Part shown: piece after piece, positions 1 through 53,568 of the stretch
Layout of the letters: the number at the start of each line of letters is the position of its first letter
Position numbering within the stretch: the first letter of the stretch is position 1
Origin: an uncultured Lachnospiraceae bacterium
GTDB lineage: Bacteria > Bacillota > Clostridia > Lachnospirales > Lachnospiraceae
Length of the DNA stretch: 53,568 nucleotides
NCBI GenBank assembly: GCA_944381485.1
Contig: CALWLI010000014.1
Coordinates: 1 to 53,568 of the forward strand
Direction of reading: 5' to 3'
Position numbers and translations under genes: made by a program
Notes under the pieces: model-generated
Told to the model about the DNA's origin: nothing
Databases searched by the model: none
The model's input: only the letters and a program-made list of their open reading frames with translations

Positions 1-161
1 AGGCTGTAAAGGTTCCCACTCTCGCAGAGGGCGGAATCAACCTCACAAACTATGAGGCCTTCAAGGATACCGGAGTAAACATCCTTGTAATAGGAACATC
101 CATCGACAAGATGGTGGAGAAGGCCGCCCAGGACGCTGTAAAAGAGTTTCTTGTATTTTAG
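1..161 (+). CDS. C-terminal fragment of a probable (beta/alpha)8-barrel enzyme
   Basis: Only the last 52 codons are present, in frame from base 3 to the TAG at 159-161; the start lies left of the window. The fragment reads ..VPTLAEGGINLTNYEAF.. followed by VNILVIGTSID and an amphipathic last helix. A GGI turn, then a hydrophobic strand ending in G-T-S, is the usual phosphate-binding end (strands 7 and 8) of TIM-barrel aldolases, epimerases and phosphoribosyltransferases. The exact family cannot be decided from this piece. It is the gene immediately upstream of the GntR regulator, but a strong terminator separates them. Confidence 0.5.
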   Translation, partial: AVKVPTLAEGGINLTNYEAFKDTGVNILVIGTSIDKMVEKAAQDAVKEFLVF

Positions 162-177
162 TTTCATATGATTAAAA

Positions 178-230
178 GCTTAAAATCTCCGTTTAGTTTA
201 AAAAAAACGGAGATTTTAAGCATATTTTTA
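178..230 (+). terminator. Rho-independent terminator after the barrel fragment
   Basis: A 17-bp perfect stem (178-194 with 205-221, GCTTAAAATCTCCGTTT arm) with a 10-nt loop is followed by ATATTTTTATTT. It starts 16 bases after the TAG of the upstream partial gene and separates it from the GntR regulator. Confidence 0.88.
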
Positions 231-273
231 TTTAATTCATGCTACAATATTCCAAGAAATGGAGGTGACAGAT

Positions 274-996
274 ATGACAGGAAAAAGCGGCTTCCTTTAC
301 CGCCGTGTCTATGAAGATCTGCGGGAGAGGATAGAGAGTAACAGCTTAAAGCCCGGAGACAGGCTCAAAAACGAGCAGGAGCTTATGGTCGAGTACGGTG
401 TCAGCCGAGACACTCTCAGAAAGGCCCTCTCAAAGCTTGAGCAGGAGGACTATATATTCAGGCGGCCTCACCTGGGAACCTTTGTAAAGCGGCCCAAGTC
501 AAACTATTCTCTCTTTAAGATGAAGAGCTTCTCCGAGCAGATGAGGGAGAGAGGCATAACCCCCTCCTCAGAGCTCCTGTCCATAACCCTCACCTCGAAG
601 GTACCTCCCGAGATAGGAGAATGTCTGGAGCTGAGGCACAATGAAAGATGCTACATCATAACAAGGATAAGAAAGGGAGACGGTGAGCCCATGGCCTACG
701 AGGAGACCTATGTCCCCCAGGAGCTTTGCCCGGATCTTCAGAAATACCTTGACGACAACGCCTCCCTTTATGAGATATACGAAAATATCTATAAGCTCAA
801 GCTGAACTACGGAAACTTAAGCCTTGAGGCTGAAATGCCGGAGGCTCATGTGAGAGATCTCCTGGGCATGTCAAAGGGAGTTCCCGTATTAAAAATGATA
901 TGCATATTTTATCTGGATGACGATCGTCCCCTGTACTATGTAAGGAGCGATTATATAGGAAACAAGTATCTGTTTTCAACCCGCATCCCCAGATAG
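274..996 (+). CDS. GntR/HutC-family transcriptional regulator with UTRA ligand domain
   Basis: 240 residues from ATG 274. An in-frame ATG at 259 overlaps the ribosome binding site: GGAGGTG at 261-267 sits 6 bases before ATG 274, so 274 is the real start. The N-terminal winged helix-turn-helix occupies about residues 8-70 (EDLRERI..LKPGDRLKNEQEL..YGVSRDTLRKAL). Residues about 85-235 form the UTRA fold typical of the HutC subfamily (LELRHNERCYIITRIR, ending in LYYVRSDYIG). Such proteins are usually dimeric repressors released by a sugar phosphate or similar metabolite. It is the only complete + strand gene and converges on the nucleoside hydrolase with an 11-bp gap. Its target is not shown by the sequence; the divergent or flanking metabolic genes are candidates. 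Confidence 0.9.
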   Translation: MTGKSGFLYRRVYEDLRERIESNSLKPGDRLKNEQELMVEYGVSRDTLRKALSKLEQEDYIFRRPHLGTFVKRPKSNYSLFKMKSFSEQMRERGITPSSELLSITLTSKVPPEIGECLELRHNERCYIITRIRKGDGEPMAYEETYVPQELCPDLQKYLDDNASLYEIYENIYKLKLNYGNLSLEAEMPEAHVRDLLGMSKGVPVLKMICIFYLDDDRPLYYVRSDYIGNKYLFSTRIPR

Positions 997-1006
997 ATCC
1001 CTTATT

Positions 1007-2719
1007 TTAAGTCCTTGCCATATGGGGCAGATCCCCGTATGCCGCAAGGCTTTCTTTTATGAAGCGGACAAAGCCCTCCCTGTCCCCTGACAGGGCTATC
1101 TCACAGTTGGGCTCCCTGCTCTCATCTCTCCTGTCCAAGCTGCAGTGTCCGTCGCAGTCTCCTCCCTCCACAACTCTAAGGTAAACAGGTATAAGCTCCG
1201 TAAGAAGTGTCCTGTCCGCCCCGAAGGCCGCTGTCATGGCGTCATGGGCCGTGGCCGCATGGGGTATGTAGAGTGGCTGGGTGGCATCGTGGATAAGGCT
1301 TCTGTCCCTCAAGAGCTTTGCCGCAAAGAGGGCGCAGGGATTGTTAAGCTTTCTTATCTCCTCCCTCTCCTCCTCTGTAATGACAGTCTTATGGGTCACA
1401 TCCAGGGGGATCACAGTCACCTTTGCACCGCAGTTTAAGACTATATTTGCCGCCTCGGGATCGTGGTTGAAATTTGCCTCCGAACATGGAGTGATGTTGG
1501 CCTTAAAGAGGCCTCCTCCCATTATTATTATCTCTCTTATATTCTTTCCTATCTCAGGCTTTATGCTGAGGGCAAGGCCCAGGTTTGACAGGGGCCCTGT
1601 GGCAAGGATGGCTGTGTCCCTGTTTTTGGGGTCTGAAAAGTAATCCAGGTAGAAGCTGACAGCACTCTCTTCCTCCCTCCTGTAGGTGGCCTCGGGTATG
1701 GGAAGCTCGTCAACGTGCATGTGTAAGACTTCGCCGTTTATCTCTATGGGCTTTAAGTTGCCCCTGTCTCTCCTGCAGAGCTCCTGATATTTAAAGAGCG
1801 CCGTATCAAGGCCCTTATATATGGGGACTTTTTTCCCCATGAGGCTCATCACCCTGGCTCCGTTGTCTGCCGTGTGCTCCGGATCGGAGTTTCCCCACAC
1901 AGAGCAGATGGCCCTTATATCAAATTTCCTGCAGAGAGCGGCGCACATGAGGGATATGGCGTCATCAGAGCCTGTGTCAGCATCCATTATGACCTTCATA
2001 GGGCCTCCATCGCAGCTCCCACAGCCCTTCTCACGCCTTACAGAGCAATATCTCATATGGCTGCCATCCTGATTTAAAAGCCTGCAGTTGGGCTCTTCGG
2101 CCCTTTCTCTTGAGTCCATTAGGAGCTCTCCTCTGTTCTCTCCCCTAAGAGCAATGCTGCAGCGGCACTTTCTTGAGCTCTCCTCTGTCCTTCCCTCAGC
2201 TATGAGCCTTAAGGCATGTCTTAAGAGCTCGGACTTGTCAAGCCCCGGCTTTCTTCCCGAGCCGAAGCCTCCCTCATATATGAGATCAAGAGGTATTATC
2301 AGCGGCCAAAGTCCTGAGTCAAGCACTGTTTTTACGGCGTGGGGATCCTCATAAAAGTTCTCCTCGGCGGAGGCTGTGGCGTCAGTATGCATTATCCCTC
2401 CACCGCAGATAAGTATCCTCAGCTTCCTCTTGGGCTTTCTGCCGAGGATCATAAGAGCCTCCGCAAGCCGTGTGGCCCTTCCCGCCACAACTATAAAGCT
2501 TTCTTTTTCTTCACTCTCAGGCTCCTCCATAAGCTCAAGGTAAAAGCTTACGGCCGAAGCACCCCTGAATACCTTCCCATTTCCTGTGGCAGGTTTCCCT
2601 TTTTCCGAGGTGCATACCGCCCTTAAAGTAAGATCCGAGCTCTCCGAAAAAAACTCCTCAAAAATATCCTCGGACATGCTCTCTGCATCTATTATGATCT
2701 CTTTCATTTTTGCTGTCAT
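1007..2719 (-). CDS. Tandem nucleoside hydrolase: degenerate first copy fused to an intact second copy
   Basis: 570 residues from ATG 2719 (AAGGAG 9 bases upstream; a TTG lies one codon earlier). Positions below include that codon. The C-terminal half (about 242-560) is a normal inosine/uridine-preferring nucleoside hydrolase: DADTGSDD Ca2+ loop at 247-254, EANFNHDPEA at 415-424, and AHDAM at 492-496. These enzymes split N-ribosides to base and ribose in the cytosol. The N-terminal half (about 6-215) is a shortened copy of the same fold: SAVSFYLE matches SAVSFYLD of the second copy, ILICGGGI matches IIIMGGGL, and ENFYEDPHA matches the active-site helix. It lacks the DxDxxxDD loop and the C-terminal HDA. 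Both copies even share an R-x-E-E/S-R-E-P-N-C-like tail. This is an internal duplication with a probable pseudoenzyme domain. Family single-domain proteins are about 310-330 residues. Confidence 0.88.
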   Translation of the reverse strand: MTAKMKEIIIDAESMSEDIFEEFFSESSDLTLRAVCTSEKGKPATGNGKVFRGASAVSFYLELMEEPESEEKESFIVVAGRATRLAEALMILGRKPKRKLRILICGGGIMHTDATASAEENFYEDPHAVKTVLDSGLWPLIIPLDLIYEGGFGSGRKPGLDKSELLRHALRLIAEGRTEESSRKCRCSIALRGENRGELLMDSRERAEEPNCRLLNQDGSHMRYCSVRREKGCGSCDGGPMKVIMDADTGSDDAISLMCAALCRKFDIRAICSVWGNSDPEHTADNGARVMSLMGKKVPIYKGLDTALFKYQELCRRDRGNLKPIEINGEVLHMHVDELPIPEATYRREEESAVSFYLDYFSDPKNRDTAILATGPLSNLGLALSIKPEIGKNIREIIIMGGGLFKANITPCSEANFNHDPEAANIVLNCGAKVTVIPLDVTHKTVITEEEREEIRKLNNPCALFAAKLLRDRSLIHDATQPLYIPHAATAHDAMTAAFGADRTLLTELIPVYLRVVEGGDCDGHCSLDRRDESREPNCEIALSGDREGFVRFIKESLAAYGDLPHMART

Positions 2720-2844
2720 CAAAGCCCTCTCCTTTCAGCCTCGCCTTTTCTCTCGGATATTGATTATACTTTATTTTCCCCTCCTTCGCAACGGAGCTTC
2801 CGGAGCGTGCCTTGCGCGCAAAGTATAGGAAGGGAGCTCAGACA

Positions 2845-2878
2845 GCAAAAGAGGAACAGGCCTTAGCCTGCTCCTCTT
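2845..2878 (-). terminator. Intrinsic terminator downstream of the cation ATPase
   Basis: 13-bp arms 2849-2861 and 2866-2878 (AAGAGGAGCAGGC on the - strand) with a 4-nt loop and one G-U pair on the - strand, then TTTT. The wobble and the U-run fit only the - strand, so it ends the ATPase transcript about 110 bp beyond the stop. Between it and the nucleoside hydrolase start nothing else was recognised. Confidence 0.75.
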
Positions 2879-2900
2879 AAAGTTACGTATTTACTTAACC

Positions 2901-2994
2901 TATATGATCTTGATCTTCCTATATGAGCCTAATCTTTTTATATGAGCCTAATACTCTTGTATGGGCTAATCCTCTTATATGGGCTTAATCCTCT
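2901..2994. repeat. Five imperfect 19-bp tandem repeats spanning the ATPase stop codon
   Basis: Units at 2901-2919, 2920-2938, 2939-2958, 2959-2975 and 2976-2994 (type TATATGAGCCTAATCTTTT on +). The last unit contains the TAA of the ATPase (2985-2987); the others repeat the GGATTA-like segment downstream of it. Copies are diverged, so the expansion is not recent. Confidence 0.8.
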
Positions 2995-5627
2995 TTCTCG
3001 ACTCTTCTCAGAATGAATTTCTCGATCTCCATTATAGGAATGATGAGGAATGCAAGTCCTATAGCAACACCATACTCGTAAAGTGAGATATGGGCAAAGT
3101 CGAAGGCATCGCTCAGGAAAGGTATGTAGATAACTGCTGTTGTGAGAACAAGGGCAGCTATCATAGCTCCGTAGAGGAAAGTATTATGGGTCTTCATCAT
3201 GAAGATGGACTTACGACGGCTCCTCATGTTAAGGCTGTGGAATATCTCAACCATTGAGAGTGTGAGGAATGCCATTGTGGTTCCGTCTACAGAGTTCTCA
3301 AAGCCCCAGCTTCCATGCTGTACATAGTCTCCCACAAAGAAGGATACGAAGGTGAGCACACCTATCATAAGTCCCTGGAAGAAGATGTCAAAGCCCATTC
3401 CTCCGGCAAAGATACCGTCTCTTGAGTTTCTGGGCTTGTGCTTCATTATGTCGGCCTCAGCAGGCTCCATTCCCAGAGCTATGGCGGGGAAGCAGTCTGT
3501 TATAAGGTTGATCCAGAGAAGGTGGGCAGCTCCAAGTATCTCAAAGCCGCACATTGTAGCTGCAAATATTACCAGAACCTCTGCAAGGTTTGAGGAGAGA
3601 AGGAACTGTATAGCCTTTCTGATGTTGTCGTAGATACGGCGTCCTTCCTCTACAGCTGCCACGATGGTGGCGAAGTTGTCATCAGCAAGCACCATGTCGG
3701 CAACACCCTTGGTTACGTCGGTACCAGTGATACCCATGCCCACACCGATGTCTGCATTCTTTATGGAGGGAGCGTCGTTTACTCCGTCTCCTGTCATGGC
3801 GGTGATCATTCCGTTCTCCTGCCAGGTCTTTACTATCCTTGTCTTGTGCTCAGGCTGAACGCGGGCGTACACTGCTATGTTCTTTATCTCTTCCTTGAAC
3901 TGCTCATCGCTGATGTCGTTGAGCTCAGCTCCTGTGATAGCCTTCTTGCCTCCGTCAAGTATTCCCAGCTGCTTTGCTATGGCAACAGCCGTATCCTTGT
4001 GGTCTCCGGTTATCATTACGGTGCGGATTCCCGCGCCCTTACATTCTGTTATGGCATCCTTGACCTCAGGTCTTATGGGATCGATCATTCCTGAAAGTCC
4101 TATGTAACAGAGATCCTTCTCCAGAGCCTCGGGCTCATAGCCGGCGGGCTCGGACTGCCAATTCTTCTTTGCAAGAGCAAGGACTCTCAGGGCCTCATCA
4201 GCCATGCCCTTGTTGTCTGCGATTATTTTAGCCCTGATCTCGTCGGTGAGATCTACCTCGCTGCCTCCCACAAAAGCTTTTGTGCAGCGCTTTAAGATCT
4301 CGTCGGGAGCACCCTTTGTATACTGTGTTATGACTCCTGTCTCTGTATTCTTTACTACGACAGTCATCATCTTACGCATTGAGTCGAAGGGAGCCTCACC
4401 GATACGTGGCTCAAGAGCCTTCATATCCTTCTTTAAGAGGCCTTCCTTGGTGGCGTCATTTACAAGAGCGCACTCTGTAGCCTCACCGACTGCGTTGCCG
4501 TTCTCGTCAGGCTCTGCGTCGGAGCAGAGGGCCATTCCCTTTATGAGCTCTCTCTCATCCTCGGAGGCTCTCTTTACTACGGTCATCTTGTTCTGGGTAA
4601 GTGTTCCGGTCTTGTCAGAGCATATTACCTGAGTACATCCCAGAGTCTCAACTGCTGTCAGCTTTCTGATAACAGCCTTTCTCTCACTCATCTTTGTAAC
4701 ACCGATGGAGAGAACTATGGTAACAACAGCCGCAAGTCCCTCGGGTATAGCAGCAACCGCAAGGGAAACAGCGATCATGAATGTATTGATTATGCTGTCT
4801 GTTGTGATCTTGTCAACTCTCAGAAGGTCTACTGCGAAGATGACAACGCAGATAGCAACAACGAGAACTGTAAGTATTTTTGACAGCTGATTGAGCTTTA
4901 TCTGGAGAGGAGTCTCATTGTCCTCAGCCTGTGAAAGAGCATCCGCTATCTTACCCATCTCGGTATTCATTCCGGTTCCGGTAACAACGGCCATTCCGCG
5001 TCCGTAGTCTATGTCGGAGCCCATGTATACCATGTTCTTTCTGTCTCCCAGAGGAACATCCTTCTGCTCTCCGAGATTAAGTACATCTATAAATTTGCTT
5101 ACTGAAGTGGATTCTCCTGTGAGGGCTGACTCTATGGCCTTCATGCTGACAGACTCCAAAACTCTCGCGTCGGCAGGAACCGCGTCTCCCGCCTCAAGGA
5201 GTATGATGTCTCCGGGTACCAGCCTGTCGCTCTCAATTGTCGACTGCTTTCCGTCACGGATGACCTTTGCAGTAGCCTTGGTCATCTGCTCAAGGGCATC
5301 GATAGCCTTCTCAGCCTTGTTTTCCTGATAAACTCCGAGAACCGCATTGATGATAACTACCACCATGATGATGATAACATCAGCAAAGCTCTCTCCCGAA
5401 TATGCCGCCGTGATTCCGGAAATTACCGCAGCCACGATGAGCATGATGATCATGGGATCCTTGAGCTCGTCCAGGAACTTGACCCACAAAGGTGTCTTCT
5501 CCCCTTCTTTAAGCTTGTTCGGGCCGTATTCAGCAAGCCTCTTCTCGGCCTCCTGACTGCTGAGTCCCTGCAGAGTTGAATTTTCCTGCTTTAAGACCTC
5601 CTCCGAACTTTCGAGATATGGTTTCAC
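2985..5627 (-). CDS. P-type (P2) cation-transporting ATPase, PMCA/Ca-like, probably Mn2+-responsive
   Basis: 880 residues from GTG 5627; AAGGAGG lies 8 bases upstream. It is a full-length P2-type pump of the inner membrane: N-terminal cation-ATPase domain (about 10-75), TGES actuator motif at 170-173, IPEGL in M4 at 294-298, the phosphorylated Asp in DKTGTLT at 338-344, MITGDH and TGDGVND in the hinge, and an M6 NLITDCFPAIALGMEPAE segment. The protein class is commonly annotated calcium-translocating. Its leader, however, carries a yybP-ykoY-type riboswitch, which senses Mn2+, and riboswitch-linked members of this family (for example Lactococcus YoaB) export Mn2+. Manganese efflux is therefore the preferred role by inference; Ca2+ transport is not excluded. 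It is transcribed alone. Confidence 0.93.
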   Translation of the reverse strand: MKPYLESSEEVLKQENSTLQGLSSQEAEKRLAEYGPNKLKEGEKTPLWVKFLDELKDPMIIMLIVAAVISGITAAYSGESFADVIIIMVVVIINAVLGVYQENKAEKAIDALEQMTKATAKVIRDGKQSTIESDRLVPGDIILLEAGDAVPADARVLESVSMKAIESALTGESTSVSKFIDVLNLGEQKDVPLGDRKNMVYMGSDIDYGRGMAVVTGTGMNTEMGKIADALSQAEDNETPLQIKLNQLSKILTVLVVAICVVIFAVDLLRVDKITTDSIINTFMIAVSLAVAAIPEGLAAVVTIVLSIGVTKMSERKAVIRKLTAVETLGCTQVICSDKTGTLTQNKMTVVKRASEDERELIKGMALCSDAEPDENGNAVGEATECALVNDATKEGLLKKDMKALEPRIGEAPFDSMRKMMTVVVKNTETGVITQYTKGAPDEILKRCTKAFVGGSEVDLTDEIRAKIIADNKGMADEALRVLALAKKNWQSEPAGYEPEALEKDLCYIGLSGMIDPIRPEVKDAITECKGAGIRTVMITGDHKDTAVAIAKQLGILDGGKKAITGAELNDISDEQFKEEIKNIAVYARVQPEHKTRIVKTWQENGMITAMTGDGVNDAPSIKNADIGVGMGITGTDVTKGVADMVLADDNFATIVAAVEEGRRIYDNIRKAIQFLLSSNLAEVLVIFAATMCGFEILGAAHLLWINLITDCFPAIALGMEPAEADIMKHKPRNSRDGIFAGGMGFDIFFQGLMIGVLTFVSFFVGDYVQHGSWGFENSVDGTTMAFLTLSMVEIFHSLNMRSRRKSIFMMKTHNTFLYGAMIAALVLTTAVIYIPFLSDAFDFAHISLYEYGVAIGLAFLIIPIMEIEKFILRRVEKED

Positions 5628-5689
5628 TCTCTTATCCTCCTTAAAAACCTAGCATTATTGCTTTAAGCCGGAGCCTGAAGCTGCGCACT

Positions 5690-5835
5690 TACTAAAAAGA
5701 GACTTATCAGTCTTTGATTTAAACTGATAAGTCTCACCATTTCATACCGAACCGGAAATGCTCACTGCAGCATTTCAAGATGTCGATTTCAGTAACGCAA
5801 ACTCTGGCGTTTACGCCGGCTACTCCCTTAACGTG
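5690..5835 (-). promoter_or_regulatory. yybP-ykoY-type Mn2+ riboswitch in the ATPase leader
   Basis: The leader RNA begins just after the promoter and opens with AAGGGAGTAGCC (complement of about 5817-5828), close to the conserved yybP-ykoY GGGGAGUAG entry. It has a GGCGTAAACGCC hairpin, further conserved-looking internal loop segments, and closes with GAGACTTATCAGT, resembling the family's 3' GAGACUU side. That last segment is also the 5' arm of the terminator at 5699-5735, so metal binding and termination compete. Position between a good promoter and a cation ATPase is the classic context. The call rests on motif recognition by eye, not a covariance search. Confidence 0.75.
5694..5735 (-). 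terminator. Terminator of the riboswitch expression platform
   Basis: Perfect 13-bp stem GAGACTTATCAGT (5723-5735 with 5699-5711) with an 11-nt loop followed on the - strand by TTTTT. It lies 70 bases before the GTG of the ATPase and well downstream of its promoter, so it acts as an attenuator, not a gene-end terminator. Confidence 0.88.
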
Positions 5836-5841
5836 ATAAAA

Positions 5842-5870
5842 AGTATAACATCTAAATTAATTTCAGTCAA
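5842..5870 (-). promoter_or_regulatory. Sigma-A-type promoter of the ATPase
   Basis: TTGACT (complement of 5865-5870), 17-bp spacer, TATACT (complement of 5842-5847). The expected start is near 5835, placing the riboswitch at the 5' end of the RNA. The stretch 5871-5957 to the next gene contains nothing else recognisable. Confidence 0.85.
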
Positions 5871-5957
5871 CAAATTAGCAGGGGCTAACCGCCTTTTGAT
5901 TTGTATTATTTCCGGTACTTTATATGTATTTTAATTATGTATATTATATCCTGAGGA

Positions 5958-6902
5958 TCACCTGTCCTCCTTCTTTCCCTCGTAAATATCCCTGACAATA
6001 TATATGGGCCTGTCCTTGAGCTCGGCAAAAAGTATGGCTATATACTCCCCTATTATGCCCAGTATGACAAAGAGCATGGCGAACATGAAGCAAAGCACTA
6101 TTATTATAGTGGCATAGCCGCTTGGCGCCCCCTGCCTGGTAAGGAGGGTGTAGACTATGAGAAGAAGGCCTAAAAATCCTGAAAAAAGCCCTGCATATAT
6201 GCCCAGCTTCAGAGGCATGTTTGAAAAGCAGAGTATAGTGTCTATGGAGAAGCGGAAAAGCTTTTTTATGCTGTAATGGCTCTTCCCCGCCACCCTCGGA
6301 GGCGCCTCAAACTCTATGGTCTCCTTTTTAAAGCCCACATTCTGCACATAGCCTCTTAAAAATCTCACCTTTTCCCTGTAGCTGTGTCTTAAGACCTCCG
6401 CCACCTCTTTTCTGAGGGCAAAAAAATCCGAGGCCGAGGGCTCAAGCTTTATGTCGGACATCAGATTTATGAGGGCGTAAAATCCCCCGGAGGTGATATT
6501 TTTAATAAGTCCCGCAGTGCTGTTTTTGGTGCGAACCATGTTTATTATATCAGCCCCCGCCTCCATCTTCTCCACTATCTCGGGTATGAGGCGAGGGGGA
6601 TGCTGCAGGTCTGAATCAAGGAAAATGAGTATGTCTCCAAGAGCATAGTCAAGCCCCGCCGTCATTGCGGCCTCGTGGCCGAAGTTTTTGGAAAACTCAA
6701 TGACTCTCACATGCTCCCTGTCCCTGTCCGCAAAATCCCGCAGTATCTCTCCGCTCTTATCCGAGCTTCCGTCATTTATAAAAATGATCTCATATTCATA
6801 TGAAACAGAAAGAGAGGCCAGGACCCCGGCGCAAACCTCATAAAAGCGCCTTATCCCCGCCTCTTCATTGTATACTGATACTATTATGCTGAGCTTTTCC
6901 AT
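5958..6902 (-). CDS. Family 2 glycosyltransferase, GtrB/DPM1-like (polyprenyl-phosphate glycosyl transferase)
   Basis: 314 residues from ATG 6902, with AGGAG 8 bases upstream; a GTG at 6923 is in frame but lacks a good site. The GT-A domain (about 1-210) has SIIVSVYNE at the N-terminus, FINDGSSD, and the metal-binding DSDLQHPP. Two hydrophobic helices at about 225-300 and a short basic tail follow, the GtrB/PglH-type arrangement that loads a sugar from a nucleotide donor onto undecaprenyl or related lipid phosphate at the cytoplasmic membrane. It stands at the edge of the glycan gene region (LicD, rfb genes), so a role in surface polysaccharide or teichoic acid decoration is inferred. Confidence 0.9.
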   Translation of the reverse strand: MEKLSIIVSVYNEEAGIRRFYEVCAGVLASLSVSYEYEIIFINDGSSDKSGEILRDFADRDREHVRVIEFSKNFGHEAAMTAGLDYALGDILIFLDSDLQHPPRLIPEIVEKMEAGADIINMVRTKNSTAGLIKNITSGGFYALINLMSDIKLEPSASDFFALRKEVAEVLRHSYREKVRFLRGYVQNVGFKKETIEFEAPPRVAGKSHYSIKKLFRFSIDTILCFSNMPLKLGIYAGLFSGFLGLLLIVYTLLTRQGAPSGYATIIIVLCFMFAMLFVILGIIGEYIAILFAELKDRPIYIVRDIYEGKKEDR

Positions 6903-6967
6903 CCGGTCTTCTCCTGTGAGCACGGTTTTAAGTAATTATACAACAAAAGCTCCGCTCTGCAAGTTTT

Positions 6968-7933
6968 TTATTGAAGTGAAAGTCCCTCAGCCAAGCCGTC
7001 GGCACCGCCTATTATCTCCTCATAGCCCTCTGTGGAGGGGAGGTTGAAATCCACGGGAGAGCCGGGATTGTTGTAAGTGACATCCGCCTTCACAACAACA
7101 GCCATGTTGTTTTCGATGCCCTGAGAGTTTCCTGAGATATTTATGGTCATATCCATGGTATCCCTCGTGATATAGCCTGCGGAGTTTACTGTTATATCTC
7201 CTTTAATGTCGGATATATTCATGTCAAATCCAAGCTCAGACATATCAAAGCCTATGGCAGCATATATCTCATTTACATACTTCATGATCTCCCTGCCGTC
7301 CATGGTGTAGGAAAGCACCGTGTTCCCATCAGGATTATCCGTGTTGTGGGAGGTGACTGTAAGGCTCTTGAAAAAGTCTGTATTGTAGGTGCTGCTGTTT
7401 AATATCTGCTGCATGGAATCTGTCATCTGCATGTCGCCGTATATGGCAGGGTCCATGTACTGCTTTGTCTTTACGCCTGATGTGTCGGAGTAGAGCCAGC
7501 CGTCTGCGTAAAACATCTTCATGTCAAGAGGCTCGTCAATGATACCGGGCATGGTCATCTTCATATCCATTATATACTTCATGGTCTGAGGAGACTCTAT
7601 ATCCTTCATCTTCATAGCCAGGTCAAGGCCTATTCCGAAGGCCATATCCTGAGCCTCTCCCGTAGCACTGTCCCTGAGGTTCATGTTCATATTTACGTCC
7701 ATGTTCATCAGGGCATCAAGGCTGTTGGCCTCCACCTGTCTCTTCTGAGCGTCATTGATGAGCTGAAGCCCCGCCTCATCGATAAAGCCCTTCTCCGTAT
7801 GTGTTTGGGATGATGACTCACCGGTAACGCTCGGGTCATAGATTATCCTCGGAGCTTCCCCCGCATAAGATGATATGCCCATGACAAAGCTCAGGGCCAT
7901 GACCGCAATAAAAGTTTTCTTTAATTTCCCCAT
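6968..7933 (-). CDS. Secreted Met/Asp-rich protein, LolA/LppX- or DUF6612-like
   Basis: 321 residues; ATG 7933 is preceded by AAAGGCGG. A signal peptide is clear (basic MGKLKK, hydrophobic core to about 20, SYA-GE cleavage near residue 24). No lipobox cysteine. The mature protein is rich in Met, Asp and Asn and contains alternating beta-like segments (SLDALMNMDVNMNMNL, MKYIMDMKMTMPG, FYADGWLYSD, NSAGYITRDTMDMTINI), a pattern of half-barrel LolA/LppX-type proteins such as DUF6612, where a YV..GW.Y.. strand is typical. Function is unknown; lipid or peptide binding outside the membrane is possible by fold analogy only. Confidence 0.7.
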   Translation of the reverse strand: MGKLKKTFIAVMALSFVMGISSYAGEAPRIIYDPSVTGESSSQTHTEKGFIDEAGLQLINDAQKRQVEANSLDALMNMDVNMNMNLRDSATGEAQDMAFGIGLDLAMKMKDIESPQTMKYIMDMKMTMPGIIDEPLDMKMFYADGWLYSDTSGVKTKQYMDPAIYGDMQMTDSMQQILNSSTYNTDFFKSLTVTSHNTDNPDGNTVLSYTMDGREIMKYVNEIYAAIGFDMSELGFDMNISDIKGDITVNSAGYITRDTMDMTINISGNSQGIENNMAVVVKADVTYNNPGSPVDFNLPSTEGYEEIIGGADGLAEGLSLQ

Positions 7934-8055
7934 AAGATACCGCCTTTCCTGAAAATCGATAAAACTTCCTTTTTTTTGCAGCTCGTTTCCTTTTGTTTCC
8001 TGTAATTGAATTATAGCATATAATCCCCTGCGCTTCAGTAGGCAAAGCTTACATT

Positions 8056-8949
8056 TTACTTACATTTAGCTTCAAAAACCTCAATGTCATCCGAATGGGA
8101 GGGTATTCTCTCCTCCTCGGGGGGAAGCTTCATATAATCCCCGTAGATCTCCTTAAGGACCTTTTCAGGCTCCGCAGGTCCCAGGAGCATATGACCTTCA
8201 AACAAGAGCTCCTTTACATTTTCGCTCCACTGCCTTTCAAGTCTGACCTGCATAAAGTCAGGCTGGTAGTTGCTGTAGTAGAGCCGCCTTGTAGGCCTTT
8301 TACCGTATCTTCTCGAGAGCTTCTCCTGAAGCTTAAAGAGCTTCTTTTGAGGAAAGAGCGGAGAGAAGGCTCCCAGTACCATGACCTTAAGCCTGTCCCC
8401 TGTACCGTACTTTGAGTAGTCAAGGGCATATCTCCTCCTCATGGAAAGCCCGTAAATGCACTTTTGGAGGAAGCCTGTTATGGAGTCTGCCAAGGGGCTG
8501 TCGCTTATATTGTCCAGTATAAATATGTCCACCCAGAGATGGTTGAGCTTTCCCTCATAGTATTCCGTCTCTCCTCCCTCGGCATGTCTCCTTGAGCTCT
8601 TTAGGACTATCCTCGGGGTAAAGTCATAGAAGGCCTCTCCCCCTCTGTAGGAGTCGCAGTCTGTAAACTCCATATCCGGGGGAAGCTCCTTTTCTATGAC
8701 AGCCTTAAGCCTGTCCAGATTATCCCTGGTCATGGCTATATCCACGTCGTCATCCCAGGGTATAAAGCCCTTGTGCCTTACAGCACCCAGAAGAGTTCCC
8801 CCGTCAAGAAGATAATTTATCCCGTATTTCCTGCATATCCTGTCCACCTCAAGGAGTATGCGCAGGGAGGCCTCCTGGGCCTTCTTCAATTTTTCCTTGT
8901 CATATCTGTTGTCTGACATTTTCTTATCCGACATTCTATTATCCGCCAT
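8056..8949 (-). CDS. LicD-family phosphotransferase
   Basis: Up to 297 residues. The nucleotidyltransferase-fold signature of LicD is present: YLLDGGTLLGAVRHKG (46-61) followed by PWDDDVDIAM (64-73), with the acidic residues that bind metal. LicD proteins transfer phosphocholine or related phospho-groups onto cell-wall glycans, which fits the neighbouring glycan genes and the choline-binding-type repeats of a protein at 50 kb. The start is uncertain: ATGs at 8949, 8934 and 8919 are 15 bases apart, arise from a tandem repeat (M-A/S-D-N/K-R/K three times) and none has a clear Shine-Dalgarno site. The conserved part begins near residue 16. Confidence 0.88.
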   Translation of the reverse strand: MADNRMSDKKMSDNRYDKEKLKKAQEASLRILLEVDRICRKYGINYLLDGGTLLGAVRHKGFIPWDDDVDIAMTRDNLDRLKAVIEKELPPDMEFTDCDSYRGGEAFYDFTPRIVLKSSRRHAEGGETEYYEGKLNHLWVDIFILDNISDSPLADSITGFLQKCIYGLSMRRRYALDYSKYGTGDRLKVMVLGAFSPLFPQKKLFKLQEKLSRRYGKRPTRRLYYSNYQPDFMQVRLERQWSENVKELLFEGHMLLGPAEPEKVLKEIYGDYMKLPPEEERIPSHSDDIEVFEAKCK

Positions 8950-9092
8950 TTTATTATCTGCCGCCTGAGCTTATTCGGCACTCTGTTGTCCGCCGCCTGA
9001 ACTCATCTGCCATTCTGTTATCTGCCGGCTGAGCTTATCCGACGTTCTGTTTTCTGACGCCTGGGCTTATCCGACGTTCTGTTTTCTGACGC
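8905..9092. repeat. 32-bp tandem repeats running into the start of licD
   Basis: On the - strand, four 32-bp units occupy 9061-9092, 9029-9060, 8997-9028 and 8965-8996 (each about GCGTCAGAAAACAGAACGTC then GGATAAGCTCAG, first two nearly identical). A fifth, partial unit and then 15-bp half-units (ATGTCGGATAAGAAA type) continue into the first codons of licD. Each 32-bp unit is itself two related halves. The repeats fill nearly the whole gap between rfbH and licD. Confidence 0.9.
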
Positions 9093-9130
9093 CGAATGCT
9101 TCCTCTGCTGTTTCCCAAATCCGTATCTCA

Positions 9131-10513
9131 TCAAAGACCTGCCACCGCAGCTCCTATGGTCTCGGCCATGTAATCTATTCTGTCGTCTGTCATTCCGGGA
9201 TATACACCAACCCAGAAGGTCCTCTCCATTATTATGTCTGTGTTCTTCAGCTCTCCCACTACCCTGTAGAAGCTGTCAAGCCCTCTCACGCTGTCAAAGC
9301 AGGGCTGCTTTACTATGTTTCCCGCAAAGAGCAGTCTTGTCTGTACTCCGTGCCCCTCTATGTAGTTGAGGACCTCACGCCTTGAGATCCCCTCTCTTAA
9401 GGTCATGCAGTATCCGAACCAGGATGGATCGGAGTTTTCGCAGGCCTCGGGAAGTATAAGTCTGTCCTTAAGTCTCGCATCAGCCCTCAGGGCCTCTGTA
9501 AGCCTCTTCCAGTTGTGTTTTCTCCTCTCTACGAAGGAGGGGAATTTTTCAAGCTGAGCACAGCCCACAGCCGCCTGCATATCCGTGGCCTGAAGGTTGT
9601 AGCCGAAGTGAGAATATACATACTTGTGGTCGTAGCCGAAGGGCAGTTCTCCGAATTGTCCGGAGAAGCGCTTTTTGCACCTGTTGTCCTGCCCGGACTC
9701 GCAGATGCAGTCCCTGCCCCAGTCTCTTATGCTCCTCATGATCTTGTTTAAGAGGGGGTCATTAGTGTAGGTGGCTCCTCCCTCTCCCATGGTCATGTGG
9801 TGAGGCGGGTAGAAGGAAGAGGTTCCTATATCTCCCACAGAGCCTGTAAGCCTCCACTTTCCGTCGATAAAGTATCTGCTTCCCAGGGCATCACAGTTGT
9901 CCTCAATGAGCCACAGATCATATTTTTTGCAGAAATCCGTCACCGCCTTTAAGTCAAAGGGATTGCCGAGAGTGTGAGCCAGCATCACCGCCTTCGTCTT
10001 GTCCGTAAGGGCATCCTCAAGCTTTGTAACGTCCACATTGTACTCAGGTATGGTCACGTCCACGAAAACCGGCACAGCACCGTAATTCACTATGGGAGTC
10101 ACAGTGGTGGGGAAGCCCGCGGCAACGGTTATGACCTCGTCTCCCCGCTTTATCCTTCTATCCTCAAGAAGAGGTGAGGTGAGGGTCATAAAAGCCAAAA
10201 GGTTGGCTGAGGATCCGGAGTTCACAAGATTTGCAAACCTTACATCCTCATACTCAGCAAACTTCTTTTCAAACTTATCCGCATATCTTCCTGTTGTCAG
10301 CCAGAACTCAAGGGCCGAGTCCACAAGGTTCACCATCTCATCGTGGTCGTATACTCTTGAGGCATAGTTTATGCGGTCCCCCTTTCTGTAGGGCTTGTCC
10401 CTGTCAGTATTGTGATAGAGATCACAGTAGCGGGAAACCAGCTTCAATATCTCCTCGTGGGCCTTTTTTTCATCCATCCCGTCAAAAAAATCTTTTATCT
10501 CTCTGTCAGTCAT
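9131..10513 (-). CDS. rfbH: CDP-4-keto-6-deoxy-D-glucose 3-dehydrase (RfbH/DdhC, E1)
   Basis: 460 residues. A DegT/DnrJ/EryC1-fold, PMP-dependent enzyme that removes the 3-OH from CDP-4-keto-6-deoxyglucose on the way to CDP-3,6-dideoxyhexoses. The diagnostic change from aminotransferases is visible: the Schiff-base Lys is replaced by His in FYPPHHMTMGEGG (His 238/239). D205 (WLIEDNCD) is the cofactor-binding Asp. The cysteines for its [2Fe-2S] cluster are C207, C269, C271 and C279 (C-x61-C-x-C-x7-C). The conserved opening RINYASRVYDHDE is at 47-59. rfbG and rfbF, the preceding pathway steps, lie at 15-17 kb, separated by Fe-S assembly genes. No E3-type reductase (RfbI/AscD) is present in the window. 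Confidence 0.93.
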   Translation of the reverse strand: MTDREIKDFFDGMDEKKAHEEILKLVSRYCDLYHNTDRDKPYRKGDRINYASRVYDHDEMVNLVDSALEFWLTTGRYADKFEKKFAEYEDVRFANLVNSGSSANLLAFMTLTSPLLEDRRIKRGDEVITVAAGFPTTVTPIVNYGAVPVFVDVTIPEYNVDVTKLEDALTDKTKAVMLAHTLGNPFDLKAVTDFCKKYDLWLIEDNCDALGSRYFIDGKWRLTGSVGDIGTSSFYPPHHMTMGEGGATYTNDPLLNKIMRSIRDWGRDCICESGQDNRCKKRFSGQFGELPFGYDHKYVYSHFGYNLQATDMQAAVGCAQLEKFPSFVERRKHNWKRLTEALRADARLKDRLILPEACENSDPSWFGYCMTLREGISRREVLNYIEGHGVQTRLLFAGNIVKQPCFDSVRGLDSFYRVVGELKNTDIIMERTFWVGVYPGMTDDRIDYMAETIGAAVAGL

Positions 10514-10631
10514 TTTCTTTTCTCCAAATTTATTTTTCTCTGATTACTTATTTAATCCGTAATTATTCGATTTGTTTTGTCTGTAATTACGCATACCATC
10601 TCAAAACAATATAATATCACAGCATGAGACA

Positions 10632-10671
10632 ATAAAAAAGGGAATGTTCCGGCCTTAGTCAAAACATTCCC
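10632..10671 (-). terminator. Terminator after the rubredoxin gene
   Basis: GGGAATGTT arms (10640-10648 and 10663-10671) with a 14-nt loop, then TTTTTTATTG on the - strand, 26 bases past the rubredoxin stop. It separates rubredoxin from rfbH; 10514-10631 shows no other recognised feature. Confidence 0.85.
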
Positions 10672-10696
10672 TGTGCATTTCCTTTAAAGTCGGAGC

Positions 10697-10855
10697 TTAC
10701 TCCGCCTCAAACTGATCCTTTCCTACTCCGCAGAGGGGACATACCCAGTCCTCGGGAACATCCTCCCACTTTGTTCCTGCTGCCACTCCGTTGTCGGGAT
10801 CTCCTGCAGCCTCGTCATATACATATCCGCAAACAGTACAAACATACTTTTTCAT
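10697..10855 (-). CDS. Rubredoxin
   Basis: 52 residues, ATG 10855 with AAGGAGG about 10 bases upstream, TAA at 10697-10699. The sequence contains the two rubredoxin knuckles: [16 protein letters not shown] with C-x2-C at 6-9 and [14 protein letters not shown] with C-x2-C at 39-42, plus the conserved aromatic residues, at normal family length. It binds one Fe(Cys)4 centre and carries single electrons in the cytosol of anaerobes, commonly to oxygen- or peroxide-reducing enzymes. It is monocistronic, with its own promoter and terminator. Whether it serves neighbouring redox enzymes (RfbH needs reduction) is unknown. Confidence 0.96.
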
Positions 10856-10902
10856 TTTAGGGTTCCTCCTTAGAATTATGCGTGTGCTTTATTGTGTTTT
10901 TA

Positions 10903-10931
10903 ATTATACCCCGGGCCCTGTATCAATTCAA
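10903..10931 (-). promoter_or_regulatory. Promoter of the rubredoxin gene
   Basis: TTGAAT (complement of 10926-10931), a 17-bp GC-rich spacer and a perfect TATAAT (complement of 10903-10908), 47 bases before the ATG. Confidence 0.8.
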
Positions 10932-11062
10932 GCTGTTCCTGCCTTTTGTAAGGCCCTTTTTCAAGCTGCCTCTGCCTCTTATAAAGCTCTTCTCTTAAAG
11001 CTTTCTCTTGGTAAAGGCCTTCTCTCATAAATCGCCTCTCTTATAAAGCTCTTCCGGATCTC
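10932..11062. repeat. Degenerate short repeats downstream of iscU
   Basis: On the - strand the tract after the iscU stop repeats GCTTTATAAGAG-like words at irregular 15-21-bp spacing (CTTATAAAGCTCTTC appears at about 10978-10993 and 11040-11054 on +). It is low-complexity and diverged, and resembles the other gene-end repeats of this window. Confidence 0.45.
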
Positions 11063-11073
11063 TTGCGGAAATC

Positions 11074-11517
11074 TTACAGAGAGCAGCCGCAGCCCTCGTG
11101 CTCATCATGCTCCTCCACGAGGCATTCCTCGGGAACAGGCAGCCCCTGTCTCTCATAATAGTCCTTTAAGGCCGCCTTGACAGCCTCCTCCGCCAGAACA
11201 GAGCAGTGTATCTTTACAGGGGGCAGGCCTCCTAAAGCCTCCACAACAGCCTTGTTTGTCAGCTTAAGGGCATCCCCAACAGGCTGGCCCTTTATGAGCT
11301 CTGTGGCCATGGAGCTGGTGGCGATGGCAGAACCGCAACCGAAGGTGTTGAACTTTACGTCCTCAATGATGCCGTCCTTTACCTTGAGATACATTTTCAT
11401 AATGTCACCGCAGACTGCGTTTCCGACTTCTCCCACTCCGTTGGCGTCCTCAAGCTTTCCCACGTTCCTGGGATTTCTGAAATGCTCCATAACCTTTTCA
11501 CTGTATGTCATTGCCAT
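11074..11517 (-). CDS. iscU: Fe-S cluster assembly scaffold IscU/NifU-like
   Basis: 147 residues from ATG 11517 (GAGGT 8 bases upstream). The IscU-fold scaffold carries the three cluster ligands C36 (NAVCGD), C61 (TFGCGSAIA) and C105 (KIHCSVLA), and the LPPVK-type chaperone-recognition segment (GGLPPVKIHC). Clusters are built here from sulfur delivered by the cysteine desulfurase encoded immediately upstream (nifS, 120-bp gap, same strand). The C-terminal tail HDEHEGCGCSL adds two more cysteines and an acidic stretch, a feature of clostridial NifU-like proteins. Expression probably follows the nifS promoter with its Rrf2-type operator. Confidence 0.95.
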   Translation of the reverse strand: MAMTYSEKVMEHFRNPRNVGKLEDANGVGEVGNAVCGDIMKMYLKVKDGIIEDVKFNTFGCGSAIATSSMATELIKGQPVGDALKLTNKAVVEALGGLPPVKIHCSVLAEEAVKAALKDYYERQGLPVPEECLVEEHDEHEGCGCSL

Positions 11518-11637
11518 AAAAGCTTACCTCACTTCCAAAAATTTTTATGATAAAAATTGAAAATTGTTTTATGTTCAAAGTTTTAAATCTTTTTATTACA
11601 GGTAATTTAAAATGTCTCTGCTCCTGCCCTGTTTCGG

Positions 11638-12825
11638 TCAAGCCGAGAGGCGGCTCTCCTCTTTGATGATCTCCTCCCACACAGGAGACATGTCTCTCAG
11701 TCTCTCAACTATGGGTGGAAGCTTTTCTATTATGTAGTCCACCTCCTCCTCAGAGTTTACATAGTCAAGGCTCAGTCTCAGCGAGCCGTGGGCAACCTCC
11801 TTCGGAACTCCTATGGCAAGAAGCACATGGCTGGGCTCCAGAGATCCCGATGTGCAGGCTGAACCTGAGGAAGCGCATATACCCTCCAGGTCAAGGCTCA
11901 GAAGCAGGGACTCTCCCTCTATGCCGTCAAAACAGAAGTTTACATTTCCGGGAAGTCTTTTTTCTCTGTCTCCGTTAAGTCTCACCTTGGGGATCTTTTC
12001 TATGGCTGCTATGAGCTTGTCTCTCATGGCGGTCACTTTTTTGCTGTGCTCCTCCATGCCCTCTACAGCCTCCTTCAAGGCCTCGGCCATACCCAGTATT
12101 CCGGGAAGGTTCTCGGTTCCCGCTCTTCTTGAGCTTTCCTGAGCACCACCCTCAATAAGGTTCGGCAGCCTGATGCCTCGCTTTACATAGAGGAAGCCTA
12201 CTCCCTTAGGGCCATGGAACTTGTGGCCCGAGGCGGACATCATGTCAATGTTGTCGGCCTTTACGTCTATGGGAAGATGGCCTGTAGCCTGCACTGCATC
12301 CGTGTGGAACAGAACTCCCTTTTCCCTGCATATCTTTCCTATCTCTCTGATCGGCTGAATGCTTCCTATTTCATTGTTGGCAAACATTATGGTCACAAGG
12401 GCTGTGTCCTCTCTGATGGCGGCCTCTACCTCCTCCGGCTTAACAATTCCGTTTTCGTGGACGTCAAGGTAGGTGACCTCAAAGCCCTCCTTCTCAAGAG
12501 CTCTCATGGTGTGAAGCACAGCGTGATGCTCAAAGCGGGTGGTAATGAGATGGCGCTTTCCCTTTGCAGCTCCAAGCTTCGCGGCTCCCTTTATGGCCCA
12601 GTTGTCGGACTCGCTGCCTCCTGAGGTGAAGTATATCTCCGAGGGCTCGGCATTTACCAAAGCCGCCACCTCGGCTCTTGCCTCCTTCAGAACAGCCTCT
12701 GCCTCACGGCCCTTTGCGTGAAGGCTTGAGGGGTTTCCATACACCTCCTTAAGTCCTCTTGTCATTGCTTTTACAGCTCCCTCGCTCACAGAGGTCGTCG
12801 CCGCATTGTCAGCATATACAAACAT
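11638..12825 (-). CDS. nifS: Cysteine desulfurase NifS/IscS
   Basis: 395 residues, ATG 12825 with AAAGGAG 6 bases upstream. A class V PLP aminotransferase-fold enzyme that takes sulfur from cysteine for Fe-S clusters: opening [11 protein letters not shown] Lys202 in ASGHKFHG, and the persulfide-forming Cys324 in SSGSACTSG on the mobile loop, of the group I (NifS/IscS) form. It is first in an operon with iscU and is preceded by a strong promoter whose -35 lies inside a 13-bp palindrome. Confidence 0.96.
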
Positions 12826-12898
12826 ATCCGTCTCCTTTTATATATCCGGCGCCCTGAAATCCTGCGCCTGTTAAAATTATTATTTTTGTTGCAGCTTC

Positions 12899-12938
12899 AT
12901 ATTAGCACTTAATTCCTATTAAGTCAATAGGAATTAAG
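12899..12938 (-). promoter_or_regulatory. nifS-iscU promoter with overlapping Rrf2-type operator
   Basis: Promoter: TTGACT (complement of 12922-12927), 17-bp spacer, TAATAT (complement of 12899-12904). Operator: perfect inverted repeat CTTAATTCCTATT (12908-12920) / AATAGGAATTAAG (12926-12938) with a 5-base centre that includes part of the -35. A repressor bound here would block polymerase. The TTCC..GGAA core resembles sites of Rrf2 proteins, and an IscR-like Rrf2 gene lies 1 kb upstream; the pairing is inferred. Confidence 0.85.
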
Positions 12939-13032
12939 ATAAAAAGATGATATGAAGAAAAAGGCAAAATATGCCTGTCAGCATAGCCGGCGGGCTTAAA
13001 AATATCGCCATTGTGCATGCTGTCCGGTTTAA

Positions 13033-13693
13033 GCAAAGAAATTTACAAAACACAGAAAATCTTGGCCGTAACACTCGAAAGTGAGCAAAGATAATTGAAA
13101 AATATAAGAAAATCTTGGCCCAAGGTCCTGAAATAAGCCAAGAAAAATTCACAAATATAAAAATCTTGGCTCAAAGCCCGTAAAATAGGCCAAGAAAATA
13201 CATAAATAAAAGAATTCTTCGCTCAAACAGGCCTGATCAAGCCAAGAAAATAACAAAAATCAAAAAATCTTGGCTCCATTGCTCGAAAGCGAGCAAAGAT
13301 AATTGCAAAATATGAGAAAATCTTGGCCCAAGGTCCGTGAAATAAGCCAAGAAAAATTCACAAATATAAAAATCTTGGCTCAAAGCCCGTGAAATAGGCC
13401 AAGAAAATACATAAATAAAAGAATTCTTTGCTCAAACAGGCCTGATTAAGCCAAGAAAATAGCGAAAATCAAGAAATCTTGGCTCAAGGCCCATATAATA
13501 AGCCAAGAAATCAACGAAGATCAAAAATTCTTTGCTGTATGCCTTGAAAATAAGCAGTGAAAAATACAAATCATCAAAAATCCTGGCCTAAATTCTCGAA
13601 ATCGAACATAGATAAATAAAAAAAATAAGGAAATCTTGGCTATATGCCCGGAAAGATATCAAATAGAATTGCAAAACTCTAAAATTTCTTGGC
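13033..13693. repeat. Array 1: thirteen 34/35-nt palindrome-ended elements with 17-18-nt spacers
   Basis: Elements start at 13033, 13085, 13137, 13189, 13241, 13293, 13346, 13398, 13450, 13502, 13554, 13606 and 13659, steps of 52 or 53 bp. Most begin GCCAAGA or GCAAAGA and end TCTTGGC or TCTTTGC, with 20-21 A-rich bases between. Spacers are 17-18 bases, commonly of the type TCAAGGCCCGTGAAATAA. The last three elements have decayed left arms. Elements 2-5 are nearly identical to 6-9. The array fills most of the gene-free stretch between the nifS operator and the rrf2 terminator. The same unit occurs inverted at 53 kb. Confidence 0.92.
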
Positions 13694-13719
13694 TGAAAGT
13701 ATCCCGGCCAATTCAAAAT

Positions 13720-13846
13720 CCTAAAAAACAAAAAAGGCATTACACATCCGCTCAAAGAAATGAATCCTGCGTTCCGGCCGGAGGCAGAGGAATGAACCCG
13801 GCGTCCCGGCCGAAGGCTGAGGGCTAGTGGCGAATGTGTAATGCCT
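13720..13846 (-). terminator. Compound terminator of the patatin-rrf2 operon with internal direct repeat
   Basis: On the - strand AGGCATTACACAT (13834-13846) pairs with ATGTGTAATGCCT (13735-13747), extendable to 17 bp with one mismatch, then TTTTTTGTTTTTT. The 86-base loop is not random: it holds two GC-rich direct copies of about 32 bp built around CCGGCCGGAACGC and GGCCGGGACGCCGG, each followed by a TTCATT(T/C)CT stretch. It begins 18 bases past the rrf2 stop. Confidence 0.75.
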
Positions 13847-13864
13847 CTATTTTCTATTTATTTT

Positions 13865-14278
13865 TTATACTTTTCCGTCTATGAGATCCTGCAGGCTTAT
13901 ACCCTCCAGGTAGCTGTCTATCATGTTGTCAAGTTTTATCCACATGGGAAGAGTGTAGCACATAGCTGCTCTCTTACATCCCACGCATCCGCTGTTTTCC
14001 ATGCAGGTCACAGGAGCAAGACTTCCCTCGGTGAGCTTAAGTATCTCCCCGATATTGAATTTCTCAGGCTCTTTGGAGAGCATATACCCCCCTGCCTTTC
14101 CTCTCTTACTCTTAAGATAGCCGGCACGGTTTAAAATCGCTGCTATAAGCTCAAGGTATTTCATGGATATCTCCTGCCTATCGGCCACGTCCTTCAGAGA
14201 AACATATCCCTCATCCTTGTGCTGAGCTATGTCTATCATTACCCTAAGGGCATAGCGCCCCTTTGTCGACACCATCAT
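13865..14278 (-). CDS. Rrf2-family Fe-S regulator, IscR-like
   Basis: 137 residues from ATG 14278 (a second ATG follows directly). The winged-helix Rrf2 domain begins VSTKGRYALRVMIDIAQH and contains the recognition region VADRQEISMKYLELI and the wing GKAGGYML. Four cysteines, C92, C98, C101 and C107 (C-x5-C-x2-C-x5-C), match the cluster-binding segment of IscR-type proteins, so it can sense Fe-S status. It probably controls nifS-iscU through the palindrome at 12908-12938. It follows the patatin gene by 14 bp and is likely co-transcribed with it. CymR-like cysteine regulators lack these cysteines, which argues for the IscR type. Confidence 0.9.
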   Translation of the reverse strand: MMVSTKGRYALRVMIDIAQHKDEGYVSLKDVADRQEISMKYLELIAAILNRAGYLKSKRGKAGGYMLSKEPEKFNIGEILKLTEGSLAPVTCMENSGCVGCKRAAMCYTLPMWIKLDNMIDSYLEGISLQDLIDGKV

Positions 14279-14292
14279 AATATTTTACCTGT

Positions 14293-15162
14293 TTATACCT
14301 TTCTTGGCTGCGTTTGAACAAATTTCAGGAGGCTGTCAAAGCTCTCCACAGCATCATTATATCCCAATTTATACATTCTGTTCAATACTTTTACGTCACG
14401 CTCCACCCTGGAAACAGGAATAAATTCAGACGGCTTTATGATGAATACCTCTCCCCTCTCCTCAAGCTCCCTGAGCTCGTCAAGAGTCCTGTTGTATACT
14501 ATATGCCTCTCCTCCACCGCCTTTGCAAGCTTCGGGTATCTTTTTCCGTAGACAAGTCTTATGAGACCTGAGAGCTTGTTTTTTCCCTTTCTGTAACCCT
14601 CCGGCTGAGTGAGGACGACTATGTTTTTCTCATAGCCCTTGCTCCTCATGAAATCTATGGGTATGCTGTCGGCGATTCCTCCGTCAAGAAGGCGTTTTCC
14701 CTTTATGCCCACTATCCTTGACATAAGCGGAAGTGAGGCGGAGGCTCTCACTATATCCACCTCTTTTTTCATGTCATCTATGCGGAAATACTCAGCCTTT
14801 CCGGTATCCACATTCGTTGTCACCGCATAAAAAGGCATCTTTTCCTTGAACCTGTCAAAAGTTTCAAAATCGTAGGGCTCCAGCTCATCAGGTATCCTGT
14901 GGTACGCAAAATCCGCCCCAAAGTAATCCCCTGTAAATAAGAGGGAGCGGAGACTCATGTACCTGGGATCCTGAGAGTAGCCTGTGTTAATCCTGTAGCT
15001 TCTCTTTAACTGCTTTGAAACATAGGAGCAGCCGTGGCAGGCTCCCGCCGAGACTCCCACCACACCGTCAGGGTAGAAATCTCTCTCCATAAAATAATCC
15101 AGCACTCCGGCGGTATATATGCCTCTCATGCCGCCGCCCTCAAGCACCATGCCTAAGCTCAT
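14293..15162 (-). CDS. Patatin-like phospholipase
   Basis: 289 residues from ATG 15162, where GAGGTGA lies 4-5 bases upstream; an in-frame TTG at 15189 has no such site. The patatin catalytic pieces are present: oxyanion loop GGGMRG (9-14), nucleophile elbow GVSAG with Ser38, and the DGG triad Asp in RLLDGGIADSIP. The enzyme class hydrolyses acyl esters of phospholipids in the cytoplasm or at the membrane. Family members in this phylum (YjjU/RssA-like) are of this length. It heads a two-gene unit with rrf2; a functional link with Fe-S control is not obvious. Confidence 0.92.
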   Translation of the reverse strand: MSLGMVLEGGGMRGIYTAGVLDYFMERDFYPDGVVGVSAGACHGCSYVSKQLKRSYRINTGYSQDPRYMSLRSLLFTGDYFGADFAYHRIPDELEPYDFETFDRFKEKMPFYAVTTNVDTGKAEYFRIDDMKKEVDIVRASASLPLMSRIVGIKGKRLLDGGIADSIPIDFMRSKGYEKNIVVLTQPEGYRKGKNKLSGLIRLVYGKRYPKLAKAVEERHIVYNRTLDELRELEERGEVFIIKPSEFIPVSRVERDVKVLNRMYKLGYNDAVESFDSLLKFVQTQPRKV

Positions 15163-15247
15163 CTTCTCACCTCGTACTTTTTTGCCCAAGAGCTCCTCAT
15201 TAAGCTTTCCGAAGGGACTGTGATATTTGTCAGCCGGTTTTCCGGCT

Positions 15248-15358
15248 CAGCTGTAGAAAAAGCCTCTTGGCTGTCTTCACATCTCAGCTCCGGAAAAAGC
15301 CTCTTGGCTGTCTTTACATCTCAGCTATGAAAAAACTCTCTTATCTGTCTCTCCATCT
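15248..15358. repeat. Three 37-bp tandem repeats across the rfbG stop codon
   Basis: Units at 15248-15284, 15285-15321 and 15322-15358. Units one and two differ at few positions; the third is more diverged and forms the last 12 codons of rfbG. The TGA (15321-15323) sits at the junction and every unit ends in the same GCTGA on the - strand, so the stop has been copied with the repeat. Confidence 0.92.
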
Positions 15359-16457
15359 CAGCATTGGCCATGTCTTTCCCTTTGATCAGGGCTTTGGACC
15401 AGGCCACGGTCTCCGAGACGGCCTTGTTGACGGGCCAGACGGGCCTCCATGAAAAGACCTTTTTTATCTTTGAATTGTCAAGCTTTAAAAAGTTGGCCTC
15501 GTGGGGTCCCTCCGGATTCTTTCCGCACTCCTTTGCGGCCCCCTCTCCCCAGGCCTTTATAAACATGTCCGCAAGCTCCCCTGTGGTGACGCAGTCCGCC
15601 TCATCAGGGCCCACATTGTACCAGCCCTCATAAGCTCTGTCCTTCCCCGAAAGAGCACATATCTCAAGATATACGGCCAAAGGCTCCAGCACATGCTGAT
15701 AGGGCCTTATACTCAAAGGGTTCCTTATGAATATCTTTTCTCCCTTTGTGGCCGCCCTGACGCAGTCGGGGATTATCCTGTCGTTTGCCATATCCCCTCC
15801 GCCTATAACGTTTCCCGCTCTGGCTGTGGATACAGCCGGGCCGTCAGTTTCAAAGAAAGAAGACTTGTAGCCGTGAGTGACAAGCTCCGAGCAGGACTTG
15901 GAGTTTGAGTAGGGGTCAAAGCCGTCCAGCTTGTCCTCCTCCATGTAGGCGTAATCCGACCTCTCCTCATTCTTATACACCTTGTCCGTAGTCACGTTGA
16001 GAAGGGAGATCGGCTTGTGTCCCAGTCTCACGCACTCCAAAAGGTTTACTGTCCCCATCACATTTGTCTCATAGGTCTCCCTTGGTATCCTGTAGGAATC
16101 TCTTACTATGGGCTGAGCCGCAAGGTGAAAGACGTAGTGGGGCTTTACCTCTTCATAGAAAGCTTTGAGCTCATCAAAATTCCTGATGTCGCCTATGTGA
16201 GATCTCCTAAGTTTAAGCTCATCCCTTCCCATTCCCCTTCCGAAGAGCGGAAGATCCTCCCTGCTATCATCCCCTGCTCCGTCGCCGAAGACTATGTCAA
16301 AAAGCCCTCCCTCTACAGGGGGCTTTAAAGAATAACCGCTGACCTCGGCTCCCATGAGTATGAGTATGGCGCAAAGCCAGCTTCCCTTGAAGCCTGTGTG
16401 GCCTGTGATCAGGACTCTCTTGTCCTTGTAATATGCTTTAAGCTCATCAAAATTCAT
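15321..16457 (-). CDS. rfbG: CDP-glucose 4,6-dehydratase
   Basis: 378 residues. A short-chain dehydrogenase/reductase of the RfbG type: NAD-binding VLITGHTGFKGSWL at 15-28, VFHLAAQPIVRDSY, and the catalytic Tyr-x3-Lys in DPYSNSKSCSE. It converts CDP-glucose to CDP-4-keto-6-deoxyglucose, between RfbF and RfbH. It follows rfbF by 9 bp and is translated as part of that operon; its own ribosome binding site is weak. The last codons (EMERQIREFFHS) come from the 37-bp repeat, so the exact C-terminus may be a recent product of repeat expansion. Confidence 0.95.
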   Translation of the reverse strand: MNFDELKAYYKDKRVLITGHTGFKGSWLCAILILMGAEVSGYSLKPPVEGGLFDIVFGDGAGDDSREDLPLFGRGMGRDELKLRRSHIGDIRNFDELKAFYEEVKPHYVFHLAAQPIVRDSYRIPRETYETNVMGTVNLLECVRLGHKPISLLNVTTDKVYKNEERSDYAYMEEDKLDGFDPYSNSKSCSELVTHGYKSSFFETDGPAVSTARAGNVIGGGDMANDRIIPDCVRAATKGEKIFIRNPLSIRPYQHVLEPLAVYLEICALSGKDRAYEGWYNVGPDEADCVTTGELADMFIKAWGEGAAKECGKNPEGPHEANFLKLDNSKIKKVFSWRPVWPVNKAVSETVAWSKALIKGKDMANAEMERQIREFFHS

Positions 16458-16466
16458 ATATGCCTA

Positions 16467-17243
16467 TCAATCCTTCCATATCTTCCAGGGGGCATTTCCG
16501 CTGTCCCAAAGCCTGTTGAGCTTCTCCATCTCCCTCTGTGTGTCCATGCACTGCCAAAAACCCTCATGGTAAAAGCTCATGAGCTGCCCGTCTCTTAAGA
16601 GTCCCGCCATGGGCTCCTTCTCAAAGGCTGTGTCGTCCCCCTCTATGTAAGAGAATACTCCAGGGTCAAGCATCATAAAGCCTCCGTTTATGAGGGAGCT
16701 GTCATCCTCGTCCTTCTCCCTGAAGGAGGTGACTTGGTTGTTCTCGTCCACCTCCAGCACACCCTTAAGCTGGGCCATGTTCACTGTGGTGATGGTGGCT
16801 ATCTTTCCGTGGGAGCGGTGGAACTTCTCCAACTCTGCCAGATCCACCGTGGAAAGCCCGTCCCCGTAGGTGAGCATGAAGGGCTCATCCCCCACGTATT
16901 TTTGGATGCGCTTTACTCTTCCTCCGGTCATGGTCCTGAGACCGGTATCTATAAGAGTCACCTTCCAGGGCTCTGCATGCTTGTTGTGCACAGTCATCTC
17001 ATTGTTTTTTATGTCGAAGGTCACATCGGAGGTGTAGAGAAAATAGTCGGCAAAAAATTCCTTCACCACATACTGCTTGTAGCCGAGACATATGATGAAC
17101 TCATTGTAACCGAACTCACTGTAATACTTCATTATGTGCCAGAGTATGGGCATGCCGCCTATCTCTATCATGGGCTTGGGTTTGAGGTGGCTCTCCTCGC
17201 TTATCCTTGTGCCGAAGCCTCCGGCTAAAATAACTACCTTCAT
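16467..17243 (-). CDS. rfbF: Glucose-1-phosphate cytidylyltransferase
   Basis: 258 residues, the family length. The nucleotidyltransferase signature opens the protein (VVILAGGFGTRISEE, then KPKPMIEIGG), followed by the metal-binding YGDGLS and the RfbF-typical segments GYKQYVVKEFF and EGFWQCMDTQREME. It makes CDP-glucose from CTP and glucose-1-phosphate, the first step for CDP-linked dideoxyhexoses. It lies between the GT-C-like membrane protein and rfbG with short gaps, consistent with one operon. Confidence 0.96.
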   Translation of the reverse strand: MKVVILAGGFGTRISEESHLKPKPMIEIGGMPILWHIMKYYSEFGYNEFIICLGYKQYVVKEFFADYFLYTSDVTFDIKNNEMTVHNKHAEPWKVTLIDTGLRTMTGGRVKRIQKYVGDEPFMLTYGDGLSTVDLAELEKFHRSHGKIATITTVNMAQLKGVLEVDENNQVTSFREKDEDDSSLINGGFMMLDPGVFSYIEGDDTAFEKEPMAGLLRDGQLMSFYHEGFWQCMDTQREMEKLNRLWDSGNAPWKIWKD

Positions 17244-17269
17244 ATACCTTTTCCTTTTCCTGTGAAATA

Positions 17270-18769
17270 TTATTGACCCCTGAATACGTTGAGCCTGTTC
17301 TCCTTAAGTATCTCTATGGCATCTTTGAGGATACGGGGATCCTTGTGCCACTCCAGTATCTCGCACAGCTCATCGTCAGAATAGTTCTCATAATCCCGTA
17401 CAGCCTCAGCCATCCTCTCATAGTTGGCCTCCCTGTAGGGCATCTTCCCTATTTCCTGATAGCAAGTATAGCAGTTTCCCGCCAAAAATAAAATAATTAA
17501 TATGATTAAGCTTCCCTTAATAAAGCCTTTCGCCTCTCTTTTTTTGAGGTACAAAAAGTATATGAGGAAGACCCCCAGTATGCCTATGACAAACTGGGCC
17601 CCATACCTTGAACTTAAGGCATAGCCCTCATCCTCAAATATCCACCTTCCAGCCGTGACAAGTACATGGTTAAAGCCCCCGGAGAGAAGGAGTATCATAG
17701 GAAATACCGTCTCCTCATACATCCTCTCCGAGAAAAAGAGAAAAAGGGCCAAAATATAGGAGAGTATTACTGCCGCCCCAAGGATAAGTGTGAAGAGGTC
17801 AAGGCTTCCTGAAGATAAGTATTGAGACAGCGAGCTTATGGTCTCACCTCCCATGACTGTGCCGGCAAAGGACTTTACAAAAAATCTCGGTATAAACATG
17901 GGATCCCTCTTTATAAAATCAGAAAATCCCAGCTCCGTGCTTCCTGCATGCTCCCATACGGCAAATCTCCTGCTTATAAGGTAGAGAGAAAGTGTGACAA
18001 GGACAGAAAGAAATACAAATGCCATAGCCCTTCTCTTATCGCTTCTCTTAAGCTCCCCACTTTTAAGATTTTCTCTACTGTGCTCCGCTTCCTTCTGCTC
18101 GTCCGGTTTAAGCCCGGCTCCCTTAAGATCGACTCTCTCATTTCCGGGGAAGATGAAGAAAAGGGCGGAAAAGAGAAGCATTACCGCGCTGTAGGATGCA
18201 ATATACTCTCCCGCAAATAGAAGTATCAAAAAGGGCATAAGACAGAGGGGGACAAAAAGCTTCCTCTCGCCCTTTAAGGCAAAGGCCTCAAACATATAAT
18301 AATAGCTGAAAAACAGCCCAAAGGAAACGACATGGGCCCAGGCACTGCCGTTTATGAATATCTCCCACTTGTTTAAGGAATACAGAAGAAATATAAGAAT
18401 AGCATAGGCTAAGGCTCCGAGATTTTTCCCTCTCACATAGATGAAAAGTATTAATGAGCATAAGAAAAAGCCCGATAGGGTGAGGAGCCTGTCGAAGGTG
18501 ACGGAAAAGCCGAAGAGCTTGACATTTACAGCCCTTGCAAAAAAAGCTGCAGGTACCCTTGTGAGTATGTCAGGTACAAAAAACTTATCAGGATCGGTCA
18601 CATCAGGAAGGTAGGACTCCACCAGCCTTATGTAGTCCGAGTACGCCACGTCACAGCAGGAATTTTTTATGTACCAGAGGCCGAAAACAAGTCCTATAGC
18701 CATGATAATAAGACAGGACAGATCTCTCCTTTTTATCCCTGTGCACTGAGCTCTAAAGTCTCCCTTCAT
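17270..18769 (-). CDS. Polytopic membrane protein, GT-C-like glycosyltransferase candidate
   Basis: 499 residues, ATG 18769 with AAGGTGA 4 bases upstream. About ten or more hydrophobic helices, an extracytoplasmic-type loop after the first (CCDVAYSDYIRLVESYLPDVTDPDKF), and a charged cytoplasmic linker at about 220-250. The arrangement of a first helix followed by an acidic loop, many helices and a soluble tail is that of GT-C-type glycosyltransferases or O-antigen/teichoic polymer membrane enzymes. No named family motif was recognised. It heads the rfbF-rfbG operon, so it probably transfers or assembles glycan using lipid-linked sugars outside the membrane; this is inferred from context. Confidence 0.7.
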   Translation of the reverse strand: MKGDFRAQCTGIKRRDLSCLIIMAIGLVFGLWYIKNSCCDVAYSDYIRLVESYLPDVTDPDKFFVPDILTRVPAAFFARAVNVKLFGFSVTFDRLLTLSGFFLCSLILFIYVRGKNLGALAYAILIFLLYSLNKWEIFINGSAWAHVVSFGLFFSYYYMFEAFALKGERKLFVPLCLMPFLILLFAGEYIASYSAVMLLFSALFFIFPGNERVDLKGAGLKPDEQKEAEHSRENLKSGELKRSDKRRAMAFVFLSVLVTLSLYLISRRFAVWEHAGSTELGFSDFIKRDPMFIPRFFVKSFAGTVMGGETISSLSQYLSSGSLDLFTLILGAAVILSYILALFLFFSERMYEETVFPMILLLSGGFNHVLVTAGRWIFEDEGYALSSRYGAQFVIGILGVFLIYFLYLKKREAKGFIKGSLIILIILFLAGNCYTCYQEIGKMPYREANYERMAEAVRDYENYSDDELCEILEWHKDPRILKDAIEILKENRLNVFRGQ

Positions 18770-18878
18770 CCCTTCACCTTTCTTCCATACGCAAACGCGC
18801 TTAGAGCAAAGACTCTACGCGCGTTCCTATTAAAAATCAATATAAATTATATCCCAAAGCAGGTCAATCCACAAGCTG

Positions 18879-20912
18879 TTAAATATATCCCAGCTCTCTC
18901 AAGGCACTTAAGGTGTTCTCAAAGCTTTCAGGCACAGGATAATCCTCGGTCACGTCATAGCCACCTACCTCTTTTAAGCTGCTGCCTGTATTTTTCATGG
19001 CAAGCTCAATATTTTTCACCGTGGCCTCGGGGACATAGACTATCCTTGCGGCCTCGTCGGACTCATCCATATAGTCAAAGCTTATTATATCCTTGAAGTC
19101 AGCCTCTCTAAGGTCCTTCTTTAGAGCATCAAATACCTTTATGGCATCATCCCTTCCCCTGCTCTCGTTTATGTTTTCGATCATTTCGCTGTTTCCGTAG
19201 GTATAAAGCTCAAAGGCGGGATCAAAGTCCGAGACATCCCTAATGTGTAAGCCCATTATACCCATATCCTCATCCCCAAGCTTTATTATGGGGAAGAGCT
19301 GCTCCCTGCACTCCTTCTTTTCAAGGGCAGGCGCCAAAAGCTCCTCTATAGCCTCCGGGGAACAGGTGTAATGCCTTCGGGACTCCCTGCCGTCCTTGTA
19401 ATTTATCTGCAGATATATCCTGTGGTCATAGTCGTAAAAGCTTTCAGGTCCGGAGGTATAGCGGCTGTAATAATCCTCACTCTCGGCTATACCGTTAAGC
19501 TCATTTGAGCCCTCTATGAGAGAGATAATGTTTGCCATGTCCTCCCTGTCCCTTATTACTATGTTCTCATCATCATAATCATAGTCCGTAAATCCCTTGG
19601 CATAATACTCAGCTCTTCTCACCTGCTGCTTGTCGGGAAGGAAATCCGTCGAACTCAGCTCTATGCTCTCAAGGGACTCAAGCTCAGGCACATATAGGTC
19701 AAAGCCCACCAGATCATATTTGAACACGGCCACAGCAAAGCAGGCCAGGACTATGCACAGCAAAAGCTCGGCCCTGTCTTTCACAAGGGCTCTTATGTCG
19801 CTGTTATATATTATCTCTATGACAGCGTGGGAAATGGCAGCCCCTGTCACCAGAAAGAAGGCAGTCCAGAATATGTCCTCGGAGTTCATCTCATTTCCTA
19901 TGTAGGAGCCGAAGATACAGAAGCCCAGAGAGACGGTCACTGTCAGCACTATCCTTACAGGAGTCTTTGTGAATCTGAAGGCAAGGGCCTTTCCCGCCGA
20001 CTCAGACTGCCTCTTTTCAAACATAAGGAAGGCAAGGGCTGAGACGAGGATGACTGTCACTGTACTGACTGTAAGTGCCGTGTTGAGCCTTGCAAAGATC
20101 TCTGTGGCCGCTGCAGGGCTCTTTGGAGCCAAGATGTCTCTGTAGAAAAGTCTTGAGAGGCAGTCATAGAATTCATAAAGCCAGTATACAGGAGAAAACT
20201 GATATATTTTATTTATAAACTCTCCTTCAAGCTCTCCTGTCCTAAAGTAAATGCTTCCAAGGGCAGATATGATGAGCCCCGACACATAGGAGAAAATGCA
20301 TATCCAGAAGAAGGCCATAAAAAAGGTCATCATGCTTCCTGTAAGCATTACCGCCCCAAGGGCTGCGGAATATATGAACATAAACATCAGTATATAGCCG
20401 GCATTTATGAGGAGCAGTTCTCTTATCATAAGGGGCTTTACCCCGTATGCGGCGGCAATAAAGAAAGCGCTCAAAAGGCCTGCCGCAAGGCAGGTGAGCA
20501 TGATGATTAGCCCTGTGAGATACAGGGATAAAAATTTCTTTTTTCTTGTGATCGGCTGGCTGTTGTAAAAGTCCACCTTGTTTTTGTTAAAGACCCAGCC
20601 GAACAAGCCCAGGGCACAGAGCACCGCCGCCACAAAGACAATTATAAAGAGGAAGCTGTACTCACCTGTAAGCACACGGTTTGCGCTCTCCGCCATCTCC
20701 TTCGTGTAGCTTATGACTCTTTCGGAATTTCCCACAAGGCTGCTCTGAGCTATCCTTCCGGAATAGTAGCTCATCTGCATTCCCATATTTACAGGGTAGG
20801 CAAAGAGCATGACCACCATTCCCAAAAGAAGGAGCCAGATGTTCCTTCTCAGATTCTCCCCTATAAGTCCGGAAAGGCCTATGCCCTTTCCTGCGGTTTC
20901 AGTCTTTTTCAT
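18879..20912 (-). CDS. ABC-2-type transporter permease, YtrC/D-like
   Basis: 677 residues from ATG 20912, which nearly abuts the ATPase stop (GGAG 6 bases upstream). An upstream in-frame ATG at 20945 also has a strong GGAGGTG site but would overlap the ATPase gene by 32 bases; the choice is not certain. The first ~390 residues contain about ten membrane helices including VVMLFAYPVNMGMQM and FNKNKVDFYNSQPITRKKKF, a segment typical of these permeases (DxFYSLPITR). The C-terminal ~250 residues are a soluble acidic domain, as in DUF6449-type permeases. It works with the ATPase encoded directly upstream and is controlled by the GntR regulator heading the operon. The substrate is unknown; related systems respond to cell-wall antibiotics. 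Confidence 0.85.
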   Translation of the reverse strand: MKKTETAGKGIGLSGLIGENLRRNIWLLLLGMVVMLFAYPVNMGMQMSYYSGRIAQSSLVGNSERVISYTKEMAESANRVLTGEYSFLFIIVFVAAVLCALGLFGWVFNKNKVDFYNSQPITRKKKFLSLYLTGLIIMLTCLAAGLLSAFFIAAAYGVKPLMIRELLLINAGYILMFMFIYSAALGAVMLTGSMMTFFMAFFWICIFSYVSGLIISALGSIYFRTGELEGEFINKIYQFSPVYWLYEFYDCLSRLFYRDILAPKSPAAATEIFARLNTALTVSTVTVILVSALAFLMFEKRQSESAGKALAFRFTKTPVRIVLTVTVSLGFCIFGSYIGNEMNSEDIFWTAFFLVTGAAISHAVIEIIYNSDIRALVKDRAELLLCIVLACFAVAVFKYDLVGFDLYVPELESLESIELSSTDFLPDKQQVRRAEYYAKGFTDYDYDDENIVIRDREDMANIISLIEGSNELNGIAESEDYYSRYTSGPESFYDYDHRIYLQINYKDGRESRRHYTCSPEAIEELLAPALEKKECREQLFPIIKLGDEDMGIMGLHIRDVSDFDPAFELYTYGNSEMIENINESRGRDDAIKVFDALKKDLREADFKDIISFDYMDESDEAARIVYVPEATVKNIELAMKNTGSSLKEVGGYDVTEDYPVPESFENTLSALRELGYI

Positions 20913-20913
20913 A

Positions 20914-21819
20914 TCACTCTCCAAAGATAATTTTTTTGACGTCATAGCCTGCCACCTCCGTTTCCGATATGAATATTTCCTCCAGAGACAGAGGTATCAG
21001 CTCATAAAATACCGGATCCGCGGACTCCATGACTGACTTTATCTCCCCTTGATTTCCCCTTATGGTAAAGGTCATAAGCCTTCCTCTGCGCTCCCTCTTT
21101 ATTATGTTTAAGGGGGAAAGCTTCTCCTCATCCTCATCCTTTTTGAGGACGAACTGAACCTTGTGGATATTAAGCTTAAGATCGATTATGTCCTTGCTGA
21201 GAAGTATACCTCCCCTGTGCAAAAGGCCCACATGGTCGCAGATGTCCTCCAGCTCCCTCAGGTTGTGGGAGGCTATCACAGGGGTGAGCTTTCTGTTTGC
21301 CATGTCCGCCGCAAAGAGGGACTTCACAGCCTGCCTCATGACAGGATCCAGACCGTCAAAGGTCTCGTCGCAGAATATGTACTCTGTGCCGGAGCACACG
21401 GCAAGAAGCACTGCCGTCTGCTTTTTCATGCCCTTGGAGAAGGTGTTTATCTTTCGCTTTTCGGAGAGTCCGAAATCCGAGAGAAGCTTTCTGTAGCGCC
21501 CCATGTCAAAGCTCGGATATATGCTCTTATAGTAGCTTCCCATCTCAAGGGAATTGGCATTTGAAAAAAAGTACTGCTCGTCGGAGATGAAAAAGAACTT
21601 CTGTTTTACGCTCCGGTTTTCGAATATCTCCTCCCCGTCTATCGATATGCTGCCCTCGTCAGGCCTGTATATGCCTGCCGCACATCTCAAAAATGTGGAT
21701 TTTCCGGCGCCGTTCGTACCTATAAGCCCGAATACCTCCCCCTCCTTTATGGAGGCATCTATGTTGTCCAAAGCTGTTATATCATCAAATCTTTTTGTCA
21801 GTTTACTTGCCTCTATCAA
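20914..21819 (-). CDS. ABC transporter ATP-binding protein, YtrB-like
   Basis: 301 residues from TTG 21819: GAGGTGA lies 5 bases upstream and gives the expected start MIEASKLTKRF. A longer TTG start at 21837 would overlap ytrA and is less likely. Walker A is GTNGAGKST, the signature is the variant FSKGMKKQ, and Walker B reads YIFCDETFDGLD, without the usual Pro. This set of variants is typical of YtrB-type exporters. The protein energises the permease encoded next. Confidence 0.9.
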   Translation of the reverse strand: MIEASKLTKRFDDITALDNIDASIKEGEVFGLIGTNGAGKSTFLRCAAGIYRPDEGSISIDGEEIFENRSVKQKFFFISDEQYFFSNANSLEMGSYYKSIYPSFDMGRYRKLLSDFGLSEKRKINTFSKGMKKQTAVLLAVCSGTEYIFCDETFDGLDPVMRQAVKSLFAADMANRKLTPVIASHNLRELEDICDHVGLLHRGGILLSKDIIDLKLNIHKVQFVLKKDEDEEKLSPLNIIKRERRGRLMTFTIRGNQGEIKSVMESADPVFYELIPLSLEEIFISETEVAGYDVKKIIFGE

Positions 21820-21833
21820 ACCTTTCACCTCTT

Positions 21834-22190
21834 TCAACGTCTGTTTTTGACCACTTTCATTATCTCCTCGTCGCTCATTCCTATCTTTTTGGCATTGTCC
21901 AGGGCCTCTATAAGCCTCTCCTTTATCTCGTCCACCTTAAGGTCCCTCAGCTTCTCGGTCTCCGCCACAAAGCTGCCCTTTCCTTTTATGGAATAGACAT
22001 AGCCCTGCCTCTCAAGCTCGGCGTAGGCCCTCTGGATAGTGTTGGGATTTATGCTGAGATCGACTGCCAGGCTCCTCACACTTGGAAGCCTCGTATTCTC
22101 AGGGAAGGCTCCTATAACCATCAATTCCTTGAGCTTGTCGCTTATCTGCTCATATATGGGCCTCTTGTCCTTGTAGTCCAAATTGATCAT
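21834..22190 (-). CDS. ytrA: Short GntR-family regulator, YtrA-type
   Basis: 118 residues, ATG 22190 with AAAGGAG 5 bases upstream. A single winged helix-turn-helix (IYEQISDKLKELMVIGAF..LPSVRSLAVDLSINPNTIQRAY.ELE..GYVYSIKGKGSFV) followed by a short helical dimerisation tail and no effector domain: the YtrA form. It leads an ABC exporter operon, its stop lying within the 5' end of the ATPase gene. A palindrome 58 bases upstream is its likely own operator. Confidence 0.92.
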   Translation of the reverse strand: MINLDYKDKRPIYEQISDKLKELMVIGAFPENTRLPSVRSLAVDLSINPNTIQRAYAELERQGYVYSIKGKGSFVAETEKLRDLKVDEIKERLIEALDNAKKIGMSDEEIMKVVKNRR

Positions 22191-22247
22191 ACTTCTCCTT
22201 TCCGGTATCGGTTACCGAAGGCTTGGGCGCAAAGAAAAACGCCGCCC

Positions 22248-22272
22248 GCTGTATTAAGTATACTAATACAGC
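22248..22272 (-). promoter_or_regulatory. Candidate YtrA operator
   Basis: GCTGTATTA / TAATACAGC inverted repeat, 9-bp arms around AGTATAC, overlapping a TATACT that could serve as -10 on the - strand. It lies 58 bases before ytrA, where autoregulation by YtrA proteins is usual. No convincing -35 was found. Confidence 0.65.
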
Positions 22273-22339
22273 AGACAGCGCATTTATTCAACTTAATTCG
22301 CCTTAAGCTTACCTTAAGCCGATTTTACTCTGAGAGGCA

Positions 22340-23098
22340 TCACACATATCTTCTGATGTCCACATAGAGCCTGCCCTTTTTGGTGTTTCCCGAGATCCCT
22401 CCGAATATGAACTTTCCGTGGCCTCTCACCGAAACTCTCGCTCCCTCCTTGAGAGAAGCCGATGGCTGTCTCAAGACTCTTCCGTCTGAGAACACGGATT
22501 CGGAGGCTATAAGTGTCTGTGATACATTTCTCGACAGCTTGAACACGGCAGCGATCACCGCGTCAGCCCTCTCCGATGCCACATTCACCGACATGTCCTT
22601 AAGCTCAGGCCTTATATCGCATTCGGAAAGTGCCACAGCTTCAGCCCTCACGCTCGTGTGCTTTACCCTAAGAAGCTCGGAGCATATGAGCTCCTCCACC
22701 TCCCTTAAGCAGAATATATAGGTCTTATCCTTTGCGGTTATTATGTCTCCTGTTTTTGACCTGTCTATGCCCAGATTCATAAGAGCCCCCAGAAAGTCCC
22801 TGTGGGTCAGCACATCGGAAAACTTCAGGTTTAAAGGCTCCACCTTTATGAGAGAGATCGCGTCTTCAGCCTCAGAGGCCGCATCCGCATATTCAGGAAG
22901 AAAGAAAACTATCCTTCGCTCCGCCTCCTCGTATCCTCCTTCAAGGACCGAATTTGAGGCTATGTCCCTTCTGTCCATGTCGTAAAACACCGACTGCTCG
23001 GAAAGGCTCAAGAAATCTGTGTGCCTCGGTATATCCCTCTCGTAGGATATTCGGGACAGCTCTCTCAGCCTTCCCTCAAGCAATTCTCTCTCATCCAT
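22340..23098 (-). CDS. ylmH: YlmH-family RNA-binding protein with S4 domain
   Basis: 252 residues, ATG 23098. The N-terminal two-thirds matches the YlmH layout: DFLSLSEQSVF, YGG-type mid segment (LEGGYEEAERRIVFFLP), the highly conserved LTHRDFLGALMNLGIDRSKTGDI at about 98-120 and the region ahead of the S4 domain. The C-terminal ~75 residues are an S4 RNA-binding domain (VNVASERADAVIAAVFKLSR). In Bacillus, YlmH is linked to ribosome-associated quality control and sits near cell-division genes. Here it follows the large glycosyltransferase by 8 bp, an unusual neighbour, probably only shared transcription. Confidence 0.9.
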   Translation of the reverse strand: MDERELLEGRLRELSRISYERDIPRHTDFLSLSEQSVFYDMDRRDIASNSVLEGGYEEAERRIVFFLPEYADAASEAEDAISLIKVEPLNLKFSDVLTHRDFLGALMNLGIDRSKTGDIITAKDKTYIFCLREVEELICSELLRVKHTSVRAEAVALSECDIRPELKDMSVNVASERADAVIAAVFKLSRNVSQTLIASESVFSDGRVLRQPSASLKEGARVSVRGHGKFIFGGISGNTKKGRLYVDIRRYV

Positions 23099-23106
23099 AA
23101 ATACAC

Positions 23107-26100
23107 CTATTTAAAATCGTCTTTTATTATATCCCAGGCTGCCTCAAGGCTGTAATACTTCTTTATGAAGCTCTCAGTCTTTGCCGAGAGAGCCTCGCAC
23201 TCCCTGTCGCTGTCATAGAGGCGCACACAGAGCTCGGCAAAGCTCTCGGCCACCTTCTCCGGCCTCTCCCCTATGTCGGAAGGATCGCTGTCGGATATGA
23301 GCATGACGCTTCCTGCCTCAGGTATACCCTCGGCACCCACGGAGGTGGTCACTATACAGCTTCCGTTGTAGAGGGCCTCCACTACCTTGCCCTTTACTCC
23401 GGCTCCGTATCTCAAGGGAACCACAGTTATCTTAGTCCTGTCATAGAGCTCAGAGAGCTCCTCGTCGCTGACAAAGCCAAGGACATTTATTCCCGTCTCC
23501 TCCGGGTCCTTTCCGAGAGCCTTTATCTCATCTCCCGCCTTAGAGCCTGCTATGTAGAAATTGATGTTGGGAAGCTTCTCCCTTATCTTGGGGAATATGT
23601 CCTTTGCAAACCACAGCACGCCGTCGCTGTTGGGCGGATGGGCGAAGCCTCCCACAAACAGAAGCCCCTCCCTCTTTGCGTAGTCCCTGTTCTTCCTCTC
23701 CTTAAAGTCCTCGAAAACATAGGCGGTGATGGCTTTTACCTTCACAGTCTCGTCTATGGCATGTATGGCGTCCACCTCAAGCTGCGAAGGGTAGTAGGAC
23801 ATATCCGCCTTGTACATTACAGTGAACTCTATGTTCTTCCAGTAATCTGCCTCCCGCTTTATCTTTATGTCGTCGGTGAGCTCGTACTCCCTCATGAGCC
23901 TCATAAAGTGCAGGTCATGTCCGTAATATATGCACTTTATATCCGTATTGTCCTTTATGAATTCAATGTACTTTATGGCGATATGGGGCCTGTTGAGATA
24001 GGCTATGTCTATCATATCCTTATTTTTCTTTATATAGTCCCAGATCTCCGTCTGATAGTAAGCTCCGTAGAGGACCTCGATGCCCATCTGCTCAAGCTCT
24101 GAGGTGTAGGGCTCCTCGTGAAGGAAGTTGTCCCCCAAAAACTTGACAGAATAGCCTTTTTTGAGGAACATCTTCAGGTACTGCAGTGTGGTCTTTGAGC
24201 CTGCATCCTTGTCCCAGGTGGGAACATAGTGGTCTATGACAAGTATACATTTCTTGCCCTGACTTCTGTCTCTCGCCTTAAAGGGATTGGGATTTCCCGT
24301 GTTCTCGCTCTGAGATTTCAGCTCCTCGGCCCACTTTGCTCTGAACTTTTCCTGATTTACCTTCTGATACTGCTTGAGGCCTGTTCCCTCCACGTCCGTG
24401 CCGTTGGAGACTCCCTCAAAATGTATGACCACAGACTGAGGCTGATATACTACCCTCTTTCCATGCTTTCTCACCTCAAAGGCAAGGTCCGAGTCCTCGC
24501 AGTAGGCGGGCGCGTATCTCTCGTCAAAGCCGCCTATCTCGTCCCAGAGGCTTCGGCTTATCATTATGGCCGCTCCGGAGATGTAGTCCACCTCCTTTAC
24601 ATAGTTGTAATCAGGCTTTTCGGGGTCATCAAGCCTTCCGTAATTCCAGCCTGAGCCGTCGGACCAGATGATGCCTCCGGCCTCCTGAAGCCTTCCGTCA
24701 GGGTATATGAGCTTTGAGCCCACAAGGCCTATGCTCTCATCCTCCTCTATGAGCTTTAGGAGAGGGCAAAGCCAGTTTTCAGTCACCTTTGTGTCGTTGT
24801 TTAAGAAGAAAAGGTATTTTCCTCTCGCCTTCTCCACTGCATGATTGCAGTTTTTGAGGAAGCCCTGATTCTCCGTGTTCCTGCTTATGACAAGCCCCTC
24901 TATGTACTTTCCTATCTCAGCCGTGGCATCCTGTGATACATCGTCAGCTATCACTATCTCATAGGGAGTCTTTGTCTCATCCGTGTTTTCAAGTATTGAG
25001 CGTATACAGGAGTAGGTATAGCCCACCTGATTGTAACAGGGTATGATTATGGAGACCAAGGGCTCCTCTGTCTGAGGCAGCTTGAGCTTCCCCGCCTCAG
25101 CGTACTCGCTTCCTATGTTGAAATCTCCCTCAATGAGGTTCCTGCCCTCACTTGAAAGATACATTTTTATGTACTTTACAGGGTGCTTTACCGTCTGAGA
25201 AATGTAGGTCAGCACCTTTCTCTTTCTCGTTCCCCTGGGGAATTTAGACTCCAGAAGCTCGGAAAACTTTCTGAAGAGCTTTGAGCTTATTCCCTCATGG
25301 GCCTTCAGATATTCAAGCTGAGCTGACATGTTGGCTATGTCTGTCTCATGTATCTTTATGACATTTTCAAGATTGTGGATGTGGTTGTCGCTTAAGCGCA
25401 TCACCTCAATATCTTTTCTCAGGTTGGCGTTCTTCTCCTCCACCTCGTCCTGAAGCTCAAGTATCCTCTGCCTTGCCTTGGGAAGCTCGGCCTCGTGCTC
25501 AAGTATCTCAGACCTTCCCGTGATCTTCTTTCTGTAGGTCTCAAGATATCCCTGCTTTTCATCCCCGTGGACAAAGGTCTGGAAGGATCTCTCCATCTTG
25601 TCGTAATCCCTTATATCCTCTGCGGACATGCCGAAGCTCTCCAGGAATTCCTCCTCGTCGCGGTAGGCGTAGAGCTCGTTCCTGTAGGCCTCATACCAGT
25701 ATTTGAGCATGCGGTACCTGAGGTAGCCCTTGTCCACAGCCTCCTCAAACACCCACTCATAGTCAAGAAGGAAGTACTCGTCTCCCCTCTTCATAACATT
25801 CTCCAAAAGGCAGTCCATGTTTCGGCACTCATGTATGCCCACTCCAAGCATGAACTCTATGGCGTCTCTGAGTCCTATGGCAGGGGCCTGCCCCTCATAG
25901 ATCTCCTCCGCCAGAATATCCGCCACTGTGCGCCCCTCTATGTAGTCAAAGCGGGCCTCCAAAAGCCCTGCCTCATCCTCGGTTATGAAGGGCTCCGGTA
26001 TGTGGAGCCTCGGGTCTCTTCCCTTGTCTCCCATAAGTATCTCGTACTTTCTGTAGAGAGACTCTATGTGGTCATTTCCCTCGGGAGAGAGGGCCTTCTT

Positions 26101-27048
26101 CACCACATATCTGCGACCGTGTCCGGAATTTTTCGCGCTCTCAGGCCTAAGCTCCTCTGTTATGGCAGTGGAGATCCTGTATTCAGGGCGCCTTGTCTTG
26201 TTGAACTTTATAAATACCTGCTTTGTATCCTTCCTCGGCCCGAAAAGCACCAGGTAGGAGGGAACAAGCCTTTTTACGGCATCCCCGGACTCCGAGATTA
26301 TATTGTAGAGTCCCTCCTCATCCCCGAAGAGATACCTGTCCCTGAAAAATGCGTCGGAGACAGTCTTAAAGTCTCCCTTTCCGGGCATATACTCGTCAGA
26401 ATATATGCTCTTGGGAAGGTCCTTGTCAGGCAGGGGATAATATATATCAGCTCTCTTGAAAAGTCCCTCTTCTATGAGCATGTCCCTGAGCTTTAAAAGC
26501 TCGGAGTACTCCATGCTGATATTGTCACTGTCATTTTCGGCCCCCAAAAATGTCCTAAGAGAAAAGGTGTTGTCAACGGCAAAGAACAGCCTTCCTCCGG
26601 GCTTTACAAAGGTGGCCAGAAAGCGGATAAAGCTCTCAGGGCTCTCCCCCCTATCCCCCATCATCTCCTTTTTCATCTCAGTACAGATCACAAGATCATA
26701 GGTTTTGGAAGGTATCTTTTTTAAGAGCTTGACGTTTCCCCTCTCATGATCCGTAAGCTCAGGATATCTTGTTCTTATGACCTCAGAGCGCTCATATCTC
26801 GGATCATAGACATCCACCGAGCTCACCCTGTCGGACAGTATCCTTGTAAAGCAGCCGTAGTCGGCGCCGTACTGCATCACCTCATCATCGGGCCCCAAGT
26901 CTATGCTCAAAATAAGGTCCTCCCTTATAGGCGTAAGGGCATAGAGGTATTCCCCTGCGGTATTATCATTCAACACCCTGTCTGAGGGGTCCGCCTCTTT
27001 CTCGTATCTCTTTAATTTATCAATTAGATCATAGCTGATATCTCTCAT
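23107..27048 (-). CDS. 1313-residue multi-domain glycosyltransferase (methyltransferase-like, kinase-like, coiled coil, GT2, GT4)
   Basis: A single polypeptide with five parts. About 40-200: class I methyltransferase fold (VMQYGADYGCFTRIL, YDLVICTEM). About 265-440: protein-kinase/APH-like fold with catalytic-type segments HECRNMDCLLENVM and FLLDYEWVF. About 510-590: coiled coil. About 663-920: GT2 with VSIIIPCYNQ, ADDVSQDAT, FLNNDTKV and a C-terminal HFEG, like rhamnosyltransferases. About 935-1310: GT4-type GT-B fold (VGGFAHPPNSDG, YGAGVKGKVVEAL, TSVGAEGIP). Such fusions build repeating-unit or cap structures of ABC-exported glycans; the wzt-like ATPase gene overlaps its start by one base (TAATG). 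The methyltransferase and kinase parts could terminate chains, by analogy with WbdD-type chain terminators, but this is inference. Confidence 0.88.
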   Translation of the reverse strand: MRDISYDLIDKLKRYEKEADPSDRVLNDNTAGEYLYALTPIREDLILSIDLGPDDEVMQYGADYGCFTRILSDRVSSVDVYDPRYERSEVIRTRYPELTDHERGNVKLLKKIPSKTYDLVICTEMKKEMMGDRGESPESFIRFLATFVKPGGRLFFAVDNTFSLRTFLGAENDSDNISMEYSELLKLRDMLIEEGLFKRADIYYPLPDKDLPKSIYSDEYMPGKGDFKTVSDAFFRDRYLFGDEEGLYNIISESGDAVKRLVPSYLVLFGPRKDTKQVFIKFNKTRRPEYRISTAITEELRPESAKNSGHGRRYVVKKALSPEGNDHIESLYRKYEILMGDKGRDPRLHIPEPFITEDEAGLLEARFDYIEGRTVADILAEEIYEGQAPAIGLRDAIEFMLGVGIHECRNMDCLLENVMKRGDEYFLLDYEWVFEEAVDKGYLRYRMLKYWYEAYRNELYAYRDEEEFLESFGMSAEDIRDYDKMERSFQTFVHGDEKQGYLETYRKKITGRSEILEHEAELPKARQRILELQDEVEEKNANLRKDIEVMRLSDNHIHNLENVIKIHETDIANMSAQLEYLKAHEGISSKLFRKFSELLESKFPRGTRKRKVLTYISQTVKHPVKYIKMYLSSEGRNLIEGDFNIGSEYAEAGKLKLPQTEEPLVSIIIPCYNQVGYTYSCIRSILENTDETKTPYEIVIADDVSQDATAEIGKYIEGLVISRNTENQGFLKNCNHAVEKARGKYLFFLNNDTKVTENWLCPLLKLIEEDESIGLVGSKLIYPDGRLQEAGGIIWSDGSGWNYGRLDDPEKPDYNYVKEVDYISGAAIMISRSLWDEIGGFDERYAPAYCEDSDLAFEVRKHGKRVVYQPQSVVIHFEGVSNGTDVEGTGLKQYQKVNQEKFRAKWAEELKSQSENTGNPNPFKARDRSQGKKCILVIDHYVPTWDKDAGSKTTLQYLKMFLKKGYSVKFLGDNFLHEEPYTSELEQMGIEVLYGAYYQTEIWDYIKKNKDMIDIAYLNRPHIAIKYIEFIKDNTDIKCIYYGHDLHFMRLMREYELTDDIKIKREADYWKNIEFTVMYKADMSYYPSQLEVDAIHAIDETVKVKAITAYVFEDFKERKNRDYAKREGLLFVGGFAHPPNSDGVLWFAKDIFPKIREKLPNINFYIAGSKAGDEIKALGKDPEETGINVLGFVSDEELSELYDRTKITVVPLRYGAGVKGKVVEALYNGSCIVTTSVGAEGIPEAGSVMLISDSDPSDIGERPEKVAESFAELCVRLYDSDRECEALSAKTESFIKKYYSLEAAWDIIKDDFK

Positions 27049-28415
27049 TATACTTCCTCTGAACCTCTGAACTCAGTCTTTACCTGCGATTCCATGTCAT
27101 ATACTCCCACTGTGTTCTTGTTGGATATGACAGTGATATTTAAAAGGTCGTAAAGCCTGTGGTATACCGTGTGCTCCCCCTGCTCAAAGCCGGTGCAGCT
27201 CATGCTTATGAGGTACTCTCCGCCCTGCAGAGTCATCCTCTGGCGAAACTCCACCTCGTAGCTGTCTCCTTTCTTTACAGAGCGAACATCCGCCCCCTCA
27301 AACATGGTGTTGGTCCCTGTCAGGTCATTTCCCTTCTTATCCCTTATGGTGTAGGTGAATATGGGGGCCTCTATATTATCATTGAATCTTATCCTCTCCC
27401 TTATGGTAAAGCTCTCTCCCTTTAAGACAAGGTTTGTCAGCTTTCCCTTCTCGTCAAGGATACCGAAGTCATATATCTCGGCCTTGCCGTTTCCGTACTC
27501 GTTGACATTGGGGTTTACCGTCATCTGCTCCCGCATAAGTCCTCTGTGGGTCTCCTCGGCCTTTTCCTTTGCCTCGGACCTTTTATTTGCGGAGGCCTTG
27601 CCTATGAGTCCGGTCTTATTTTTCGCCTCTTCAACCTGCTTTCCTATAGTCTCCTCAAGGGCCTCCTGAAGAAGGTCATATTGGCCTGCAAGTATCTTTT
27701 TGTAGAGGTCTACCATATCCCCGGGGGCGCCTTCAGCCACCTTCTTTCCCCTGTTTAAGAGTATGACCCTGTCACAGTACTTCATAACAGAGCCCATGTC
27801 ATGGGTTACCATAAGTATGGTAGTGCCCTTTTCCCTAAGCTCGTCCATGCGGTGATAGCACTTAGCCTGGAAGAAAACGTCACCTACGGAGAGGGCCTCG
27901 TCAACTATGAGTATCTCCGGCTCCACATTTATGGCAAGGGCGAAGGCAAGGCGCACGAACATACCTGAGGAGTAGGATTTCACAGGCTGATAAACGAAGT
28001 CGCCTATATCCGCGAAGGCCAAAATTTCAGGGATCTTCTCATCCATCTCTTTCCTTGAAAATCCCATCATAGTTCCGTTCATGTATATGTTTTCTATGCC
28101 GGTGTAATCCATGTTGAAGCCTGCTCCCAGCTCCAAGAGGGCGGAGATCTTACCCTCCACCCTCACCTCTCCTGCGGAGGGGGTCAACACTCCTGTGATT
28201 ATCTTTAAGATAGTGGATTTACCGGAACCGTTGGTGCCTATTATGCCCACAGACTCCCCCTTCTTTACATTGAAGGATATGTCAGACAGGGCGTAGAAGT
28301 CCTTGTGTCTTATCCTTCCTGAGGGGCTGAGTGTCTCCTTCAGGCGGTCAATGGGCTTGTCATAAAGCCTGTATATCTTTGTGACATCAGAAACTTTTAT
28401 TATATCTTCAGACAT
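27048..28415 (-). CDS. wzt: Wzt-like polysaccharide/teichoic acid ABC exporter ATPase with C-terminal glycan-binding domain
   Basis: 455 residues. Nucleotide-binding domain at 1-245: Walker A GTNGSGKST, signature YSSGMFVRLAFALA, Walker B ILIVDEALSVGD, switch His in MVTHD, all of the Wzt/TagH/RfbE subfamily that exports finished undecaprenyl-linked chains. Residues about 300-455 form a beta-rich extension (FTIRERIRFNDNIEAPIFTYTIRDKKGNDLTGTNT) as in Wzt-C, which recognises the chain end. A permease (Wzm) is needed, but none is encoded in this window: upstream lie unrelated small genes. Confidence 0.93.
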   Translation of the reverse strand: MSEDIIKVSDVTKIYRLYDKPIDRLKETLSPSGRIRHKDFYALSDISFNVKKGESVGIIGTNGSGKSTILKIITGVLTPSAGEVRVEGKISALLELGAGFNMDYTGIENIYMNGTMMGFSRKEMDEKIPEILAFADIGDFVYQPVKSYSSGMFVRLAFALAINVEPEILIVDEALSVGDVFFQAKCYHRMDELREKGTTILMVTHDMGSVMKYCDRVILLNRGKKVAEGAPGDMVDLYKKILAGQYDLLQEALEETIGKQVEEAKNKTGLIGKASANKRSEAKEKAEETHRGLMREQMTVNPNVNEYGNGKAEIYDFGILDEKGKLTNLVLKGESFTIRERIRFNDNIEAPIFTYTIRDKKGNDLTGTNTMFEGADVRSVKKGDSYEVEFRQRMTLQGGEYLISMSCTGFEQGEHTVYHRLYDLLNITVISNKNTVGVYDMESQVKTEFRGSEEV

Positions 28416-28438
28416 TTAAAGCAATTCTCCGTAGCGTT

Positions 28439-28858
28439 TTATTTCTTGAATATGGCTTCCAGCTGTTTCTCCGGATCCCTGGCTCCGAGGTAATCGGACT
28501 TTCCGAAGCCCAGTATCATATCGCATATCCAGGGGAAGAAAAAGTAGAGCACGGCAAAGACATAGCCCTGGCCGAAGGACAGTGAAGTCTCAACGGCATA
28601 TACGATGTTTGCCAGCCAGCCGAATACAGGTATGTATCCGAACAAGAAATAATAGCCGTGGCTCATAGTGATCCTGCACATCACATAGTCGCTGTAGAAG
28701 GGTATCCAGGCAGCCCAGGGAGCCTCACCGGCCTTTCTGAACATGGCCCCTCTCCCCAGACAGTGAATGACCACAAAAAGTATGGAGATTGTGCATACGG
28801 CCATGATAAAAAATGCCGCTATGCTGTATCCTATTATTTCAAACAAAAAATCAAACAT
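28439..28858 (-). CDS. DUF5684-type small membrane protein
   Basis: 139 residues from ATG 28858, where AAGGAGG lies 8 bases upstream; the longer open frame to 28981 is rejected because it runs back over the DUF4250 gene. Four hydrophobic helices, with the characteristic FRKAGEAPWAAWIPFYSDYVM segment after the first and a final FFFPWICDMILGFGKSDYLG. This is the DUF5684 pattern, often found fused to or beside signal peptidases. Function unknown. Confidence 0.8.
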   Translation of the reverse strand: MFDFLFEIIGYSIAAFFIMAVCTISILFVVIHCLGRGAMFRKAGEAPWAAWIPFYSDYVMCRITMSHGYYFLFGYIPVFGWLANIVYAVETSLSFGQGYVFAVLYFFFPWICDMILGFGKSDYLGARDPEKQLEAIFKK

Positions 28859-28874
28859 TATCAGAACCTCCTTT

Positions 28875-29057
28875 TCAAGTCTTAACAAATCTGTTGTGTT
28901 CCTTATCGTAGCTGTAGCCTGCAGCCTCAAGCCTTGACAAAAGCTCGTCGCTGTCAATGTCTCTGTCCTCGCAGAGCTCATAAATATCAGAATAAAAATC
29001 TCTCAGCCAGGTGTTCACACAGCTTAAGAGTAGTTCTCCATCCTCAGGCAGTCTCAT
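28875..29057 (-). CDS. DUF4250 family small protein
   Basis: 60 residues, ATG 29057 with GAGAGG just upstream. Matches the DUF4250 layout: LPEDGELLLSCVNTWLRD at the N-terminus, then a short helical CEDRDIDSDELLSRLEAAGYSYDKEHNRF. These are conserved single-domain clostridial proteins of about 60 residues with unknown role. It sits between the HAD phosphatase and DUF5684 genes with short gaps. Confidence 0.85.
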   Translation of the reverse strand: MRLPEDGELLLSCVNTWLRDFYSDIYELCEDRDIDSDELLSRLEAAGYSYDKEHNRFVKT

Positions 29058-29073
29058 CTGTCCTCTCTCCCGT

Positions 29074-29862
29074 CTATATTATTGAAAGGCTCTTCATGGC
29101 ATACTCTATGCCGTCATCCTCCAGCCTTTTAGTGACAAAGTCGGCATACTTCTCTATCTCCCTGTCATGCTCTCCCATGATCACGGCATTCACCGCCTTG
29201 AGCATGGGGATGTCATTTGCGCTGTCTCCGAAGGCATAAGCGTCCTCCCCGGGGATATCATAGCGCTCAAGCACGAAATCTATGGCAGTCGCCTTGCTGT
29301 GCCCTGCAGGCACGCACTCATAAAATTTGCCTGCCCTGTCTATTATTTCAAAGTCTCTTCCGTATTTTTCCACAAAGGCCCCCATGTCCGTGAGCTCATC
29401 TCCCTGGACACAGAACTTGTTTGCCCTAAAGCCCTTCTTAAGGCCCTCCTTTAGGAGAGCCCCCTCAAGCTCCGTGTAGCGGGCAAGCCTTATGGTGTCC
29501 TCAAGTCTAAGGTCCTCACTGAAGATATCTCCCTCGTGGCCCTCAAGGCACAGGTCAAACTTCATAATGCGGCTGTCACTCATAAGCTCCCTTGTCGTGG
29601 CCTCCGGAATGACATACTGATAGACGGAGTCTTTCCCTATAATTATCTCCGTTCCGCAGCCGCACAGAAGCCCGTCAGTCTCGAACCTTTCGGCTGCTGA
29701 CATAGCCAGTCTGTAGGTCCTTCCGGTATTTATAAAAACCAAATGCCCCAGCTCTCTCGCCCTTGTAAGGGCCCTCTTCGTGCTGTCGGGCACAAAGTTC
29801 CTTCTGCCCATAAGCGTGCCGTCGATGTCAAAAAACAGGGCTTTTCTGTTTGTGTTTCTCAT
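29074..29862 (-). CDS. Cof-type HAD-superfamily phosphatase
   Basis: 262 residues from ATG 29862; a TTG four codons earlier overlaps the HIT gene and cannot be excluded, as neither has a clear ribosome binding site. HAD motif I is FFDIDGTLM, motif II FINTGR, and motif III/IV is the K-x..AFGDSANDIPML segment with GDSxND; the C2-type cap lies between. These enzymes dephosphorylate sugar phosphates, FMN-like or other small phosphates in the cytosol. Substrate cannot be told. Confidence 0.92.
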   Translation of the reverse strand: MRNTNRKALFFDIDGTLMGRRNFVPDSTKRALTRARELGHLVFINTGRTYRLAMSAAERFETDGLLCGCGTEIIIGKDSVYQYVIPEATTRELMSDSRIMKFDLCLEGHEGDIFSEDLRLEDTIRLARYTELEGALLKEGLKKGFRANKFCVQGDELTDMGAFVEKYGRDFEIIDRAGKFYECVPAGHSKATAIDFVLERYDIPGEDAYAFGDSANDIPMLKAVNAVIMGEHDREIEKYADFVTKRLEDDGIEYAMKSLSII

Positions 29863-29866
29863 ATAT

Positions 29867-30286
29867 CTACTCAAGTGCCGCCTTTATGCTCTCGGCTGTC
29901 TTTTTCTGCTCTTCAGGATCTGATTTTCCGGGATTCCAGAGAACCATGGCACTGTCACCGTCATAGCGGGGAATGATGTGAAGATGGAAGTGCTTCACTG
30001 TCTGTCCGGCCGACTCGCCGTTATTCTGAACTATATTTATCCCGCTGCAGCAAAGGGCCTTTTTCATGGCTGCCGCCACCCTTGCGGCAACGGAGAGCAC
30101 AGAGGCTCTGTCCTCTTCAGAAAGGTCAAATATGTCGTCCGCATGGTTTTTCGGAAGCACCAGGGCATGTCCCTTTGATGCCGGATTAAGATCCAGTATG
30201 ACTCTGAAGCGCTCATCCTCATATACTGTGTTGGAGGGGATGTCCCCTGCCGCTATCTTACAAAAAATACAATCATCCTTACGCAT
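29867..30286 (-). CDS. HIT family nucleotide hydrolase/transferase
   Basis: 139 residues; ATG 30286 with AAGGAGA 7 bases upstream. Zinc-type CIFCKI (C6, C9), the substrate region GHALVLPKNH and the catalytic HFHLHIIPR (His 99, 101, 103) identify a Hint-like HIT protein that cleaves adenosine phosphoramidate or dinucleoside polyphosphates. It overlaps the rhomboid gene by 8 bases and the HAD region follows directly, so the three are co-transcribed. Confidence 0.95.
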   Translation of the reverse strand: MRKDDCIFCKIAAGDIPSNTVYEDERFRVILDLNPASKGHALVLPKNHADDIFDLSEEDRASVLSVAARVAAAMKKALCCSGINIVQNNGESAGQTVKHFHLHIIPRYDGDSAMVLWNPGKSDPEEQKKTAESIKAALE

Positions 30287-30896
30287 AATAATCTCTCCTT
30301 TTTCTCGGTCTGTATAATATAAGGCACAGGATAAGGCCTACTATGAGTCCGCCTATATGTGCCGAGTTGTCAACTCCCGTGCTGCTCATCCCCATGTATA
30401 CGGACAGGGCTATGTACAAGAACAGCTGCCTTGTATTGTAACCCCCTGCATATCCGTGGTTTTTTATCACCACGGTGAGGAGTCCTCCCACTATGCCGAA
30501 TATGGCTCCGGAGGCCCCTGCGGATATGGAATAGCCAAGGTAATGCTCTCCCATAAAAAGGGATATGACATTGGCCCCGACTCCGCAGAGAAGATAAAAT
30601 ATAAGATACTTTATGTGCCCTAAAAACTCCTCAAGATCACAGCCCATTATAAAAAGTACCAGCATGTTGTTGGCAAGATGGGCCATGCCGAAATGCATGA
30701 AGCAGGAGGTAAGTAGCCTGTAATACTGGTGCTCCTCAAGTATAAGAGGCTCAAAGGAGGCACCGTATCTCAGCATCATCTCCATATCAGTCTCCGTGCT
30801 TCCGTGGAGCTCCAAAAACAGAAAATAAATTATATTTGCAGCTATGAGAGCCATGGTCACATAGCTCTTTTTATATTTTTCAGCATTCATACGCAT
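30279..30896 (-). CDS. Rhomboid-family intramembrane serine protease
   Basis: 205 residues with six membrane helices. The catalytic dyad is present: Ser129 in GASGAIFG (helix 4) and His180 in NSAHIGGLIVG (helix 6), plus the loop FMHFGMAHLANNM with its conserved His and Asn. It cleaves membrane protein substrates within the bilayer. ATG 30896 has no Shine-Dalgarno sequence; TGCTAATAT, an extended -10-like string, ends immediately before it, so a leaderless mRNA is possible. An ATG two codons later is an alternative. Confidence 0.93.
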   Translation of the reverse strand: MRMNAEKYKKSYVTMALIAANIIYFLFLELHGSTETDMEMMLRYGASFEPLILEEHQYYRLLTSCFMHFGMAHLANNMLVLFIMGCDLEEFLGHIKYLIFYLLCGVGANVISLFMGEHYLGYSISAGASGAIFGIVGGLLTVVIKNHGYAGGYNTRQLFLYIALSVYMGMSSTGVDNSAHIGGLIVGLILCLILYRPRKRRDYYA

Positions 30897-30951
30897 ATAT
30901 TAGCACATCCCGGCTTTTAATACCATACCGAGGCTTAAAAGGGACTTTACG

Positions 30952-30989
30952 CTTTTATTAAAAATGCCCTCCCCGAAAAAGGGGAAGGC
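30952..30989 (-). terminator. Terminator of the sugar ABC operon
   Basis: GCCTTCCCC / GGGGAGGGC arms (30981-30989 and 30966-30974) with a G-U pair on the - strand, 6-nt loop, then ATTTTTAATAAAA, 31 bases after the last permease stop. Confidence 0.85.
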
Positions 30990-31019
30990 AAATTTCTTCT
31001 TGCTGTCTGTATATGTATA

Positions 31020-31847
31020 CTAACCTTTGATGCCGCCTCTTGCGACTGCGGTTATAATGTATTTTCTTGCAAAAGCAAATAATATCATCATTGGTATGAC
31101 TACTATAAAGGCTGCTGCCATCAATCTCTCATATCTGACTCCCGCCGCCTGTACGAAGGAGGTGAGTCCTACCGTCACCGTCCTCATCTCCGGCTCGTTG
31201 GTGACAAGCATGGGCCAAAGGAAAGAGTTCCAGCTGTCTATTCCGTTTAAGAGTACTATGGTTATTATGGCGGGCTTTGATATGGGTACCATTATCCTCC
31301 AAAGATATTTGAAGTTTGAGGCTCCGTCTATCCTTGCCGCCCAGTACAGCGAGTCAGGAATTCCAAGGAAAAAATTCCTGAGTATGTAAATATACAGCAC
31401 ATTCGCAATGTACGGTAATGTTAAAGCCCTGTATGTGTCTATCCACTCAAGCCTCACTATGGTCACATAGTTTGTTATAGCCAAAAGCTCAAAGGGGACC
31501 ATCATAAATCCGAGGAAAAGCGAAAATATAATGTCTCTTCCCGGGAATTTAAGTCTTGAAAATGCGAAAGCCGTGAGTATGGTGACCAAAACCGTAAGGC
31601 TCACGGATATCACCGCAACTATTATGGAGTTTATTATATACCTTGCAAATTCCCCTGAGCTTAAGACGTACTCAAAATTTTCTGTCAGAAAGGAGGTGGG
31701 CCACCAAATAGGAGGCATCTGTGCCACCTGCTCAGGCGTCTTGAAGGCTGTTATTATCATCCAGTAAAAGGGAACTACCATCATCACAGCTCCTATTATG
31801 AGAGCCGCATATATGAGGACTTTCCCTGTTTTTCCGTTTTCTTTCAT
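31020..31847 (-). CDS. Carbohydrate ABC transporter permease, MalG/UgpE type
   Basis: 275 residues with six helices and the family N-terminal YAALIIGAVMMVVPFYWMIITAFK. The EAA loop that docks with the ATPase is seen in ARIDGASNFKYLWRIMVPISKPA. It is the last gene of the LacI-led operon and pairs with the MalF-type permease encoded 9 bp upstream. The imported sugar is unknown. Confidence 0.94.
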   Translation of the reverse strand: MKENGKTGKVLIYAALIIGAVMMVVPFYWMIITAFKTPEQVAQMPPIWWPTSFLTENFEYVLSSGEFARYIINSIIVAVISVSLTVLVTILTAFAFSRLKFPGRDIIFSLFLGFMMVPFELLAITNYVTIVRLEWIDTYRALTLPYIANVLYIYILRNFFLGIPDSLYWAARIDGASNFKYLWRIMVPISKPAIITIVLLNGIDSWNSFLWPMLVTNEPEMRTVTVGLTSFVQAAGVRYERLMAAAFIVVIPMMILFAFARKYIITAVARGGIKG

Positions 31848-31856
31848 CGTCTCCTC

Positions 31857-32786
31857 CTATCTTGACACCCATCTTTTCTGCACAGCTGTCTGCAGCAAAG
31901 TCATCAGGAATACTATGGCAAAAAGTACTAAGGCCGCAGCGCATGCTATGGAAACATTCATCTCATGATAAAAGTTTTCATAGATATAATAAACCACTGT
32001 GTAAAGAGAGTATCCCGGCCCGGGTTTTCCGTTAAAGAGGGCAAATACTTCATTGAAGACCTTTGAGGTATTTATAATGTTTATAATGAGCACAAGTGCA
32101 ATTGTAGGTGATAAAAGCGGTATAGTTATCCTGAAAAGTATCTTTTTGCTGCCTGCCCCATCCACCTTTGCGGCAGTATAATACTGCTCATCTATAGTCT
32201 GAAGCCCGGACAAAAACAGTATTACCGTAAAGGGCAGTTTGCCCCATATTCCGTATATGATAAGGGCGGCTTTTGCCATTATAGGGTCCTCCATCCAGTG
32301 CACAGGTTCTCCTCCAAGCACTTGAATAAAGTAGTTGATCAATCCGTAGTCATAGTGATACATCCATTTCCAAACTATTCCCACAGCGATGGTGGCTGTG
32401 ACCATAGGCAGAAAATAGGCAAACTGAAATATAGAAGTACCCCTCAATTTTTTATTAAGGAGTATTGCTATGGCCAACGATAACACAGTTGATATGGGCA
32501 CAACACAGCCTACATATATAAATGTATTCTGAAGGGCTCCCACAAATTCCTTATCAGAAAACAAAGCGGAGTAGTTTCCGAGGCCAAAGCCGGAGTAGGT
32601 GTTCGCCAGATAATTATAGTCTTCCAAGAAAGAATTCAAAAAAACCGTGATTATCGGATATACCATGAATACGGAAACCACCACTATAAATGGCAACAGA
32701 TATATGAGTGGCTCTATAAAAGTTCGGGCGGTAATGCGCTCATCGCTTCTCGTCTTAGCCAATCTTTTCCCCTGTGTCAAAGTCAT
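31857..32786 (-). CDS. Carbohydrate ABC transporter permease, MalF/UgpA type
   Basis: About 309 residues. The open frame extends further upstream into the ATPase gene, but real starts are ATG 32786 or 32792 behind AAGGTG, or a TTG a few codons on behind AGGGG. All overlap the end of the ATPase gene, giving translational coupling. Six helices, opening FIEPLIYLLPFIVVVSVFMVYPI, and the EAA loop AAKVDGAGSKKILFRITIPLLSPT identify the MalF/UgpA type. Confidence 0.92.
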   Translation of the reverse strand: MTLTQGKRLAKTRSDERITARTFIEPLIYLLPFIVVVSVFMVYPIITVFLNSFLEDYNYLANTYSGFGLGNYSALFSDKEFVGALQNTFIYVGCVVPISTVLSLAIAILLNKKLRGTSIFQFAYFLPMVTATIAVGIVWKWMYHYDYGLINYFIQVLGGEPVHWMEDPIMAKAALIIYGIWGKLPFTVILFLSGLQTIDEQYYTAAKVDGAGSKKILFRITIPLLSPTIALVLIINIINTSKVFNEVFALFNGKPGPGYSLYTVVYYIYENFYHEMNVSIACAAALVLFAIVFLMTLLQTAVQKRWVSR

Positions 32787-33828
32787 AGACATGTACACCT
32801 TTCTTTTTAAGAGCAATCTTAAGCTTGTCTCCCTGCCTGTAGATCTCATTGTTTGAAAATCCTGCTCTGATCTCCATGCTGCCTACAGACAGTGAGTAAA
32901 GCACATCTTTTCCGTTCATAAATACAGCCTTTACCTCGGCAGGAGTGGAGTTAATGTATCCCGGCTCGTCTTTCTTCAATACCTCAAAGGCCTCACTTCT
33001 TATTCCCAATATCAGCTTCCTGCCATCAGAAACATTGTTGAGTCCTTCGCTGAAGAAACTTACTCCGTCCTCTGTCACAGCCTTATTCCCTGATTTTACA
33101 GCAGTTATGAGATTGATGGGGGGATTTCCTAAAAAGTCAGCCACGAACACATTGCAGGGCTCATCGTACAGTTCCTGAGGAAGTCCGTGTTGCTGTATCT
33201 CACCTTTTTTCATCAGTACTATGTGGTCTGATATACTCATGGCCTCTTCCTGGTCATGAGTTACAAAGACAGTAGTTATTCCTGTCTCCAGTTGGATACG
33301 TCTTATCTCCTCTCTCATCTCAAGTCTGAGCCTGGCGTCGAGATTGGAAAGAGGCTCATCCAAAAGAAGTATCTCCGGCTCCTTTGCCAAGGCTCTTGCT
33401 ATGGCCACTCTCTGCTGTTGTCCTCCTGAAAGCTGTGAAGGTTTTCTCTCAAAATACTCCTCTATCCTCAAAAGCTTGGCAAATTCATAGGCCCTTTCCT
33501 TGCGTTCATTTTTAGGCACCTTTTTTATCTCAAGTGGAAAGGCTATATTTTCCCAGACTTTCATATGAGGATACAGAGCGTAGTTCTGAAACACAAGGCC
33601 AATATTTCTTTTGTCAGGAGACAGGGAAGTGACATCCCTGTCTCCGAAATATATTTTGCCTGAAGTGACAGGCAGTATGCCTGATATGAGATTGAGCATG
33701 GTGCTCTTTCCGCAGCCTGAAGGCCCCAGAAGAGTGGTCAGCTTGCCGTCGTGGAACTCCAGCGATATGTCATCTATCGCCACAGTATCCCCGAATTGTT
33801 TTTTTACATTTTCAAGCTTAATATTCAT
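32755..33828 (-). CDS. Sugar ABC transporter ATP-binding protein, MalK/UgpC/MsmK type
   Basis: 357 residues from ATG 33828 (AAGGGA upstream; the earlier TTG at 33852 is unlikely). Walker A GPSGCGKST, signature LSGGQQQRVAIARAL, Walker B EILLLDEPLSNLD, switch VFVTHDQEEA, then a MOI/TOBE regulatory domain from about 240. In Gram-positive bacteria such ATPases are often encoded away from the permeases; here it is inside the operon. Confidence 0.95.
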   Translation of the reverse strand: MNIKLENVKKQFGDTVAIDDISLEFHDGKLTTLLGPSGCGKSTMLNLISGILPVTSGKIYFGDRDVTSLSPDKRNIGLVFQNYALYPHMKVWENIAFPLEIKKVPKNERKERAYEFAKLLRIEEYFERKPSQLSGGQQQRVAIARALAKEPEILLLDEPLSNLDARLRLEMREEIRRIQLETGITTVFVTHDQEEAMSISDHIVLMKKGEIQQHGLPQELYDEPCNVFVADFLGNPPINLITAVKSGNKAVTEDGVSFFSEGLNNVSDGRKLILGIRSEAFEVLKKDEPGYINSTPAEVKAVFMNGKDVLYSLSVGSMEIRAGFSNNEIYRQGDKLKIALKKKGVHVYDFDTGEKIG

Positions 33829-33841
33829 GCTTTTCCCTTTC

Positions 33842-35200
33842 TTATTTTGCAACTGCCGCCTGAGCGGTCTCCTTTGCCTCTGCTAATGCGGTGTCCGCAT
33901 CGCTCATTCCAAGCATTATCTCCTCAAGAGCCTTGTCAAGAGCTGTCCTTATCTCGTAGTATCCCGCAACTGTAGGCATATATCCGTAGGCATCCTTCTG
34001 CTCATAAACAGCCGCCGCAACAGGATTCTCCGCCATAAAGTCCTTAAATATCTGCTCGTTGGATGCCGATTCTGTAACAGGGATCATTCCGAATACAGTC
34101 GCACACTCGGCATTTACCTCAGGGCTTAAGATATACTTGAGGAAAAGCCAGCTTGCAAGCTCCTCCTCCGGTGTGGTCTTTGCTATTGCAAATACAGGCT
34201 CGGAGAGACTCACGAACTTTTCAGGTCCCTCCTGAGGAAGGGGTGCGCAGCCCAGCTCAAACTTATCTCCTACAGCTCCCACAAGGTAACCGTAGTTTCC
34301 TGAAAGTGCTACATAGCATCCCACATCACCGTTTGCAAAGGGGTTGGTAAAATGCTTGTCATCTCCCACAAGCCTTGCCACACCCTTGTCTATAAGGTCC
34401 TTATACCAAGCGATCTTTTCTTTTGCTATGTCAGAGTCAAATTCTATTTCATTTGTCTCAAGATTTATTACCTGACCTCCTGCCTGATTAAGCACCTCCA
34501 TGTATCCGTCTACAAGGATCTGGAATCCGAATCCCGGCTTTCCGATCTTCTCACTTACCGCTGTTGCCACAGCCTCCACCTCGGACCAGGTCTTGGGAGG
34601 TACTATACCCAGCTCATCAAACATAGTCTTATTGTAGAAGAATACGTCTCCACCTAAGAAGAGCGGCATTGCATATCTCTTGTTGTCCCAAGGGACATAC
34701 ATCTGGTTAAGTCCCTCATTTATCTCCTCGTCAAAGTTCTCTATACCTACTGTCTCATCATAGATATAATCATCCATATTTACGAGGAAGTCCTCGTTTA
34801 TGTAGCTGGTCATGTTTGCAGCTGCAGAGTGTACCATAGCAGGGAGCTCTCCCGCCTTTGCCGCCGCCATTACCTTTGCCTCATACTGATCTGCAGGCTG
34901 GTACTGAAGCTTAATGGTTATGTCGGGGTTTTCCGCCATAAACTCATCCGCAACTTTTTGGAACCACTCCTCATACTGGTCTGAATACTGATGCCATATC
35001 TCCACCTCTACAGGCTCTGTTATCTCTGTAAGTATCCCCTCCGCCTCGGCTGCTGCTTCAGTCTCGCTTCCTGATCCCTCGTCTGTCTCCTCCACAGCTT
35101 CTGAGGCATCCGCCTCACTGTCTACCTTCTCAGGCATACAGCCTGAAAGCAGCATTGCTGAAAGTATCCCCATTGACAGGGCTATCATTCTTTTTTTCAT
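33842..35200 (-). CDS. Sugar ABC transporter substrate-binding lipoprotein
   Basis: 452 residues; ATG 35200 with GGGAGG upstream. Lipoprotein signal with lipobox LLSGC (Cys21), then an acidic Glu/Ser/Ala linker and a family 1 (MalE/UgpB-like) solute-binding fold: EVEIWHQYSDQYEEWFQKVADEF, YNKTMFDELGIVPPKTWSE, and the C-terminal TALDKALEEIML. It captures an oligosaccharide or glycerol-phosphate-like ligand outside the membrane. It precedes the ATPase and both permease genes. Confidence 0.94.
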   Translation of the reverse strand: MKKRMIALSMGILSAMLLSGCMPEKVDSEADASEAVEETDEGSGSETEAAAEAEGILTEITEPVEVEIWHQYSDQYEEWFQKVADEFMAENPDITIKLQYQPADQYEAKVMAAAKAGELPAMVHSAAANMTSYINEDFLVNMDDYIYDETVGIENFDEEINEGLNQMYVPWDNKRYAMPLFLGGDVFFYNKTMFDELGIVPPKTWSEVEAVATAVSEKIGKPGFGFQILVDGYMEVLNQAGGQVINLETNEIEFDSDIAKEKIAWYKDLIDKGVARLVGDDKHFTNPFANGDVGCYVALSGNYGYLVGAVGDKFELGCAPLPQEGPEKFVSLSEPVFAIAKTTPEEELASWLFLKYILSPEVNAECATVFGMIPVTESASNEQIFKDFMAENPVAAAVYEQKDAYGYMPTVAGYYEIRTALDKALEEIMLGMSDADTALAEAKETAQAAVAK

Positions 35201-35221
35201 CTCTTTACCTCCCTTTTAATT

Positions 35222-35833
35222 TTATTCCTGACCTGCTTCTATATCTTCTCTTGTGTACTTTTTAAGCAGTTCCTTAAGTTCAGGATCATACTTGTCCATA
35301 AAGGGCACCACATCAGTATAGGTCTCAAGGAAATCCAGATAATTCCTTCCGGCCTCCTTACCCGCTTTTGTGTGCCAGTCATGAATATCGTAAGCCGTGG
35401 GTATCTTTGCGTACTCTCCTCTCTTGTACTCCTCAAGGATGATAGTCTTTAAGGTATCGCTGGATCTCTCCTTGCTGCACTTGCACAGATACCTGACCGC
35501 ATGAATGGGAAAGAGAGCTCTGCTTCCTGTGAGTGTATAGGGGAAATCCAATCTCAGCTGTTTTAAAGAATTTATAAGTATCGGTGCTGTAGGTTCTCCG
35601 AAGCCTATATCCTCGACACAGATCACGGAAAGTCTTCTCCAGAGATAAATTTCCATCTCTTGACTGGTGCAGTACATCTCATAGGCGCATCTCACTGCGG
35701 TTGCCTCATCCGCATGTCTTATGCTCTTCTGCAGAGAGGAGATGACATCATCTGCAGGAAGCCCGTTTCTCGTTTTTACATTTTCAAAGGGGTCATAAGA
35801 CGGTTTGTAGCTGTAAGTATTATCCAATTCCAT
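35222..35833 (-). CDS. Stand-alone protein related to the C-terminal domain of RarA/MgsA
   Basis: 203 residues. The segment ADDVISSLQKSIRHADE..AVRCAYEMY, then LWRRLSVICVEDIGFGEP, resembles the helical cluster/tetramerisation part of the recombination ATPase RarA (MgsA), where DDxISAFxKSxRGSDPDAA and ASEDIGLADP are typical. There is no AAA+ domain, Walker motif or truncated upstream remnant. It is the second gene of the LacI sugar operon, in frame with good spacing, so it appears to be a genuine free-standing protein. Role unknown; the family is recognised from motifs by eye only. Confidence 0.7.
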   Translation of the reverse strand: MELDNTYSYKPSYDPFENVKTRNGLPADDVISSLQKSIRHADEATAVRCAYEMYCTSQEMEIYLWRRLSVICVEDIGFGEPTAPILINSLKQLRLDFPYTLTGSRALFPIHAVRYLCKCSKERSSDTLKTIILEEYKRGEYAKIPTAYDIHDWHTKAGKEAGRNYLDFLETYTDVVPFMDKYDPELKELLKKYTREDIEAGQE

Positions 35834-35859
35834 GAAACTTTCTCCTTTTATATTAATTT

Positions 35860-36858
35860 TTAAACACTTCTGATTTGAGTGGACAGAATGATCTCCTTTA
35901 TCTTCCCTCTTGAAGGATCATGTATCTTTTCCATGAGAAGTTCAAAGGCCATCTCTCCCATTATCTTCATAGGTCTCTCTATCACAGTCACATCAAAGCC
36001 TATGTCCGCAACTGTTCCTATATCATCAAAGCCTACAAGCTTTACATCCTTTCCTATCCTAAGTCCTGACTCGTTAAAGAATTTCATTGAGCCTATAAGT
36101 CCTGAGCTGGAAAAAGCTATCACTGCTGTAGGCCTCAGTTCCTCTTTCAGACCCATAAAATATTCACATGCCTCATATCCGCTTAAGGGTGTGAACTCAC
36201 CTTCATATATCCATTCCTTTTTTATCTCTATACCGGCCTCATTCATACAGTCTTTATATCCGTCAAGCTTTGCAGTCCCCTTCCTGCTTCTGTCAGGACA
36301 AGCCACAACGGCTATCTTTCTGTGCCCCGAAGCTATTATGCTCTTTACAGCATTATAGACAGCGTCCCTGTTATTTATGAGTATGGCATCAAAGGCTCCG
36401 CCTTCTATGTTCCTGTCTATGAGAACTACCGGTATTCCCGAGTCCTCCAGACGTTTAAGGCTCTCCACTGTATGCTCCGTATAATAAAGCCCCGGGGTGA
36501 TCAAAACGCCTCTTACCCTCTGAGATTTCAGATATTCCAGTATTTCTGTCTGTCTTTCTTCATCATCGGCTGTGGCAAAAAAAAGCACAGACATCTGCCT
36601 CTCATCAGCCTTTCCGGCCACACCGTCATATATCTTCATGAAAAAGGGGTTTACTCTCTCAGGCATAACAAGCCCTATAGTATCGGAGCTGTTATCTGTC
36701 AGATTTCTGGCTACAGCGCTGGGGCGATAGCCGGTCTCAGCTATTATTCTTTTTATAAGATCCTTTTTCTCTTCCTTGACATAGCCTGAATCATTTATGA
36801 CTCTGGACACTGTAGAGACAGATACTCCTGCCATTTTGGCAATATCCTTTATCGTCAA
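35860..36858 (-). CDS. LacI-family transcriptional regulator
   Basis: 332 residues from TTG 36858 (GAGGGA 7 bases upstream); an open frame continues upstream to 36921 but would read through the operator. Helix-turn-helix TIKDIAKMAGVSVSTVSRVIN, hinge helix SAVARNL, then a periplasmic-binding-like ligand domain from IGLVMPERVNPFF. As first gene of the operon it probably represses itself and the transporter, and is released by the imported sugar. Two CcpA/LacI-type 14-bp sites lie upstream. Confidence 0.93.
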   Translation of the reverse strand: MTIKDIAKMAGVSVSTVSRVINDSGYVKEEKKDLIKRIIAETGYRPSAVARNLTDNSSDTIGLVMPERVNPFFMKIYDGVAGKADERQMSVLFFATADDEERQTEILEYLKSQRVRGVLITPGLYYTEHTVESLKRLEDSGIPVVLIDRNIEGGAFDAILINNRDAVYNAVKSIIASGHRKIAVVACPDRSRKGTAKLDGYKDCMNEAGIEIKKEWIYEGEFTPLSGYEACEYFMGLKEELRPTAVIAFSSSGLIGSMKFFNESGLRIGKDVKLVGFDDIGTVADIGFDVTVIERPMKIMGEMAFELLMEKIHDPSRGKIKEIILSTQIRSV

Positions 36859-36899
36859 GACTTCTTCCCTCTGCTTTCCTATTTTTTCTTTTCGCAATG

Positions 36900-36913
36900 T
36901 GGTAACGTTTTCA
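36900..36913 (-). promoter_or_regulatory. LacI/CcpA-type operator, promoter-proximal
   Basis: TGAAAACGTTACCA on the - strand fits the cre/LacI consensus TGNAANCGNTNNCA at every fixed position. It is about 42 bases before the lacI start. Confidence 0.8.
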
Positions 36914-36974
36914 TAAATCAATAAAAAAATATGGAAAATATGTTTTGAATTTAATTTGTATTTAAGAAAATATG

Positions 36975-36988
36975 TGAAACCGTTTTCA
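36975..36988 (-). promoter_or_regulatory. LacI/CcpA-type operator, distal
   Basis: TGAAACCGTTTTCA on +, a near-perfect palindrome that also fits TGNAANCGNTNNCA. Its centre is 75 bp from the proximal site, about seven helical turns, which would suit looping or cooperative binding. Confidence 0.8.
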
Positions 36989-37021
36989 TATTTAATATAC
37001 CAAACTTGTGCAAATATGTAA

Positions 37022-37076
37022 ATATATTTTAAAGGCCCTGATAATTTTTTGTAAAATAAATCTTTATCGGGCCTTT
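37022..37076 (-). terminator. Terminator of the Tad pilus operon
   Basis: AAAGGCCCGATAA (complement of 37064-37076) pairs with 37031-37044 with one bulged base, loop of 19, followed on the - strand by AAAATATATTTAC. It starts a few bases after the DUF6382 stop. Confidence 0.75.
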
Positions 37077-37083
37077 ATCCTAT

Positions 37084-38022
37084 CTATATAGGCTCAGCGT
37101 CGGGCTTTGCCTTGCCTCTCTTTTCTTCCCTGTAGGCCTCAGCCATACTCACTATGTTGAATATGATCAGAGCTATATCAACCACAGCAAGGACAGGTAT
37201 AAATCTTATGAGGGCATGTTCGCCTCTGAGGAGGAAGATGAGAACAGGCGGAAGCAGTATGGCTCCCAGCGTGACTGCAAGCCTCCCGGTCACACCATAG
37301 CCTGAGCCTTTATAAGTCTCCTCTCTCTCAGGTATCTCCGTCTCCCCTAAGGGAAGCTTTTGCTCCTCATATGAGGGCTCATAGGGGGATCCCTCCGGCA
37401 AGGGATTCTCTGCTATCTTAAGGTCTTTTCCCGCCTCCGCTTCAAACACCCCTGCTTTCTCCTCCTGAGTATCTTCTTCCTCTTTCCTCCCTTTTCTTTC
37501 TCTCTCGCAGGCCGCTATAAGCTTATCAATATCAAAGCTTTCTCTTCTGCTTATCTCAAAAAGTTCAGCCAAAAGAGACAGAGTCCCCGGATCTCTCCTT
37601 CCGTGTATGAGCATGAAATCGATAAGCGCCCTTATTCCCTTTTTCGTATCCCTGTTTTCCCCGGGGACAACGCATAGCTTAAGGGACAGGCTGTCCTCAG
37701 CGGTATAGATGAGCTCAGGCTCAATACACACAGAGCTTTCAGCTATCATGTATCCCGAAAGCATATCAAGTATAGACTTTATGCGTATCAGAATAAGGCT
37801 TATGTCCTCAACCCCAAGCTGCTTTTCCCCGGAAAGTTCTGTCAGAGGGGAAAGATTGCTGACATCACAGTAAAGCTTTTTTACCTTGTCCTCGTATCTC
37901 AGCTCACAGCGGAGCACGCCCTCCGAATTTAATTCTCTAAGCATGTGATCCTCAAAGCTCTCCTCTTGGAGCCGGGGCTCTATTACGAGATAGTTTTTTC
38001 TCAGCTCCTCCCTATATTCCAT
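37084..38022 (-). CDS. DUF6382-like protein of the Tad cluster, C-terminal membrane helices
   Basis: 312 residues from ATG 38022; GTG 38037 and TTG 38028 are also possible, all overlapping the preceding gene. The N-terminal ~175 residues match DUF6382 (NYLVIEP, HMLRELNSEGVLRCELRYEDKVKKLYCDVSNLSPL), known at the end of clostridial tad clusters. There such proteins usually continue into an FHA phosphothreonine-binding domain. Here an acidic linker and two hydrophobic helices (about 240-300) follow instead, and no FHA motif is seen. A membrane-anchored assembly factor is inferred. Confidence 0.75.
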   Translation of the reverse strand: MEYREELRKNYLVIEPRLQEESFEDHMLRELNSEGVLRCELRYEDKVKKLYCDVSNLSPLTELSGEKQLGVEDISLILIRIKSILDMLSGYMIAESSVCIEPELIYTAEDSLSLKLCVVPGENRDTKKGIRALIDFMLIHGRRDPGTLSLLAELFEISRRESFDIDKLIAACERERKGRKEEEDTQEEKAGVFEAEAGKDLKIAENPLPEGSPYEPSYEEQKLPLGETEIPEREETYKGSGYGVTGRLAVTLGAILLPPVLIFLLRGEHALIRFIPVLAVVDIALIIFNIVSMAEAYREEKRGKAKPDAEPI

Positions 38023-38437
38023 TCGCAATTTTATCACCCGCCTTCTCTATCAGTGTTATCATCCTCATAAGCTTTTCAGGCTCAAAGCCCTTGTCTGTCA
38101 TTATTTTTGTGTATTTTTCCGAGCTGAAGACCCCTGTTATCTTTTTTCCTTCCCCGCTTATCCTTATGTCAGGGTCCCGAATGTACATGGAGTACTCCAT
38201 CCTTCCCTCTCCCCTTTCGGAGATCTCCGAATTATCCGGGTCTCTGCTGTGTCCTGAGAGCTCTATCCCCTCATTAAGGACAAAATCAGCCGTGGCCTCG
38301 TCATGTATCCTGAATCCGAATCTTATAAGGGCTCCTACGCTCATGAGAACTATTGCCATCACATAGGCGGCCTCCACGGTGAGTCCCGCCCTAAATTCGG
38401 TTTTCCCAAAGGCTCCTCTCTTTCTCCCCGATCTCAT
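38012..38437 (-). CDS. TadE/TadF-like minor pseudopilin
   Basis: 141 residues, ATG 38437 overlapping the stop of the preceding peptidase gene. N-terminal basic leader followed by a prepilin-type helix, FRAGLTVEAAYVMAIVLMSVG, with a Gly before the helix and Glu at +5-like position, as cleaved by prepilin peptidases. The rest is a small soluble domain. Minor pilins of this kind act in Tad pilus assembly. Confidence 0.8.
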   Translation of the reverse strand: MRSGRKRGAFGKTEFRAGLTVEAAYVMAIVLMSVGALIRFGFRIHDEATADFVLNEGIELSGHSRDPDNSEISERGEGRMEYSMYIRDPDIRISGEGKKITGVFSSEKYTKIMTDKGFEPEKLMRMITLIEKAGDKIANGI

Positions 38438-38934
38438 ATCATGTTCCTTCCTGAGAGCACTGCCATGATGCCTTTAAGCCCAAGCTGCAGTGCTTTCGGA
38501 AATACAAAGGCCATAAATGGGAGACGTTTTTTTTCGGCTTTGCCGAAGGCAATCACAGAAAGCCCTGCAAGGGCCGCAAAGGCCGCGGCAAAAATAAACA
38601 GACAGAAGTTTTCCCCGGGGCTTAAATACAGGGCGGAGACAAGGAAGTACAGTCCGTCTCCTCTTCCTATGGCCTCCATGGTAAGGTAGGAAATTATAAT
38701 AAGGAGTGCCGGCAGTATAAAGCATATAATCCCATTCTTTAAGGCCTCCTTATCGCCCTCTGTGTTCCACAGCAGGGAGAGCTCATACAGCCGAAGCAAG
38801 GCTCCGGGAAGCGCAAAGAGCCTGAAGGTCCTCTCGCTGATACTCTTCTTTTTCAGGTCCTGCAAAAGACAGCTTCCCGAGAAAAGAAGAAAAAGAAGGC
38901 TTTTTACTCCGTTTAAAACTATGCTTTTATCCAA
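38434..38934 (-). CDS. Second A24-family prepilin peptidase-like protein
   Basis: 166 residues from TTG 38934, with GGAGGGA upstream. Multi-helix membrane protein with two aspartates in A24 positions: DLKKKSIS near residue 26 and GRGDGLYFLV near 90. The usual motifs are D-x-x-x-R-x-I-P and GxGDxK; here Pro and the final Lys are missing, so it is a divergent or specialised peptidase. A canonical one is encoded at the other end of the operon (46440-46943). It sits between two pseudopilin genes. Confidence 0.75.
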   Translation of the reverse strand: MDKSIVLNGVKSLLFLLFSGSCLLQDLKKKSISERTFRLFALPGALLRLYELSLLWNTEGDKEALKNGIICFILPALLIIISYLTMEAIGRGDGLYFLVSALYLSPGENFCLFIFAAAFAALAGLSVIAFGKAEKKRLPFMAFVFPKALQLGLKGIMAVLSGRNMI

Positions 38935-38946
38935 ATCCTTCCCTCC

Positions 38947-39927
38947 TTAATGCTTTTCCTTGCAGCAGTAGCTGCAGGGCCCAAGATGCTCCACATCCCT
39001 GAGCTTTGCCTCCTCCACATAAGCTATTATGGCTTTACAGTGCTCGCTGCTGTGATAGGCCGTTCCGGAGGACATTATGTAAACTGTGTTTCTGCCCTCC
39101 GGGTTGCAGCTCGGGCACGGGTGGTATTTCCCTCCGCTGTCATTTCTCAGATCGGGTATACGGGAGGCATCCACGGCCTTAAGCTTGTTTGAGAGGTAGT
39201 GGCAGTTTTTGTCCATATGGTATCTGGTGCTTGTCTTTCCCACATACACGGTTATATCTCCCCTGTCATCCTCATCAAAATCCTCATCCTCACTGAGCTT
39301 TTCTCCGTATATATCTCTGCCCCTTCCTCCGTCGGATCCGGTCCATGCCCTCCTTCGGGCCTTTGACTCCATGGATATGTGAGATATCCCAAGGACCTCA
39401 AAGGGCATCTTCATCTTATAGGAGAGTTCAAGGTCGATTATGTCATCATCTCCTATCTCCGCCTTCTCAAACAGAGGATCTGTGAGGGAACTGTTGTCCA
39501 AGGATGACAGTATACTTGTCTTTAAGTAGGCCGTCTCCAAGAGCTCCAAATTTTCAAACATATCTCCTGCTCCCCCATCCTCGCTGTCAAAGAAATCTCC
39601 CTCCTCCATGAGTCTCTGAACATAAGAAGCCACAGCCACATCCTTTGCAGAGGCCTCCATGGTGTTTTGTATCTGTCTTTTCATGTCCATCATCTTTACA
39701 GGAAGAGTGAGACTTACTCCCATAAACAGGATGAGAGGAAGTATAAGGGCCGCCTCAACTGTGAGAGATGCCTCAAAGCTTTTTGGTTTTCCCAAGGCAG
39801 GATATGCCCTTATAAACTTGTCCGAATGTATTCGCGCTTGGAGAGCCTTGAAAATAGAACGGGAAATTTCAGGGGTATATTTGAATTTGAGATTTGCGAT
39901 ATCTTTCATAATTATAAAAATTTCCAT
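38947..39927 (-). CDS. TadE-like pseudopilin with two C-terminal YHxxxxC/CxxC modules and a switchable N-terminus
   Basis: 326 residues from ATG 39927, or 320 from a later ATG; neither has a Shine-Dalgarno site. Prepilin-type segment FEASLTVEAALILPLILF at 51-68. Residues 226-322 contain two similar cysteine-histidine modules: VYVGKTSTRYHMDKNC...CPSC (H237, C242, C271, C274) and VYIMSSGTAYHSSEHC...CSYC (H292, C297, C318, C321), a putative zinc-binding motif known from other secreted clostridial proteins. The first 37 residues lie within an inverted-repeat-bounded segment (39787-39961), and are unlike a normal TadE leader. Inversion would instead start the protein at Met-Ser-Phe-Ile-Arg. Follows the DUF5702 gene in the tad operon. 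Confidence 0.8.
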   Translation of the reverse strand: MEIFIIMKDIANLKFKYTPEISRSIFKALQARIHSDKFIRAYPALGKPKSFEASLTVEAALILPLILFMGVSLTLPVKMMDMKRQIQNTMEASAKDVAVASYVQRLMEEGDFFDSEDGGAGDMFENLELLETAYLKTSILSSLDNSSLTDPLFEKAEIGDDDIIDLELSYKMKMPFEVLGISHISMESKARRRAWTGSDGGRGRDIYGEKLSEDEDFDEDDRGDITVYVGKTSTRYHMDKNCHYLSNKLKAVDASRIPDLRNDSGGKYHPCPSCNPEGRNTVYIMSSGTAYHSSEHCKAIIAYVEEAKLRDVEHLGPCSYCCKEKH

Positions 39928-39961
39928 GTCATTTATAAGGACATATCCTGCCTTGGGAAAA
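39787..39961. repeat. 30-bp inverted repeat pair flanking a 115-bp segment, candidate invertible switch
   Basis: Arms at 39787-39816 and 39932-39961 match in inverse orientation at 29 of 30 positions (core CCCAAGGCAGGATATG); similarity stops sharply on both sides. One arm is codons 38-47 of the pseudopilin gene, the other lies between the upstream gene's stop and the pseudopilin start. The 115 bp between (39817-39931) hold the present start codon and codons 1-37. No recombinase is encoded in the window. Confidence 0.85.
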
Positions 39962-39980
39962 TATTTTTTGCTGCTGCCTG

Positions 39981-41912
39981 CTAATAGCTGTAGAAGGGCT
40001 CAGAGCTTATGCTGTAGGTCTTTCCCTTGGAGCCTGAGAACATTACTCTTCCGGCATCCGCCTTTACCTTAAGCTCAAGGTCAGAGGCACAGCGCTTAAG
40101 TAAGAAGTCCTTCTGTGAGAGTCTCAGGTTCATCTGTATCATATCCATGCTTCTGTAATCCGAGCGGGTACCCATATCCTTAAATATAAGCACTCTCATC
40201 CAGTCCTTGTAGGAAAGGCCTGTGCCGGTATCCTGCTTTCCAAAGCTCCCCGGGTCCCTCGTCCTTCCAAGCTCCAAAAGTCCGTCTTTGTCGAGCTTCC
40301 AGCTCTCCCTCGTATGCATTATAGGTACCTTTCCACCTGCCATGAGCACTCTCAGGTCATATATGGCCTGACCCAGAGCCCACATCCCCAGAATAAAGAA
40401 GGTCATAACCGATATGAGTGGGGGAAAGCCGGTGACTCCTGTTATGACTGCGGCCAGAGCCTTGGCCTCCTCCCTCATCTGTTGATCAGAAAAAAGGTAT
40501 ATAAGGTTCATGCCCTCCCTTATAAGAATAAGTGTCATCACCGTGTCTGAAAGGTTTTCATAATCGCTCTTTCCACCTGCAAAGATATATTCAAGTTCCG
40601 CCCTTCCGCTGCCCTTTTTCTCAGGATCGTCGCCGTACTTATCCCTGCCGTAATAATTGAATTCCTTGAGGGCATACTCGGTCACGGTAAGCCTTTCAAT
40701 TATACCCAGCCTTGAGCCGTCATAGCCTGAAAAGCAGGTAGCCGAGGGGGCGCTCTCAAGATCAAGCTCCTCCTTTGATATTTCAGTTCCCTCAGGAAGC
40801 ACAAGCTTAAGTATGTCTCCTCCTAAAAGGCTTCCCACGTTTTCAAGAAAGCCCTCCTTCTCCTTATCCGCAACTCCGAAGCTGACATTTAGAGAGAGAA
40901 GATCATATCTTGCAAGCAGCCTTCTCACAGGCCTCCAGAGAGCCTCCTCGTCAAGCTCGTCATCCTCATCCGAGGGCTCCCAAGACTCTATATACTCAAG
41001 GACCTCCTCAGCCACCTCAATGACTCTCTCCACAAAGGCGGCATTTTCCTCAGCCCTTTCCTTGAGGCTGCTTATCTCCCTTCTTCTCTCTCCGTCCTTT
41101 GCGACATAGGACTTGTACTCGGATGTCTCCGCCTCCATCCGGGCTCTGACCTTGTCTGAGAGAGCGGCCTTCCCTGCATCAAATTCTTTTTGGGATTCCT
41201 CAAGCTTCTCTGCGAGAGCATCAGCCTTCTTCTCATAGTCCTCCACCCTTTGGGGGACCTCCATAAGCCTTTTTTTAAGCTTCTTAAGCTCTCTTATGAG
41301 GCTTCGTCCATTGAGAGACCTGACTTTTTTGAGGGCCGAATCATAGCTCTCCTCCTGCTCCTTAAGCTTTTCATCAAGCCTCTCCAGAGACTCTTCAAGC
41401 CTTGAGGCCTCCTTCGAATGGCCCTCATATACAAGCTTCATCTTTTTAAGCTCCAAGGCCTCTCCCAGATCGGCAAGGAGGCTCTCTCCGAAGCTTATAT
41501 CCCACAGTTCTTCAATAAGCCCGTATTTCATGTATTCAAGCACCTGCTTCTCATATATCTCTCCCTCGTTGTCCGTAAGCTTTGTAAGCTCCACAACAGA
41601 GGGGCTTTCAGACAGCCTTAGGGGATACCAATCTTTAACCTCAAAATATGGATCTATGAAGGCCTCAAACTCGTCTGTAAGCTGTCTCTCGCTGTAATGC
41701 TCCAGCCCCAAAAGGCGGTAGCTCTCCCAGAGGCCTCTGTGGTATTGGGAAAACAGGGACTCTATGGCAGAGTCTGCGGCCTGAGTAAAGTAGAGCCTTG
41801 CTCCCGCAGTCCTTGCCGATTCAAAGAGGGCCAGAAGAAGGGCAATTATACTTACGAGACATACGGCGAAAAATACCGTTATCTCTCCGGATCTCTCCCT
41901 CATATCCTTCAC
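39981..41912 (-). CDS. DUF5702 (TadG-like) Tad cluster protein
   Basis: 643 residues from GTG 41912, preceded by GAGGT inside the flp tail. N-terminal single helix SGEITVFFAVCLVSIIALLLALFESAR, followed by QAADSAIESLFSQYHRGLWESYRLLGLE, the DUF5702 opening. A long charged coiled coil occupies about 145-310. A hydrophobic helix near 500 precedes the soluble C-terminus with RDPGSFGKQDTGTGLSYKDWMRVL, also family-typical. It is a TadG-like envelope component of the pilus machine, orientation mostly extracytoplasmic. Confidence 0.88.
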   Translation of the reverse strand: MKDMRERSGEITVFFAVCLVSIIALLLALFESARTAGARLYFTQAADSAIESLFSQYHRGLWESYRLLGLEHYSERQLTDEFEAFIDPYFEVKDWYPLRLSESPSVVELTKLTDNEGEIYEKQVLEYMKYGLIEELWDISFGESLLADLGEALELKKMKLVYEGHSKEASRLEESLERLDEKLKEQEESYDSALKKVRSLNGRSLIRELKKLKKRLMEVPQRVEDYEKKADALAEKLEESQKEFDAGKAALSDKVRARMEAETSEYKSYVAKDGERRREISSLKERAEENAAFVERVIEVAEEVLEYIESWEPSDEDDELDEEALWRPVRRLLARYDLLSLNVSFGVADKEKEGFLENVGSLLGGDILKLVLPEGTEISKEELDLESAPSATCFSGYDGSRLGIIERLTVTEYALKEFNYYGRDKYGDDPEKKGSGRAELEYIFAGGKSDYENLSDTVMTLILIREGMNLIYLFSDQQMREEAKALAAVITGVTGFPPLISVMTFFILGMWALGQAIYDLRVLMAGGKVPIMHTRESWKLDKDGLLELGRTRDPGSFGKQDTGTGLSYKDWMRVLIFKDMGTRSDYRSMDMIQMNLRLSQKDFLLKRCASDLELKVKADAGRVMFSGSKGKTYSISSEPFYSY

Positions 41913-41915
41913 ATT

Positions 41916-42101
41916 TTAGTAAACCTCCTCTGAGGCGGAATTTATCTGCTTGAATATCTTTGTGAGAAGGTCGTTGATCTGTTTTTTAAATACGATCACA
42001 AGGCCTATGAGGACTACAAGTATAAGCACTATCTCTATCACTCCCACTCCCTCCTCCTCTGCAAGGAAGGCTTTTATTTCATTCTTTATATTCTCTGACA
42101 T
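41916..42101 (-). CDS. flp: Flp-type pilin (type IVb)
   Basis: 61 residues; ATG 42101 with AAGGAGA 6 bases upstream. Short hydrophilic leader, then EEGVGVIEIVLILVVLIGLVIVF, with a Gly and a Glu at +5 or so of the mature helix as in Flp prepilins, and a short basic tail. It is the probable major subunit of the Tad pilus and lies downstream of the tadA-tadB-tadC block. Confidence 0.92.
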   Translation of the reverse strand: MSENIKNEIKAFLAEEEGVGVIEIVLILVVLIGLVIVFKKQINDLLTKIFKQINSASEEVY

Positions 42102-42112
42102 GAGCTTTCTCC

Positions 42113-42225
42113 TTTATCTTGGTTTTTATCTCTTCTTTACTTTTTATCTCTTTTTACTCTTTGTCTTCTTTTATTTATTGTCTTATATTTATCTTGGTTT
42201 TTTCCTGACTTTGTACTTTTTCTTC
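42113..42225 (-). promoter_or_regulatory. Purine-rich leader between tadC and flp
   Basis: Nearly all purine on the - strand, with runs of AAGA, TAAAAG and AGAGATAAA, and the direct repeat CCAAGATAAA at about 42113-42122 and 42192-42201. No terminator or clear promoter. As pilin genes are often expressed above their operon, a processing or stabilising role is possible. Confidence 0.4.
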
Positions 42226-43419
42226 TCAGTTCAGAGCGAGCATGGCCGGAAGTATGACTATGACCATGACTATCATCAGCATTATGAACAGTGGCACCAG
42301 AAGCTTTGTTCCTGCCTCCTCCCCCAGTCTTTTTGCTATGTTTTTTCTCTCCAAAAAGGCCTCGCTCATCTCAGTGCCCAGAAGGAACCTAATGTTCCTT
42401 CCCCCGTTTTTCCTGTTTTGCTCAAGTATGGAGCAAAGCTTTATATAGGGCCTGAGCCTGCATCTTCTCCCGAAGTCGGTGTACACCTTCCCCTCCGGCA
42501 CTCCTCTCCTGAGTTCACCAAGGCTTATCTTCATCTCCTCTGAGAGGGCTCCTTTTGAGCCTGAGCGCTCGTAGCCCTCAACTATCTTTTCCCAGGCTCC
42601 CCTTATGCCGAATCCCGCTCCCAAAAACACCATAAGCTTTGACACAAGCTCCGAGTAGTCCATCAGGAGCTCTGCCTCCCTCCGCTTTAGCCTTGCACTC
42701 TCCTCCGTCTTCTCCTTGAAAGCAAGGCTTACGGCAGCAACTATACCCAGGGAAAAGATGACTGCAGGCGTAAGGTCAGGCTCCCTGCGGTACTTAAGCT
42801 TTCTCCCCTCAAACTCCTCCGGAAGGGTCAATTCTTCTCCTGTTATCTGCCTCTCGTCCTCCAGGGAAAGCATTTCCCCGAAGTCTGAGAGAAGCTTCTC
42901 CCTCTCGTCGTAGCTTGGAGGCACAACAGTCACAGGAAGGTCATAGGCCGTGGAGGTCTTTCCGTCGGTGAGGACCAGTTTTAAAAAGGTACTGCGCTCC
43001 TTTTCAAGCCTTTCATTCCTGACCTCCCCGTCATAGCTTATGAGCTCCGCATCCTCAGGATACCAGCTGAGCTTTATCCCCTTTTCAGGTATGCTCTTTA
43101 TGAGCTTGAGGTCTCCTTCCACTTTTGTAAGGCTTTGGTTTTCCCCGCATATGAGAAGAGGTATCTCCTCCAATATCTCAGAAAAGACCGCCCTCGCCTC
43201 CTCCTCGGTATACTGTCTTGCCCCCACCTTTACCACCAGCTTTTCCGGAGTATCCGAAAGGCCCTCAACCAAAAGCTCATACTCTCTGTCAAGCTCACCA
43301 TAGCCGGTCCTTGCTATCTTAAATCCGTCACCGAGAAAGCCGGTCTCCCCTGAGGAGATCATGCTCCCTATGGCAAACAGCCCTGCACAGGCCAGGCAAA
43401 AGATCTGCTCCCTGTGCAC
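42226..43419 (-). CDS. tadC: TadC-like pilus platform protein
   Basis: About 398 residues from GTG 43419, 11 bases after the tadB stop; an open frame extends further upstream but lies inside tadB. First helix CLACAGLFAIGSMI, then a ~190-residue extracytoplasmic insertion with beta-like segments, then the T2SSF-like part: helix AVIFSLGIVAAVSLAF, cytoplasmic LLMDYSELVSKLMVFLGAGFGIRGAWEKI and KLCSILEQNRKNGG, and final helix FIMLMIVMVIVILPAML. TadC pairs with TadB as the inner-membrane platform. Confidence 0.9.
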   Translation of the reverse strand: MHREQIFCLACAGLFAIGSMISSGETGFLGDGFKIARTGYGELDREYELLVEGLSDTPEKLVVKVGARQYTEEEARAVFSEILEEIPLLICGENQSLTKVEGDLKLIKSIPEKGIKLSWYPEDAELISYDGEVRNERLEKERSTFLKLVLTDGKTSTAYDLPVTVVPPSYDEREKLLSDFGEMLSLEDERQITGEELTLPEEFEGRKLKYRREPDLTPAVIFSLGIVAAVSLAFKEKTEESARLKRREAELLMDYSELVSKLMVFLGAGFGIRGAWEKIVEGYERSGSKGALSEEMKISLGELRRGVPEGKVYTDFGRRCRLRPYIKLCSILEQNRKNGGRNIRFLLGTEMSEAFLERKNIAKRLGEEAGTKLLVPLFIMLMIVMVIVILPAMLALN

Positions 43420-43430
43420 GTATCTCTTTA

Positions 43431-44252
43431 TCAGATCCTTATATCCAGTATTTTTTTTGACATTATCACCGATACGCCGTAAAGCGCCAGGCATATGAGC
43501 ATCACCGCCTTTCCTGTAAGTGTGTGGTACATGGCGTCAAAAAAGCCCTTTGAAGTGAAATCTATATACAAGATTATGAGGAAGGGCAGCATGTTCATTA
43601 TCTTCTGCTGGTATCTCTGAGAGGCGGTGAGATTTTCTATCTCCGCAGCTATGTTTATCCTCTCCCTTATGACCTCGGTAGTGTGGGCTATTATTGAGCC
43701 CAGCTCGCCTCCGTTCCTCTTTGCCGCCGAAAATATCTCGGAAAAATTTCTTATATCGTCAAGTCCGCTTCTGTCGGCAAACTCAGTAAGGAGCTTTTCC
43801 ACAGGCTTGTTCATGGCTATGGAGTCGCTGATATATCTGAATTCTCTCACTATCATGGCATCCTTCCCCAGAAGAGTTGAAAGCTCCTCTACGGAGTTCT
43901 TAAAGGCGTTCTCCACAGAATAGCCTGCGCTCAAAAATGAGGAGAGTACTTCTATGGCCTCCTTAAACTGAAGGTTGAGCCCGGCCTTTCTCTTTTTCTT
44001 GAGCTCGGACTTCTTGTACTCCGGATACAGTATTCCCCCAACCGCCGCCATGATGAAAAAGGCATAGAGGCTTCTGAAAAATGTATATGAGATGAGGGCG
44101 CACATGCCAACGGCAAAGGCCCCGTAAACAAGTCTCTCCCTTATGCTTAAGACATAGACATCGTAATCACAGAGCCCTGTACTTCCCCCTAAGCCTGAGC
44201 TTTTCCCTGTTTTTAAGCTGCCCGCATTTTTTGAGCCTCCTCTCACCGGCAT
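43431..44252 (-). CDS. tadB: TadB-like pilus platform protein
   Basis: About 273 residues from ATG 44252, overlapping the tadA 3' end by 86 bases. The conserved part starts about residue 30 (YDVYVLSIRERLVYGA) and the frame has no start codon between the tadA stop and the middle of the first helix, so the start must lie within tadA; the exact codon is uncertain. T2SSF domain: LQFKEAIEVLSSFLSAGYSVENAF, then RNGGELGSII and ENLTASQRYQQKIMNMLPF. Works with TadC and the TadA ATPase. Confidence 0.88.
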   Translation of the reverse strand: MPVRGGSKNAGSLKTGKSSGLGGSTGLCDYDVYVLSIRERLVYGAFAVGMCALISYTFFRSLYAFFIMAAVGGILYPEYKKSELKKKRKAGLNLQFKEAIEVLSSFLSAGYSVENAFKNSVEELSTLLGKDAMIVREFRYISDSIAMNKPVEKLLTEFADRSGLDDIRNFSEIFSAAKRNGGELGSIIAHTTEVIRERINIAAEIENLTASQRYQQKIMNMLPFLIILYIDFTSKGFFDAMYHTLTGKAVMLICLALYGVSVIMSKKILDIRI

Positions 44253-45372
44253 CAAATTTAAAAAGCTCCCTGATCTCGATCTCCCCATTCTCATAGCCTC
44301 CTATCTCCGATATCTCAAGCACCCTTCTGCTGCCGTCCTCAAGCCTTCCCAAGTGTATGAGTATGTCCAGGGCCGAGGCTATTTGGTTCCTTATGGCAGT
44401 GACAGGCATGTCCACTCCCATGAGCACCATGGTCTCAAGCCTTGAGAGCATGTCTCTGCTCGAATTGCTGTGGCCTGTTGAGAGGCTGCCGCTGTGGCCG
44501 GTGTTCATGGCCGACAGCATATCCACTGCCTCCCGGCCTCTCACCTCCCCCACGATTATCCTTGATGGGTTCATCCTGAGAGAGGCCTTTATCAGGTCAG
44601 ACATACTTATCTCTCCCTCGCCCTCGCTGTTGGCGTTTCTTGTCTCCAGCCTCACAAGGTTCGGTATGTGTCTTATCTGCAGCTCTGCGGAATCCTCTAT
44701 GGTTATGACCCGCTCAGATGGGGGTATGAAGGCTGAGAGAGCATTTAGAAATGTGGATTTCCCGGAGTTTGTCCCTCCTGATATGAATATGTTGTAGCCT
44801 GACTCCACGAGAAGCCTCAAAAATTCGGCAGTTTCCTTTTCCAGCGATTTAAGCTCTATAAGCTTCTCTATGGTTATGGGCTCGGGAAACTTTCTTATGG
44901 TCATGATGGGGCCGTCAAGGGCTATAGGGGGAAGGACTACATGTACTCTTGAGCCGTCCTCCAGCCTGGCGTCCACTATGGGAGAGCCGGTATTTACGCT
45001 CCTGTTTATCCTGCTGACTATCTGCTGTATTATGTTTTCCAGCTGCTCCCCGCTCTCAAAGCTCTTATTCCACTTTACGGTCCTGCCGTTTTTCTCTATA
45101 AAGATATCCCCGGGCCCATTCACCATTATCTCGCTCACAGACCTGTCATCCACCAGCTCCTGCAGAAGATCCAGCCTGCGGAAACTGTTGAACATGCTCT
45201 TTCTCAGATATATCCTGTCGGAAAGGCTTATGTGCTCCTTTTTTGTCTTAAGGGAAAGCTCAGAGTCTATCAAAGCGAGAAGTTCATCGTCGGAAACCGT
45301 CCCTCTTCCCTTTATGCTCTCAAGCACGCTCTCCCTCAGGCTCTGTACGAGCCTGGTATCCCTCAATCCCAT
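44167..45372 (-). CDS. tadA: TadA/CpaF-type pilus assembly ATPase
   Basis: 401 residues. N-terminal domain (1-170) then a type II/IV secretion ATPase core: Walker A GGTNSGKST at 199-207, Asp box region ITIEDSAELQ, Walker B RIIVGEVRG at 271-279 and His box GHSGSLSTGHSNS. It is the hexameric motor that drives pilin polymerisation via TadB/TadC on the cytoplasmic face. The preceding gene ends 3 bp upstream. Confidence 0.96.
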   Translation of the reverse strand: MGLRDTRLVQSLRESVLESIKGRGTVSDDELLALIDSELSLKTKKEHISLSDRIYLRKSMFNSFRRLDLLQELVDDRSVSEIMVNGPGDIFIEKNGRTVKWNKSFESGEQLENIIQQIVSRINRSVNTGSPIVDARLEDGSRVHVVLPPIALDGPIMTIRKFPEPITIEKLIELKSLEKETAEFLRLLVESGYNIFISGGTNSGKSTFLNALSAFIPPSERVITIEDSAELQIRHIPNLVRLETRNANSEGEGEISMSDLIKASLRMNPSRIIVGEVRGREAVDMLSAMNTGHSGSLSTGHSNSSRDMLSRLETMVLMGVDMPVTAIRNQIASALDILIHLGRLEDGSRRVLEISEIGGYENGEIEIRELFKFDAGERRLKKCGQLKNREKLRLRGKYRAL

Positions 45373-45375
45373 ATC

Positions 45376-46425
45376 CTAAGACACCAGCTTTCTCACATAA
45401 TCTCCCGCAGAGCTGTAGATGAGCCTGTCCAGGCTGTCTGAGGAGGCGGCGTTTGAGGCTTCCTCCGGAAGCTTTATCCTTCTTATCCTTTCCATAAGCC
45501 TGAGTCTGTCGGACCTCTGCATATATTTCTCAAAATCTCTGAGCTTTTCCTTTGATACAAAGTCCTCCGCAACAGGCATATATATCTCGTCGCAGATCTC
45601 CATAAGCTCGGAGGCACAGCCTGAGAAAGACTGCATGTCCACAACTATGACGTCGTAATCTCCTATGTCGGATATGCATTCCATAAGCTCAACATAGTCA
45701 CCTGACTCTGTGCCTCCCCTGTCCTCCGGAAACCTGACAGGTGGAATGTACTCGAAGTTTTTGAAGGGCCTGACCAGAGCTTTCAGCTTGGGAAAATCAA
45801 GGCTGTTCTCCTTCAAATAGTAGAGGACATCCGAGAGGTCCTCCGTCTCCTCAACACCTGTGAAGGCGAAAAATCCCGAAAACTCTTCCAGATTTATATA
45901 GAGCACTCTGCGGTCTCTGCCGTAGGCCTCGCTCAAAAGAAGGGCAAAGGTAGTCTTTTTGCACCTTGAGACAGGGGAATATACACCTGCTATCACGGTT
46001 TTCCCAAGCTTATCCACATACTTGAGCCTGCCTGTTGACCTGCTGTAGATATCCATGGCTTTTCTCAGTATCTCCGCGGCGGGTCTGTATTTGTAAATCC
46101 CCTTGGCAGAGTACTCTGCGATCCCCTCCTCGGTCTCATCCTCCAGAAGCCTTGACTTATATAAAAATACTGTCCTCTCGTTTATGAGCTTTTCCCTAAG
46201 TTCCCCCTCTTCCTCCTCGGAATGATTTTCTCTGCAGTAGTCCTCAAAGGTCTCCCCGTCAAAAATGTGGACAGCTATGTCATGGCTCCCGGAAAATTCC
46301 AGATAATCCTCCGTCTTTCCGAAACTTACCGTCACAAAGGGAAGGGTTCTCTTCTCACTTATGTAGGCGCACAGGCGTTTGGCGTAGTTAAGGTCTCTGT
46401 CTGTGACAGCCAAAAATCTTTCCAT
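45376..46425 (-). CDS. tadZ: TadZ/CpaE-like localisation ATPase with degenerate P-loop
   Basis: 349 residues, ATG 46425 with AAGGAGA upstream. N-terminal receiver-like domain (AVTDRDLNYAKRLCAYISEK), then a MinD/ParA-like fold from about 145: TVIAGVYSPVSRCKKTTFALLLSEAY, RRVLYINLEEFSGF and YDVIVVDMQSF. The deviant Walker A KGGxGKT is replaced by SPVSRCKKTT, keeping only the final Lys-Thr; ATP hydrolysis may be weak. CpaE/TadZ proteins set the pilus at a cell location. Confidence 0.85.
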   Translation of the reverse strand: MERFLAVTDRDLNYAKRLCAYISEKRTLPFVTVSFGKTEDYLEFSGSHDIAVHIFDGETFEDYCRENHSEEEEGELREKLINERTVFLYKSRLLEDETEEGIAEYSAKGIYKYRPAAEILRKAMDIYSRSTGRLKYVDKLGKTVIAGVYSPVSRCKKTTFALLLSEAYGRDRRVLYINLEEFSGFFAFTGVEETEDLSDVLYYLKENSLDFPKLKALVRPFKNFEYIPPVRFPEDRGGTESGDYVELMECISDIGDYDVIVVDMQSFSGCASELMEICDEIYMPVAEDFVSKEKLRDFEKYMQRSDRLRLMERIRRIKLPEEASNAASSDSLDRLIYSSAGDYVRKLVS

Positions 46426-46439
46426 ATCTTATCTCTCCT

Positions 46440-46943
46440 TCACAGAAAATTTTTTAAAAGTCCCCCTGAAAGCACAAAGAGGGCAAAGGGCAGAGTTATG
46501 TCCCTTCCGTCTCTCTCGGCCACATAGTAGGGTCCGGGAAACACACCGTTTACGCAGCTTCTAACATAGGAGAAAAAGTACATAAACCTCTCCACTGCTC
46601 TTTTCGATTGAAAAAGCCTTATGCATGAAAAAAGAGCCGCTCCAACAAGGGCAAAAATACATATTTTTATGCCTTTTTCGGCTCCCTGAGCCAAAAACAC
46701 AAAGGCCACAAGCTTTATGTCCCCGGCCCCTGCCATGCGAAAAAGAAACAGGGGAAAAAGAAGAGCCATGGCAAAGACTGCCGGAAGCAGGCCTTCCTCG
46801 AGAAAAAAGCCTTCTCCTCCCGCCGCAAAAAGAAGCAGCGTTCCTGTCATAAGTATGATATTGGGGATCTTTCTCTTTGATATGTCGCAGACGGCGACGA
46901 GAAACAGGGTAAGGACAAAGACATAGTCTCTCACATGTTCCAA
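46440..46943 (-). CDS. tadV: Prepilin peptidase TadV/CpaA (A24 family)
   Basis: 167 residues from TTG 46943; AAGGTGA lies 7 bases upstream. The two catalytic aspartates are in canonical settings: DISKRKIPNII (residue 20) and AGAGDIKLVAF. Multi-spanning membrane enzyme that trims Flp and TadE-like prepilins. First gene of the tad operon, whose promoter should lie in 46944-47040, an AT-rich stretch with a TATATT but no clear -35. Confidence 0.92.
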   Translation of the reverse strand: MEHVRDYVFVLTLFLVAVCDISKRKIPNIILMTGTLLLFAAGGEGFFLEEGLLPAVFAMALLFPLFLFRMAGAGDIKLVAFVFLAQGAEKGIKICIFALVGAALFSCIRLFQSKRAVERFMYFFSYVRSCVNGVFPGPYYVAERDGRDITLPFALFVLSGGLLKNFL

Positions 46944-47121
46944 AGGTTCATCACCTTCCCTTCAAAAATGAATATAAGATTAGAAAAATAAACTTGGGAT
47001 TTGTTACCGAAATAATTTAAAAAACGATTGTTCGAGATTTTAAAGAATAAGCCGAAGCTTAAGACTGAAACTTAAGACCGACGCTTTTTGTGTGTGTCTA
47101 CTGTAGCACAGCCCTTTTTTT

Positions 47122-47163
47122 CTTGCAATAAAAAAGGCGAAAGTTTTGAGCTTTCTGCCTTTT
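47122..47163 (-). terminator. Terminator of the ABC-F gene
   Basis: AAAAGGCAGAAAG / CTTTCGCCTTTT stem (47151-47163 with 47132-47143, one bulge), loop of seven, then TTTTTTATTG on the - strand, about 50 bases after the ABC-F stop. Confidence 0.8.
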
Positions 47164-47211
47164 CAACGAAAATAATATTTTTTTAGAACAGGTTTTTCTA
47201 CATGCTCCCTC

Positions 47212-48741
47212 CTACAGACAAAGGATCTTGCTGCTCACATTCTCCACAAAGCTTGAGTCGTGCTCAATAAAGATCATGGTCATATCCGTCTCCTTAAGCA
47301 TGTTTTCTATGGCGATCCTTGAGAAGATGTCAATATAGTTAAGGGGCTCGTCCCAAATATAGAGATGAGCCTTCTCCGCAAGGCTCTTTGCAAGCATCAC
47401 CTTTTTCCTCTGCCCGCTGCTGAGCTCCCTCATATCCCTCATGAGATCCTCTCTTCCGAAATCAAGCTTTCTTAAGACAGAAAAAAACAGTGTCCTGTCA
47501 ATGTCTGTCCCCTCGATCACAGACTCGGGGAGGCCCCTCAAGTGCTCCGTGTCCTGGGGCACATAGGAGATCTTTACTCCCGCTGCAATTTGAAAGCTTC
47601 CCGACAAAAGCAGGGGTCCCTCCTCTCCCAAAATAAGGCGTATGACTGAGGATTTGCCTGAGCCGTTTCGGCCCTTAATTGCCGCCTTCTCTCCCCTCAT
47701 CAGGGAAAAACTCAGGTCTTTTACCACCGCTTTCGGCTTTTCTTCCCCTGCTCCCTGATTTATGCTGTAGCCTACGGCTGCATCCCTGAACTCCAGGAGC
47801 CTCTCCTTGTGAAATTTAAGGGGCATGAGCTTCAGCTCCTCGGAATTTTCTATGTTCTTAAGAAGGCCCCTCTTCTCCTCTATGGCTCTAAGCTTCCTTG
47901 ACTCTATATTCTTTGCCCTTTTCATGGCCTCAGCCGCCATGTGTCCTATATGCCCCTTGTCCGCCTTCACTCCCGATATGCGGGTCCCGGACTTTGTCTT
48001 TTCCACCTTGTCGGACCAGGTCCCTGCCCTCCTTGCGCTCTCCGAAAGCCTCTTTATATCCTTTTTAAGGCGCAGATTTTCATCAAGCTCTGACTTGTCT
48101 CTGTCGGATTTGTTTTTATACCAGGAGTCAAAGTTCCCCTTAACCACCTCAATTTCAGAAGGATTTAAGCTTATAATGTGGTCTGTACACAGGTTTAAAA
48201 GGCTCCTGTCGTGGGATACCAGGATGAAGCCCCGCTTCTTTTGGAGATATTCTCCCAATATCCTTCTTCCCTCCATATCAAGGTGATTCGTGGGCTCATC
48301 TATAAGGAGGAAGCTGTCATCCACGGAAAAGAGGGCGGCAAGCATCACTCTTGTCTGCTCTCCCTTGCTGAGCTTGTCAAAGTCCCTCTCCAATAACCCT
48401 GCATCCATGGAAAGCTCTGAGAGCTCGACGCAAAGCTTCCAATACTCCAAATCCTCACAGTGCCTCTCCAAAAGCTCGAGAGTATTCGTTTTTATCTCAT
48501 CCTCCCCTATCTCGAAGGGAAAATAGCCCCATGACTCAGGAGATATTATGCTGCCCTCATAGGACGATCCCTCCTTAAGTCTACCTGAAATAAGCCTTAA
48601 AAGGGTGGTCTTTCCCCTTCCGTTCCTTCCTATAAGCCCCGTCCTCCAATCGGTATCAAGACTCAGGTTTACATTTTCAAATATATTTTCATATCCGCCC
48701 TCGTAGGCGAAGGTCAAATTACTTATCTTTATCTCAGACAT
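47212..48741 (-). CDS. ABC-F ribosome-associated ATPase, Lsa-like (antibiotic target protection candidate)
   Basis: 509 residues, ATG 48741 with GAGGAGG upstream. Two ABC domains without membrane segments: Walker A GRNGRGKTT and GRNGSGKSS, signatures LSKGEQTRV and LSSGQRKKV, catalytic Glu in LLIDEPTNHLD and YIWDEPLNYID. The inter-domain linker (about 215-305) has the Lsa-like stretch GTWSDKVEKTKSGTRISGVKAD followed by KGHIGHMAAEAMKRAKNIE. Lsa/Vga-type proteins bind the ribosomal E site and displace lincosamides, streptogramin A and pleuromutilins. The attenuator with leader ORFs upstream is typical of inducible resistance ABC-F genes. Actual resistance is inferred, not shown. Confidence 0.88.
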   Translation of the reverse strand: MSEIKISNLTFAYEGGYENIFENVNLSLDTDWRTGLIGRNGRGKTTLLRLISGRLKEGSSYEGSIISPESWGYFPFEIGEDEIKTNTLELLERHCEDLEYWKLCVELSELSMDAGLLERDFDKLSKGEQTRVMLAALFSVDDSFLLIDEPTNHLDMEGRRILGEYLQKKRGFILVSHDRSLLNLCTDHIISLNPSEIEVVKGNFDSWYKNKSDRDKSELDENLRLKKDIKRLSESARRAGTWSDKVEKTKSGTRISGVKADKGHIGHMAAEAMKRAKNIESRKLRAIEEKRGLLKNIENSEELKLMPLKFHKERLLEFRDAAVGYSINQGAGEEKPKAVVKDLSFSLMRGEKAAIKGRNGSGKSSVIRLILGEEGPLLLSGSFQIAAGVKISYVPQDTEHLRGLPESVIEGTDIDRTLFFSVLRKLDFGREDLMRDMRELSSGQRKKVMLAKSLAEKAHLYIWDEPLNYIDIFSRIAIENMLKETDMTMIFIEHDSSFVENVSSKILCL

Positions 48742-48790
48742 AGTTTCCTCCTCTGATCTTTACTCTCTGGTCTTTAATAATTTTAAGCAC

Positions 48791-48820
48791 ATAAAAAGGT
48801 GCGGAAATATCCGCACCCTT
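48791..48820 (-). terminator. Attenuator terminator in the ABC-F leader
   Basis: Perfect 8-bp stem GGTGCGGA/TCCGCACC (48810-48817 with 48798-48805), 4-nt loop, followed on the - strand by TTTTTATG. It lies 50 bases before the start codon and about 110 bases after the promoter, so it regulates read-through. CGGAAAATA at the end of leader ORF 2 can pair with TATTTCCG in this hairpin as an antiterminator. Confidence 0.85.
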
Positions 48821-48841
48821 CGCTTAAAACATATCAAATGC

Positions 48842-48874
48842 CTATTTTCCGTAAATAAAAAGTATTCGGTTCAT
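48842..48874 (-). CDS. Leader peptide 2 (MNRILFIYGK) of the ABC-F gene
   Basis: Ten codons, ATG 48874 to TAG. The start overlaps the stop of leader ORF 1 (TAATG), so re-initiation would couple them. The 3' codons contain the proposed antiterminator strand. Small size, position and overlap are the only evidence. Confidence 0.55.
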   Translation of the reverse strand: MNRILFIYGK

Positions 48875-48897
48875 TAAAAGAAAACTACTGTCCTCAA
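48874..48897 (-). CDS. Leader peptide 1 (MRTVVFF) of the ABC-F gene
   Basis: Seven codons from TTG 48897, with AGAGGT 8 bases upstream, to TAA 48874-48876. It resembles the very short drug-sensing leader peptides of inducible ribosome-protection genes, in which a stalled ribosome prevents terminator formation. Confidence 0.55.
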   Translation of the reverse strand: MRTVVFF

Positions 48898-48937
48898 TTT
48901 TTTGTACCTCTGTGTAAATATTGCTTAAGCTGAAATG

Positions 48938-48965
48938 ATTATACCGGAATACAGGATTTTTACAA
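48938..48965 (-). promoter_or_regulatory. Promoter of the ABC-F gene
   Basis: TTGTAA (complement of 48960-48965), 16-bp spacer and perfect TATAAT (complement of 48938-48943). The leader from here to the ABC-F start is about 190 bases. Confidence 0.82.
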
Positions 48966-48979
48966 GTGTTTTGTCGAAC

Positions 48980-49561
48980 TTAGGCTCCCATCTCCGAATT
49001 GATGTCATCCTCCGAGGCCTGCATGGCGCAAAGAGTCCTCTCCAAGAGCTCGTCAAGGCTCCAATTAAGGCGCTCCGCTCCCTCCCTTATGGTATCTCTC
49101 GAGCAGCCTGCGGCAAATCTCTTGTCCTTGAACTTCTTCTTTAAGGAGGAGAGCTCCATGTCCTTCGTGCTCTTTGAGGGGCGCATCTTTGCGGCAGCCC
49201 AGATAAGTCCTGTCAGCTCGTCCGCGGCAAAAAGCACCTTCTCCATCTCAAGCTCAGGCTCCACATCAGAGCAGATCCCGTAGCCGTGGGAGCAGACAGC
49301 ATGTATAAGCTCAGGCTCGGCCTGAACTTCATCAAGAAGCTCCGGAGCCTTTTTGCAGTGCTCCTCGGGGTAAAGCTCGAAATCTATGTCGTGGAGTATC
49401 CCCACTGTCTCCCAGAAATCCGCCTCGTCCCCGTGTCCCAGCTCCTTTGCATACCAATTCATCACCTTTCCCACAGTGATGCCGTGCTGAAGGTGAAAGG
49501 GCTCCTTATTATATTTTTTAAGAAGCTCTATGGCCTCTTCTCTCTTTATATGTGTCTGCAT
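48980..49561 (-). CDS. HD-domain phosphohydrolase-like protein
   Basis: 193 residues, ATG 49561 with GGGAGGAG upstream. Metal-binding HD pair in ETVGILHDIDFE, with an earlier His (LQHGITVGKVMNWY) and later HAVCSHGYG and AADELTGLI, the HDIG-type set. Family members with this exact layout are common in clostridia and act as phosphohydrolases on nucleotides; substrate unknown. Confidence 0.88.
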   Translation of the reverse strand: MQTHIKREEAIELLKKYNKEPFHLQHGITVGKVMNWYAKELGHGDEADFWETVGILHDIDFELYPEEHCKKAPELLDEVQAEPELIHAVCSHGYGICSDVEPELEMEKVLFAADELTGLIWAAAKMRPSKSTKDMELSSLKKKFKDKRFAAGCSRDTIREGAERLNWSLDELLERTLCAMQASEDDINSEMGA

Positions 49562-49629
49562 TTTCTTCTCCTCCCGGAATCCGTCAGTTTTAAAATATAT
49601 TATACCGCATTTAAAATATTTTTGCAGGA

Positions 49630-50190
49630 TCAGTCCTCAGCCCTTTTGTATAAGAGGGGCTCGTCGTAGCCGAAAGTGCGCTTTCCGTTCACCTCTATGA
49701 TCTCGGAAACCTCAAGGACCTCCTTTGAGAACCTCTCAAAAAGCGTAAATCTCATCACAGGACTGAACATGCTGACGCTTCCTCCCTCCCATATGCCGTC
49801 CTTTAATTCATATAAAGCGGGAGTAAACTTCTCCGAAAGCTTGAGAGAGTTGAAGGAAAGTTCCCCCAGGTTCTCATAGGTGAAGCTCTTTTTGTCATAG
49901 CCCTCCGGCATTTCATAGGAGCTTAGTTTTACCTTTCCCTCCTCCTCGGTAAAGAGGAAGAGATGAGGCATGGCGTTTGTGTTTTCCCCCACAGTGTAAT
50001 AGCTCTCCTCAAGGACAAATGCTCCTGAAAAGCCCGCAGGAAGATCCTTTATCCTGTCGTTTATGACTGTGTTTACGTGTCTTGCAAGGGGAAATTTCTC
50101 CACACCCTTCTTTTTCATCTCCTCATACTGCTCCCTGTTGTCAAAGCTTCCGCAAAGTATATCTGTAAATTCTCTGATCCTGTCTGTCAT
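49630..50190 (-). CDS. Uncharacterised protein with CpeT/CpcT-like features
   Basis: 186 residues. Opens FTDILCGSFDNREQYEEMKKKG, then FPLARHVNTVINDRIKDLPAGFSGAFVLEESYY; the G-x-F-x-N-x-x-Q pattern and Y-V/E-E-S-Y-Y strand recall the CpeT/CpcT lipocalin-like family of phycobiliprotein lyases. The organism suggested by the rest of the window is not photosynthetic, so if the fold is right the ligand must differ. No signal peptide. Between the HD protein and the transglutaminase gene with short gaps. Family assignment tentative. Confidence 0.55.
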   Translation of the reverse strand: MTDRIREFTDILCGSFDNREQYEEMKKKGVEKFPLARHVNTVINDRIKDLPAGFSGAFVLEESYYTVGENTNAMPHLFLFTEEEGKVKLSSYEMPEGYDKKSFTYENLGELSFNSLKLSEKFTPALYELKDGIWEGGSVSMFSPVMRFTLFERFSKEVLEVSEIIEVNGKRTFGYDEPLLYKRAED

Positions 50191-50207
50191 GATGTCTTTC
50201 CTTTCTT

Positions 50208-51797
50208 TTATATGTAGCTGACCTCAAAGGTCAGGATAAGGTAATTCTTCCTCTTGCCGTCCACATATCTGAATTTCTTCTCTACCGTAAGGCTGCACGA
50301 TTCAACTCCGTCGCATCTCTCCACTCTCTGTATAGTGGATTCCTCGTTAATACCGCTTGCAAGGTCAAAGAGTATGACAAAGTTCTCTCTCCTCTCCTCA
50401 CACATATCGGGGATGATATCGTGGGTATCGTATTCCCTTGTGGCGACTATGGCGCCGTCATCCACATAGCTCTGATAAATCTCGTCGTACTTTTCCACTT
50501 CCTCGTTGAAATCCGCATCCTCGGCCTCATCCACCTCGCTGCTCCTAAGTGTCTTTCCTGTGTTCAGATAATATCTCACAGAGTCGCTTCCGTATTTCCG
50601 ACTGTTGCACTTTATGGAATCAGGGCTCCAGGTCTCATGAGACCTTTCCTTCCTTATCTCGCTGTCGGTGAGATTTATATATTTATTTCTCAGATTTCCG
50701 AAGCCGTAGCCATTGTTTCCCAGAGGGTCCTCGAAGGTCACGTCCACATGATACCAGTCTCCGTCTATCTTTACTATATTCCATGCATGAAAATTATTGT
50801 ACACGTATCTCACGTCAAGGCCGCAGGCCTTTGCTGTCTGAAGGAATGCGTCCGCATATCCCGCGCACTGAGCCTCGCCGTTTACTATGCAGCTGTAGGC
50901 TGTGGCACATTCCCAGCCGTCCTCCGACCGGTATTTACAGTTTTCAACAAGCCACTCTATTATCTTTATCTCCTTGGCAAGATCGCTCATGTCATCCGTA
51001 ATATACTCATCCATGAAATCCGAGATGGCGTCATCCACATCCGCCTTCTCATCAGCGCTCATCATGCCGTAGTTCCCCGTGCGGGCGTCATTTGCAGCAT
51101 GGGAAACAGAGCGGTCCGAGGAGTAGGAGCTTTCGGAGCTGCCTGAGCCTCCCCCGCCCGAATTCGTGTCCTCATTGTCAACGTATACTTCGGTCCTATT
51201 ATTCCCGTCAGGGCCTGCCCCGTTTTCAGTGCCTACAGGGTTCCCCTCCATGTCAAAGGTCTGCGTAGATGAGATGCCTCTCCCGGCCTCATAGTGCTGA
51301 TTTCCGGATGCGTCCACCCATGCTCCCGAGGCGTCCACGGTATATCCGTCAGGTGTGGTTCCGGACACGGCCATAGCTCCGCCATCCGCGGGGTCAAGAT
51401 AATAGCATTTTCCGTCTATCCACTGCCAGCCCGTGAGCATGGCCCCTCTTGGTCCTCCTACTCTGGTATCAAAGAAATACCACTTGCCGTCCTTAAGGAG
51501 CCAGCCTGTCTTCATGGAGCCTTGGGGCGCCCCCTCCTCAGGCTGCAGATAGTACCATCTGCCACCGTCGTTTACATCCTGAAACCACCCGGTAAGCATG
51601 AGTCCGTTTTCGTCGGTGCGGTAATAAGTCCCACCGTCGTCTATCCAGGTGGAGCAAGTATATCCTCCGTCATAGTTGAGATATTTCCAGCCTCCGCCTA
51701 CGACTACCCAAAATCCCGAAGCCGCCAAAGCCTCCCCCGCCATGACGGCTGATATAAGAAGTGACGCTGCCACTGCGGTCATTCTCTTTTTCTTCAT
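50208..51797 (-). CDS. Secreted wall-binding transglutaminase-like protein
   Basis: 529 residues from ATG 51797, with AAGGAGGT 7 bases upstream. Signal peptide (MKKKRMTAVAASLLISAVMAG, cleavage near ALA-AS). Residues about 30-165 are choline-binding/CW_1-type aromatic-glycine repeats (GWFQD..GGRWYYLQ, GWLLKDGKWYFFD, GWQWIDGKCYYLD), which bind wall glycans. A Ser/Gly linker follows. Residues about 245-385 are a transglutaminase-like cysteine protease fold with the triad Cys311 (AQCAGYADAF), His337 (FHAWNIVKI) and Asp352 (YHVDVTFEDP). The tail is beta-rich and resembles part of the damaged neighbour. A LicD protein in the window could supply phosphocholine for its binding repeats. It may cross-link or process surface proteins. 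Confidence 0.92.
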   Translation of the reverse strand: MKKKRMTAVAASLLISAVMAGEALAASGFWVVVGGGWKYLNYDGGYTCSTWIDDGGTYYRTDENGLMLTGWFQDVNDGGRWYYLQPEEGAPQGSMKTGWLLKDGKWYFFDTRVGGPRGAMLTGWQWIDGKCYYLDPADGGAMAVSGTTPDGYTVDASGAWVDASGNQHYEAGRGISSTQTFDMEGNPVGTENGAGPDGNNRTEVYVDNEDTNSGGGGSGSSESSYSSDRSVSHAANDARTGNYGMMSADEKADVDDAISDFMDEYITDDMSDLAKEIKIIEWLVENCKYRSEDGWECATAYSCIVNGEAQCAGYADAFLQTAKACGLDVRYVYNNFHAWNIVKIDGDWYHVDVTFEDPLGNNGYGFGNLRNKYINLTDSEIRKERSHETWSPDSIKCNSRKYGSDSVRYYLNTGKTLRSSEVDEAEDADFNEEVEKYDEIYQSYVDDGAIVATREYDTHDIIPDMCEERRENFVILFDLASGINEESTIQRVERCDGVESCSLTVEKKFRYVDGKRKNYLILTFEVSYI

Positions 51798-51844
51798 TAT
51801 GCAGACCTCCTTCATAATTTATGTTTCGATCTCAAAAACATCCT

Positions 51845-52565
51845 TTATACCTTAGTCTTTTTCTCCACTGTTATGTCAAGCTCTATGTCTCCCTCCTGAA
51901 GCATTATAACCGTAAGTCCCGTATACTGAGCCTTTCCCTTAAGCACCTCGCAGTTATCTTCCGCAGGATATATCTGCCGGTATCCCTCAGGGATCTCTGC
52001 GGATATAGTCTCTCTGTTCTCCGCCTTCTCCTCCTGAGTCTCTATGATCTCTCCTGTCTCGCTGTCTATAAAATTAAAGCAGTAATCGTATTTTTTGCCT
52101 TTGCCCTCGGAATAGGAAAGTCTTCCGTCCCCCTGTCCGTACATCCGCTTTGACGCATCTGTTCCCTTTGTGAGGAGGAGCTTGAATTCCCATCTTAAAA
52201 TGTCTTTATATTCAGAGTTTATCTTTTGGTTTACGATCGCCTCTATCTCATCGTTAAGGTCATATATCTTAAGAGAGTCCTTGGTCACCGACCCGTCATA
52301 CTTGGCGGGGTACTTTACGATGACATTGTAGCTATTCTCCCTGTTATCTATACACTCCCTGAGATACTCGATGACCTCCTCAGCTGCCTCGGAAGAACCG
52401 GTATAAGCTATAACTTTGTCCGCACTTTCATATATGGCGTCTGACCTCTCCTCAAAGGAGCTGTCAAGACCTGTCTCCACCTCCCCTGTATCCATATAAT
52501 TTGCCACAGCCTTGGGTCCGTATTTTACGCCGTCAGCCTTTGTGGATGTGGGGCTCCATTCGTGG
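51845..52565 (-). pseudogene. 5'-truncated paralogue of the wall transglutaminase
   Basis: An open frame of about 240 codons that begins, just inside a 45-bp repeat, with HEWSPTSTKADGVKYGPKAV, matching HETWSPDSIKCNSRKYGSDSV of the intact protein downstream of its catalytic domain. It continues with acidic beta-rich sequence to a stop 48 bases before the intact gene. Signal peptide, wall repeats and catalytic domain are missing. The open frame extends upstream through the repeats (52566-52726) but only as a repetitive 15-residue artefact, and no start with a ribosome binding site exists. Confidence 0.75.
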
Positions 52566-52700
52566 TGAATTATCAGCGAAATCCGACATTGGATTTGCCC
52601 TCGATGGAGGTGAATTGTCAGCGAAATCCGACGTTGGATTTGCCTCCGATGGAGGTGAATTATCAGCGAAATCCGACATTGGATTTGCCCTCGATGGAGG
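52566..52700. repeat. Three 45-bp tandem repeats at the truncation point
   Basis: Units 52566-52610, 52611-52655 and 52656-52700; units 1 and 3 are identical, unit 2 differs at a few positions. Each contains the small inverted repeat AAATCC(N6)GGATTT, flanked by GC on both sides. Confidence 0.95.
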
Positions 52701-52854
52701 AGCTTTGCAGAATAAGATACTTGCAAAGTAAGATATTTTGTAAATAGCCTGCCTCGGGATCCGGAAAATCAGGCTTGCTTATCTGATTTTCGAGTTTGCT
52801 GAATTTCGGGCTTATTTATCTGATTTGGGATTTTATTTTGATTATATATCGTCT

Positions 52855-52928
52855 TAATTATTTATGCCAGCTTGAATATTTATGTCGGCTTGATTATTTA
52901 TGCCAGCTTGATTATTTATGTCGGCTTG
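52855..52928. repeat. Four 18-19-bp repeats alternating two versions
   Basis: ATTATTTATGCCAGCTTG and ATTATTTATGTCGGCTTG alternate (A-B-A-B), the last followed by CTCATTTATATGAG. Just upstream, GCTTATCTGATTTTCG and GCTTATTTATCTGATT form another loose pair. Between 52929 and 53134 only degenerate AT-rich words (ATAGATGA, GGCGTATGTA) are seen; no gene. Confidence 0.8.
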
Positions 52929-53134
52929 CTCATTTATATGAGTAGGCCGATTTTTTCTGCTTTAATTTCAATGGCCTGCCAGCGGATACATCGGCGTATG
53001 TAGGCGTATGTAGTTGCAGATGGGATTAGCCATAGATGACATCTATAGCCATAGGAGGCATATATAGTAATAGATGAGAGCGATAGGCGCAGATGAGGTA
53101 TGTATACATGGACAACGTCTGTTTCAAGGCCTTT

Positions 53135-53432
53135 GCAAAGAAAATTTGCCTTTTCACCTTTTTCTTTGCTTACTTCCGGGCGCTTGTGCAAAGAAATTTT
53201 ATCTTTTTCGCATTTTCTTTGCTCGCATATGAGGTGCTTAGCCAAGATTTTTTTCTTTTTCACATTTTATTTGCTAACATACGAGACATTCAGCCAAGAT
53301 TTTTGAGAATTTTGCATTTTTCTTTGCTCTCTTTCATGCCTTACAGCAAAGATTTTTCTGTTTTTTATTATTTCTTGGCTTAATTCCTCCTGTTTAAGCA
53401 AAGAAATTTTTAATTTCACTTATTTTCTTTGC
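53135..53432. repeat. Array 2: six palindrome-ended elements, inverted relative to array 1
   Basis: Elements start at 53135, 53188, 53241, 53293, 53346 and 53398 (steps 52-53), each 34-35 nt, beginning GCAAAGA or GCCAAGA and ending TCTTTGC or TCTTGGC, with 18-nt spacers. The interior is T-rich on +, whereas array 1 is A-rich on +, so the unit is in reverse orientation. Reverse-complement spacers resemble those of array 1 (ACAAGCGCCCGGAAGTAA). Confidence 0.92.
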
Positions 53433-53487
53433 TCATTTGGGAGTAAAGTCCAAAATTGTGTGTAAATTACCTTTAGGTACTTTTTAA

Positions 53488-53568
53488 TTAGGCTGCAAGC
53501 AATTTTTGTTGTTCAAGGGCGATTCGAGAGAGCTCGGGGATCCTTTCTTCCACCTCCTTGCCGACCTT
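53488..53568 (-). CDS. C-terminal end of an unidentified gene
   Basis: The last 26 codons (..EEVEERIPELSRIALEQ.., ending KLLAA) and TAA 53488-53490; the rest lies right of the window. The frame is open to the edge and has normal amino-acid composition. No family recognised. Array 2 begins 55 bases beyond its stop. Confidence 0.5.
   Translation of the reverse strand, partial: KVGKEVEERIPELSRIALEQQKLLAA

Follow-up and report, generated by a model that had tools for sequence, protein, structure and literature searches.

An array of short, alternately oriented sequence words that recur at a nearly invariant distance lies between an iscR-like and a nifS-like gene of an uncultured Lachnospiraceae bacterium, and it raises the question of what maintains this geometry and of what kind of element the array represents. 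The original prediction, derived from the letters of the window (the whole stretch of 53,568 nucleotides analyzed here), described thirteen units with a step of 52 or 53 bp at positions 13033..13693 and suggested that their spacing is under constraint. Both the observation and this main inference hold.

Architecture and surroundings of the array between iscR and nifS

The array, termed C14a here, is read on the + strand (13033..13693) as 13 units with a step of 52/53 bp and a last half-site at 13687-13693; its last three units (13554..13693, + strand, array reading) are degenerate. Half-sites of the sequences GCMAAGA and TCTTKGC, facing in opposite directions, alternate within it. Each unit consists of GCMAAGA, an A-rich linker of 20 or 21 nt whose A-rich strand is the + strand, TCTTKGC, and a spacer. 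The spacers had been put at 17-18 nt, and we found them to be 18 nt long with a single exception of 17 nt (start-to-start distance of 24 at 13113-13137). The arms of units 1-10 are near-perfect, with one mismatch in one arm, and the pattern TCTTGGC-N16-24-GCCAAGA matched five times in the window versus zero times in 100 dinucleotide shuffles. A four-unit segment of 209 bp is tandemly duplicated within the array (13031..13485, + strand; 2.2 copies, 91% matches). There is no open reading frame of at least 100 amino acids inside C14a, and Rfam models gave no match at gathering score across the window.

C14a is intergenic. Its downstream neighbor is a nifS-like gene for a cysteine desulfurase (11638..12825, - strand; Pfam Aminotran_5), and its upstream neighbor encodes an iscR-like Rrf2 regulator (13865..14278, - strand; Pfam). 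Two nearby features stand apart from the array: a nifS promoter-like site that overlaps a 13-bp inverted repeat, CTTAATTCCTATT...AATAGGAATTAAG (12899..12938, - strand), which lies outside the array family, and an inverted repeat with an inner 32-bp duplication that follows iscR (13723..13858). A kinship of the half-sites to IscR/Rrf2 operators was considered and rejected, CTTAATTCCTATT being by inspection unlike TCTTKGC/GCMAAGA. Other tandem repeats of the window, likewise outside the array family, are found at 8939-9093 (32 bp), 15246-15367 (37 bp), 52564-52700 (45 bp), and 52841-52937 (36 bp).

About 95-100 bp separate the array from the nifS promoter-like site, upstream of which it lies, and this placement would suit a local regulatory element of iscR-nifS, such as a curved upstream activator or an operator. 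The location beside the nifS operator, as originally described, stands, but the link to this operator looks incidental, since the host genome carries eight further arrays at other genes and since the closest relative by NifS (G005; 82% identity) possesses iscR, nifS, and a similar operator-like repeat, with about 240 bp (by reading) and no array between the two genes. We regard a local regulatory role as very unlikely.

A dispersed family of arrays in the host genome

The host genome (G000; 1.95 Mb in 41 contigs, 91% complete) contains 56 exact elements of the form GCMAAGA-N18-24-TCTTKGC, compared with none for the reversed-pattern control. Together with BLAST matches, these elements define nine arrays at unrelated intergenic sites: two in the window (contig C14), two on contig C4, and one each on contigs C2, C9, C11, C19, and C25. 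The second array of the window, C14b (53135..53432; A-rich strand -), has six linker elements and belongs to the same family as C14a; neither it nor the seven further arrays figured in the original prediction for 13033..13693. No solitary element occurs among the 50 of the 56 elements that were listed, all 50 of which reside in arrays. One of the C4 arrays is built from 14.6 copies of a 105-bp double unit. At the locus L072 (5228-6946), the 105-bp double unit keeps a minus-strand frame of 572 amino acids open across the whole array; this frame is probably spurious, yet it could be annotated as a repeat protein.

The geometry of the nine arrays is narrowly set. Of 80 start-to-start distances across the spacer, 78 equal 25 and two equal 24; of 85 across the linker, 44 equal 27, 40 equal 28, and one equals 26. 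When half-sites with at most one mismatch and intervals of 40-75 bp were counted, like-oriented half-sites followed each other at 52 or 53 bp in 137 of 146 intervals (69 versus 68), and this near-even split between the two values is what a demand for five turns at 10.5 bp would produce. The 18-nt spacer was also inspected for an extended palindrome, a candidate that was discarded (dyad symmetry of 0.247, versus 0.310 in a column-shuffled control).

Against this constancy of length, the sequences drift. Across 40 homologous unit pairs, taken from seven array pairs that were chosen by hand among 28 and aligned at offsets near, although not always at, the best diagonal, the linkers diverge by 27% and the spacers by 47%; the arms diverge by 7% (34 of 480 sites), a value that is biased low and partly circular because the arms help to define the units. 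The arm base written as M or K differs at 28 of 80 sites (35%), and 13 of the 40 pairs have linkers whose lengths differ by a single base. That length is kept despite sequence drift had been proposed for C14a, and the family as a whole behaves in this manner, with 78 of 80 spacers equal in length at 47% divergence and linkers that vary by one base. Among the units compared, the interiors change, but the arms and the lengths are kept.

Ordered runs of units are common to some arrays, above all to C14a and C4a and to C14b and C2, for which interior identity averages 0.675 on the best diagonal versus 0.448 overall, and less clearly to C4a and C9 (0.594), all of these comparisons being identities on the diagonal without a significance test. 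These shared runs support the view that stretches were copied between loci, the clearest cases being C14a/C4a and C14b/C2, and the internal repeats likewise support an expansion of the arrays through tandem duplication of two or four units.

An insertion-sequence-like sequence (53442..53568), 98% shared with the end of contig C25, adjoins C14b. Only two copies of it were found in G000 (window 53433-53568 and L076 8118-8260), both of which reach contig ends. That two arrays abut such a sequence could suggest that they are degenerate remnants of a known phage or other mobile element, an outcome that the original prediction had named as one that would speak against it. We did not find this to be the case: the insertion-like sequence interrupts the C14b and C25 arrays nine bases into the 18-nt spacer, which is the center of the mirror unit, and does not carry them, and C14a used as a query had no match among 50,697 phage and 72,556 plasmid records. 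The chance that the arrays are such remnants appears to be minimal.

The family is narrowly distributed. In 115 further genomes, of which 24 belong to the genus and the others to the family or order, the GCMAAGA/TCTTKGC pattern occurs 0-5 times per genome, which corresponds to background, the reversed control reaching up to 12. A scanner for alternating arrays found none in 330 kb sampled from G005 or in 20 stretches (about 384 kb) from other genera of the family, negatives that are weak because this scanner recovers seven of the nine known G000 arrays and misses those of C14b and C25. Its shuffled control gave no match in 1.18 Mb and in 2.30 Mb (overlapping sets). Array families, including those with other words described below, are known in only three of the 25 genus members, and this distribution, together with the array-free sample of G005, makes the arrays look dispensable.

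Several matches of these searches were set aside. The three-half-site pattern hit 29 stretches among the GTDB 220 species genomes, a set that may omit the genome of the window or a very near one, each with a single match and scattered over many unrelated groups, and these were taken as chance. Searches of viral contigs returned seven, four, and three single matches; the scanner finds no array in any of the 14, and the four that were read as sequence look like variants of one ordinary stretch. The scanner also matched the 45-bp repeat of the window (at 52579-52686), a CRISPR array at a contig start in G015 (L230 1-360; repeat GTCGCTCCCCACGCGGGAGCGTGGATTGAAAT), and L087, L172, and L224, which have a different geometry. 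A further scanner match, in an unrelated genome of the Desulfobacteraceae (L096 4560-4900) that the half-site pattern had brought up, stems from repeats of about 101-105 bp that are rich in GCAAAG words.

Half-site words and helical register in related species

Two further species of the genus, found through runs of tandem repeats and the scanner for strictly alternating words, carry dispersed arrays with different half-sites. G014 has 20 exact elements of GCAGTCA/TGACTGC (control 0; 0-1 per genome in the other 24 genus genomes), with a linker distance of 29 in 49 of 50 and a spacer distance of 23 or 24 in 39 of 42 cases, counts in which a few L283 intervals enter more than one run. It also contains one array with the word TACGTAA and one with CAATCC, each with four steps and a mean step of 52.5. 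G002 has 27 exact elements of AGGTACAA/TTGTACCT (control 0; searched in G002 only). Seven of the 11 loci listed for this species (L273-L281) are situated no more than about 250 bp from the end of a contig, and its arrays may therefore exceed their assembled length and may break assemblies.

The original prediction had proposed to count step lengths in other copies of the design. Under the same counting rules as in G000, where 52 or 53 bp prevail, the step is 52/53 bp in 58 of 63 intervals of the G014 GCAGTCA family and 62/63 bp, or about six turns, in 49 of 56 intervals of G002. The steps cluster in all three species, and the prediction withstood the check that it had set for itself. The division of the step between spacer and linker varies by family (about 25+27.5, 23.5+29, 21+31, and 31.5+31), and the sum amounts to five or six turns. 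Among the three array-bearing species, half-site words change and the helical register does not. The step corresponds to five turns of the helix, or to about six in G002, which places like-oriented half-sites on one face of the DNA and lets any bend within a unit accumulate along the array. Array families of different words may share ancestry in step length, and hence would not be fully independent.

The A-tracts had been suggested to recur in phase and to favor curvature, a proposal that held for the most part for predicted curvature and only in part for phasing. We used two wedge models and a set of 27 arrays, which left out L266, L275, the G014 CAATCC array, and array fragments in L277 and L281. 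With a dinucleotide wedge model, curvature per 105 bp was above the shuffled mean in all 27 arrays, with z of at least 2 in 21, although any repeat in helical register will by itself produce part of such an excess over shuffles. An AA-wedge model likewise gave z of at least 2 in 21 of the 27, not the same arrays (9/9 in G000, 4/10 in G014, and 8/8 in G002). A statistic for A-tract phasing reached z of at least 2 in only 10 of the 27.

Inverted arms may also signify an array of RNA or single-stranded DNA hairpins, acting as an attenuator, as mRNA-stabilizing 3' structures, or as the substrate of a hairpin-recognizing enzyme. Strong folding is predicted for both strands of 13033-13300 (z -4.95 and -5.17), and the arrays tend toward gene 3' ends, as would be expected of hairpins; strong folding is, however, expected of inverted repeats as such, and selection for pairing is not thereby indicated. 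The variable arm base of G000 does not covary with its mirror partner, being matched in 20 of the 48 pairs across the spacer (Fisher p 0.54) and in 32 of the 54 across the linker (p 0.39), which leaves 28 and 22 pairs mismatched; covariation was still absent after removal of similar pairs (13/21 and 7/15 matched, p 0.40 and 1.0). In G002 and G014, arm changes are almost never compensated, the same change being present in both arms in 0 of 64 and 2 of 84 cases, respectively. This lack of covariation between mirror partners argues against selected hairpins. Furthermore, stems and loops require no helical step, and the A-rich strand coincides with the coding strand in two of the four co-directional G000 loci and hence has no preferred direction relative to transcription. 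Hairpin arrays are improbable on these grounds, and we read the elements as double-stranded half-sites on the basis of their sequence pattern.

Genomic position and candidate modes of action

Among the 19 arrays with genes on both sides, nine lie between convergent and ten between co-directional genes, and none between divergent ones. Flanking genes were called as mechanical open reading frames for this count, short frames that overlap the arrays being ignored, and the right-hand frames of L267 and L270 are short and fall outside the Pfam check. The array neighbors include genes for EF-Tu, fructose-bisphosphate aldolase, pyruvate phosphate dikinase (PPDK), triosephosphate isomerase (TIM), a type III glutamine synthetase, and ATP synthase subunit D. 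At L265, L267, L270, L283, L284, and L278 (G014 and G002), arrays are often located near the 3' ends of genes for glutamine synthetase, aldolase, PPDK, TIM, transaldolase, and EF-Tu. EF-Tu, aldolase, PPDK, TIM, glutamine synthetase, transaldolase, and ATP synthase subunit D are usually encoded by highly expressed genes. None of the flanking protein families appears next to arrays at several loci in a pattern that would point to a partner.

The chief rival to a function in the host is a selfish bacterial satellite that spreads and grows by recombination or through a copying enzyme; the helical step would then mirror the geometry of this enzyme, with its sites on one face, and the species-specific words would result from turnover of the master copy. 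Such a satellite would fit the presence of the G000 family in one species and its background level in the 24 sampled congeners, the iscR-nifS region of G005 that lacks an array, the ordered unit runs shared by some arrays, the tandem duplications of 105 and 209 bp, and the lack of solitary elements among the 50 of 56 that were listed. It would, however, need continued activity or selection to account for a step and arms that are fixed while the spacers are near 50% divergent. In addition, a search for PF01797 (Y1/RAYT-type) proteins gave no match in G000, a result that is not final for a genome that is 91% complete, although G014 has three matches, two of them full-length. G002 has two short ones, and 15 of the 25 genus genomes match in a manner that does not track the arrays. 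Nor does a satellite gain from the phage and plasmid records, in which C14a is unmatched, or from the viral contigs, whose matches contain no arrays. We consider it unlikely that the arrays are purely selfish satellites.

With respect to known systems, the literature that we searched under open licence contains no matching named element. Neisserial intergenic mosaic elements (dRS3) consist of short inverted repeats that flank variable segments and are repeated in intergenic regions; dRS3 is a 20-bp repeat, and the segment lengths vary. The arrays have short inverted repeats around variable segments in common with these elements, but neither the 20-bp repeat nor the varying segment lengths. Centromere arrays of the parS/parC type present protein sites arrayed on curved DNA. 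Unlike these, the arrays described here are many and dispersed over the chromosome, and the flanking proteins that were scanned do not include a partition protein.

The closest likeness is to the BIME-2/REP arrays of E. coli, Xanthomonas, and Stenotrophomonas. These have been described as regularly spaced units of alternating, inverted orientation that lie outside genes, seldom between divergent ones, and whose sequence families are partly species-specific, with BIME-2 being bound by gyrase (PMC3733652, PMC2817692, PMC6379681). Alternating units at regular spacing, an extragenic position, the avoidance of divergent gene pairs (0 of 19), and words that differ by species are traits that the present arrays share, and the insertion-like interruption and the two full-length PF01797 matches of G014 would also be in keeping with a genuine REP/BIME family mobilized by a RAYT or, as regards the regular alternation, with a CRISPR-like array. 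On the other hand, the half-sites are 7-8 bp long and not tagged palindromes of 20-40 bp, the column consensus of 40 distinct G000 units consists only of the 7-bp mirror arms and has no GTAG or CGTC tag, there is no compensatory pairing, and no RAYT was found in G000. The segments between REPs of Stenotrophomonas are reported to vary substantially in length (PMC2817692), unlike the step measured here, which equals whole helical turns within about 1 bp; the lack of a solitary copy among the 50 elements listed is a further difference. A CRISPR would in turn have a long identical direct repeat, whereas only 7-bp arms are constant here, and the general scan of the array flanks yielded no cas match among the Pfam matches. 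Membership in the REP/BIME or CRISPR systems is highly doubtful.

We favor, at about even confidence, the explanation that C14a is one of nine dispersed, intergenic, double-stranded protein-binding arrays that are curved and work in a manner similar to BIME-2 and gyrase without belonging to the REP/BIME family. The arrays would probably serve as docking rails for a putative DNA-binding protein. A sequence-specific protein with rapidly evolving specificity would coat or coil the curved array DNA at gene 3' ends; alternatively, a wrapping enzyme such as DNA gyrase might act there, aided by such a sequence-specific protein. The bound array may set the local topology or insulate neighboring transcription, as has been proposed for the BIME-2 arrays of E. 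coli. In the text available from a study of E. coli gyrase, the enzyme's motif is described as comprising helix-phased AT tracts and periodic regions consistent with the 35-52 bp wrapped on the GyrA CTDs, and BIME-2 arrays are reported to be enriched for gyrase cleavage (PMC6379681). The arrays resemble strong gyrase sites (the Mu SGS and the gyrase motif) in their helix-phased AT tracts and their predicted curved DNA, and differ from them in their long tandem organization and in their fixed inverted words, which change from species to species. Several points count against the favored explanation: gyrase acting by itself would have no need of 7-bp words specific to each species, and the same text describes the recruitment of gyrase downstream of genes as not coded in the sequence (PMC6379681). 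The limited A-tract phasing, the spacers without dyad symmetry, and the apparent dispensability of the arrays weigh in the same direction.

We assign the arrays to the dispersed-repeat kind. A bolder and less likely reading is that they constitute a new class of phased nucleoprotein arrays with fast turnover; we can only tentatively suggest that the genus carries a class of chromosomal, satellite-like arrays that keep their geometry (inverted half-sites at every five or six turns of curved DNA) and replace the word between species, with a topological or chromosome-organizing role. A DNA-binding protein that co-evolves rapidly would lead one to expect such replacement of the word. If such a class exists, it would be a bacterial parallel to the turnover of eukaryotic satellites and centromeres, and if the step is selected, the arrays would be natural rulers of helical phase in cells, present in at least three species with different words. 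They would give direct access to the use that bacteria make of curved, phased DNA at the ends of genes, and could serve as bait for a putative architectural DNA-binding protein with a specificity that differs from one close relative to the next.
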